39,907 bases of DNA from Thermoprotei archaeon (GTDB lineage Archaea; Thermoproteota; Thermoprotei; QMSL01): contig QMSP01000018.1 in the NCBI GenBank assembly GCA_003650925.1, positions 1-39,907 on the forward strand, written 5' to 3'. The stretch's first letter is position 1, and every line of letters starts with the position of its first letter. Under the pieces are notes generated by a model. That model saw nothing but the letters and a program-made list of their open reading frames with translations. It was not told the DNA's origin and searched no databases. This document shows, piece by piece, positions 1-39,907 of the stretch. The translations under genes and the position numbers were made by a program.

Positions 1-963
1 AAAGAGAAAATCTTTAAGCGATTCTATACGGAGAGCCTACGTGATCTGTATGCGATTAAGCATAGGGCCATAATACTGAATCAATTAGTCGATATAGTTA
101 CCCTATACACTCATCTTAGAGGCAACGATAAGTATAGGGACTCTATGATAGCTTTAGAGAAGTTCATTAATGATGCTAGGGCGTACTTTAACGAGCTATC
201 AAACTTAAAATTATACACCCTTATAGAGTATGCGTACTCTGCAATAGCCATATTGCTTAAATATGGGATAATGGTTTTCTGTGTTCCTTCCTATGATGTA
301 CTTAGACCGTGGAAGTGGACACTTCTATTACATGAGCTTGGTCATGCTGCGTTCATCGTGAGAAAAGATGATTTTATCAAGAAATTTAGGGATAAAATCT
401 TGCCAATACTCAGAGAATTGGCACCTACAAGTCTTAAAGAGGAGGGTGTTGCTAGATATCTTAGGACATGGGAGCAAAACTGGCTTAAGGAGCTAATATC
501 CGACCTTTATGGTGTTGCTATCGGAGGGCCTGCTTACACCTATACATTCATGATAGAAGTATTCGAGGATAATCCAGCGCGTTATGCTTTCACACATCCA
601 TCTCTAGACTCAAGGATTTACGTACAACTCAAATGCTTGGAGAAAATGGAATTGGGGAAGTTGGTAAGCGGTGTAAAGGAGCTATGGTTCACTCATCGAA
701 GTAACGTACTCGTTAGAGAACTAGGCTATCCATTTCCACAAAAGGTTCTTGAGGAACTAGTCAGTGTCTTCCTGGATATGGTAGGGAGGCTAGTATTTCC
801 CGACATATCGGATAAGGTAGTCGAGTTACGATTACAGCTAAATCAAGGTAGGGTTCCTGCAGGGACTCCTCTATTCCTAATCTTAGCGCTCGCATTATCG
901 GATAATAGGAGGAATCGTGCAATTCAAGGAAAAGTCCTTGAAGCTATAGTGGCGGACCAGTAA
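1..963 (+). CDS. HELGH zinc metallopeptidase-like protein, 5' end missing
   Basis: The reading frame is open from base 1, so the gene begins before the window; the first in-frame ATG at 145 is internal rather than a proven start. In partial numbering it has HELGH at residues 111-115, a later ELISD stretch (E164, D168) as candidate third ligand, a GGPAY motif, and an HPS..R motif near residue 199. HExxH plus a distal Glu and an HP..R motif is the pattern of gluzincin-type peptidases such as M48, but the protein lacks the transmembrane segments of HtpX, so I only infer a zinc peptidase fold. Exact family and substrate are unknown. Its 3' end overlaps the 3' end of the convergent Argonaute gene by 20 bp. 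Confidence 0.75.
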   Translation, partial: KEKIFKRFYTESLRDLYAIKHRAIILNQLVDIVTLYTHLRGNDKYRDSMIALEKFINDARAYFNELSNLKLYTLIEYAYSAIAILLKYGIMVFCVPSYDVLRPWKWTLLLHELGHAAFIVRKDDFIKKFRDKILPILRELAPTSLKEEGVARYLRTWEQNWLKELISDLYGVAIGGPAYTYTFMIEVFEDNPARYAFTHPSLDSRIYVQLKCLEKMELGKLVSGVKELWFTHRSNVLVRELGYPFPQKVLEELVSVFLDMVGRLVFPDISDKVVELRLQLNQGRVPAGTPLFLILALALSDNRRNRAIQGKVLEAIVADQ

Positions 964-3193
964 TTTCAATGCCCTTCGAAATGAGGTATGAGAGGTCGTC
1001 TGCGTACTTTATTGGCGCGGGATATTTCGTTTTCTGAGTTAATGTAGCCCAATGCATGAAGCTAAGCCTGTAGGAGTCCTTTAGTGCATCGTAGATGCTG
1101 TACCATCCCGCTGGGATAGCTTCTACGAGCTCTATGAGCAATGGTTTAGCAAGCCTATTCCTGATTATCGGATAGCCCGAGGATGCTAGAATGGCATGCT
1201 TCTCTCCGAGTATCGCATATGAACCTACATTGGGGTATAGGATTTTATCATCATCCATCCGATATAGCCTATATGGCACGTTCTTCTTCACGGATAGCAC
1301 TGCATACTTAACTTTTGAATGCCTATTCGCTATGGATTCGATAAAGCTTCTCATACCTTCTAGCTCCTCAGGATAGACATCACCATCCCTCATGAAAACT
1401 ATGGAGAACTCATCGTCGCGCTTCGTATTCGTTATGTTCCTAATCACCAATTGATAAAGAGAATTGCGCATATCATCTGAATTTATCTTTGATCCTCTCA
1501 GGGTCATCCATATTTCATCTATATAATTCCCATTCTCATCCATTAGTGTCAGCACAGATGCTCTTCCTGGCAGTAGGTCTATACCTATGTACATCTTAGC
1601 TTTAAGGGCCTCCTCAAGTAACCAGGGCCTTAAGCTAAGCTTTCCTAAGAGGCCTGAGACGAGGTTGATGACAGCATTCCTATATCGATGTAGTTTCTCT
1701 CTTGGTAACTGCTTCCTTAATAATACAAGTCTAGCAGTCGCCATTTGAGAGACCTTATCTTTGAATAAGTTCTTAAAGAAAGCATAGAATTCATCATCTT
1801 CCGATCTAAGTATGACTATAGCAGCTAGCACTTTGTCTTTGAATCTCTTATAATTACGCATGACACGTGAAGGATCGTCTCTATAACCCCATAAGAATGG
1901 ATCTTCGGGTAGTGAGACCTTAAAGACTCTCTCCGATGCTGTAATAATATCATTGTAAAAACGCTTTGCCTCATTATCAGTAATATAATTCTCTGGATAT
2001 ACAACAGCTACTCTGCTATCTACTGGAATGCTTATCTCCCTTGCAACGCCCATCTCTCGTATGCTTTCCCTAAAGAATCTCGTATAGTTGTGTATGTCTA
2101 CCTGTTTAGTACCTTTCTTAAACTTAAGTCTCGGCAGTTCAAGCTCTCCTGATCTCTCTTCGCCAGGTTTGAAAAGCTCATCTTCAAACTCGTAAGTGCC
2201 TATACGTGTGTTATATGGGTGGGTAAGAGGATTTATAGCGTCTAAGAAGCTTATAGTGAGTGCAACACGCTGTTCAGGTTTTAAGAACACGTATTGTTCT
2301 ATTTTCTTTACATAATCTGGAGGGATATCATTAGTTCTATAATTGAGGTGAGCCATGGAGGCGGCTATGTGCAGCATTCTGCTTGAGTCAGGTGAAATAG
2401 CCTCAATGACTGGAGCATCATCGGGGATGAGGTCCGCAACTTTGGGTAGCTTTAGATGTTCAGAGTAATATTCCTTAATTGTATACTTCCTCCCGTTTAT
2501 GTCAATTAACTTGTCAACCCCTGCTTTGAGGTCAGGTCTAAACTCGTGTACCTTAAGTAAGGATCTGCTTAACTCACCTCTCCTGACGACTAAGGCAACG
2601 ATATACCTGCCCTTAAGAATTCTCTTGGCTTTAACATCACCCCATTGTGACGCTAACTCATGTACCGTATCGTAGCTCACAATTCTAGTAAGAGGATCTA
2701 GAATTAACATAACAGAGCCGTCCTCTAATATCTCAAACCTAAAGAAGGCGCCGCGGAAGATCCTAAATGTTCTATCAATAGGTTCGTCTTGAAGCCTATA
2801 GTACCTATTATATGCCGAAGGCCAGAAGCCATGATACTCGAGTTTTGCTCTTAGAAGCTCGTAAAAGAAGCTATGAACTTTCAGATGGGGAATGTTTAAC
2901 CCCACTCCTCGCTCTACACGTTCAAGCTTAAGGTTGCCTTCAGTGATTTCGTCCTCGAGATCACTGGAGCCGAATATTATTACTCCGTTAAAGTCCTCAG
3001 TTGGTGTATAACGTATAGCTATACTGCGGTATCTGTAGCTTAACTTTCTAGCAAGGTTGTTCAAAATCCTATACCTCTCGCTACCAACGATGGTAGGCTT
3101 AGTAACCCTATATATGATATGTTTAACGTCTATGTCATCAAGCTTTTTCTTCATTCTAAATGCATTCACTGCAAGCAATACATCCCCAGACAC
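944..3193 (-). CDS. Long prokaryotic Argonaute (pAgo), altered catalytic tetrad
   Basis: 749 aa, the usual length of long pAgos with N, PAZ, MID and PIWI domains. Argonautes use small nucleic-acid guides to bind, and often cut, complementary DNA or RNA, mostly against invading DNA. The PIWI domain starts near residue 535 with GIDLLPG (D539), followed by VFMRDGD (D603) and, near the end, PAPIKYAD (D732), which lines up with LPAPVHYAH of Pyrococcus furiosus Ago (H745). Around the glutamate finger, LRGSKINSDDM aligns with QRGESVDM of PfAgo, which puts S568 where the catalytic Glu should be. The tetrad therefore reads D-S-D-D and cutting may be lost or weak. A MID-like stretch with K..SQ lies near residue 480. 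Start is GTG at 3193; TTAAAATTA about 25 bp upstream could be a TATA box for a leaderless transcript. Family call is firm; activity is inference. Confidence 0.92.
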   Translation of the reverse strand: MSGDVLLAVNAFRMKKKLDDIDVKHIIYRVTKPTIVGSERYRILNNLARKLSYRYRSIAIRYTPTEDFNGVIIFGSSDLEDEITEGNLKLERVERGVGLNIPHLKVHSFFYELLRAKLEYHGFWPSAYNRYYRLQDEPIDRTFRIFRGAFFRFEILEDGSVMLILDPLTRIVSYDTVHELASQWGDVKAKRILKGRYIVALVVRRGELSRSLLKVHEFRPDLKAGVDKLIDINGRKYTIKEYYSEHLKLPKVADLIPDDAPVIEAISPDSSRMLHIAASMAHLNYRTNDIPPDYVKKIEQYVFLKPEQRVALTISFLDAINPLTHPYNTRIGTYEFEDELFKPGEERSGELELPRLKFKKGTKQVDIHNYTRFFRESIREMGVAREISIPVDSRVAVVYPENYITDNEAKRFYNDIITASERVFKVSLPEDPFLWGYRDDPSRVMRNYKRFKDKVLAAIVILRSEDDEFYAFFKNLFKDKVSQMATARLVLLRKQLPREKLHRYRNAVINLVSGLLGKLSLRPWLLEEALKAKMYIGIDLLPGRASVLTLMDENGNYIDEIWMTLRGSKINSDDMRNSLYQLVIRNITNTKRDDEFSIVFMRDGDVYPEELEGMRSFIESIANRHSKVKYAVLSVKKNVPYRLYRMDDDKILYPNVGSYAILGEKHAILASSGYPIIRNRLAKPLLIELVEAIPAGWYSIYDALKDSYRLSFMHWATLTQKTKYPAPIKYADDLSYLISKGIEITGPPL

Positions 3194-3230
3194 AATATGT
3201 AGGAAAGGGCTAATTTTAACCTAGCGAAGA

Positions 3231-3288
3231 AGAATCTATGATAAAGATTCTGTAAGGGGCTAGCACTTATTAAATGTTAAATAATAAG
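3231..3288. repeat. Two tandem AT-rich stem-loops upstream of the Argonaute gene
   Basis: Two perfect 7-bp inverted repeats stand in the 120-bp gap between the 191-aa gene and ago: AGAATCT/AGATTCT (3231-3237 and 3245-3251, 7-nt loop) and CTTATTA/TAATAAG (3266-3272 and 3282-3288, 9-nt loop). They may act as terminator, processing site or operator between the two genes. No poly-T tract on the minus-strand side marks them as clear terminators. Confidence 0.5.
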
Positions 3289-3313
3289 CGAAATATCATG
3301 TTTATTTAACGCC

Positions 3314-3889
3314 TTAATCGCTATCTACCTGAATATTTCCCAATGTCATCTCTCGTGCGACTTTTAAAACTTCTTGTCTATTGCTTCTGAGCCTATGCTT
3401 GACTATATCGATAATGTCTAGGCTGATGTTGTAGTAGATAGGTGCCCACGAGATTCTCAGGACGAAATCCCCGATAGGGATCTCCACGCTCTCCCCCTCT
3501 AGCCATACAACCCTAGCTACCTCCTCGCTAATTTCGAACTCTCTTCTATTAGCTGGAATGTGGACTGTAAACTCCTGCTCCAGCACTCTAGAGGAAGGCT
3601 TAAGTGGTTCTTCCTTAATTTCGATAGCCTTCTCCTCATCTAGGGCTTTAATAATCTCCTCAACGATATTCAACCTCTTGAGGACAAACCACTTCATCTC
3701 TGCCTCTATGCTATAGAGCTCACGTATCGTTTTGTCCAACCTTATAGCCTCATAGACTACGTATAATGCCTCCTCTGGATCCAACCTATAAACTTCCCCA
3801 TCATGTATAGCGAGAATTCTGAATATCTTAGATAAGGGGGACTTTAATTTGACTTTAGTAAACTCGCCACCCAGTATTTTTATCCTCAT
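3314..3889 (-). CDS. Unknown 191-aa protein upstream of Argonaute
   Basis: I do not recognise the family. The protein is soluble, charged and has no signal peptide or membrane segment. It seems to have a short beta-rich N-terminus, a helical middle (about residues 40-90) with many Glu/Lys, and a beta-rich second half (about 105-155) followed by a basic helix with HRLRSNRQ. It lies 120 bp upstream of ago on the same strand, so a shared role with Argonaute is possible but only inferred from position. Upstream, a 36-codon frame (GTG at 3996 to TGA at 3886-3888) overlaps its ATG by ATGA, which could be a coupled leader peptide or a remnant; I do not list that separately. Confidence 0.6.
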   Translation of the reverse strand: MRIKILGGEFTKVKLKSPLSKIFRILAIHDGEVYRLDPEEALYVVYEAIRLDKTIRELYSIEAEMKWFVLKRLNIVEEIIKALDEEKAIEIKEEPLKPSSRVLEQEFTVHIPANRREFEISEEVARVVWLEGESVEIPIGDFVLRISWAPIYYNISLDIIDIVKHRLRSNRQEVLKVAREMTLGNIQVDSD

Positions 3890-4132
3890 ACTCGTCTACC
3901 CCGATTAGGAAGGCCATCAAGGCGAATATATACCGCCTCTGACATTGCATGATTAAACTTATGGACAAAGGCTTCTACTGCCGATCCAGTCTTCACATAT
4001 ACTCTGTCGTTACTTCAAGGTGAGTAACAGTGGGCAAATCAACTTTAGAAATTACATATTGGACATGAGCAGGCAATTAAAGGTTGAATCTACTAAATTC
4101 AGAAATTAACTCTCCCATTGTGAGTTTCATCT

Positions 4133-4140
4133 ATTTAAAG
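4133..4140 (+). promoter_or_regulatory. TATA-like element before the small ORF
   Basis: ATTTAAAG lies in an otherwise gene-free stretch (3890-4169). It would place a transcript start near 4160-4165, just ahead of the TTG at 4170, and so gives some support that the small ORF is expressed. Confidence 0.4.
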
Positions 4141-4169
4141 AAGGTATCTGAAAGAGGTAGCGGGATATC

Positions 4170-4373
4170 TTGCCTACGGACATGGATGATATCGAGTATA
4201 TAGTTCAAAGGCTAAGACAGTTGTTGAGGAAGGAGCATATAGTGAAAGCCCTCATGGATGATCCCGCTTACAGGGCTAAGCTCTACCTTGCTTTAGCGAT
4301 CGTTGGAGGATACTCCTTAAGAGATCTGGATTGGAGAGAGCTATCTCGACGAGCTTATCGATTAACCTCCTAG
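4170..4373 (+). CDS. Small 67-aa ORF overlapping the recombinase tail
   Basis: Start is TTG at 4170 or ATG at 4182. The product is a short helical, charged protein (RLRQLLRKEH, then DDPAYRAKLYLALAIVGGYS) with no match I can name. It has a TATA-like element about 33 bp upstream and a weak GAGGTA ribosome site. The last 98 bp overlap the 3' end of the convergent recombinase gene antisense, more than other convergent pairs here, so it may be a remnant of a gene cut off when an element inserted, a small element-encoded protein, or chance. Confidence 0.4.
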   Translation: MPTDMDDIEYIVQRLRQLLRKEHIVKALMDDPAYRAKLYLALAIVGGYSLRDLDWRELSRRAYRLTS

Positions 4374-5568
4374 CCTCCTCCACCTCGTCATGGATAGTCT
4401 TTTCCCTTATCATTATCTCCCCCTTGAGGGGTAGACCGCACCTTGGGCAGGAACTAGCAGTGGGGGGCACTACTGCTAGACACCTTGGGCACTTCCTGCT
4501 GATCATTCTTGACTCCTCTACCTCCTCGCCTACGTAAATCCTTAATAGCTTGGACTCGACATCAGCTAACGTTAGGTGCGCGTAGACGTCTATCATCTTG
4601 CGTGTCTTCCAGCCGAAGAGGAGCATGAGCTCTCTCTCATTCAAACCTAGCTTCATCAACTCTGTAGCTCGGCTATGCCTAAGGACATGGAACTTTCTCT
4701 TAATGTGAGGTAACCCGGCTATCCTCCAGGCATCCTTCAGGTACTGTAAAAGCGTGTTGTAGTTCTTGGTGAATACGTAGTCCTCCATCCTTCTGCCCTC
4801 GACATAGCGCTGTAGGTCAGCCGCGAACATCACTACCCTTACCGTCCTATACTCGGATTTCGATTTTCTGATGTACACCTTGGCTCCGTACTCGTCGAAT
4901 TCGACATCCCCAACCCTTAGATTGAGCAGCTCCCCGACCCTAGCTCCAGTCTCGTAGAGCAGTTCTACAAGTAGCTTCAGCTCGTAGTCAACCTGATTAC
5001 AAGCCTCTATTAGCCTGAATATCTGCTCTCGCGATAGTATCTCCGGGGGTCTCGTCTTCCTAACAGGCACCTTGATTTTGCTGTAGAGACGTAGGTACCT
5101 TTCATCATCCATGATGTCGTAGAGGTACTTGAGGTACAGCTTAACGGTCTCTGGGATCTTCCTATCTCCTATCTCTGACATGAGCTGGAGGTAGTCCTCG
5201 TATGTCATGTTTTCCAGGGATTTCGACTTTCGGGCGTGCAGCCATGATATAACTGTGCGGAAGGTGATTAGGTAACGGTGGAGTGTATTTGGGGAGTACT
5301 CCCTCCTAGACATTAGCCACTTAAGGAACTTCTCGGCCCTCTCCTTCGAGCCTTCAGGGGGATACAAGATAAGTCCGTTTCTTAGCTTTACTGGCCTGTA
5401 CCAGTTCTCGAGTATGCTCCTGGGGCTCCTCTCTATCGTTGGATGTCGGCGCCTCCTCCTCAAATGTCCCGCCGAATCTTTCGGATACCTTTTATTTATA
5501 GTTGAAACACCATCACGAACTATTAGGTCCTGTTTCTGGTCACTGAGCCCTGCAAATACTTTAGCCAT
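4276..5568 (-). CDS. Tyrosine recombinase/integrase with C-terminal zinc ribbon
   Basis: 430-aa site-specific recombinase of the Xer/phage integrase family, which cuts and rejoins DNA through a covalent 3'-phosphotyrosine. A SAM-like core-binding domain (about 75-155) is followed by the catalytic domain: R210 in ETGARVGELL, Lys candidates K235/K237, H294 and R297 in HVLRHSRAT, W320 in LFGWK, and the nucleophile Y329 in DVYAH. After the catalytic domain comes a zinc ribbon (C360, C363, C374, C377), a combination seen in archaeal mobile-element integrases. The first 55 residues are basic and probably disordered. No tRNA gene or direct-repeat attachment site is visible next to it, so whether it moves an element or resolves dimers is open. 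It suggests the 1-6 kb region was shaped by integration. Confidence 0.9.
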   Translation of the reverse strand: MAKVFAGLSDQKQDLIVRDGVSTINKRYPKDSAGHLRRRRRHPTIERSPRSILENWYRPVKLRNGLILYPPEGSKERAEKFLKWLMSRREYSPNTLHRYLITFRTVISWLHARKSKSLENMTYEDYLQLMSEIGDRKIPETVKLYLKYLYDIMDDERYLRLYSKIKVPVRKTRPPEILSREQIFRLIEACNQVDYELKLLVELLYETGARVGELLNLRVGDVEFDEYGAKVYIRKSKSEYRTVRVVMFAADLQRYVEGRRMEDYVFTKNYNTLLQYLKDAWRIAGLPHIKRKFHVLRHSRATELMKLGLNERELMLLFGWKTRKMIDVYAHLTLADVESKLLRIYVGEEVEESRMISRKCPRCLAVVPPTASSCPRCGLPLKGEIMIREKTIHDEVEEARRLIDKLVEIALSNPDLLRSILQRSLKQGRA

Positions 5569-5727
5569 ACAAAATCAAGGACTGGGTATGATATTCCAGG
5601 AATAATCCGTAGCGACCTTAATCATGAAGACAGTACTCCTATATCAGGCTAACGTACTTATGATTCAAAGTTCTCTATGTCCTTCGCTGAGGCTCACTAG
5701 CTTTTTTGGGGTGAATAGAACGCACTT

Positions 5728-5832
5728 CTAAGGGTCAGGCTCCTCTTCTGCGACTATCCTGCCATCTCTCAATATGTAGATCTTTTGCGCGCAATTAGCT
5801 ATTTCAGGGTCATGAGTTACAACAATTATTGT
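5728..5832 (-). pseudogene. C-terminal remnant of an ABC transporter ATPase
   Basis: On the minus strand this 34-codon frame reads TIIVVTHDPEIA, then KIYILRDGRIV, ending EEEPDP and a stop. This is the H-loop (VTHD) and following strand pair of a MacB/LolD-like ABC ATPase. The codon just before it in frame is a stop (TAG), and I see no Walker A, signature or Walker B sequence upstream. It is a decayed end of a gene, left in the 376-bp gap between the recombinase and the sugar nucleotidyltransferase gene. The rest of that gap (5569-5727 and 5833-5944) holds no gene I can see. Confidence 0.7.
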
Positions 5833-5872
5833 CTAAGACATAGCCCTAGAGGTCAAGAAAGAGGACGACTCT

Positions 5873-5894
5873 TAGAACTGACTATTCAGTTCTA
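5873..5894 (-). terminator. 9-bp perfect stem-loop after the fused transferase gene
   Basis: TAGAACTGA, loop CTAT, TCAGTTCTA form a perfect hairpin 50 bp beyond the stop of the 5945-8449 gene. A termination or 3'-end stabilising role fits the position. There is no long T run, and archaeal termination usually needs T-rich tracts, so the role is inferred. Confidence 0.35.
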
Positions 5895-5944
5895 GTGCAA
5901 TGATCTTCATTATTATATTCACTCTAAGCCTCGGCTCTCAATAC

Positions 5945-8449
5945 TTAGCTTACTCCCTTGATGATGCCGTCTATTAGAGTTAAGTACTTTCTAATCAATA
6001 CTTCTGCATCTTCCCTCTTTGGACTCTCAGCATATATGTCTACGAGCGGCTCATCGGGTCTAGGATGTATCAATACCCATCCTATGGCCTCCAAGACTTT
6101 GATACCGTCAACAGTATCTACTTCTTGCTCCCTTAGCTCCTCAAGGAGAAGCCTTAGCAGTTCTCCTCTCCTCTCATAGGGAACCTTAACCTCTCTCCTT
6201 AGCATGAAGTACATAGGCATTGAATCATATAGTTTGGAGAGCTTCTCCCCTGTATGTGCCATATATTCCATGAGCTTGAGCATTGAGTATATTCCATCAA
6301 ATCCCACTTGAAATTCTGGAAATGCATAAGTGCCTCTCTCCTCCCCTCCGAATACGGCTCTATGCCTTACTATATCCCTGAGCACGTATTTGGCACCAGT
6401 TTTCGTCCTAATGACACTACCGCCTCTGCTATAGGCTATTTCCTCTACGGCTCTCGATGCAGTGCTAGGGACTACTATTGTTCCCTTCCTCTTCTCTAGG
6501 GCTATGTGAGCGAAAAGGGCCAAGGCCAGATCGCCTGGTATTCTTCTTCCCTTATCATCAATAACCACTATCCTATCGGCATCCTCATCGAACACTATAC
6601 CCATATCAGCATGTAGAGTCTTTACGATACTAGATATCGTGTCCAAGTTCTTGGGCATGTTGCATATGCCCAAGGGTACTGCATTATCGTCAGTTCTAGA
6701 GTTCATTAATAATACATCTACATTTAACCTATCCAATATCTGAGGAATTACTGTTGAGGATGAGCCACTTAAGCAGTCGATTACGATCCTGAGCTCTGCT
6801 GCTCTAATCGCCTTGACATCAATCGCCTTCAGAGAGCTCTTGATGTAGGGGCTTGTAAACTCAGCTGGATATACTATCTCTCCTATCTCATCGGATAGAA
6901 CTCTTCTATACTCCTCCTTCTGCACTATGCCTTCTATCCTCCTCTCATCAGCAACGTCTATCTCTACACCCTCTTTATTGAAGACTTTAATCTTCACTAC
7001 ATTAGGTCTGACAACTGAGGTCTCAACCATGACTCCACCATCAATACCCATGGATCTCACATAATGTCTAAGGACAGGTGTTGGAGCTATCCTGAGGTTA
7101 TAGACCTTAAGGCCTGAAGCTATAAGACCTGAGACAATGGCTCTCTTTATCATCCTTGATGATCTGTAGGGATCTCTCGCAACGGCTATAGCCTTGCCCC
7201 TTCCTAGCCATGTACCTATAGCAAGGCCTATTCTAGTCGCTAGCTCAGGGGTGAGCTCTATATTAACTACTCCTTCGATACCCCAAGGTCCAAATATGGT
7301 CCTTGGCCACTTCATTCCCCATTTTATATTCATTGACACCATAGTGTAGGGGTCGATTACCTTGAAAGGCCATATCTTAACCCTTGCTCTTATTATTGCA
7401 TAATTGCCTACTTGGCACTCATCTCCAACAACTGCCTCTTCAAATATTGCAGCTCCCTCTCCTATCTTGCAATTGGATGCTATTATGGCCCCTCTTATCT
7501 TGGCATTAGAGCCTACGTACACATGATCCCATATCACCGACCTCGATACTCTTGCTCCTTCCTCAACTATCGTGAAGGGTCCTATTACTGTAAAAGGTCC
7601 TACTTTTGCTCCTCTCCTTACTCTTGTCCACTTCCCTATGATCACAGGCGGCTCAATTCTAGCGCCATCCTCGATAATAGCACCTTCTCCTATGAACACT
7701 CCCTCCTCAGCTCTGCTCTCCTCTATAGGTATCTTGACTTTACCGTCGAGGATATCATAATGAGTATTGAGATATTGCTCATGGTTTCCCAAGTCACTCC
7801 AGTAGCTTCCCTCAGCCACATATCCATACAACGCTTCATCTTTTTTAAGGAGAAGAGGGAAGAGATCCCTACTGAAGTCAAACTTCTTGTCCTTAGGAAT
7901 AAGTCTGAGAACATCAGGCTCCATTACATAGATGCCCATATTGACTAGGTTGCTGAAAACTTCACTCCAGCTCGGTTTCTCCAAGAATTTGCGTATTCTA
8001 AACTCATCATCGAGTAGTGCAATACCATATTCAGTAGGGTCTGTGACCCTTGTGAGAGCTATTGTTACAAGAGCACCTTTCTTTTTATGAAACCTGACTA
8101 TGTCAGTCAGATTGATGTTTGTGAATACATCACCACTTATTACAATGAACGTATCATCAAGGAGATCTTCAACCTTCTTAATCCCACCAGCTGTTCCTAA
8201 TGGCGACCTCTCTACGCTATACTTAATTGAAACTCCGAATGCAGATCCATCTCCGAAGTAGTTGACTATTAAGGAGGGAAGATAATATAGCGTCACGATA
8301 ATGTCCTTAACGTTATGTTCTCTAAGCAAATTTACACTATGCTCCATTATGGGCTTATTACATAGAGGAACCATGGGCTTAGGCCTATTAGACGTAAGGG
8401 GCCTTAGCCTGGTTCCTTCTCCTCCAGCCATGATGACGGCCTTTAACAA
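5945..8449 (-). CDS. Fused sugar-1-phosphate nucleotidyltransferase / phosphomannomutase
   Basis: Three parts. The first ~235 residues are a nucleotidyltransferase (MAGGEGTRLRPLT and RPKPMVPLCNKP) that would make GDP-mannose or a related NDP-sugar. A left-handed beta-helix of hexapeptide repeats follows (about 240-375). The rest is an alpha-D-phosphohexomutase with metal loop DEDADR (residues 624-629, counted from the upstream GTG at 8458) and sugar loop GGEERGTY. The phosphoserine loop, normally TASHNP, reads ETSVVRPN, so the mutase half is divergent, as in other fused proteins of this type. The fusion fits making nucleotide sugars for glycans. GTG at 8458 overlaps the ribosome site GAGGGGTG; TTG at 8449, giving MLKAVIMAGG, is the better start. 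Confidence 0.9.
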   Translation of the reverse strand: MLKAVIMAGGEGTRLRPLTSNRPKPMVPLCNKPIMEHSVNLLREHNVKDIIVTLYYLPSLIVNYFGDGSAFGVSIKYSVERSPLGTAGGIKKVEDLLDDTFIVISGDVFTNINLTDIVRFHKKKGALVTIALTRVTDPTEYGIALLDDEFRIRKFLEKPSWSEVFSNLVNMGIYVMEPDVLRLIPKDKKFDFSRDLFPLLLKKDEALYGYVAEGSYWSDLGNHEQYLNTHYDILDGKVKIPIEESRAEEGVFIGEGAIIEDGARIEPPVIIGKWTRVRRGAKVGPFTVIGPFTIVEEGARVSRSVIWDHVYVGSNAKIRGAIIASNCKIGEGAAIFEEAVVGDECQVGNYAIIRARVKIWPFKVIDPYTMVSMNIKWGMKWPRTIFGPWGIEGVVNIELTPELATRIGLAIGTWLGRGKAIAVARDPYRSSRMIKRAIVSGLIASGLKVYNLRIAPTPVLRHYVRSMGIDGGVMVETSVVRPNVVKIKVFNKEGVEIDVADERRIEGIVQKEEYRRVLSDEIGEIVYPAEFTSPYIKSSLKAIDVKAIRAAELRIVIDCLSGSSSTVIPQILDRLNVDVLLMNSRTDDNAVPLGICNMPKNLDTISSIVKTLHADMGIVFDEDADRIVVIDDKGRRIPGDLALALFAHIALEKRKGTIVVPSTASRAVEEIAYSRGGSVIRTKTGAKYVLRDIVRHRAVFGGEERGTYAFPEFQVGFDGIYSMLKLMEYMAHTGEKLSKLYDSMPMYFMLRREVKVPYERRGELLRLLLEELREQEVDTVDGIKVLEAIGWVLIHPRPDEPLVDIYAESPKREDAEVLIRKYLTLIDGIIKGVS

Positions 8450-8517
8450 CAAGTACACCCCTCTGTATATACTTAGATGTGCATAATCATAAATAAGTCT
8501 GAAGTTCTTCCAGGCAA

Positions 8518-8530
8518 GGGGTTTAAATAG
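8518..8530 (+). promoter_or_regulatory. BRE/TATA promoter of TFB1
   Basis: GGGGTTTAAATAG. The TATA centre is about 25 bp before the ATG at 8550, which predicts a leaderless mRNA starting at that ATG. The same G-run plus TTTAAATA occurs before both right-arm pilus transcripts (22491 and 26929). Confidence 0.65.
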
Positions 8531-8549
8531 ATAACTTTTATTTTAAACC

Positions 8550-9358
8550 ATGCAGGGATCACGCACTTACTCCTGAGATGTTCAGAATGTAGTAGCAGGC
8601 TGATCCTTGATGATAAAACACAGGAATATGTATGCCCCCTCTGTGGCCTTGTACACGGCCCAATAATGATAAATCAAGAGCCTCGAATGCCACTATTCAA
8701 GGTTAGTAATAGGAGGAGAAGAATAATGCCTCTTATGGTAAGATTCTTAGAAGAACTGGGCCTCTTTCAGCATAGCCTTCTAGAGAGAGCACTAAGGATA
8801 GCTGAAAGCTACAAGCAGAAACCAAGTAGTCTTGCTCTACTCGCCATAGCCTCCATCCTAATAGCCTGCAATGAAGTAGGAATTCCTGTCGATATAAAAA
8901 GGCTCATCAGGAAGGCCAAAGAGCTTGGCTATGAAAGACTTAGCTTATCCTCTCTGAATCAGCTGCTATATAGGATGGATTACCATCCCAGCAAGGATCC
9001 TCTGAGGGAGAGCTTATTCTGGCTAAGAAGAGCTATTTCAAGAATGGACAGGAAAGTGGCAAGCATGAAAGATGTACTTCCCACAGCCATTAGGCATCTT
9101 CTGGAAATTGAAAAGATGAACCTAGGCTTATCCCCCAGATCAAAAGCCATACTAGCGCTCCTTCTTGCTTTAAGGAGATTAAACATCAAGCTAAGAGTGT
9201 ACGATATAGCAAATGCCTTTGAATGCTCAGAAAGTAGGGTCTACAGGTTGATGAAGAAGTGCAATCTAATGGAGGAGTCTTCTGGTGTAAAGACGAATGC
9301 CTTCCAGTCAGCTCATGACTCTAATAACTCTACGAGGTCTTCATCCACAACAGGCTAG
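8550..9358 (+). CDS. TFB-like transcription initiation factor, zinc ribbon out of frame with its ATG
   Basis: TFB recruits RNA polymerase to TATA/TBP promoters. The zinc ribbon (RCSECSSR, then VCPLCGLV) is encoded from about 8576 and runs in frame into two cyclin-like repeats (about 8740-9270). A start at the ATG at 8666 would miss the ribbon. The promoter-matched ATG at 8550 is in another frame and hits TGA after 8 codons. Adding one base to the GGG at 8555-8557 gives MQGITHLLLRCSEC, matching the MQEHLSLLRCNEC start of the second TFB in this window. So either a base is missing from the sequence, or the gene is frameshifted or starts at a rare codon. The core is shorter and more divergent than TFB2. 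Coordinates include the suspected frameshift. Confidence 0.75.
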
Positions 9359-9414
9359 TTATTGTGGATAATTATGGACTGAGAAAGAGAGGATGCTTTA
9401 AGTCTTCATCAGCA

Positions 9415-9463
9415 TCAGCGAAGGACGCGATCATCATTTCTCAGAGTTTGCACCCTTCATCAT
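9415..9463 (-). ncRNA. C/D box sRNA, D' guide predicted to target tRNA-Ala(UGC) wobble U34
   Basis: On the minus strand: box C ATGATGA (9457-9463), 12-nt guide, box D' CTGA (9441-9444), GAA, box C' ATGATGA (9431-9437), 12-nt guide, box D CTGA (9415-9418). The 12-nt spacing of both guides is canonical for archaeal 2'-O-methylation guides. The D' guide AGGGTGCAAACT pairs with GTTTGCACCC in the anticodon arm of tRNA-Ala(UGC) at 39053-39062 (10 Watson-Crick pairs plus one G-U). The fifth nucleotide from D' faces U34. The D guide TCGCGTCCTTCG would target CGAAGGACGCGA, possibly in 23S rRNA, which is outside the window. No clear terminal stem is seen. It lies in the 165-bp gap after TFB1 and downstream of thi4. 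Confidence 0.85.
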
Positions 9464-9523
9464 TCGTAGTTTTATTATGAATTTTAGGTTAAAAATCTTC
9501 TCAACATAAGTTTGAATTCAGTT

Positions 9524-10321
9524 CTAGCTTAGCTCCTTTGCTATCTCCTCAGCTACCTTAGCACCTGAAAGCAGCATCCCTCCAAAGATTGGCCCCATCC
9601 TTGGAAGTCCATGTAATGTTGCCACTGCCATTCCAGCCACATAGAGTCCTTCACACACTTTACCCGTGTATTCGACAACAAGTCTCTCGCCTAGTGAGGC
9701 CCACATAGAACTTTCGCCAGGGATTCTCATTCTAACCTTGGGAATCTTCTTCTGAACGATCCTTAGAACTTCGGCATCATGCCCTGTAGCATCGACTACT
9801 ACTCTTGACTTTATTCCAATAGGGTCCACGTGTAGTTGTGCAAGCTTTATTGCTGTCCATTGTACAACTACGCCACATATCTTAACTTTGTCCTCCTCCT
9901 CTCTATATACAACATCCTCAACATGCACTCCAAGTATAAACTTAGCGCCTGCATCTATGGCACTGCTTGCCAGTTTAGCTATGAGCTCCGCAGGACTTAC
10001 TACGTATACTCCCTCATCATACACCTCGTATTTGCACCCTACATCATCCAATATCTTGTTTGCTGGCTCCTCTACAACTATGGCCGGAAGTAGAATTCCT
10101 CCCCCTCCTATACCTCCTCCAAATGATAGTCTCCTCTCCACTACAAGAGTCTTTATACCTCTTCTTGCCAGATATACCGCTGCGGTCATACCAGCCGGTC
10201 CAGCACCTACTATGACAACGTCCGACTGAATGATGTCATCAAGTAATCTCAAGGCATTGTTTATGATGGCCTTACTGATTACATGCTCTTCTACAGGCCT
10301 CATTTTAACATAGTCAAACAT
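9524..10321 (-). CDS. thi4: Thiamine thiazole synthase Thi4 family
   Basis: 265-aa FAD/NAD-binding protein that makes the thiazole moiety of thiamine from NAD and glycine. The dinucleotide motif VGAGPAG lies at 38-44, followed by VERR and a GGGIGGGG loop (68-75). In the active site the yeast-type sulfur-donating Cys is replaced by H164 (AQLHVDP), as in methanogen Thi4. This predicts a catalytic, sulfide- and iron-dependent enzyme rather than a suicide protein. The C-terminus (GLPRMGPIFGGMLLSG) is typical. No TPP riboswitch is evident upstream. It is a single gene, transcribed leftwards towards the C/D sRNA. Confidence 0.93.
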   Translation of the reverse strand: MFDYVKMRPVEEHVISKAIINNALRLLDDIIQSDVVIVGAGPAGMTAAVYLARRGIKTLVVERRLSFGGGIGGGGILLPAIVVEEPANKILDDVGCKYEVYDEGVYVVSPAELIAKLASSAIDAGAKFILGVHVEDVVYREEEDKVKICGVVVQWTAIKLAQLHVDPIGIKSRVVVDATGHDAEVLRIVQKKIPKVRMRIPGESSMWASLGERLVVEYTGKVCEGLYVAGMAVATLHGLPRMGPIFGGMLLSGAKVAEEIAKELS

Positions 10322-10364
10322 ATGCTCACCTACTGCTTCTTCTAATGCCCCTTTAGCCTACCTC

Positions 10365-10685
10365 TTAACCCTTTTTAAAACCTATCACCAGACCTACTAT
10401 GAAGCTTGATGCAAAGGGAAGATGGCTGACTATGTGCGTCTCTAGCCCTGTTAACTTAGTTCCCAAGGTCTGCATTATGTTTGAGGTCCATTCATATAAC
10501 TTCTCATACTTGACTTCGATCACGCCGGAGTACTCAAGGTAGAGGAGCATCAGAAATATGAGTCCAGCTATAATGGCAAGAACTTTAAGGAGCTTCTTAA
10601 TAGCATAGCCTACAAGGAATCCTATAGCTCCTCCAAATCCCATCTGAGTTAGCACTGGAACTATGAGCTGGTCGAGTCCCTCCAT
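10365..10685 (-). CDS. FUN14 family membrane protein
   Basis: 106 aa with a Gly-rich first membrane stretch (MGFGGAIGFLVGYAIKK), a second helix (VLAIIAGLIFLMLLYL) and a C-terminal helix ending GLVIGFKKG. This order and length match small archaeal FUN14-domain proteins, relatives of mitochondrial FUNDC1. The function in archaea is unknown. It may be co-transcribed with thi4 (43-bp gap). Confidence 0.75.
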   Translation of the reverse strand: MEGLDQLIVPVLTQMGFGGAIGFLVGYAIKKLLKVLAIIAGLIFLMLLYLEYSGVIEVKYEKLYEWTSNIMQTLGTKLTGLETHIVSHLPFASSFIVGLVIGFKKG

Positions 10686-10785
10686 ACTTTAGCCTCCTCA
10701 GCCATGTCCACTTAGCTAGCTGGTGCTATTAAATCATAACTTTTACAGATTAGTTAAAAATAGGGGTATACAACTATGATACCCG

Positions 10786-11130
10786 ATGGACAACGAGATA
10801 AGAGAGGCCATTGAGGACTTGAAGAATATCTTCCCCTCGAAGAGCTCTTCATGGTATAGAAGGTGCCTAAAAAGGCTCAGATCTGTGAAGCTAGTCAAGG
10901 TCGATCCTCTTTATGAATACTGGATTGTGGAAGGAGATCCGAGCCTTGGGGATAGAGATAGAGTGTATTTTGTAAGGTATGATGTAAGGAACAAGCGCTA
11001 TATCTGCACATGTTATACACCGACTAAGAGGTTCTCCTGGTCTAGAGCAAAGAAAGTGTGTACACACGTGGGGGCTGTTATATTGTACAGGATTGTCAAG
11101 AGGAAATATTTAATGAAATATGAGGCTTAG
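10786..11130 (+). CDS. SWIM zinc-finger protein
   Basis: 114 aa. The C-terminal half has YICTCYTP, then KKVCTHVGAV, a CxC...CxH arrangement typical of SWIM zinc fingers, which bind DNA or proteins. The N-terminus is helical (EAIEDLKNIFPSKSSS). Small stand-alone SWIM proteins are common in archaea and some are linked to recombination or repair factors, but no partner is next to this one. It ends one base before the stop of the convergent PEP synthase gene. Confidence 0.75.
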   Translation: MDNEIREAIEDLKNIFPSKSSSWYRRCLKRLRSVKLVKVDPLYEYWIVEGDPSLGDRDRVYFVRYDVRNKRYICTCYTPTKRFSWSRAKKVCTHVGAVILYRIVKRKYLMKYEA

Positions 11131-11131
11131 A

Positions 11132-13549
11132 CTACCACTCCGCTTCCCACACTTCCCCCTTCTTGGCAACCCCTAGTAGCTTCTCTAGCAATATCCTTCT
11201 CTCAATGGCAGCTACAAGCTGCCTTGTGCTTACGACAACATCTGGATTCACGCTTATGCTATCAATACCACATCTTACGAGGAACTCAGTGAACTCTGGA
11301 TAGACACTTGGAGCTTGTCCACATATGCTCACAGTTCTACCATGCTTATGAGCAACCTTTATGAGATGCTTTATGGCCCTCCTAACAGCTGCATCCCTCT
11401 CGTCGAAGTATCTTGGGTCAAGCTCTGGTAATATCTGGCTATCACGATCAGTTCCTAGTATGAGCTGAGTTAGGTCATTGCTTCCGATGCTGAAGCCATC
11501 CACATACTTACAGAACTCCTCTGCTAGGAAGATCACGCTTGGTACCTCGGCCATGGCCCATACCTTGAAGTCTCTTGAGCTTTCAAGGCCTTCCTCAGCC
11601 ATTATCTCGAGAACTCTCTCAACTTCCCATGTAGTCCTTACGAAGGGTAGCATCACCCAGACATTCTTTAGTCCATACTCCTCACGTACCTTCTTTATGG
11701 CCTTGCACTCTAGCCTGAAGGCTTTCTCATACTGTGGAGATATGTATCGGCTAACACCTCTCCATCCAAGCATTGGATTATCCTCATGTGGCTCATATTT
11801 CTCTCCACCTCTTAGCTGACGATACTCATTGGTCTTGAAGTCGCTAAATCTCACTACAACCGGCCTTGGATAAACCTCTCTTGCGACAAGAGCTATGCCC
11901 TCTGCCATCTTCTCAATAAACTTGTCGCTCTTACCTATCTCTATCAGATATAGTGGATGATCACCTATGTAGCTGGCCATTATGAACTCTACCCTCATGA
12001 GGCCTATTCCATCAAAGGGCAGGTGCTTGTAGTCCTTTATCTTCTCTGGAACTCCTAGGTTCATGTATATCTTAGTCCCTGTGGGAACCCATTGAACAAC
12101 AATGGCTGCCTCCTCAACTTTTGCCCTCTTCTCTTCAACCTTTGGCTTCGCCAACTCCTCTACAGCACCCTCATAGACAACTCCTCTGGTCGCGTCAACC
12201 GTGTAGGTAGCGCCAGTCTTCAAGACCTTAGTTGCATTGCCAGTGCCCACTATGCATGGTATGCCCAGCTCTCTGCTCACTATGGCTGCATGACAAGTCA
12301 TACCTCCTTCATCAGTGATTATAGCTCCAGCTAGCCTCATGTAAGGTACCCAGTCGGGATTAGTCATCTTTGTGACGAGTATGTCGCCACGCTTTATGAG
12401 CTTAGCTGCCTCCTCAGGAGAGAAGACAACTTTTGCTACTCCTACGTGGACACCAGGACTAGCTGGTAATCCCTTAAGCACAACTTTAGCCTCAGCTAAT
12501 TTGATAGCACCTACTTTCTCCTCCTTCTTCTCCTTTCTCACACTCCACACAGTTTCAGGTCTGGCTTGGACTATGAAGACGCTCTGTGGGAAGGGCATAT
12601 CCTTGTCTATAGCCCACTCTATGTCCATATGCCTCTTGTAGTGTTCATATATTTTGACTCCAAGCTTAGCCAGCTCCAATACTTCATCATCAGTTAGACA
12701 TGGCTTCTCCTGCAGGTCTTCAGGCAAGGGCATGATATGAGTTTCTCCAGTTCTTGGATCCCTAACGCTCCATACAGTCTTCTTTGACACACGCTTCTCC
12801 ACTATCTTGAATGTATTCTTGTCAACCACGTATTCATCTGGGGTAACGGCTCCACTAACGACGGACTCTCCAAGGCCCCAGTTGGCCTCTATCACTATCT
12901 TAGATTCATCGCCTGTTACTGGATGTAGTGTGAACATGACCCCTGCAGCCTTAGCATTGACCATCTTCTGAACAGCTACGCTTATGAGTACCTTCTCATG
13001 CTTGAAGCCCTTCTGCTCTCTATAGAATATGGCTCTTGGAGTGAAGAGACTTGACCAACACTTCTTGACCTTCTCTATAACCTCATCCTCACCTATTACA
13101 TTGAGATATGTCTCCTGCTGTCCAGCGAAGCTAGCATCAGGAAGATCCTCCGCTGTAGCACTTGACCTTACGGCTACAGGTAGCCTATGCTCTCTGAAGC
13201 CTACCCTAGCACACAGCTCTCTATAGGCTTCTCTGATAGCCTCCTCTATGTCTCTAGGCATGGGAGTAGACTCTATGAGCTCTCTAATCCTCTTACTAGC
13301 CTCCTGATACTCCTCAGGCTTGCCCTCCTTTATGACTTCCTTCAATATGGCGTATATTTTATCCTTTATGCCGGTCTCCTCAATGAACCTCTTGTAGGCA
13401 TAGGCCGTTATGGCGAATCCTGGAGGAACAGGTATTCCTGCATTTATTAGCTCGCCAAGATTAGCACATTTGCCTCCTACTATCGGCGTATCTTCCTTCC
13501 TCAGCTCCTCAAACCACAGTATTAAGGCTTCCTCCCTTCTTTTAGACAT
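11132..13549 (-). CDS. ppsA: Phosphoenolpyruvate synthase
   Basis: 805 aa, full length. It converts pyruvate and ATP to PEP, AMP and phosphate in gluconeogenesis. The N-terminal ATP/pyruvate-binding domain (1-335) has [22 protein letters not shown] and [10 protein letters not shown]. The swivelling phosphohistidine domain has GGMTCHAA with H420. The C-terminal TIM barrel carries [15 protein letters not shown] and the catalytic Cys in SICGQAPS. Start is ATG at 13549. Confidence 0.97.
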
Positions 13550-13640
13550 ACGCTCACCCTAAGACCTACTATCCTTGAATCGAGCATAGTCTTAAAAGAG
13601 TTACGCATTTTCAATCTCATGAATCAGCAACAAGCTAAAC

Positions 13641-13648
13641 TTATAAAG
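13641..13648 (+). promoter_or_regulatory. TATA box upstream of the candidate sRNA and L38e
   Basis: TTATAAAG lies about 26-30 bp before the start of the ATGATGA-containing leader at about 13670. It would make one transcript covering the candidate C/D element and then the L38e gene. Confidence 0.5.
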
Positions 13649-13674
13649 TGCTAAAATGCTATATTACACACGCT

Positions 13675-13732
13675 ATGATGAGGGTGCAGCCGAAAGACCC
13701 CTGAGGGGGAGGATGTGAAAAACCCGGGCTGA
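13675..13732 (+). ncRNA. Possible C/D-like RNA in the L38e leader
   Basis: ATGATGA (13675-13681), CTGA (13701-13704), GATGTGA (13712-13718) and CTGA (13729-13732) occur in C, D', C', D order, 14 nt before the L38e start. Spacers are 19 and 10 nt rather than the usual ~12, and there is no clear closing stem. It may be a divergent guide RNA, an L7Ae-binding kink-turn controlling L38e, or chance in a GC-rich leader. Confidence 0.35.
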
Positions 13733-13746
13733 GATGGAGTGGGACC

Positions 13747-13941
13747 ATGCCTAAGGAGATATTTGACAAGGAGGAATTCATCAAGCTGTCTGAAGTAGCC
13801 AGAGAGTGCAGGGTCAAGAGGCTAGGCGACATTGTAAAGCTCAAACTCAGGCTAAGAAGATATTTGTATACTATAAAGGTTAAGCCTGAGGAAGCTGAGG
13901 AAATACTCAAGAGAATAAAGTGCCCAGTAAGGGAGCTATGA
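13747..13941 (+). CDS. rpl38e: Large-subunit ribosomal protein L38e
   Basis: 64 aa, starting MPKEIFDKEEFIKLSEVAR with the diagnostic core KLKLRLRRYLYTIKV. It aligns along its length with eukaryotic RPL38 (MPRKIEEIKDF, then RCSRYLYTL). L38e is absent from Euryarchaeota and present in many Thermoproteota, so it is a lineage marker. The long structured leader is described separately. The last 35 bp overlap the convergent presenilin-like gene. Confidence 0.88.
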   Translation: MPKEIFDKEEFIKLSEVARECRVKRLGDIVKLKLRLRRYLYTIKVKPEEAEEILKRIKCPVREL

Positions 13942-14767
13942 AGTAGATAACTCCCATTACAAGAAGACTGAATAAGACGGGAACTATTAGGCCTGGAGCA
14001 TATCCTTTTCTCAATGCTATCTCATAAGTAGTACACATCCCCATTATTTCTGCCAAGGCCACTAACATGGTTAAAATCCAGTTTCTGAATAAAATTTGAC
14101 TTATCGCAAGAAGAGAGGAATAGACAATGAGATCCCCTATACCCACGTAAACTACCCCTGCATAGTACATGGCGACTCTGAGGACATTAATGCCCTGTCC
14201 CTCACGATGAACTGGCCTGCCTATGAACTTAAGCATACGATTTAAAACTCCTTTGTATACTGAGAACACATCGTATAAGGAAATCACGATTATGAATGCC
14301 ATTAGGGTCATTATGGGCATGGAGTACGCTAGAATAACCCCCGCATAAGCTCCAGATAGCAGCACAGGTATTCCCAGTATGAATCTAGCAATGAGGTCAT
14401 CTTTCTTCACTATTATTGAAAGAATGAGAATGCCCACTACCAGACAGCCTATTATCATTGCAGATACTCTATCAAGGTCATATAGCTGGGCTATTCCACT
14501 GATGGTTGTCAGAGTCAACATCATCATCAATGAATATAAGAAGACTACCAGGGCATATCTTCTTCTCAACGATACTAGGAGCATTATTGAAGCTGCTCCC
14601 ACTATCATCATGAATATCAAGAGATCTATCATCATATCAGTAGGAGTAGTCGTCATGGGAGGGGCTTCAAATATTGCTTCTACGCGCAGTAGCAGCAGAT
14701 AGACTATCGTGAAGAATGGTATCATAGATCCAGTTATTAGCAAGTAGCTCCTAAGACGAGTTAACAT
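13907..14767 (-). CDS. Presenilin/SPP-like intramembrane aspartyl protease (A22)
   Basis: 286 aa, almost entirely hydrophobic with about nine membrane helices. The two catalytic aspartates are visible: D166 in ISLYDVFSV (YD motif) and D212 in VGIGDLIVYS (GxGD motif), with a charged loop between them (GRPVHREGQG). The third motif, PAL in most family members, appears as APGLIVPVL, that is PGL. Such enzymes cut membrane-embedded helices such as signal-peptide remnants. The gene overlaps the end of the upstream aCPSF2 gene by 7 bp, so the two are probably one operon. Confidence 0.85.
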   Translation of the reverse strand: MLTRLRSYLLITGSMIPFFTIVYLLLLRVEAIFEAPPMTTTPTDMMIDLLIFMMIVGAASIMLLVSLRRRYALVVFLYSLMMMLTLTTISGIAQLYDLDRVSAMIIGCLVVGILILSIIVKKDDLIARFILGIPVLLSGAYAGVILAYSMPIMTLMAFIIVISLYDVFSVYKGVLNRMLKFIGRPVHREGQGINVLRVAMYYAGVVYVGIGDLIVYSSLLAISQILFRNWILTMLVALAEIMGMCTTYEIALRKGYAPGLIVPVLFSLLVMGVIYFIAPLLGTLFS

Positions 14768-16059
14768 ACTCTAAGCTCCTCTCCCATCCTAGGGACATAA
14801 GTATCTAGATCGTACAGCTCACTTAGCTCTTCCGCTAATGCCTTACTTCCTTCATGCTCTCCATGGATCAGAATGAGCTTAACACCTGAGCCTAGCATGG
14901 AGGCGAACTCTAGAAGCTCCTTCCTACCTGAGTGTGATGAGAAGTCGAACCATGCTACTTTTGCCTTTACCTTCTCCTCCTTGTCATTGAACTTGAACTT
15001 CCCAGTCTCTAGTAAATATCTTCCTGGAGTCCCTGGAATCTGATAGCTTACAAGGAATATCGCATTTCTCCTGTCCTTGTATATTCTCTGAAGATAATAT
15101 AGTGCTGCTCCTCCCTTCAACATACCAGCAGGTGACACTATGACTCCGCTGCTCTTCAATGCTCTTCGCCTATCACCTCTTGTCATCACCCACCTTGCAT
15201 TGCTTAGGGCTCTCTTCAATAGCTCTTTATCCTTGACGAACTCTAAGTGGTCTAGGAGTATCTTGCTGGCTACCCTAGCCATCCCATCAAGAGTTATCGG
15301 ATAGCCAAATGAATATCTTTCAAGTATACAGAGTATCTCTTGAGACCTTCCTACAGAGAAGGCAGGGACAAGTGCTATCCCTCCCTCCTCCATGACCTCT
15401 ATTATGCTGGATATGAACAATTTTTCACATTGTTTCCTCTCAGGATGTTCTGTTGTTGCATAAGTGCTCTCCATTATGACCATGTCGACTCTCTTTAAGT
15501 CTAAGGACCCTAGGTCAGCTGGCGGAAGTAGTTGGGTCTCAATGAGATTAAAATCTGATGTGAAGAGTATCGTATAATCTCCTACCTCGAGTAAGGCCAT
15601 GGCGCTTCCAGGTATATGCCCTGCATTGATAACCTTTAAACATATGTCCTCAGCTATCACTATCTCCTCACCATATTTGACAGGAACTACGCTCCTCATC
15701 ATGGTCTTCACGTCTGCCATCTCATAAGGAATATAGTAGCCAGAAAGCCTTAGCATGTCCTCTATAAGCAGACGTGAAAACTTCGCAGTAAGCGTCGTGG
15801 TATAAAGAGGTACTCTTCTGCTGGTGTATATCAGTGGCAATGCGCCTGAGTGGTCTAGATGAGCATGAGAAAGGAATATGGCACATAGCTCCTTAGGAGC
15901 TATGCTCTCTGGAAACAAAGGTTTCTCATCTGTTAGAGACACACCATAGTCCAGGAGCAGCTTATTCCCCTTTGGGCTCTCGATGAGAACGCCTACTCTT
16001 CCTACTTCTCCACATCCTCCCAGGAACTTTATCCTGATGCTGCTTTGCTCCATAGACAT
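14761..16059 (-). CDS. Beta-CASP metallo-beta-lactamase ribonuclease, aCPSF2 type
   Basis: About 432 aa without N-terminal KH domains. Metallo-beta-lactamase motif SHAHLDHSG and later zinc ligands (AGHIPGSA, FTSDFN) are followed by the beta-CASP domain with MESTYA, VPAFSVGRSQE, SPAGMLKGG, FSSHSGR and ILIHGEH. This is the short archaeal CPSF73-like nuclease involved in RNA processing or decay, distinct from the KH-containing aCPSF1 at 36066. ATG at 16059 follows a GAGAGGAAAG-like ribosome site; GTG at 16062 is an alternative. Confidence 0.9.
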   Translation of the reverse strand: MSMEQSSIRIKFLGGCGEVGRVGVLIESPKGNKLLLDYGVSLTDEKPLFPESIAPKELCAIFLSHAHLDHSGALPLIYTSRRVPLYTTTLTAKFSRLLIEDMLRLSGYYIPYEMADVKTMMRSVVPVKYGEEIVIAEDICLKVINAGHIPGSAMALLEVGDYTILFTSDFNLIETQLLPPADLGSLDLKRVDMVIMESTYATTEHPERKQCEKLFISSIIEVMEEGGIALVPAFSVGRSQEILCILERYSFGYPITLDGMARVASKILLDHLEFVKDKELLKRALSNARWVMTRGDRRRALKSSGVIVSPAGMLKGGAALYYLQRIYKDRRNAIFLVSYQIPGTPGRYLLETGKFKFNDKEEKVKAKVAWFDFSSHSGRKELLEFASMLGSGVKLILIHGEHEGSKALAEELSELYDLDTYVPRMGEELRVC

Positions 16060-16147
16060 CACTTTCCTCTCAGTTGACTAAACATTTATGTCACTGGCTA
16101 GTCATAGAGTTTCCGGAATATAAGCTTACTCCTCAGGGAGGGTCGTC

Positions 16148-16879
16148 TTGGGAGCCAAGATACTACTCAAGAAGAAGCCCGACCTAAGGGGGGCTACGCT
16201 CATTACTGGATTCAAAGGGATCGGTTACGTGGGATACATAGCTGTAAGACATCTAGTATCCGCACTTCGGTGTGAGCTGATCGGGTTCATAGACACTAAA
16301 TACCCTCCTCCCTATGTGAGAATGAGCCAAGGAAGAATTGTGACACCTCATGAGATATACTTATTCTATAATGATGAGAACAGGCCTCATGTAATTGTGT
16401 TCAATGAAAGTGCACTTGACGCTCATGACATCTATGACCTAACTTCTGCTTTAGCTGAGTGGACTCTGAAGAATAAGTTTGAGAAAGCACTACTAATCGG
16501 AGGTCTTGACCTGAGAATCAGAAGGGATGAAAGCGAGTCTCTGCGGTGTGTTGCTACAAGAGCCTACATTAAGAAGTACGGTTGCGATCTCAGGCCTCTT
16601 GATGAAGGCTACTATGTCTTTGGTCCTCTGGCGCTATTATTGGCTAAGTATGAAATCCATGACTTTCCAGCTCTAGCCATACTTCCTTATGCATCTATTG
16701 AAAGGGCTGACCCAAAGGCAGCAGCTTTAGCCTTGAACTACTTATCGAAACTATGTGGGTTTAAGGTAGAGATTGAGGCTCTCCTCAAGGAAGCAGAAAG
16801 ACTTGAGGAAGAGCTTAAGGAAATTGAGGAGAAGAGAAGACGTGAAATGGAGCATGCTATGAGAGGCTTCTATGTGTGA
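16148..16879 (+). CDS. PAC2 family protein (proteasome assembly chaperone-like)
   Basis: 243 aa. The start LITGFKGIGYVGYIAVRHLV and IGFIDTKYPPPYVRM are typical of the PAC2 superfamily, whose archaeal members relate to proteasome assembly chaperones. A long Glu/Arg-rich helix closes the protein (about 215-240). The TTG start at 16148 is backed by a strong GGGAGGG ribosome site 5-6 bp upstream. Its 3' end overlaps tgtA by 10 bp. A proteasome role is family knowledge only; psmB lies far away at 35.4 kb. Confidence 0.82.
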   Translation: MGAKILLKKKPDLRGATLITGFKGIGYVGYIAVRHLVSALRCELIGFIDTKYPPPYVRMSQGRIVTPHEIYLFYNDENRPHVIVFNESALDAHDIYDLTSALAEWTLKNKFEKALLIGGLDLRIRRDESESLRCVATRAYIKKYGCDLRPLDEGYYVFGPLALLLAKYEIHDFPALAILPYASIERADPKAAALALNYLSKLCGFKVEIEALLKEAERLEEELKEIEEKRRREMEHAMRGFYV

Positions 16880-18462
16880 ACTAGTACTTCATGCATCCTC
16901 TCAGCCGATAAGACTATGAGATTCTCCCTCATCTTGTCCTTGATAACGTTGACTATGAAGCTTACTAAGTTATCAAGCTCATCCCTTTTAATAACGTATA
17001 CTTTTTCGTAGCCATGGGTATTTAGGAAATCCACTAAGAACTTCTGAACCTTAACCTTGAATTCTTCGTCAAGGTCACCATAAGGAGCAATTTCATATTG
17101 GGAAAAGGGAAAAGTCTCCGAGAGCTCTATAGGGACTAGGATAAAGGCTCTTGATAACACAAAGAGATCAGCTACCTTGTAGAGCTTTCTCCTAATATAA
17201 ACCTCGTGAAGAAACTTCCCTATCAAGGGATCCTCCTCGAAAGGTCTTATATCCCCCTCAGGAATTATTATCAAAAAGCGCCTCTCAGCCTTGTATCGTT
17301 GTTTCAGTAGCTCTAGATGCCTAATGACCTTAGGGCATCGTATGACTGAAGTGGAGTCGAAGAGGAAAACGCCTCGCACCAGAGGCCTACTCCAATAATC
17401 ATGCTTCTCGAGCAGTTTAATGTACTTAACCAGCTTCAAATAGGCTCTATACATGTACGGATGTGAACGACACCTAGACTCTAATAGTCTCCACAGAGTT
17501 CCCTCACTTATAGCCTCCCTTATTCTCCTTAGCTCGGCCATGAGCACGTACATATTGTGCTGAGCTATCGCGGCTTCCTTCTCCTCTTTATTCATTTCCA
17601 GAAGATCCTCAACGCTAATCCTAGAACAAATTGGACACTCACAAGGTAGCTCCTTCAGTTCACTGACTCTTATCGTCCCATAAGGGGTCATGTATCTGCC
17701 CTCTCTGGCGTAGAGGGCATATGATGCTGAGTCAAATAAGTCACATCCCATGGCTACCGCAAGGGATAACATGAGAGGATGCCCTGCTCCGAAGAGATGC
17801 ACTGGCTTGTTAGGAGGCACTATGCTCTTTACGCAGGCAATTATATCTACAAGTAGGTCAAATCTATAGTTCTCCATAACCTGTGTTGGACTTCCTATTG
17901 CATATATGTCATAGTTCATCTCTACCACTCTCTTTGCACTATATGTAACCAGCTCCAGGTCTAGCCCACCCTGGATTGGAGCAACCCATAACATGTCTCC
18001 GTCCATGGTAACGAGCCTGTGTCTCTCAGCTCTTCTCAAGGTTTCTCTAACGGACCATTCTTTACTATACTTCGTGTTAAAAGCTCCCGTAGGTACATCT
18101 AGAATTACACCTATGTCGCTACCTATTTCTCTCTGGTATTCTACTATAAAGTCAGGCGATACATCCACATAGCCGTAAAGAAGTATCTGATAAGCTCCTG
18201 AATCCGTCATCACGGTCTTGCTGAATTTGAGTATAGAGTGTATTTTCTGCTTGATGGCATCTTCCCCATAATATTTGTGTATGAGGTAGGCATTAGTTAT
18301 GACGAGGTCACACTTAAATACATCCTCAAAGTACTCAAGAGGGAAAGGAGTTCTTCTAGGATTTACTACAGGTGCAAGAGCTGGTGTTCTGACCACACCA
18401 TGTTTGGTCTTTAATCTACCTAGCCTTCCTCCTAAGTCATGTTCAATTACCTCAAAGCTCAT
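16870..18462 (-). CDS. tgtA: Archaeosine tRNA-guanine transglycosylase
   Basis: 530 aa. It swaps G15 of tRNAs for preQ0, the first tRNA step of archaeosine synthesis. The TIM-barrel catalytic domain (1-345) has the active-site Asp D87 in MTDSGAYQ, the second Asp in LFDSASYAL, and zinc ligands in CECPICSR plus the His of AQHNMY. The C-terminal part (about 350-530) is the helical/C1 region (RPLVRGVFLFDS). No PUA domain follows, so the enzyme is shorter than the four-domain type; a stand-alone PUA protein is encoded at 37984. Its ATG overlaps the stop of the upstream Lsm gene (ATGA), so the two are translationally coupled. Confidence 0.93.
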   Translation of the reverse strand: MSFEVIEHDLGGRLGRLKTKHGVVRTPALAPVVNPRRTPFPLEYFEDVFKCDLVITNAYLIHKYYGEDAIKQKIHSILKFSKTVMTDSGAYQILLYGYVDVSPDFIVEYQREIGSDIGVILDVPTGAFNTKYSKEWSVRETLRRAERHRLVTMDGDMLWVAPIQGGLDLELVTYSAKRVVEMNYDIYAIGSPTQVMENYRFDLLVDIIACVKSIVPPNKPVHLFGAGHPLMLSLAVAMGCDLFDSASYALYAREGRYMTPYGTIRVSELKELPCECPICSRISVEDLLEMNKEEKEAAIAQHNMYVLMAELRRIREAISEGTLWRLLESRCRSHPYMYRAYLKLVKYIKLLEKHDYWSRPLVRGVFLFDSTSVIRCPKVIRHLELLKQRYKAERRFLIIIPEGDIRPFEEDPLIGKFLHEVYIRRKLYKVADLFVLSRAFILVPIELSETFPFSQYEIAPYGDLDEEFKVKVQKFLVDFLNTHGYEKVYVIKRDELDNLVSFIVNVIKDKMRENLIVLSAERMHEVLVHT

Positions 18463-18899
18463 GAAGATACCCTAGCTCTCTTCTCTGCGATGAATTTTTC
18501 ATATATTTCTTTTACTCTCTCAGCCAATGTGCCTGTCCCTTCCACGCCTCTTTCAGTTACCTTGATTCTATCAGCCACCACTATGACCCGAGCTTCTTCG
18601 TAGTACTTAACCATGTTGGGAAATACTCTTTCCAGTCTAATAGCCAGCTCCCTTAGGTCTAATAGCTCCTCTACGCTCAATATCTCTGATATAGCATCTC
18701 CATTCAGGAAAACTCTAGAGAACTTGTTTCCCTTATCATCCTCAACATTCCCCAAGCATATATGAAGTGCATTAGGCTCAAAGCCGAGCAATACACCTTC
18801 GTACGTTCTTCCTTGGATAGTTCTGACAAGCACTTTTTTATCTAGCAGAGCACTTAGTTCAGACATAAACCTGCGAACACCAGGGACAGCAAAGCTCAT
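18459..18899 (-). CDS. Lsm/Sm-like archaeal protein with extra C-terminal domain (SmAP3-like)
   Basis: About 146 aa. The N-terminal Sm fold (about 12-80) shows Sm1 (LVRTIQGRTYEGVLLGFEPN, ICLGN) and Sm2-like (VFLNGDAISEIL) motifs, and a C-terminal domain of about 60 residues (RVFPNMVKYYEEARVIVVADRI) follows. This two-domain layout is that of crenarchaeal SmAP3. It binds RNA as an oligomeric ring. ATG at 18899 is preceded by GGGGGTG and gives MSFAVPG. It is the first gene of the lsm-tgtA pair, sharing a divergent promoter region with rpo8. Confidence 0.85.
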   Translation of the reverse strand: MSFAVPGVRRFMSELSALLDKKVLVRTIQGRTYEGVLLGFEPNALHICLGNVEDDKGNKFSRVFLNGDAISEILSVEELLDLRELAIRLERVFPNMVKYYEEARVIVVADRIKVTERGVEGTGTLAERVKEIYEKFIAEKRARVSS

Positions 18900-18930
18900 A
18901 AAGCACCCCCACATAGGTAGTGCGTAAGCA

Positions 18931-18940
18931 GGTTTAAAAA
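18931..18940. promoter_or_regulatory. Divergent TTTAAA promoter between Lsm and Rpo8
   Basis: GGTTTAAAAA contains the symmetrical core TTTAAA in the 62-bp gap between the divergent lsm (18899, minus) and rpo8 (18962, plus) starts. About 25 bp away in each direction lies the expected transcript start of each gene. One TATA element could serve both sides. Confidence 0.5.
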
Positions 18941-18961
18941 AGGCTTGGTGAGATGTTGAGC

Positions 18962-19315
18962 ATGAGATTCGTCATCGAGGACATAAGTGAAACTATAATA
19001 CCTAAGGTCTACTTGCTCAAAGCCAGAAGCGAGGATGGCAAGGTACTCATCGCCTTCGAGATACCACTAAGGCTTCAGGACATGCTCAACTTTAAACAAG
19101 GGGATAAGCTTAGTATGGAAATAGATAAGAAGGAATTGGAGGATGTTAAAGATGATGATTTATACATGACTGGCTGGGTGTTCGCTAAGACCGAGAGGAA
19201 GCTCATGGTATCCATTGGTGGCCTTAGGTTTTCCATCGAAGGACAAATAGGGGAATTGCTGGATAAGTTTAACTTGATGGACAAGGTATATGTGAGGATA
19301 AGGAAGATACAATAG
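18962..19315 (+). CDS. rpo8: DNA-directed RNA polymerase subunit Rpo8 (RpoG)
   Basis: About 117 aa, matching the small OB-like Rpb8/Rpo8 subunit. IPKVYLLKA, then FKQGDKLSMEIDKKE, MTGWVFAKTE, MVSIGGLRFSIEG and NLMDKVYVRIRKI follow the order of the crenarchaeal protein, including the closing DKVY..I.KI. Rpo8 is known from Thermoproteota and Korarchaeota but not Euryarchaeota. TATA spacing favours the ATG at 18962 as a leaderless start over the ATG at 18953. Confidence 0.8.
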   Translation: MRFVIEDISETIIPKVYLLKARSEDGKVLIAFEIPLRLQDMLNFKQGDKLSMEIDKKELEDVKDDDLYMTGWVFAKTERKLMVSIGGLRFSIEGQIGELLDKFNLMDKVYVRIRKIQ

Positions 19316-19450
19316 ATTAGTTTCAGCATACTCCCTCCTTCTCCCTGATTATTTACTCCTCTTTACCATACATAACAGTGGATTTAACATAGTTGTCATC
19401 ATCAAAAGCAATAAAAACCTCTTTCTCATTCTAGCACAAGGGACTAGGCT

Positions 19451-20431
19451 ATGCAAGAACACCTCAGTTTACTTCGTTGTAACGAATGTGGGGGTAGATT
19501 AGTAGTCACAGAAACTGGTGAATATGTATGTAGCCAATGTGGTTTGATAAATAATGATGACAGGATTGAGCTAAGCGTTACAGGACGCCCTCAAATAAGC
19601 AATCAAGACCTACACTACAGAATAGTTATAAGGACAGGACAGGAAGGCATGACCTCCCTGAAGTCGATCAGAGATTTCAGAGACCGTCCCCTAAGTCCTG
19701 AGGCTCGGGAGAAGTATGCAAAACTCAATAGACTGCAGATAGCCATGAGGAGCAGGATTGAGAGGAAACGTCGATATGTGGTGAAGCTCATAAGAGTTGT
19801 GGCAAGTCAACTAGGGCTTAATGCTAATGTGAGAGATAGAGCTATAGCCCTTTACCTTCAAGCGTCCTCTAAGCTTAATGTTACTGACCGAAGACACCTC
19901 GTAATGCTTGCAGCTGCTTGCACATTAATAGCGCTTAGAGAGCTAAGGCATGAAGCTCCCGTTACTCTTCAAGAGCTTATGGCCTGTTTCAAAGAGCTAG
20001 GATTGAGAGCTAGGGTAATGTCAATTATTGAGCTAGCTCATAAAGTGAGATCAGTCCTTGGCGAGCGTGTACTTCCAAGGCATAGTATCGACTATCTAAG
20101 CCGCTTGGTAAATGATATATGCCATGATGATGAGTTTATAGAGCGTATCAGGAAAGCCAATATAAACCTCAGTCTCTACGCACAAGAGCTACTGATACGC
20201 TCACTGAAGCTCGTAAATGAGGTTAAAGGCCGGATAGGGGGAAGAAGGCCTTACGTGGTAGCAGCAGCGGCTATATATGCGGCTGATAAACTAATAGCGA
20301 CAAAGAGGTCTCAAAAGCCACTACTCACTCAACGTCTCTTATCTAGAATAGCTGGAGTCTCTGAGTGTGCAATAAGAGAAGCCTATGCAATGTTGTTCAG
20401 GGACATAATACGCGACCATCCTCTGAAGTGA
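19451..20431 (+). CDS. tfb: Transcription initiation factor TFB (TFB2 of this window)
   Basis: 326 aa. An N-terminal zinc ribbon (C10, C13, C27, C30) is followed by a B-finger/linker (RDFRDRPLSPEARE) and two cyclin repeats (about 105-205 and 225-320), including GRRPYVVAAAAIYAAD. It bridges TBP-bound promoters and RNA polymerase. It is longer and closer to the standard layout than the TFB at 8550, so it may be the general factor, with the other specialised. Its last 35 bp overlap the convergent pilin-like gene. Confidence 0.92.
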   Translation: MQEHLSLLRCNECGGRLVVTETGEYVCSQCGLINNDDRIELSVTGRPQISNQDLHYRIVIRTGQEGMTSLKSIRDFRDRPLSPEAREKYAKLNRLQIAMRSRIERKRRYVVKLIRVVASQLGLNANVRDRAIALYLQASSKLNVTDRRHLVMLAAACTLIALRELRHEAPVTLQELMACFKELGLRARVMSIIELAHKVRSVLGERVLPRHSIDYLSRLVNDICHDDEFIERIRKANINLSLYAQELLIRSLKLVNEVKGRIGGRRPYVVAAAAIYAADKLIATKRSQKPLLTQRLLSRIAGVSECAIREAYAMLFRDIIRDHPLK

Positions 20432-21236
20432 ACTTCTCCAGCCTAATTCGTGTAGAGAAGAGCTTAGAGCCTACAAAATTAAGCATAAAGCCTGATTCCC
20501 TTAATGTGACTCTTCTCAGGATCACCCTCACCTCTAGGATGTTCTCATCATTTAGAGTCGAGACGTTATGTACAGCCACTCTATAGCTCAATGATACATC
20601 AATACCCTTCATTGAGGTACTTCTCGCTATATGCCGTATCCTCCTCCTAATGTACTCCTTCACTAAGGTCTTATTGCAAAACTTCATGGATTTCATTGAT
20701 CTAAGAAGCCTCTTGATTCTGCTGAATATCTCATTCCTTAGCTGGAACATGGTTGCAACTCTTGCCTTGCTCCCTCCCTCTTCCGTGCAATGTATCCCAA
20801 AGGATATGCCCAGGGATGAGCATAGAGTAGCATTCACGTATAAAATAGCATGAACTCTCTCCCTCTTTTGGTACACTATGACGTGCACGTAGTATCTCAT
20901 CGCATACTCCTCCTTCACAAGATCTGCTACCTCGTCCAGCGCCCTAGTAAAGACCTCCTTTATCTCCTTCTTGACATCATCCATGAGATCCTTTAGCCTA
21001 TAATCCATGGGTATGCATCTGTTTCTGTTCAAACTCCAATCCATGCACTCATGGGCCAGATGGTCTAACTCTCTCTTCAGGTTCTCCCGAAAGGCAGCTA
21101 ATCTATAGGCTTCAATTCTCTGCCTATAGTCCTCGATTTTAAATCTAATTACATCATAGTAAAGAGGTATGATGGTGCCTATCACCGCCAGGGCGAGCAT
21201 GAGGGCGGCTAAGGTTAAAATAATGCCTTTTCTCAA
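20397..21236 (-). CDS. Large pseudopilin-like protein
   Basis: 279 aa with an N-terminal class III-type signal: MRKG followed by IILTLAALMLALAVIG, where a prepilin peptidase would cut after Gly. The rest is a soluble domain, helical at first (about 30-105), with four or more Cys (HECMDW, RCIPM, TLCSSL, FCNKT) that could form disulfides outside the cell. It is the last of five tightly packed minus-strand genes of the filament locus and probably a minor pilin or tip/adhesin subunit. Confidence 0.65.
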   Translation of the reverse strand: MRKGIILTLAALMLALAVIGTIIPLYYDVIRFKIEDYRQRIEAYRLAAFRENLKRELDHLAHECMDWSLNRNRCIPMDYRLKDLMDDVKKEIKEVFTRALDEVADLVKEEYAMRYYVHVIVYQKRERVHAILYVNATLCSSLGISFGIHCTEEGGSKARVATMFQLRNEIFSRIKRLLRSMKSMKFCNKTLVKEYIRRRIRHIARSTSMKGIDVSLSYRVAVHNVSTLNDENILEVRVILRRVTLRESGFMLNFVGSKLFSTRIRLEKFTSEDGRVLCP

Positions 21237-21239
21237 CTC

Positions 21240-21575
21240 TTAGCCACCTCTGAAGATTATTCGTTTCTTGACAACCTTCACCTCACCATCCTCAAACTCT
21301 ATCTGTACGTGGATAAATTCAACATACAGGTCTCTGTTGAAATGATTTATGTGCAAGTGGAACTCCACATGACTAGACTCAATAGAGTCCAGCTTCCCTC
21401 CCTCTAGCAGATGGCAATAGGTCCTATAGGCCTCCTTAGCGAGCAGTGCTTGATGACTAATGATGTCCATCGCTTGACTTCCTCTGAAGGTTTTAACAAG
21501 CACTAGTAATATGGTCAGTATAATTATTGCTAGTACTACATCCAATAAGGGCACTGCTGAGCCCTTCCTCTTCAT
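21240..21575 (-). CDS. Pseudopilin-like protein
   Basis: 111 aa when started at ATG 21575, which follows GGTGGGA. This gives MKRKGSAVPLLDVVLAIIIL, a class III-like signal (cut after Gly) with a long N-terminal hydrophobic helix. A small soluble domain with many His and Glu follows. The longer frame reaching to 21674 would run through the small gene upstream and is unlikely. ATGA overlap with the 38-codon gene suggests translational coupling. Probably a minor pilin. Confidence 0.65.
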   Translation of the reverse strand: MKRKGSAVPLLDVVLAIIILTILLVLVKTFRGSQAMDIISHQALLAKEAYRTYCHLLEGGKLDSIESSHVEFHLHINHFNRDLYVEFIHVQIEFEDGEVKVVKKRIIFRGG

Positions 21576-21688
21576 ATTCCCACCAAGGCGCTCATAGCCT
21601 TGAATATCATGTTCATGATAGCGAATATTAGAACCATAAGTATGGACAACAGAAAGAGAAACGCCATGGTCCACATGTGTGAGGTCAT
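21572..21688 (-). CDS. 38-aa single-helix membrane microprotein
   Basis: ATG at 21688 to TGA at 21572-21574, encoding MTSHMWTMAF, a hydrophobic run LFLLSILMVLIFAIMNMI and a short tail. Its ATG overlaps the stop of the upstream gene, and its stop overlaps the ATG of the downstream gene, both as ATGA. Double coupling in a dense operon and a clean membrane helix argue it is real. It has no charged class III signal. It may be a small structural or assembly peptide of the filament system. Confidence 0.6.
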   Translation of the reverse strand: MTSHMWTMAFLFLLSILMVLIFAIMNMIFKAMSALVGI

Positions 21689-22059
21689 GTTCTCGCCTCT
21701 CGAGGCTTGAATATTATGAGAAAACCATCTCCAGTCCTAGAGAGGAGGACTGCTACGTCTGAGGGAACACGCACTATATACTCATCATCACCCATGGTTA
21801 GAAGTATTCTTCCCTGCTCAAGTTTAATATTCATATCCTGAAAGGACTTTATCCTGCCCTTCACGTGTATTCTTATCGAGCACTTCAGATCAGAGCATAA
21901 TTCCATAGTAGCCTTTAATCTCCTTATTAGCACCTGAGCTACTCTCTCCTGCAGATACTCATTTAGAGTCAGGGAACAGATGTATATTTGAGACAACACC
22001 AAGGTAGAGGCTAAGAGCCATATAAACAGAGAAGTATGCTCCTCAAGCACTTCTTTCAT
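21685..22059 (-). CDS. Pseudopilin-like membrane-anchored protein
   Basis: 124 aa. One N-terminal membrane helix (LFIWLLASTLVLSQIYICSL) after a short acidic lead, then a helix and a beta-rich domain (IRIHVKGRI, YIVRVPSDVAVLL). Overall shape and length are those of minor pilins, although the expected Gly/Ala cleavage site is not obvious. It overlaps both neighbours by 4 bp, so it belongs to one operon. Confidence 0.55.
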   Translation of the reverse strand: MKEVLEEHTSLFIWLLASTLVLSQIYICSLTLNEYLQERVAQVLIRRLKATMELCSDLKCSIRIHVKGRIKSFQDMNIKLEQGRILLTMGDDEYIVRVPSDVAVLLSRTGDGFLIIFKPREART

Positions 22060-22439
22060 CTTTCCACCTCCAGCAGAACAGTGTTTTCTTGTGTTCTAAT
22101 GAGAACTACAACCACGCCAGGACCTAGTGTAACCTCCTTCTCAAGGCTTACTCCAAAGGGAGTGTACAGTTCTACTAGAAGTTGAAGGTCTTCTGCTACG
22201 TATATCACCTTATGCCTTGCAGGTACTAACTTCAGCCTGCAGGGTAGGAATAATCTAAGCACTCCCTCACCATGTGATAAGACATCATGTATTGCATAGA
22301 TAGCGTGAAGTGTTAAAGCCTTGTTGGTTCTTGAAAGTAGGTCTCTATGGTTGATGTATGATGTAGTAGTATATATGCTAAATAACGCAATAGTGAGCGT
22401 TATGGTCAAGATTATTGCCTTTTCCAGCACAAGATGCAA
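22056..22439 (-). CDS. Pseudopilin-like protein, first gene of the left arm
   Basis: 127 aa. MHLVLEKA followed by IILTITLTIALFSIYTTT resembles a short class III signal with possible cleavage after Ala. A beta-rich domain follows (LKLVPARHKVIYVAEDLQLLVELY). It overlaps the next gene by 4 bp. It is first in a minus-strand run of five genes that starts opposite the ATPase arm. Confidence 0.55.
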   Translation of the reverse strand: MHLVLEKAIILTITLTIALFSIYTTTSYINHRDLLSRTNKALTLHAIYAIHDVLSHGEGVLRLFLPCRLKLVPARHKVIYVAEDLQLLVELYTPFGVSLEKEVTLGPGVVVVLIRTQENTVLLEVER

Positions 22440-22490
22440 TATCTTCCCTTTATGTCTTTGTCATGAGTTTCTGATTTAAGCCCCTCGCAA

Positions 22491-22503
22491 GGGGTTTAAA
22501 TAC
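22491..22503 (+). promoter_or_regulatory. BRE/TATA promoter of the right pilus arm
   Basis: GGGGTTTAAATAC. It predicts a transcript start near 22522-22526, which is after the first ATGs at 22510-22516 and favours the ATG at 22534 as the true start of the first gene. A 5-bp stem CCCCT/AGGGG (22481-22494) overlaps it. Identical to the element at 26929. Confidence 0.65.
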
Positions 22504-22533
22504 AATATCATGATGATGAACAGTGTAGGGGGC

Positions 22534-22755
22534 ATGGATAAGAACAGCCTTGAAGAGAGGCTTAAGAGAGTGGAGGAAGACATTAGCTTACTAGCTACTG
22601 AGATAACCAGGCTTCGAAGAGAGTGTGAAGAACTTCAATCCATGTTCCACTCCCTTATGAAGAGAATGGACATCATTGAGACAAGGCTAGATGATGACAC
22701 ATCCTATTTGAAGGCTAGGTTTTACAGCTACATCATGAGCAGAATGAGGAGGTGA
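22534..22755 (+). CDS. Small coiled-coil protein of the filament locus
   Basis: 73 aa when started at ATG 22534 (MDKNSLEERLKRVEED), which follows a GTAGGGGG ribosome site. Nearly the whole protein is a heptad-patterned helix (ISLLATEITRLRRECEELQ). No enzyme motif is present. It is the first gene of the ATPase arm, followed 6 bp later by another coiled-coil protein; the two may pair with each other or with the ATPase. Confidence 0.6.
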   Translation: MDKNSLEERLKRVEEDISLLATEITRLRRECEELQSMFHSLMKRMDIIETRLDDDTSYLKARFYSYIMSRMRR

Positions 22756-22761
22756 CATGTA

Positions 22762-23232
22762 ATGCCCAAGAAAACTCTACAAGAGTTGGTCGAGATAATG
22801 GTTCATAACGGAGTAGAGCTAGAAAAGGTCAGAAAGATACTCCTGGACTTGGGCTTTCCCAGAGACAAAGTTGAAGACCTCATGGTCAAGTATTCTGCAC
22901 TGGTGGAAGGAAATGAAGCTGCTGAGGAGTACACCTCACGTCCAGATACTTCTCGTCTAGATGACAAGATTGAGAAAATAGTCATGGAAGAGGAGATAAG
23001 ACATCAAAGATCACGTCTTGACAAGCTTGAAGAACAGTTGATTAAGATGACTACTGAAATAGCCAGTATTGAGAAAAGGCTTAAAGTGCTGGAAGAGCAT
23101 CATGTGGGCAAGGACATTGAAACCAAAGTGAAGAACTTGGAAGCTAAACTCGAGGCTCTCATAGATGTGCTAATAGACCTGGCGCCATCTATACTCAATG
23201 AGTTAAGAGCCAGAGGAGTAAGGAAAGCATGA
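22762..23232 (+). CDS. Coiled-coil protein of the filament locus
   Basis: 156 aa. A helical N-terminal domain resembling a small UBA-like bundle (LQELVEIMVHNGVELEKVRK, then LGFPRDKVEDLM) precedes a long coiled coil (about 75-150). The strong ribosome site AGGAGGTGA lies 7 bp before the ATG. The stop overlaps the ATG of the ATPase gene (ATGA), so it is made together with the motor. The function is unknown; a motor adaptor is a reasonable guess. Confidence 0.65.
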   Translation: MPKKTLQELVEIMVHNGVELEKVRKILLDLGFPRDKVEDLMVKYSALVEGNEAAEEYTSRPDTSRLDDKIEKIVMEEEIRHQRSRLDKLEEQLIKMTTEIASIEKRLKVLEEHHVGKDIETKVKNLEAKLEALIDVLIDLAPSILNELRARGVRKA

Positions 23233-25295
23233 AGATACCCTACTACCGCTATGAGTTCACACAAGGAGGAAGAACTCTTGAACTATACTGTGTAGATAGT
23301 CATGAAGCTCCTTCTATACACTCCCTCTTCAGAATTGTAGTAACAGCATTAAGGGCCCTACAGACATCACGCAACATAAAGTCCCTCAGAAGGATAGCTA
23401 TCAGAGGTACAGCATGGTATGCCATGCTAGAGGGCGATATAGTAAAGGAGTTAGTTGATTACAGTAGGAGGTTGAGGCGAATTGAGCTGTGGATAGTGCG
23501 TAAAGTAAAGGATCCTGAAAAGATAGCTCGCCTATCACCTCTCCTCAAGCCTTATGAGGGTCTTTTATACTACGACCCTCTTTCGGCTTTTAGGCTTCTT
23601 GAAAGAGGTCAAGAGGGCTATACGAGAAGGATACTCAAAGAGCTAAGAGCCTCTAAGCTCCTGAGGAAGCTTATGGAGTGCCTCCATAACTCTCCATGGA
23701 CTTCTCCTCTTGATGAACTCATGTCTCCTCACCTCACATTGCTTAGCTCCTCCAAAGCATATGGCATAGTGGAGTATGGGTTGAACTGCCAAGTTTGTAA
23801 GAGCAATGGAGGTAAATGTTGTACAGTACTTGACACATATACTGTAGGTCCTTTTATCATTGATATCATAGAGGAAGAAGACTCTAAGGAGAAGTTGTAC
23901 AAAGTCAGACTTCGCAAAGATATAGATGAGCTGTATAAGGTGGCTGGACTGGATATTGAGCATGAGCTAAGGAAGGGCTTTCTAAGAAAAGAAAACATAG
24001 TTAACCTTAAGCTAAGCGACCTCCTGAATCAAATAGTATATTTTGTCTCTCGAAGTTTAGAGGGGAAAGTACCTTCTGACCTTATAGATCCCCTAGCGCT
24101 TTACATAGCTTTCAGAGCAACTGGTATTCTTTCCTTGGCACCATTTCTTCTCGATGACCATGTAGAGGAGTTTTACGTGGACTCTCCTGGCACTACTATA
24201 TATCTTGACCATGACGTTTGGGGACGTTGTACATCTAATGTAAAGGTGTCCCTTGATGATATGTTGAGATTCATAACTCATGTGAGAATGGATAGTCTGC
24301 AGGACCTCAATCCCTTCAAGCCTTCGCTCAAAGCTGACCTGATTACAAAGTACTTCAGAGCAAGGGTATCCGTGGATGCACCTCCTCTATCACCTGAAGG
24401 GCCTTCTTTAGATGTGAGAAAGTATAGGATAAAGCCCTTCACCTTGCCTGAGTTGATAAGGAGACGTTGTATTAGCATAGAGGCAGCAGCCTTCCTCCTG
24501 CTTTGTATAAGGCATAGGAGGAACATAACCATAACAGGAGAGCCTGACAGTGGCAAAACCACCCTTCTAAACGCCCTCGACATGTGCACTCCCCCTCATT
24601 GGAGGAAGGTGTACGTAGAGGATGTTGTAGAGAGCATTCCACAGAGACACCTAGGTAAGCATCAATTAAGGCTTAAGGTCAAGACCTATGAGGAGGAGTT
24701 CAAGAGCAGAATCTCCAGCAAGAGCATAGAGATAGTTAAGTTGCTTCATAGATCTCCCGACTATGTAATCCTTGGGGAAATTCAAAGCCCAGAGCATACC
24801 AAAGCTCTCTTTAGCGCTCTTTCTGCTGGACTGCGCTGCATACATACTTGCCACTCAAGAGATGTAAGAGGTCTCTTATTAAGATGGACCCTGGATCATG
24901 GTATAAAACCGATTCTCCTTAGGCTCCTTGAGGTCATAGTGCACATGCATCGCCTGGCCTCATCACATGGAGTAGTTAGAAGAGTCAAGGAGATAGTTGA
25001 GGTGATACCTAGTGATGACGACGAGAAATGCGTTGAGCTTAGAACTCTCTTTACCCTAAAGGATGGCATTCTCAAGAGGGTGACTGACATTCAAGAGTCT
25101 TATGTGATAAAGAGGATAATGGAGGAAGAGGATGTGGGTCTAAGTACTCTTCTCAGAGAGTACGCAGAATACTGCAGAGTACTGGAGGAGTTACTGAGTG
25201 AGAATAGATTTAGTGAAGAGGACCTCGTTGCTAAGATTGAGAAGCTGGACACTATCAAGAGCAAGGAGGCTGAGATCGTTGAGGTCAAGGCTTGA
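23229..25295 (+). CDS. Type IV filament/secretion ATPase (TadA/GspE/ArlI family)
   Basis: 688-aa hexameric motor that powers pilus assembly. An N-terminal domain of about 290 residues carries an unusual Cys cluster (C187, C190, C197, C198) that may bind zinc. The central N-domain (VEEFYVDSPGTTIYL) is followed by the ATPase core: Walker A GEPDSGKT (437-444, K443), an Asp/Glu box (VYVEDVVESIP), Walker B-like YVILGEI and a His box (CIHTCHSRD). A C-terminal extension of about 100 residues (after IVHMHRL) is Glu-rich. It overlaps the genes on both sides and sits directly before two TadC-like membrane genes, which fixes its role as filament motor. Confidence 0.9.
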   Translation: MKIPYYRYEFTQGGRTLELYCVDSHEAPSIHSLFRIVVTALRALQTSRNIKSLRRIAIRGTAWYAMLEGDIVKELVDYSRRLRRIELWIVRKVKDPEKIARLSPLLKPYEGLLYYDPLSAFRLLERGQEGYTRRILKELRASKLLRKLMECLHNSPWTSPLDELMSPHLTLLSSSKAYGIVEYGLNCQVCKSNGGKCCTVLDTYTVGPFIIDIIEEEDSKEKLYKVRLRKDIDELYKVAGLDIEHELRKGFLRKENIVNLKLSDLLNQIVYFVSRSLEGKVPSDLIDPLALYIAFRATGILSLAPFLLDDHVEEFYVDSPGTTIYLDHDVWGRCTSNVKVSLDDMLRFITHVRMDSLQDLNPFKPSLKADLITKYFRARVSVDAPPLSPEGPSLDVRKYRIKPFTLPELIRRRCISIEAAAFLLLCIRHRRNITITGEPDSGKTTLLNALDMCTPPHWRKVYVEDVVESIPQRHLGKHQLRLKVKTYEEEFKSRISSKSIEIVKLLHRSPDYVILGEIQSPEHTKALFSALSAGLRCIHTCHSRDVRGLLLRWTLDHGIKPILLRLLEVIVHMHRLASSHGVVRRVKEIVEVIPSDDDEKCVELRTLFTLKDGILKRVTDIQESYVIKRIMEEEDVGLSTLLREYAEYCRVLEELLSENRFSEEDLVAKIEKLDTIKSKEAEIVEVKA

Positions 25296-26082
25296 AAATC
25301 TATATCGAGTAGTGTCCCATAGTTCACCTCTACGTCAACTGGTAGTGCGAATGAATATACACGATGTAGACCTGGAGAGAGCACTAGAAGCCCTGAAGTG
25401 GGAGGTTAGCATAGACGACATATACACGGCCTCACTTACATTAGCGATCCTATCCTATCTAGTGAGTACTGTGCTAATGGCTATCCTACTAGGACTTATC
25501 ATAAGTGCTATGTTCTCAACGATAGTATCGTATTTTGTGTTCAAGCTCCTATACTATGAACCCCTGAGAATATACAAGGTTATGACTCTGAGAAGGATCA
25601 GGAGGTTAATACCCATCCTCAATTTTGCACTTAAAAGGTTTTCATCAGAGAAGGTCCCTCTTCACAAGCTCATTGAAATGATATCTTATGCTGAAGAAGA
25701 GCTCTCCTATCTCATCAAGGACTGCAGATTGGGCACTCCGCCTCTGTATGCACTACTTAGGTCGCTTAAGACAGTTGATGGTGCTCATAGACGAGTGATT
25801 GAGATACTCTATCATGCCGAAGCAGATAATCCCAGGTCTTTGTATGGCTTAAGATCTGTTGCCTCCTACTTGTCAAGAAGTCTCAATGCTGCGCTCATGG
25901 AGAGAGTACATGCAATAGAATCTCTAACGCTAGTCTTCATGAGCATCAGCTTCTTCATACCTCTTTTGGTAGGTCTCGTCTATTTCTTCTACAGGCCCCC
26001 TTCCGTAGTGATTGTGCTATCCCTTCTCATATACATAACTCTGCTCACTGCAATATCCAAAGCTTTGGTGAAGGAGCTATGA
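25279..26082 (+). CDS. TadC/FlaJ-like pilus platform protein 1
   Basis: About 267 aa when started at TTG 25279, nine bases after GGAGG, and giving LRSRLENLYR. Earlier starts would overlap the ATPase deeply. Membrane helices lie near 83-115 and 240-290 of the longer frame with a cytoplasmic helical bundle between (RRIRRLIPILNF, LPIL-like, FSSEKVPLHKLIEMIS). This is the layout of one half of a FlaJ/TadC-type platform protein. It is followed by a second, similar gene in ATGA overlap, so the platform may be a heterodimer. Confidence 0.75.
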   Translation: MRSRLENLYRVVSHSSPLRQLVVRMNIHDVDLERALEALKWEVSIDDIYTASLTLAILSYLVSTVLMAILLGLIISAMFSTIVSYFVFKLLYYEPLRIYKVMTLRRIRRLIPILNFALKRFSSEKVPLHKLIEMISYAEEELSYLIKDCRLGTPPLYALLRSLKTVDGAHRRVIEILYHAEADNPRSLYGLRSVASYLSRSLNAALMERVHAIESLTLVFMSISFFIPLLVGLVYFFYRPPSVVIVLSLLIYITLLTAISKALVKEL

Positions 26083-26924
26083 GGTGGCAGAGCTTATTTA
26101 TGTCTCTCATAACATCAGCTCTCATAGCGTTACTTTTCTTGATAAGTGGGCTTTCTCTTATCCTTGTGCTACCTTTAGCGGGTAGCATAGCAATTTTGGC
26201 CTTTATAATGTTTGAAAGAGGCATCAAATACGGCATTAGCAAGAAGGAATCATGGAGAGAACTTGAGAGTCTAGAGCGTATAGTCCAGGATATGGGCTAT
26301 GCCCTTCAGCTCTATAGAACACCTGAGAAAGCAATATTGCACGCACTTATAGCACATGATAGCCCATATTCGTTCAGACTACGACGTATTCTTCAGGAGC
26401 ATGTATTATCAGGCACCTCATTGAAGGATGTATTAAAACTTATTGAAAGTGAAGCTGATGCTGAAGCATCAGTCTATCTTCGAGCGCTAAGAGATATTCT
26501 GAGCACAGAGGGCAGAGGATTGAGTGCAAGCCTCCAGGAGCTGGCCAATGTTATAAGAATTCACCTACAGATTCTAAGGAAGTATGAGAGCTGGACTCGT
26601 AGACAAAGATTCAGAGTCAAGATATTGTCCATAGTAAACTCCCTATCTTTAGCGATAATGGCGAAGGCTTTTTCACTGCTTTCTAGCATTAGTTATACAT
26701 TTCAAGGAATGACCTCTGAGATCAGTGCAGGTATCTTGTCACAGCTACTACTTAGTCCACAGCCAAGCTCAGAGGTACTACCAATAGCCTACCTTCTCTT
26801 CTCCTTTATAACCTCCTACTACATGTCATGTATAACCTTGGAAGAGAAGCCTTTTAGATATTCGTTGTTAGCGTTGCTATCCTATTCCCTGACCTACCTG
26901 GTACTGAGTATAGTACTTGGCTAG
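26079..26924 (+). CDS. TadC/FlaJ-like pilus platform protein 2
   Basis: 281 aa. Two N-terminal helices (LITSALIALLFLISGLSLIL, AGSIAILAFIMFERG), a cytoplasmic helical domain (LYRTPEKAILHALIAH, then LRRILQEHVLSGTSLKDVL) with the T2SF-like pattern, and C-terminal membrane helices (about 195-280). It overlaps the first platform gene by ATGA. The pair resembles TadB/TadC. It probably sits in the membrane above the ATPase and drives pilin insertion. Confidence 0.8.
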   Translation: MRWQSLFMSLITSALIALLFLISGLSLILVLPLAGSIAILAFIMFERGIKYGISKKESWRELESLERIVQDMGYALQLYRTPEKAILHALIAHDSPYSFRLRRILQEHVLSGTSLKDVLKLIESEADAEASVYLRALRDILSTEGRGLSASLQELANVIRIHLQILRKYESWTRRQRFRVKILSIVNSLSLAIMAKAFSLLSSISYTFQGMTSEISAGILSQLLLSPQPSSEVLPIAYLLFSFITSYYMSCITLEEKPFRYSLLALLSYSLTYLVLSIVLG

Positions 26925-26928
26925 CAGA

Positions 26929-26941
26929 GGGGTTTAAATAC
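26929..26941 (+). promoter_or_regulatory. Internal BRE/TATA promoter of the major prepilin
   Basis: GGGGTTTAAATAC, identical over 13 bp to the operon promoter at 22491. It directs a start near 26962, just before the prepilin gene, and would allow the pilin to be made in excess over the motor proteins. Confidence 0.65.
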
Positions 26942-26966
26942 TATGCTAAGATGGGAGACTTAAAGG

Positions 26967-27230
26967 GTGCTGTTGAAATATATAGTGAGAAAGGTGGTAT
27001 TGAAGCTACTCAAGGACAAGAGAGCATCTCCTCTAATAGAGGAAGGCATGCTCATAGGTCTATCAGTGATAACACTAACGATCCTCCTATCCATAATAAC
27101 TGGAATACTTGGTGGCCTTAAGTCGGCTTATGTAGGGGCAGAGAGCTCTTTCAACAACATCATAGAACAAATCATAGGTGAGCTTAACAAGCTATGGGAA
27201 TATGTAACTAGCATACTCAGCGGTGGCTGA
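26967..27230 (+). CDS. Type IV prepilin (probable major subunit)
   Basis: 87 aa starting GTG 26967 or TTG 26973. A basic leader ends KDKRA, then SPLIEEGMLIGLSVITLTIL, the class III signal layout with Glu soon after the cut site and a long hydrophobic helix. The mature protein would be about 67 aa, close to small Flp/Tad pilins. It has its own promoter, as expected for the main filament subunit. The tail is short and uncharged (WEYVTSILSGG). Confidence 0.8.
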   Translation: MLLKYIVRKVVLKLLKDKRASPLIEEGMLIGLSVITLTILLSIITGILGGLKSAYVGAESSFNNIIEQIIGELNKLWEYVTSILSGG

Positions 27231-27233
27231 AAT

Positions 27234-27920
27234 ATGAATCGCTCTAGCGATACCATGCTACCTTGGGCACTACTCCTTATTGTCGCTGTGATGGTAGTGT
27301 ACGGAAAACTGAAACATAACATAGAAGCAATGCCATTAGATGTATTTTCCTCCTTTTTAACTTCATCTCAGGTAATATTAGCACTCTCAGTGTCACTCAT
27401 CTTCATAATAGTCTACCTCATGGTCAAGAAAGTACGAGTTCTCAGACTAGTGGGAAGAGCTTTCCTTCAGATCAAGCTACTTGAGGTCGGCGACAGTTAT
27501 GTGGTGCTTATGGACAGCTCAGGGAGAAAGTACTCCGTAGGCGCTGTAGCCCTTGAAGGTAGTCTTCATCTTGATGAAAGCAACAAGACTGATGCCATGC
27601 GCTACTTGCTTCTTATAAATAAAACAGCCTCTCTATTTGAGTCTCTCAGGGATAATGATATGGACTTCATATTCATAGCTGGGAATCTAAGGAAGCCTCT
27701 TCTCCCAGTTAAGAACAACGTAGAGGAGGTCGTCAGATATCCCGCTGTCTTTATGATCCGTAGTAATACTCCTGAGGAATTAGTTAAAAAGCTCAACTAT
27801 GTTAGGTCGGCATGTATGACCGCTCTTCCTGAACTCGAGGCCAAAGTATTGAAGGCTCATGAAATATTGAACATTCTCTCAGGCTTTTTTCCACTTAGAG
27901 TCGAAGAGTATTCCCCCTAA
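27234..27920 (+). CDS. Two-helix membrane protein upstream of the HerA-like ATPase
   Basis: 228 aa. Two N-terminal membrane helices (MLPWALLLIVAVMVVYG, about 8-24; VILALSVSLIFIIVYLMV, about 47-64) and a soluble domain (about 70-210) of the type DSYVVLMDSSGRKYSVGAV, then LLLINKTASLFESL. This resembles in outline the N-terminal part of VirB4/TraC-like conjugation ATPases, where a membrane-linked alpha/beta domain precedes the motor. I infer it may be the split N-terminal partner of the next gene; no sequence motif proves this. Confidence 0.6.
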   Translation: MNRSSDTMLPWALLLIVAVMVVYGKLKHNIEAMPLDVFSSFLTSSQVILALSVSLIFIIVYLMVKKVRVLRLVGRAFLQIKLLEVGDSYVVLMDSSGRKYSVGAVALEGSLHLDESNKTDAMRYLLLINKTASLFESLRDNDMDFIFIAGNLRKPLLPVKNNVEEVVRYPAVFMIRSNTPEELVKKLNYVRSACMTALPELEAKVLKAHEILNILSGFFPLRVEEYSP

Positions 27921-28041
27921 AGTATCAAGTCTATTATTAGGTCTGGGAGCCTTTGTAGTCTCCTGTATCATAGGCCTAGAAAGCTTCAGATACCTGGGCA
28001 GAAGGCTAACCGAGCTACCAAGCCTCAGAGCAGGAGACATC

Positions 28042-29208
28042 TTGTTGGGCGATGTAATATCACGCGGTAAGTGTATAGGTAAAGCATACCTCAGCTTAGA
28101 TGATATTCGCGCCCACATTGCTATATTTGGAAGCACAGGCACTGGCAAGACAACTACCGCGGCCACACTAGCAGCAAGACTGGCTAAAAAAGGCATAGGC
28201 GTTCTGATACTTGACTGGCACAATGAGTATCGTCATCTCGTCATGGAGTTAGGAGGAAGAATTTTTACCCCAGGCAGGCTTATCTCGCCTCTTGTAATGA
28301 ATCCTCTCGAGATAGAAAACGCAGAAGGAGATCTAATGGAGCATGTAGGCTATCTAACAGATATATTCAGTGAAGTCTTCGCATTTAGTCATCCACAAGC
28401 CTATATGTTCCGCGAAGCCCTCAAGAGAGTTCTAGTCAAAGCCATAAGAGCTGGTAGAACGCCTACTCTAAGCGATGTTCTGAGAGAGATCGAAAGGTAC
28501 CCTATACGGTCTGGCTGGGATCATGAGACCAAAATGGCGCTCATCAGAAGATTGAAACCGCTCACTGAAGGGCAGATAGGCAGAGCTCTCAATGGCGTGT
28601 CAACCACGAAGATAAGCGAACTCTTGAAAGGTGTAGTCTCTATTGAACTAGGCCACTTCAGAGAAGTGGCTGCTAAGAGGCTCTTCGTCTATACGTTGCT
28701 CAAGAAGATATATGATTACAGGCTATCTCAAGGAGTGAGTAGAACTCTACACCACATAGTGATAATCGAGGAGGCCTCCAATATAATTCCTAAGGCCTTA
28801 ACCAGTGAAACGCTGAGAATTGTTGAGAGAATGCTATGTGAGCTCAGAAAGTTCGGAGAAGGGATAGTGATAGTGTCTCAATCACCATCCTCGATATCAG
28901 AGCAGGCTCTGAGAAATACGGCTATTAAAATATGTCATGCGTTAAGGGAGGGAGTAGATATAAGAGTAATCAGTGACGCCATGGGGCTAAGTGAAGAGCA
29001 AAGAGCAGTGCTACGGCTTCTAGAGACCGGCATGGCAGTGGTCTTCTCTCCTAGCATAGGACAAAACCTCCTTGTCAAGATCAAGCCCCCAGAAGAAGCT
29101 CTTCAACCAATGCTGATAAGCGATAAAGAAGTGGCTAAATACATGAGAGCGAGGCAGTCTAATCATGAAGGAGAACTGGAGTTGGAGATCACACTGGACT
29201 CCTCATAA
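28042..29208 (+). CDS. HerA/VirB4-like ATPase (DNA translocation type)
   Basis: 388 aa from TTG 28042. Walker A GSTGTGKT (30-37, K36), VLILDWHNEYRH, Walker B IVIIEEASN, and a VSQSPSS sensor segment are typical of HerA/FtsK-superfamily pumps that move DNA or act in conjugation (VirB4, CedB). The frame stays open upstream to 27871 and encodes a membrane-like stretch (SSLLLGLGAFVVSCIIGLE) and RAGDI directly before this start, but no ATG, GTG or TTG is there; ATT at 27910 is the nearest conceivable earlier start. Its place in a pilus operon is unusual and suggests DNA handling. It overlaps the convergent kinase gene by 46 bp. Confidence 0.88.
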   Translation: MLGDVISRGKCIGKAYLSLDDIRAHIAIFGSTGTGKTTTAATLAARLAKKGIGVLILDWHNEYRHLVMELGGRIFTPGRLISPLVMNPLEIENAEGDLMEHVGYLTDIFSEVFAFSHPQAYMFREALKRVLVKAIRAGRTPTLSDVLREIERYPIRSGWDHETKMALIRRLKPLTEGQIGRALNGVSTTKISELLKGVVSIELGHFREVAAKRLFVYTLLKKIYDYRLSQGVSRTLHHIVIIEEASNIIPKALTSETLRIVERMLCELRKFGEGIVIVSQSPSSISEQALRNTAIKICHALREGVDIRVISDAMGLSEEQRAVLRLLETGMAVVFSPSIGQNLLVKIKPPEEALQPMLISDKEVAKYMRARQSNHEGELELEITLDSS

Positions 29209-29783
29209 ACTTCTCTGATAAGAGACCTTAACTCAAAGGGGTCTGGGTATTTTAGAGTCCAGTCAATCCATCCCTGTCTCCTGACTACTTTCCTCCTTAT
29301 CAAACCTGCGATATCATGACAGATATCAGAAGGGGTTCCTTCTGTCGTATCGATCTCTATTACTTTTTCCTCATCATACCAGTCCAGAGCTTCACTCAAA
29401 CAGACTCCAATGAGCTCAGCCTCTACATTCTCTATTATTTTCTCTAGACTCCAACCTCTTGCGATGAGCCTTTTAGCCAAGACCAGCGGATCAGTGCGTA
29501 GCACTATTACGAAATCCACATCATCATTGAAGAGAATATCAGGTATTAGGGAGTCTACTATGATATTCCTAGTTGTTGTGATGTCACTGTGAAGGAACCT
29601 TCTAACCTTCTCGGTATCCACTTCCCACGACTTCCTCTCCTCATCATACCTCTCGGCCAGTCCTCTCTCCAAGATATAATCGAGCAAGTTGAGATATCTC
29701 AAGCCTAGAATGCTGGCAAGCTTCTTAGCGATAAGAGTTTTCCCCGTTCCAGGAGTTCCTGTTACAATAAGCACGAGGCCCAT
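29163..29783 (-). CDS. AK6/Fap7-type adenylate kinase-like NTPase
   Basis: 206 aa. Walker A GTPGTGKT (8-15), RYLNLLDYILERGL, a lid-type LAKRLIARGWS and a DPFELRSLI tail. In eukaryotes and archaea the AK6/Fap7 family has adenylate kinase activity and a role in small ribosomal subunit maturation. ATG at 29783 gives MGLVLIVTGTPG. It stands alone between the thermosome gene and the filament locus; its 3' end overlaps the HerA-like gene. Confidence 0.85.
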   Translation of the reverse strand: MGLVLIVTGTPGTGKTLIAKKLASILGLRYLNLLDYILERGLAERYDEERKSWEVDTEKVRRFLHSDITTTRNIIVDSLIPDILFNDDVDFVIVLRTDPLVLAKRLIARGWSLEKIIENVEAELIGVCLSEALDWYDEEKVIEIDTTEGTPSDICHDIAGLIRRKVVRRQGWIDWTLKYPDPFELRSLIREVYEESSVISNSSSPS

Positions 29784-29874
29784 AGGATATCTCCTGACAA
29801 ATTAATTATGAAGCACAAAAATCATAAAACATTAATCTACATGACTAAAGACTTAAGGGTATGATGTTTCTACT

Positions 29875-31542
29875 CTAGAACTCTGTGCTCTCCTCCTCTT
29901 TCTTCTCCTCCTCTCTTCTTTCCTCTTTCTTCTCCTCTAATCTGCTAGCGGCGATTATATCATCGATTCTCAGTATAAGAGTCGCAGCTTCTAGCGCTGA
30001 TTTTATGGCCTGTAGTTTTACGCTTATAGGCTCTACTACGCCTAGAGACACCATGTCTGCTACTTTGCCACTAAAGACATCTATGCCATACTTCCAGCCA
30101 TCTGGTCTCTCAGCATGTATAGCTCTAAGCTCTGTTATTATATCTATTGGGTCAAGCCCAGCATTCTCTGCCAAGGTCTTTGGCACTATCTCCAGTGCAT
30201 TAGCGAAGGCCTCTATGGCATACTGCTCTCTTCCTCCTACAGTAGCTGCATACTCTCTTAACACTCTGGCTATCTCTATCTCACATGCTCCTCCTCCTGG
30301 CACTATCTTACTATCTTCAATGGCATCGGCTACTACGCTAAGAGCATCTATCAGAGACCTCTCAGCCTCATCCACGACCTTCTCAAGCCCACCTCTTATT
30401 AGTATGCTCACAGCCCTTGGATTCTTACAACCTTCAACGAATACCATCCTCTCTTCTGCTACTTTCCTCTCTTCTACTAGCTTTGCATAACCTAAGTCTT
30501 TCTCTGTCAGATCTTCGATGTTCGTCACGATCCTTGCTCCTGTTGCTCTTGCTAGTTTCTCCATATCACTCTTTTTAACACGCCTAACAGCCAAAATACC
30601 ATACTTAGCAAGATAATGCTGAGCCATATCGTCTATACCTTTCTGGCAGAAGACAACATTAGCGCCTATCTTCTTAAGCTTCTCAACCATTTCCCTAAGC
30701 ATTCTCTCTTCTTCCTCTATGAAGGCTCTCATCTGTGAAGGATCACGGATCCTTATTTCAGCATCATACTCTGGCTTCTCGACCTCAAGTGGACAATTAA
30801 GCAAGGCTATCTTAGCATTTTCAATTCTCTTTGGCATTCCAGGATGAACTACCTCCTTGTCTATTATGATCCCGTATACTAACTGTGTATCGAAGAGACT
30901 GCCTCCTTGCTTCTTTATAAGCTGTATATGGTCCGTATCCGCTACCCACTCTCCATTCTTCTTCTCAGCTACCTGCTTCACAGCCTTGACTGCTAGTTCT
31001 GCAAAGTATTCCCTACTGGCTGCGACTGCTTTACTGTACATGGCTGTTATGGCAACCCTTTTTAGTGTCTCATCTTCCTCATACTTCACTGGAATTGCTA
31101 TCTTCTCGAGAACCTCTCTGGCTTTATCAGCAGCTTTCTTAAATCCGCTTATGATCACCGTTGGATGTATATTCTTATCGAGAAGTGATTCAGCCTCTTT
31201 TAGTAGCTCTCCTGCCAGAACCACTGCCGTTGTAGTTCCATCACCCACCTCATCATCCTGAGCTTTAGCTATCTCAACCATCAACTTAGCAGCTGGGTGC
31301 TGTACATCCATCTCATCAAGTATAGTAGCACCATCGTTAGTTACAGTAACATCTCCAAGGCTATCTATGAGCATCTTGTCCATACCCTTAGGGCCTAGAG
31401 TCGTTCTCAGAGTTTCTGCAATAGCCCTTGCTGCCATTATGTTAATCCTCATAGCTTCTCTTCCTGTGGTTCTAGTAGTGCCTTCCTTTAGAATGAGTAC
31501 TGGTACTCCTCCTAGCTGAGCTATTGGCTGAGGCTGAGACAT
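29875..31542 (-). CDS. thsA: Thermosome subunit (group II chaperonin)
   Basis: About 555 aa from ATG 31542 ([12 protein letters not shown]), which follows AGAGGTG. It folds proteins inside a two-ring, ATP-driven chamber. ATP-binding and hydrolysis motifs [19 protein letters not shown] and [13 protein letters not shown] are present, as are the helical-protrusion region and VPGGGACE. The C-terminus is an acidic Glu/Lys tail ([15 protein letters not shown]) rather than a GGM repeat. Starting further upstream at 31587 would lie before the likely transcript start. Confidence 0.97.
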
Positions 31543-31590
31543 ACATAACACCTCTTTCTGATGATTGCGTTTATTGTGTACTTGCACTTC

Positions 31591-31600
31591 TATTTAAACT
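31591..31600 (-). promoter_or_regulatory. TATA box of the thermosome gene
   Basis: On the minus strand AGTTTAAATA, about 25 bp before a predicted transcript start near 31567. This leaves a short leader that contains the AGAGGTG ribosome site and supports the ATG at 31542. Confidence 0.6.
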
Positions 31601-31646
31601 TATCTTAAAGACATGTTACGAGGCACTTACCATGAGCTCACTGACC

Positions 31647-31877
31647 CTAGATCGCATATCCAAGTAGGCGTGCAAATCTCCGGGCAGCTAACTTTACATC
31701 CTCTTTAGTGACTGTCTTACGACCAGCATGTCTTGCCAGCTCAAGAGCTTCTTTTGCTATTTCAAACGCTATAGCTTCAACAATATCTCTAAGGGCCTCA
31801 GTTGCTCCATCACTAACCCTTTCTGCTCCAGCTTTTCTTATTATTCTATCAAGAGGAGCAAGTGGTAACTCAGGCAA
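31647..31877 (-). CDS. Archaeal histone
   Basis: 76 aa when started at TTG 31877, six bases after GGAGGG, giving [20 protein letters not shown], the normal histone N-terminus. The histone fold runs to the end ([31 protein letters not shown]). The longer frame from TTG 31910 would add 11 residues and run through the ribosome site. It packs DNA as dimers or longer filaments. Histones are missing from Sulfolobales and most Desulfurococcales, so this helps place the organism. Confidence 0.93.
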
Positions 31878-32076
31878 GCCAAACCCTCCTACTACTTTAT
31901 ATGAAGTCAAAGTACCTTAAGCATGCTAAGCCTTTAACTCTTACGCTAGAAGCACTGAATTTCTAGAGAACTTCTCATAGAGATTATCAGAGCATTTCAA
32001 TATTCCCTTATTCCATTTTACTCTTATACTAATACATGTTTGTAGAGGAGGATAGGCTGAGATTTCAAGCAAATCT

Positions 32077-32083
32077 TTTAAAT
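32077..32083 (+). promoter_or_regulatory. TATA box of the S17e gene
   Basis: TTTAAAT in CTTTTAAATCGG, predicting a transcript start near 32105, before the GGAAGGTGG ribosome site and ATG 32121. The remainder of the 243-bp gap to the histone start (31878-32120) carries no gene I can see. Confidence 0.5.
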
Positions 32084-32120
32084 CGGTACGCTAGCTTTTA
32101 CGAAGGAAGGTGGCTGTTAA

Positions 32121-32363
32121 ATGGGCAAAGTCAGACCACGTATAGTAAAGAGACTAGCTCGAGAACTTCTTGAACTATATGGCGATAAGTTTACAACAGA
32201 TTTCGAGACCAACAAGAAGCTCGTTAAAGAGTTAACGAATATAACATCAAAGAGGCTTAGAAATCGAGTAGCTGGATACATAACTCATCTAATGAAGATA
32301 AAAATGCAACAACAGGCAACATTGGAGGCAGCTGAAGAGGCAAGCCTTAAATCAGGGTCATGA
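32121..32363 (+). CDS. rps17e: Small-subunit ribosomal protein S17e
   Basis: 80 aa. [20 protein letters not shown] and [30 protein letters not shown] are diagnostic of S17e, a helical protein of the archaeal/eukaryotic small subunit. The GGAAGGTGG ribosome site precedes the ATG. A C/D-type RNA candidate lies directly after its stop and could come from the same transcript. Confidence 0.95.
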
Positions 32364-32374
32364 CAGATAAAGAC

Positions 32375-32432
32375 AAGGGATGAGGATACTGACCTGCGCT
32401 GAGCGATGAAGAAATGCACCTGACTGACCCTT
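32375..32432 (+). ncRNA. Probable C/D box sRNA downstream of S17e
   Basis: Terminal stem AAGGG/CCCTT (32375-32379 and 32428-32432) directly flanks box C ATGAGGA (32380-32386, one change from consensus) and box D CTGA (32424-32427), a kink-turn layout. Box D' CTGA (32399-32402) lies after a canonical 12-nt guide TACTGACCTGCG. Box C' is GCGATGA (32403-32409), followed by a 14-nt spacer, or 10 nt to an extra CTGA at 32420. It sits in the 110-bp gap between S17e and the phosphoesterase. Targets are not identifiable here. Confidence 0.6.
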
Positions 32433-32473
32433 CTTTAAAGAGGAAACCACTAAAGGCCATACAGGGAGAGGAG

Positions 32474-33157
32474 ATGAAGACGCTACTGATTATATCCGAT
32501 ATACATGGCTCATTAGGCGCTATAAGTAGGTTGAGGAAAGCACTGCTTCAAACCAAGGTGCGTCCTGAATGCATCATAGTAGCTGGTGACCTAACTCACT
32601 TTGGCGATTATGACCAAGCTAAGGAGATAATCAAATTGCTTAGAGAACTGGGTTCTAGCGATATAGTCTATGTCCCTGGCAACTGTGATCCTCCCTCTCT
32701 CCTCAACAGAGAGATACAAGGAGCGCACTTAATTCATCTAAGGCCTTACATGTCCAATGATCTAATTTTCATAGGGATAGGCGGTGGTGGCATATCCCCC
32801 TTCAACACCTATATAGAATTCACTGAAGAGGAGTTTGAGTATCTCACAAATAAGCTGCTCCATTTGGTAAAGAAGCGTAGAGACCATGTAGTGCTAGTCA
32901 CTCACCAGCCTCCTTACATGACTAGCCTTGACATAGTATATAGTGGAGAGCACATTGGAAGTAAGTCCATAAGGAGATTAATCCAAGCCCTTAGACCACT
33001 TCTTCATGTATGTGGCCACGTGCATGAAGCAAGAGGTATTGAGAGACTTAACAGCACTCACTCTATCAACCCAGGACCTTTGAGAAAAGGTTATTATGCT
33101 ATAGCTAGAGTAAGTCTAGACAAGCAAATAGTAGAGCTGAGCCTAAAGAGGTGTTGA
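32474..33157 (+). CDS. Calcineurin-like metallophosphoesterase
   Basis: About 227 aa from ATG 32474 (MKTLLIISDIHG), which follows GGGAGAGGAG. All metal-binding motifs are present: SDIHG, VAGDLTHFGD, VPGNCD, THQPP and CGHVHEA. It resembles YfcE-like phosphodiesterases with a two-metal site; the substrate is unknown. It is followed by the FKBP gene with one base between them, so the two are co-transcribed. Confidence 0.9.
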   Translation: MKTLLIISDIHGSLGAISRLRKALLQTKVRPECIIVAGDLTHFGDYDQAKEIIKLLRELGSSDIVYVPGNCDPPSLLNREIQGAHLIHLRPYMSNDLIFIGIGGGGISPFNTYIEFTEEEFEYLTNKLLHLVKKRRDHVVLVTHQPPYMTSLDIVYSGEHIGSKSIRRLIQALRPLLHVCGHVHEARGIERLNSTHSINPGPLRKGYYAIARVSLDKQIVELSLKRC

Positions 33158-33158
33158 T

Positions 33159-33881
33159 ATGCCCCTAGAAGATGGTGACTTCATCCTCGTAGAGTATACT
33201 GCTAAAGTTAAAGATGAGGATAGAGTATTTGAGACAACGGATCCAGAGGAAGCAAAGAAGGCTGGGATATATGATGAGAGCGAGGTCTATGGTCCTCGCC
33301 TCGTAGTCCTAGGAGAGGGCTGGCTACTCAAAGGACTAGAGGAAGAATTGAAGCACATGGAAGTTGGTGAGGAGAAGGAGATAGTGCTCCCCCCTGAGAA
33401 AGCCTTTGGACAGAGAGATCCGTCCAAGGTAAGGGTGATGCCAGCAAGAGAGCTTACAAGAAGAGGAATAAGGCTAATTGTAGGTAGCATGGTCAATATA
33501 GATGGAAGACTAGCTGTCATCAGAAGTGTAGGTAGTGGAAGAGTTGTTGTCGACTTTAATCATCCCCTAGCTGGTAGAACCATCATCTATAAGGTCAAAG
33601 TAGTCAAGAAACTTGAAAGTCCTGAGGAGAAAATAAGAGAGCTACTGAGGTTAAGAATACCCAAGATAGAGTCTGAAAAATTACATGTAATGCTACAGAA
33701 TAGCATCGCTGAGATAAAGTTTCCTAAAGAAGCTCTTGCCTTAGAGAACATACAGTTGGCAAAAAGAGCTCTCATAGAAGATATTCGCAGATTCCTGAAA
33801 AATGTAAAACTAGTGCGCTTTATAGAAGAATTTCCTCTTGAGGAAGAGGAAGCTAAAGAGGCTCAAGGAGGACAAGCCTAA
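33159..33881 (+). CDS. FKBP-type peptidyl-prolyl isomerase (SlyD-like, long form)
   Basis: 240 aa. The FKBP domain (FILVEYTAKV, VLGEGWLLKGLEEEL, GEEKEIVLPPEKAFGQRD, ending VDFNHPLAGRTIIYKVKV) includes the inserted flap domain of archaeal long FKBPs. A C-terminal extension (about 155-240) is helical and ends in an acidic Glu/Ala tail. It speeds proline isomerisation and acts as a chaperone. It overlaps the convergent UPF0179 gene by 29 bp. Confidence 0.92.
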   Translation: MPLEDGDFILVEYTAKVKDEDRVFETTDPEEAKKAGIYDESEVYGPRLVVLGEGWLLKGLEEELKHMEVGEEKEIVLPPEKAFGQRDPSKVRVMPARELTRRGIRLIVGSMVNIDGRLAVIRSVGSGRVVVDFNHPLAGRTIIYKVKVVKKLESPEEKIRELLRLRIPKIESEKLHVMLQNSIAEIKFPKEALALENIQLAKRALIEDIRRFLKNVKLVRFIEEFPLEEEEAKEAQGGQA

Positions 33882-34287
33882 GAGTTTTACCCTTAGGACA
33901 TCTCACACTCTCATCTAAGACCTTGATTATCTTTATCTTCTCACCTCTAAGAAGCTCAAGGGGGCTACACAGGTCATAGTAAGGGCATTCCAGCACTTCG
34001 CAAGAGATACCCTCATAAGTTATCACCATGCCCTCTACGGCTATGCTTGAGGACACTAGTCCCTTTATAGGATGCATCACTACCTTGACCACTCTCACCA
34101 GATCATGGATCCTACATGGATGTTTTATGTTCCTAACCTCGATAACTTCATATGTACACCCTTTTCTTAATCTTGAACACAAGTTGTATAGTCTGCAACC
34201 TTTACACTCAGGTGGTAATCCGTAGAAAGAGAACTTGAAGCCAACCTTAGCTGTCACGTTTGGAATAGCCGTTATGAATTGCCTCAC
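33853..34287 (-). CDS. UPF0179 family cysteine-rich protein
   Basis: About 144 aa from GTG 34287, which overlaps the stop of egsA as GTGA. Two Cys-rich clusters (ECKGCRLYNLCSRLRKGC and CEVLECPYYDLCSP) and later Cys (HPCRIH, VRCPKG) suggest zinc or iron-sulfur binding. The family is found in archaea and has no known function. The longer frame from 34332 would start inside egsA and is less likely. Coupling to egsA is probably co-transcription only. Confidence 0.85.
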   Translation of the reverse strand: MRQFITAIPNVTAKVGFKFSFYGLPPECKGCRLYNLCSRLRKGCTYEVIEVRNIKHPCRIHDLVRVVKVVMHPIKGLVSSSIAVEGMVITYEGISCEVLECPYYDLCSPLELLRGEKIKIIKVLDESVRCPKGKTLRLVLLEPL

Positions 34288-35345
34288 TCTATCACCCCTG
34301 TAGCCTTGGCTAGCCTTTCTGCTGCCTCCCACGTAAGTCCTGTCTCACCAAGTATTGTATATCTGCGTGGCTTCACTTTATGCGCTATGGTGAGGGCCTC
34401 CACTACATAGTACTCATCAATCCCAAGTTCCTTAGCAGTAGTGGGAGCTCCAACCCTTCTAAGAAACTCCTTCACTCTTCTCCAGTTCATCCTATGCAAG
34501 TAGGCCATCATTATAGTTCCAACACCTACCTGCTCTCCGTGGAGAGCAGGCTTTGGAGCTATAAGGTCTAAGGCATGGCTGAAAAGGTGCTCACTTCCAC
34601 TACATGGTCTAGAGGAACCTGCTATGGACATAGCAACACCGCATGATATCAGAGCCTCTATTAGGGTTCTAACTCCAGCCTCACTTCTCCTAGCTATGAG
34701 ATCTACGCTTCTCATAACATGTTTAGCAGAGAGTAGAGCAAGGCTAAGTGCATAATCGCCACAATACTCGCCCTTGATCATATATGCAAGCCTAGCGTCT
34801 CTCACAGCTGTGAGCTTAGCCACTATGTCTCCACATCCACTAGCTAGGAGCCTAGAGGGCGCTCTCATGATCACGTCTACATCGGCTATTATGGCCATAG
34901 GGGGCTGGGCCATTAACGATACCGGTGTTCGATCTCTTCTCTTTAGCGAAACACTTGGCGATGCTATACCATCGTGAGAAGCTGCTGTAGGAACGCTTAT
35001 GAAAGGCAAGTTTTCTCTGAAGGATGCTAGTTTAGCTACATCTATAACCTTCCCCCCACCGACGGCAACCAAGGTTTCAGGCCTTACCTCTCTTATAACT
35101 TCTTGCACCTCTTCTACAACATCAAAAGTAGGTTCCTTTACAATAAAGTAATCAGCATTTATTCTCGAGTCTTCAAGGTAGTCTAGTACAGTCTTACCAG
35201 CAACATAGTACACATGAGGTCCTGTTAAGACCAGAACTTTTTCGTTAAACCCAAGCTTCCTACAATAATTGCCTATCTTTTCAAGGAGTCCATTCCCTAC
35301 TACTATTTTCATAGGCAGTCTTATTTCATGAGGCCCTCTCCTCAC
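34284..35345 (-). CDS. egsA: sn-Glycerol-1-phosphate dehydrogenase
   Basis: 353 aa. It reduces dihydroxyacetone phosphate to sn-glycerol-1-phosphate, the backbone of archaeal membrane lipids. Motifs: IRLPMKIVVGNG at the start, AVGGGKVIDVAKLAS for NAD(P)H binding, FISVPTAASHDGIASP, and metal ligands in SGCGDIVAK and ALHGEQVGVG. Start GTG 35345; ATG 35312 would lose the conserved HEIRLP. It is divergent from psmB, with paired TATA-like elements in the gap. Confidence 0.95.
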   Translation of the reverse strand: MRRGPHEIRLPMKIVVGNGLLEKIGNYCRKLGFNEKVLVLTGPHVYYVAGKTVLDYLEDSRINADYFIVKEPTFDVVEEVQEVIREVRPETLVAVGGGKVIDVAKLASFRENLPFISVPTAASHDGIASPSVSLKRRDRTPVSLMAQPPMAIIADVDVIMRAPSRLLASGCGDIVAKLTAVRDARLAYMIKGEYCGDYALSLALLSAKHVMRSVDLIARRSEAGVRTLIEALISCGVAMSIAGSSRPCSGSEHLFSHALDLIAPKPALHGEQVGVGTIMMAYLHRMNWRRVKEFLRRVGAPTTAKELGIDEYYVVEALTIAHKVKPRRYTILGETGLTWEAAERLAKATGVIE

Positions 35346-35366
35346 TCACTTCACCGTCGTGAAAAA

Positions 35367-35376
35367 CTTAAATATA
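35367..35376 (+). promoter_or_regulatory. TATA box of the proteasome beta / aCPSF1 operon
   Basis: CTTAAATATA, about 30 bp before a predicted transcript start near 35400. A second TTTAAA-like motif (35385-35392) on the opposite strand probably drives egsA leftwards. Confidence 0.5.
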
Positions 35377-35421
35377 ACTATACTCTTTAAACTTAGGGCT
35401 TACTTCTGAGTGGTGATGCTC

Positions 35422-36069
35422 ATGCTTAATCATGAGGAAATGATCAAGATATTAAAAGGCACTACGACAGTTGGCGTAGTCTGCAAGGATGGTGTAGTTC
35501 TAGGCACTGACAAGAGAGCCACTAGCGGATACTTTATAGCTCACAAGCATGTGAAGAAGATATTCAAGATAGATGAACATGCAGCTGCCACCATGGCTGG
35601 AGTAGTAGCTGAAGCTCAGAAAGTGCTTGATAGAATAAGAGCTGAAGCTAGACTTTATAGGATTGAGCATGGAGTCCCTATGAGCATCAAAGCTATAGCT
35701 ACTTTAGCTGCCAATATATTGTTCGGCTCCAGGATGTTCCCTTATGTGGTCCATACCATAGTGGCTGGTGTTGATATGAGAGGTCCTGACATGTACGTTA
35801 TAGACTGGTTTGGCTCCTTGACCAGGGAGCGCTATATAGCTACGGGCTCAGGCTCGCCGATAGCTCTGGGCGTATTAGAAGACCAGATAAGTGAGGATAT
35901 AACCGTAGAGGACGCTGTACCTCTAGTTGCAAGGGCAATAAATTCTGCCATCAAGAGAGACCCAGGAAGTGGAGAGGGCGTAGACATAGCCGTGATAACT
36001 AGAACTGGCTATCGAGAGCTCTCCCGTTCTGATATAGAAAAAGCTCTGGCGAGGAGTATGAAGAGATGA
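35422..36069 (+). CDS. psmB: Proteasome beta subunit
   Basis: About 215 aa from ATG 35422, which is preceded by GGTGAT; ATG 35416 and GTG 35410 are alternatives. A short propeptide ends KILKG and is cut before TTTVGV, making Thr the N-terminal nucleophile. The active-site Lys lies in GTDKRATSGY, and Asp/Ser residues are in the GSGSP and DPGSGEGVD stretches. It forms the inner proteolytic rings of the 20S proteasome. It overlaps aCPSF1 by ATGA, a pairing kept in many archaea. Confidence 0.96.
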   Translation: MLNHEEMIKILKGTTTVGVVCKDGVVLGTDKRATSGYFIAHKHVKKIFKIDEHAAATMAGVVAEAQKVLDRIRAEARLYRIEHGVPMSIKAIATLAANILFGSRMFPYVVHTIVAGVDMRGPDMYVIDWFGSLTRERYIATGSGSPIALGVLEDQISEDITVEDAVPLVARAINSAIKRDPGSGEGVDIAVITRTGYRELSRSDIEKALARSMKR

Positions 36070-37991
36070 GCCAAGGCGATGTACTCCAAAACATAAGAGA
36101 GGCCATATTCAAGAACATACCTCTTGAGGCCAGGATAACTAGGATAGAGTTCGAAGGCCCCCTTATAGCTATATACGCTGAAAACCCAGCACCCATTCTC
36201 GAAAACGAAGAAGTGATAAGGAGAATAGTGAAGACGATTAAGAAGCGGATAGTCATAAGAGCTGACCCCAAGGTACGGAAGCCAGTTAATGAAGCTGAGA
36301 GGATCATACGTGAAATAGTGCCTCCTGAAGCTGAAATAACTAAGATACGCTTTGATGAAGTCACAGGAGAAGTCATCATAGAGGCTAGACGACCAGGGCT
36401 TGTAATAGGTAAAGGAGGCTCTACGCATAGAAGAATACTCCTAGAGACTTTATGGAGGCCTCATGTAGTGAGAACGCCATCTCTGAAGTCTCACATAGTA
36501 GAGCAGATGCTTAATCTTCTCTATAAGGAGAGTGAGCGAAGACAGCGCTTTCTACATGAGGTTGGAAAGCGCATTCACAGACCTCTTCTCTATAAAAGTG
36601 ACAGAGTTCGTGTAATAGCCTTAGGCGGTTTCAAGGAAGTTGGTCGAACAGCTATCCTAGTACAGACCAAGGAAAGTATGGTCCTTGTAGATTGTGGAAT
36701 CAAACCCTCACCAGGGCCAAAAGATGAGTATCCATACCTAGATGTTCCAGAGTTCGATGTTGACAAACTAGACGCTGTAATAGTGACTCACGCCCATCTA
36801 GATCACTGCGGCTTCATCCCTTACCTATTCAAATATGGTTACAAGGGCCCTGTCTACTGTACAGAACCCACGAGAAGCTTGATGGCACTCCTCCTCTCAG
36901 ACTATCTAGACGTGGCCAAAAAGGAGGGAAAGAGAGTACCCTTCAGCATAAGGGAGGTTAAAGAAGCTTTGCTTCACACGATACCTCTCGAGTATGGAGA
37001 AGTGACCGATATAGCTCCTGACATAAGGCTTACCTTCCATGAAGCAGGCCACATACTAGGCTCGGCCATGGTGCACCTTCATATAGGCAATGGTCTATGC
37101 AATATTGTCTATACAGGTGATTTCAAGTTTGGAAGAACACGTCTCTTGGAGGCAGCTGCTCACACATTCCCAAGGCTGGAGCTTCTCATAATGGAAAGTA
37201 CCTATGGTGCAAAGGAGGACGTCATGCCTCCTCGTCAGGAGACTGAAACTCAACTCATCGAAGTCGTGAAGAGCACTATAGAGCGAGGAGGCAAGGTCTT
37301 GATACCTGTGCTGTCAGTAGGACGTGCTCAAGAGATAATGCTTGTTATAGATGAAGCCATAAGAAAAGAGAGAATTCCCAAGGTTCCTGTATATATCGAA
37401 GGAATGGTTCTCGAAGCTACAGCTATTCACATGGCCTATCCAGAGAAATTATCAAAGGGTGTAAGAGAAATGATATTTCACGAACAGAACCCCTTCTCAT
37501 CAGAGTACTTCAGACCAGTTACAAGCCAAAGTGAGCGTCTTGAGATAGCTGAAGGAGGGCCCTGTATAATAATGGCTACCTCGGGCATGTTAACTGGAGG
37601 TCCTTCTCTTGAATATCTAAAGCTGCTTGCTGAGGATCCCAAAAACTCTCTAGTCTTCGTCAGCTATCAGATAGAAGGCACCCTGGGTAGAAAGATCTTG
37701 GATAAAGCTAAGTCAGGTGAAAAAGAGATCATAGTTCCTATAGATATTAGTGGAGGAAAGCCAGAATACCTCGTCATAAAGATGGAGATAAGAGCTATTG
37801 AAGGCTTCAGTGGTCATAGCGATAGAAGGCAACTACTGGCGTACATCAGAAATGTGAGACCAAAGCCTGAGAAGATCGTGATATGTCATGGTGAAAGGAG
37901 TAAAGCCGAGGAGTTGGCTAGCACTATAACAAGGCTCTTCAGAATTCCTACTATAGCTCTAGAGAACCTGGAGTCGATAAGAGTCAGATAG
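36066..37991 (+). CDS. aCPSF1 (FttA), KH-domain beta-CASP ribonuclease and termination factor
   Basis: 641 aa. Two KH RNA-binding domains at the N-terminus (about 1-145; GLVIGKGGSTHRRI is the GxxG loop) are followed by a metallo-beta-lactamase domain (THAHLDHCG, EAGHILGSA, YTGDFKFG) and beta-CASP domain (MESTYGAKE, VLSVGRAQE, ATSGMLTGG, FSGHSDRR, CHGERSK). This protein is the archaeal relative of CPSF73 that cuts U-rich RNA and ends transcription. It overlaps psmB by ATGA. Its 3' end overlaps the PUA gene by 8 bp. Confidence 0.96.
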   Translation: MSQGDVLQNIREAIFKNIPLEARITRIEFEGPLIAIYAENPAPILENEEVIRRIVKTIKKRIVIRADPKVRKPVNEAERIIREIVPPEAEITKIRFDEVTGEVIIEARRPGLVIGKGGSTHRRILLETLWRPHVVRTPSLKSHIVEQMLNLLYKESERRQRFLHEVGKRIHRPLLYKSDRVRVIALGGFKEVGRTAILVQTKESMVLVDCGIKPSPGPKDEYPYLDVPEFDVDKLDAVIVTHAHLDHCGFIPYLFKYGYKGPVYCTEPTRSLMALLLSDYLDVAKKEGKRVPFSIREVKEALLHTIPLEYGEVTDIAPDIRLTFHEAGHILGSAMVHLHIGNGLCNIVYTGDFKFGRTRLLEAAAHTFPRLELLIMESTYGAKEDVMPPRQETETQLIEVVKSTIERGGKVLIPVLSVGRAQEIMLVIDEAIRKERIPKVPVYIEGMVLEATAIHMAYPEKLSKGVREMIFHEQNPFSSEYFRPVTSQSERLEIAEGGPCIIMATSGMLTGGPSLEYLKLLAEDPKNSLVFVSYQIEGTLGRKILDKAKSGEKEIIVPIDISGGKPEYLVIKMEIRAIEGFSGHSDRRQLLAYIRNVRPKPEKIVICHGERSKAEELASTITRLFRIPTIALENLESIRVR

Positions 37992-38481
37992 GTGTAGTAC
38001 TACATCTCCATATCTTATCACCTACATAGTGCAGATTCTTCACAGCCCTCCCCTTCTTTGAGACTTTCATCTCATCACTTGACATGAGCGCTAAGCCTAC
38101 TGCCAGCACGGCCCTACTCTCCTCGTCGCGAACTAACACTATGGCTCCCTTATCGAATTCGCCTCTCACCTCAGTTATTCCAGGAACCATCACATCCGCA
38201 CCATTCAATATTCTCCTAGTAGCGCCTCGATCTACGTACACCTCATATGGCCAAACAAGGTCCTTATGCTTGATTAGTCTTATAGTCGGAACAATAACGT
38301 CGTCTTTAACTACAAGAGCTAAAATGCCATCTATAATATATCCTTCAATGCCCTTTTTCCTATCCCTCATGTACTCCACTACTCTCGCCTCCTTGATGAT
38401 CCTCCTCAAGTCCTCATAAGGAGGCCCTATACTTTCGACAAGCTCTCTACGGTCTCTCTTACTAAGGGGATATCTCTGCAT
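37984..38481 (-). CDS. PUA-domain RNA-binding protein (MCT-1/Tma20-like)
   Basis: 165 aa. The N-terminal domain (PLSKRDRRELVESI, ALVVKDDVIVPTI) is followed by a PUA domain (about 80-160): DRGATRRILNGADVMVPGI, KGAIVLVRDE, AVGLALMSSDEM and AVKNLHYVGDKIW. The end matches the GIENIHYLNDGLW of MCT-1/Tma20, a factor linked to translation initiation and recycling. It could also supply a PUA function to the PUA-less TgtA encoded at 16870; that is inference. Confidence 0.85.
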   Translation of the reverse strand: MQRYPLSKRDRRELVESIGPPYEDLRRIIKEARVVEYMRDRKKGIEGYIIDGILALVVKDDVIVPTIRLIKHKDLVWPYEVYVDRGATRRILNGADVMVPGITEVRGEFDKGAIVLVRDEESRAVLAVGLALMSSDEMKVSKKGRAVKNLHYVGDKIWRCSTTPI

Positions 38482-38553
38482 ACTCTCACTAGATGATCCT
38501 CAGTATCAGAAAGGTTAATTACCTCTAAGTTTCACTCAAAGAGTGGTGCTAGG

Positions 38554-38781
38554 ATGCCAGGATCTTCAACAGCCGAGATACTCTCACAGGCCATAGGAAC
38601 TCTCGTACTAGTAAGACTAAAAGGAGGCAGAGAAATTAGAGGCAAGCTCAGAAGCTTTGACCAACACATGAATCTCGTATTGGAAGAAGCTGAGGAACTC
38701 AAACCTCAGAATAAGAACAGGAAGCTGGGTACAATAATAGTCAGAGGGGATAATGTCGTTCTCATAAGTCCAGTCAAGTAG
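38554..38781 (+). CDS. Sm-like RNA-binding protein (SmAP1 type)
   Basis: 75 aa, single Sm fold: Sm1 motif [20 protein letters not shown] and [12 protein letters not shown], Sm2 motif [16 protein letters not shown]. It forms a heptameric ring that binds U-rich RNA. It is followed 8 bp later by L37e, a linkage kept widely in archaea. Confidence 0.95.
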
Positions 38782-38789
38782 GTGGAACT

Positions 38790-38978
38790 ATGGTAAAAGG
38801 CACCACATCATTTGGCAAGAGAGGAAGGGGCAGAACACATATAAGATGCAGGAGATGTGGAAGACACTCTTATAACATAAGAAAGCACTATTGTGCAGCT
38901 TGCGGCTTCGGCCGTTCAAGCAGAATAAGGCGCTACTCATGGCAGAATAAGAAGGTGACAAGAGTTCGCATTAGGTAA
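38790..38978 (+). CDS. rpl37e: Large-subunit ribosomal protein L37e
   Basis: 62 aa with the start [18 protein letters not shown] and a zinc ribbon formed by CRRCG and CAACG. The tail is very basic ([18 protein letters not shown]). It follows the Sm gene in one operon. Confidence 0.97.
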
Positions 38979-38982
38979 ACGC

Positions 38983-38990
38983 CTATAAAC
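38983..38990 (+). promoter_or_regulatory. TATA box of tRNA-Ala
   Basis: CTATAAAC, about 35 bp upstream of the mature tRNA-Ala 5' end. It sits right after the L37e stop and predicts a short 5' leader on the pre-tRNA. Confidence 0.55.
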
Positions 38991-39021
38991 CCCCTAGTCT
39001 AAAGAGCCTAATGGCAGAGTT

Positions 39022-39098
<77 letters not shown>

Positions 39099-39252
39099 AT
39101 ACTTCCCTTGAGGAGCTTCCTTATCCACTTCACAGAAGCATGATCAAAGCTTCATCTTCTCACCTTGAGGGCTGGAGTGGTGCTGAAGGGCCATAAAGGG
39201 CAAAACTCTTGCCTGCAGAATACTCAGAACTCTAGTGGCCTTGATAAGTTGA

Positions 39253-39326
39253 TGGGCCCGGGGGGATTTGAACCCCCGACCTCTCGGTTATCAGCCGAGC
39301 GCTCTGCCAGGCTGAGCTACGGGCCC
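39253..39326 (-). tRNA. tRNA-Ile (GAU anticodon)
   Basis: On the minus strand: acceptor GGGCCCG...CGGGCCC, D-loop CAGCCTGGCAG, anticodon stem CTCGG/CCGAG with loop CTGATAA (anticodon GAT), T-loop GTTCAAAT. CCA is not encoded; A is the discriminator. No intron. It faces tRNA-Ala, with 154 bp of non-coding sequence between them (39099-39252) that holds no gene I can name. Confidence 0.96.
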
Positions 39327-39421
39327 TTTTCCCACTATGATGCTGAGCTATATATGATATTTAAGGTTTGTCTCCTTGGAGGTACTAGACCACTCATATT
39401 ATTAGCTGATGAGCGTAAATG

Positions 39422-39429
39422 TTATAAAC
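39422..39429 (+). promoter_or_regulatory. TATA box of the rRNA operon
   Basis: TTATAAAC preceded by the purine-rich CGTAAATG (BRE-like). It predicts a transcript start near 39450 and a leader of about 230 nt before 16S rRNA. It is the only good TATA between tRNA-Ile and 16S. Confidence 0.6.
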
Positions 39430-39553
39430 TGCCCTAATAGATACTTCATACGCAGTCTATCTATCCCCTACGGTCTCCGGCGGCGGCTCCGCCCGATTGG
39501 GCCGGCGAGCCCTGAATGAGGGGCGGGCCTCCAGCCGTAGGGACACTCGTGAG

Positions 39554-39602
39554 GGCCTAAACCCCCAGGGGGAGACTCGCGCTCCCCCTGGATGTTTAGG
39601 CC
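39554..39602 (+). other. Long stem-loop in the 16S 5' leader
   Basis: GGCCTAAAC (39554-39562) pairs with GTTTAGGCC (39594-39602), and inside it CCAGGGGGAG (39565-39574) pairs with CTCCCCCTGG (39582-39591), leaving a 2x2 internal loop and the 7-nt loop ACTCGCG. The leader (about 39450-39678) is otherwise GC-rich with no ORF. The hairpin probably helps rRNA processing or folding. Confidence 0.75.
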
Positions 39603-39678
39603 TGATCATGGGCCTCGGGCGACCGCCACATAACCAGTCCCTGCCGCTAGGAAAACTCCCCCGCCTTGCGGCCGTATC

Positions 39679-39907
39679 AACCCCGGTTGATCCTGCCGGA
39701 CCCGACCGCTATCGGGGTGGGACTAAGCCATGGGAGTCGTGCGCCCCGGGGAATGGCGGGGCGCGGCGCACGGCTCAGTAACACGTAGCTAACCTACCCT
39801 CGGGACGGGGATAACCCCGGGAAACTGGGGCTAATCCCCGATAGGGGAGGGCACCTGGAATGGGCCCTCTCCGAAAGGGGCACGGTGCCACCCTCGCCGT
39901 GCCCGCC
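39679..39907 (+). rRNA. rrs: 16S rRNA, 5' part (cut by the window end)
   Basis: Begins AACCCCGGTTGATCCTGCCG, the conserved archaeal 16S start, and continues through CACGGCTCAGTAACACGTAG and GGGATAACCCCGGGAAACTG. About 229 nt are present; the rest lies outside. High GC in stems fits a thermophile. Exact mature 5' end is within a few bases of 39679. Confidence 0.97.

Follow-up and report, generated by a model that had tools for sequence, protein, structure and literature searches.

In archaea, guided methylation of the wobble ribose has been documented for a handful of tRNAs, mostly those that need to tell close codons apart. In Pyrococcus, C/D sRNAs serve nucleotide 34 of tRNA-Leu(CAA), tRNA-Leu(UAA), tRNA-Met and tRNA-Trp, and in Pyrobaculum 16% of the guides have a predicted tRNA target, position 34 included (review PMC7994747). 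In Sulfolobus acidocaldarius, a C/D guide is predicted for U34 of tRNA-Gln(UUG), and methylation of that uridine was observed by mass spectrometry (PMC7668247). Outside the archaea, the human RNAs SNORD97/SCARNA97 are reported to direct the formation of Cm34 in elongator tRNA-Met (PMC6601510).

The locus described here lies in a window of 39,907 nucleotides, which is the whole stretch of DNA that was analysed, from a Thermoprotei archaeon of which the assembly comprises 2.14 Mb and is 98.6% complete. Its minus strand harbors a box C/D sRNA with a guide predicted to address U34 of tRNA-Ala(UGC). As in the S. acidocaldarius tRNA-Gln(UUG) system, the guide is aimed at a wobble uridine; the tRNA-Gln target belongs to a two-codon set, whereas tRNA-Ala serves a four-codon box. 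The nucleotide 34 sRNAs of Pyrococcus are likewise C/D guides directed to the first anticodon position, but their targets exclude Ala(UGC) (PMC7994747), and the Pyrococcus Trp guide is located inside a tRNA intron, unlike the present arrangement of a separate sRNA gene and an intron-free tRNA. With human SNORD97/SCARNA97 the locus shares the use, here predicted, of a C/D RNP for methylating a wobble ribose, while the human system is a eukaryotic case in which two RNAs from different nuclear bodies are reported to cooperate on a cytidine. For tRNA-Ala(UGC) itself, the passages of the S. acidocaldarius paper that deal with it name ac4C40 but not Um34 (PMC7668247). This tRNA is probably a new target for a well-known machinery. 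An earlier, sequence-only reading of the window knew of no established guided methylation at nucleotide 34 of tRNA-Ala(UGC), which agrees with PMC7994747 and with the passages of PMC7668247 on this tRNA.

Architecture of the sRNA and pairing of its guides

The sRNA core, from box C to box D, occupies positions 9463-9415 on the minus strand and has the textbook order C, guide, D′, spacer, C′, guide, D (5′ to 3′, ATGATGA-AGGGTGCAAACT-CTGA-GAA-ATGATGA-TCGCGTCCTTCG-CTGA). Every box agrees with the archaeal consensus (RUGAUGA for C, CUGA for D′ and D) and stands in the correct place: box C (ATGATGA) at 9457-9463, box D′ (CTGA) at 9441-9444, box C′ (ATGATGA) at 9431-9437 and box D (CTGA) at 9415-9418. 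The D′ guide AGGGTGCAAACT (9445-9456) and the D guide TCGCGTCCTTCG (9419-9430) are both 12 nt long and the D′-C′ spacer GAA (9438-9440) measures 3 nt, in line with the guide length of about 10-12 nt and the short spacer that characterize these RNAs. The element is situated in an intergenic gap (9359-9523) flanked by ORFs on opposite strands. A TTTTTAA sequence noticed by eye at 9489-9495 on the minus strand may be a TATA element, as it precedes the presumed 5′ end of the RNA by about 26 nt. The C-D′-C′ layout is matched 52 times in the host genome, a number that includes overlapping readings of one RNA, versus 0 times with the reversed pattern, which indicates that the sRNA is one member of an ordinary large set. 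Its assignment rests on the boxes, on this count and on an ortholog in a relative (G001, see below); an Rfam search at the gathering score did not report it. There is also complementarity between the two guides of the sRNA (GAAGGGUGC and GCGUCCUUC, G-U counted, between 9460 and 9420 on the minus strand), and both stretches are retained in G001. The overall folding of the sRNA is no better than that of shuffled sequences.

The intron-free tRNA-Ala(UGC) gene is annotated in the same window at 39022-39098 on the plus strand. Positions 1-11 of the D′ guide align with nucleotides 30-40 of this tRNA (GGTTTGCACCC, 39052-39062), with a G-U pair at nucleotide 30 followed by 10 contiguous Watson-Crick pairs (31-40). 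The fifth nucleotide upstream of box D′ (A5, 9449) is placed opposite U34 (39056), the nucleotide predicted to be 2′-O-methylated. For comparison with other tRNAs, 40 Rfam tRNA matches from the whole genome were re-read with ARAGORN, both spliced and unspliced, giving a set that is probably short of a few tRNAs. The next-best tRNA in this set forms 8 pairs with the D′ guide, G-U included, and among 74 guides parsed from the sRNAs of the genome it is the D′ guide that has the longest and best tRNA match. When guides were shuffled, 12 of 2,960 reached at least 10 Watson-Crick pairs with any of the genome's tRNAs and 0 of 2,960 did so at position 34. As to the tRNA genes themselves, two to which ARAGORN gave the labels Stop(TTA) and Lys(CTT) (L242 and L247) apparently have introns before the anticodon, and the one labelled Stop(TTA) resembles tRNA-Lys(UUU).

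The sequence-only reading had proposed canonical boxes C, D′, C′ and D with two 12-nt guides, 10 contiguous Watson-Crick pairs and one G-U with the tRNA-Ala anticodon arm at 39052-39062, and selection of U34 by the rule of the fifth nucleotide. All of this is borne out by the minus-strand sequence and the pairing. The search for better targets that it had suggested, run here against the tRNAs of the genome, yielded none better than tRNA-Ala(UGC), and what it identified as guide RNA, target tRNA and methylation site is further supported by the covariation of guide and tRNA across genomes described below.

The D guide contains a core, GCGTCCTTCG, which according to cross-genome comparison is kept in G001, G048 and G052. 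It is common to sRNAs of four families (L033, L045, L032 and the window, 9419-9430) in which the partner guides differ, and this sharing implies a common target. The 16S-23S regions of G005 and G027 and the host tRNA set offered no convincing rRNA or tRNA target for the D guide. A 16S site near GGAGGACCACC fits the guide of G027 but the pairing breaks at position 9 for the window guide, and the best candidate for a tRNA D-arm target, tRNA-Gly(GCC), matches weakly, its 9 pairs being accompanied by a mismatch close to box D; both assignments were rejected. An LSU search found no 23S rRNA of the host lineage in the assembly, which is no proof of absence since the same search misses a control archaeon.

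Occurrence in relatives and covariation with tRNA-Ala

Among the genomes compared, the nearest relative with a copy of the sRNA is G001, which belongs to another family of the same order and matches record JAGGXX010000019.1 of Thermoprotei archaeon isolate AUK163. Its D′ guide is identical (12/12), its D guide agrees at 10/12 positions, and the anticodon arm of its tRNA-Ala is the same as that of the host. Gene order is not conserved, since the surroundings of the G001 copy lack both genes that flank the window sRNA. When named genomes were scanned for the guide core flanked by consensus boxes, 27 records were returned, 9 of them from Thermoproteota, including 4 Ignisphaera assemblies. Other archaeal records with the D′ core are Sulfolobales SKYB66, Thermoprotei B45_G16 and B82_G16, and Thermoproteota DRTY-1, and the remaining 18 of the 27, which are bacterial, are most likely chance matches.

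For the Ignisphaera class, 229 genomes were scanned with a pattern of fixed TGCAAR, two free letters and CTGA. Of the 55 matches, 23 also have GG and C fitting the stem-side nucleotides 38, 39 and 31, which were free in the pattern, compared to about 1 expected, although the binomial figure for this excess overstates its significance because related genomes share ancestry and are not independent. The distance between the boxes is exactly 12 nt in all 23 stem-matching guides versus 8 of the 32 others. Many of the scanned genomes gave no match with these search patterns, which are strict. We set aside 14-nt matches such as GGGATGTGCAAACG in G284-G289, because they do not agree with the stem and look like part of an open coding sequence.

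The guide is not confined to one slot. It occupies the first (D′) slot in the window, G001, G044 and G060, and is placed before the last D box in the Ignisphaera-type genomes. In several of the latter, the D′ guide resembles GTTTGAACCCGGGA, which by eye is the complement of the common tRNA T-arm, and the second guides of G044 and G060 (CTCGAACCCCG, GGTCGAACCCCT) are, again by eye, T-arm complements as well. Such partner guides would fit RNAs devoted to tRNA. A T-arm-complement guide beside the Ala guide was seen at L173, L187, L284, L093 and L120, in Ignisphaera-like genomes and genomes of family f4.

Guide and tRNA vary together. A uridine at position 32 of the tRNA goes with an A at guide position 3 in the host genome (G000) and in G001, G081, G083, G085 and G086. 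The guide of G147 has a G at this position; C32 was predicted from it beforehand and was then found (CTCGG CTTGCAC CCGAG). In G060, a member of family f4, the tRNA stem reads CCGCC/GGCGG and the guide GCCGTGCAAGGT forms 11 Watson-Crick pairs with it, the changes at nucleotides 31, 32, 39 and 40 all being compensated in the guide. The tRNA gene of G060 has an intron after nucleotide 37 and, since the first letters of this intron repeat those of the exon, the guide fits both the precursor and the mature tRNA. When guides of one main lineage were combined with tRNAs of another, the pairing decreased in most cases. Pairing between guide and target is thus kept across species, with the exception of G084, where an A3 guide faces C32 with one mismatch. 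The pairing is very probably real because the guides of the relatives change in step with their own tRNA-Ala, and this comparative evidence is stronger than the result with shuffled guides. In families f7 and f9, guides of the form GCTTGCAAGG fit their own tRNA-Ala at 10 of 12 positions but invariably mismatch at nucleotide 38, which, like the G084 case, speaks against the proposed function. An rRNA target, suspected at first for the CTTGCAAG guides (f7, f9 and some f3), seems less likely than tRNA-Ala, as the operon of G027 lacks such a site and the fit to tRNA-Ala is better, with the one fixed mismatch.

Proposed function and alternative explanations

Judged from the sequence comparisons, the minus-strand sRNA is highly likely to be a working guide for the formation of Um34 in tRNA-Ala(UGC). 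After transcription from the minus strand, which the proposal presumes, the k-turn motifs C/D and C′/D′ should bind L7Ae and then Nop5 and fibrillarin. The D′ guide would pair with nucleotides 30-40 of tRNA-Ala(UGC), and fibrillarin would methylate the 2′-OH of U34. This pairing would probably take place on the nascent tRNA or during opening of the anticodon stem. The resulting Um34 would favour a C3′-endo sugar at the wobble base and may thereby affect the reading of GCN codons.

The D′ guide of a genuine C/D RNA could also serve another target, such as rRNA, with the tRNA match being secondary. That targets beyond those tested exist follows from the D guide having no known target, and the assembly lacks the 23S rRNA and most of the 16S rRNA of the host lineage. 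The best rRNA match in the complete operons of two relatives, however, comprises just 8-9 pairs with G-U and mismatches, and the guide changes follow those of tRNA-Ala at nucleotides 31, 32, 39 and 40, so that we consider this alternative very improbable. The pairing spans the entire anticodon loop and part of the stem, which might suit an sRNA whose main role is that of a folding chaperone or antisense RNA for tRNA-Ala, with little methylation of U34. To this explanation we assign a very slight probability, as the 12 nt preceding a consensus D or D′ box in 23 of 23 comparable guides indicate that a register for catalysis is kept. It is extremely improbable that the locus is silent or that the guide matches the tRNA by chance: no shuffled guide matches as well at nucleotide 34, the guide is conserved across families, and the prediction of C32 in G147 was confirmed.

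Guidance of Um34 in tRNA-Ala(UGC) may extend from the lineage of the window to Ignisphaera with its allies and to family f4, and perhaps also to families f7, f9 and f3. We see about an even chance that this methylation is selectively maintained across much of Thermoproteota. Its guides would then coevolve with the anticodon arm, change between the D′ and D slots and in many cases lie on one RNA with a guide matching the T-arm. If true, Um34 of tRNA-Ala(UGC) would represent a conserved four-codon-box modification that has so far escaped recognition. The host genome also encodes tRNA-Ala(CGC), and a conserved wobble guide for a four-codon box suggests a role in tRNA stability or in codon sharing with this second tRNA-Ala. 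As Ignisphaera, one of the genera with the guide, includes named species, a cultured carrier could allow direct testing.

Other possible wobble guides were noticed along the way. The D′ guide CTAGAGAGGCCC of a host sRNA (L062, G000:C1:79485-79516) is a second, weaker wobble candidate in the host genome: its 8 contiguous pairs with tRNA-Glu(CUC) are in the register that selects C34. G032 and G003 have in common a guide-like element, ATGATGA AGGGTACCAAAT CGGA (L059, L054), of which the D′ box is degenerate; an anticodon loop with the sequence UUGGUA, such as that of tRNA-Thr(GGU), would be a pairing partner of AGGGTACCAAAT, in the register for G34.
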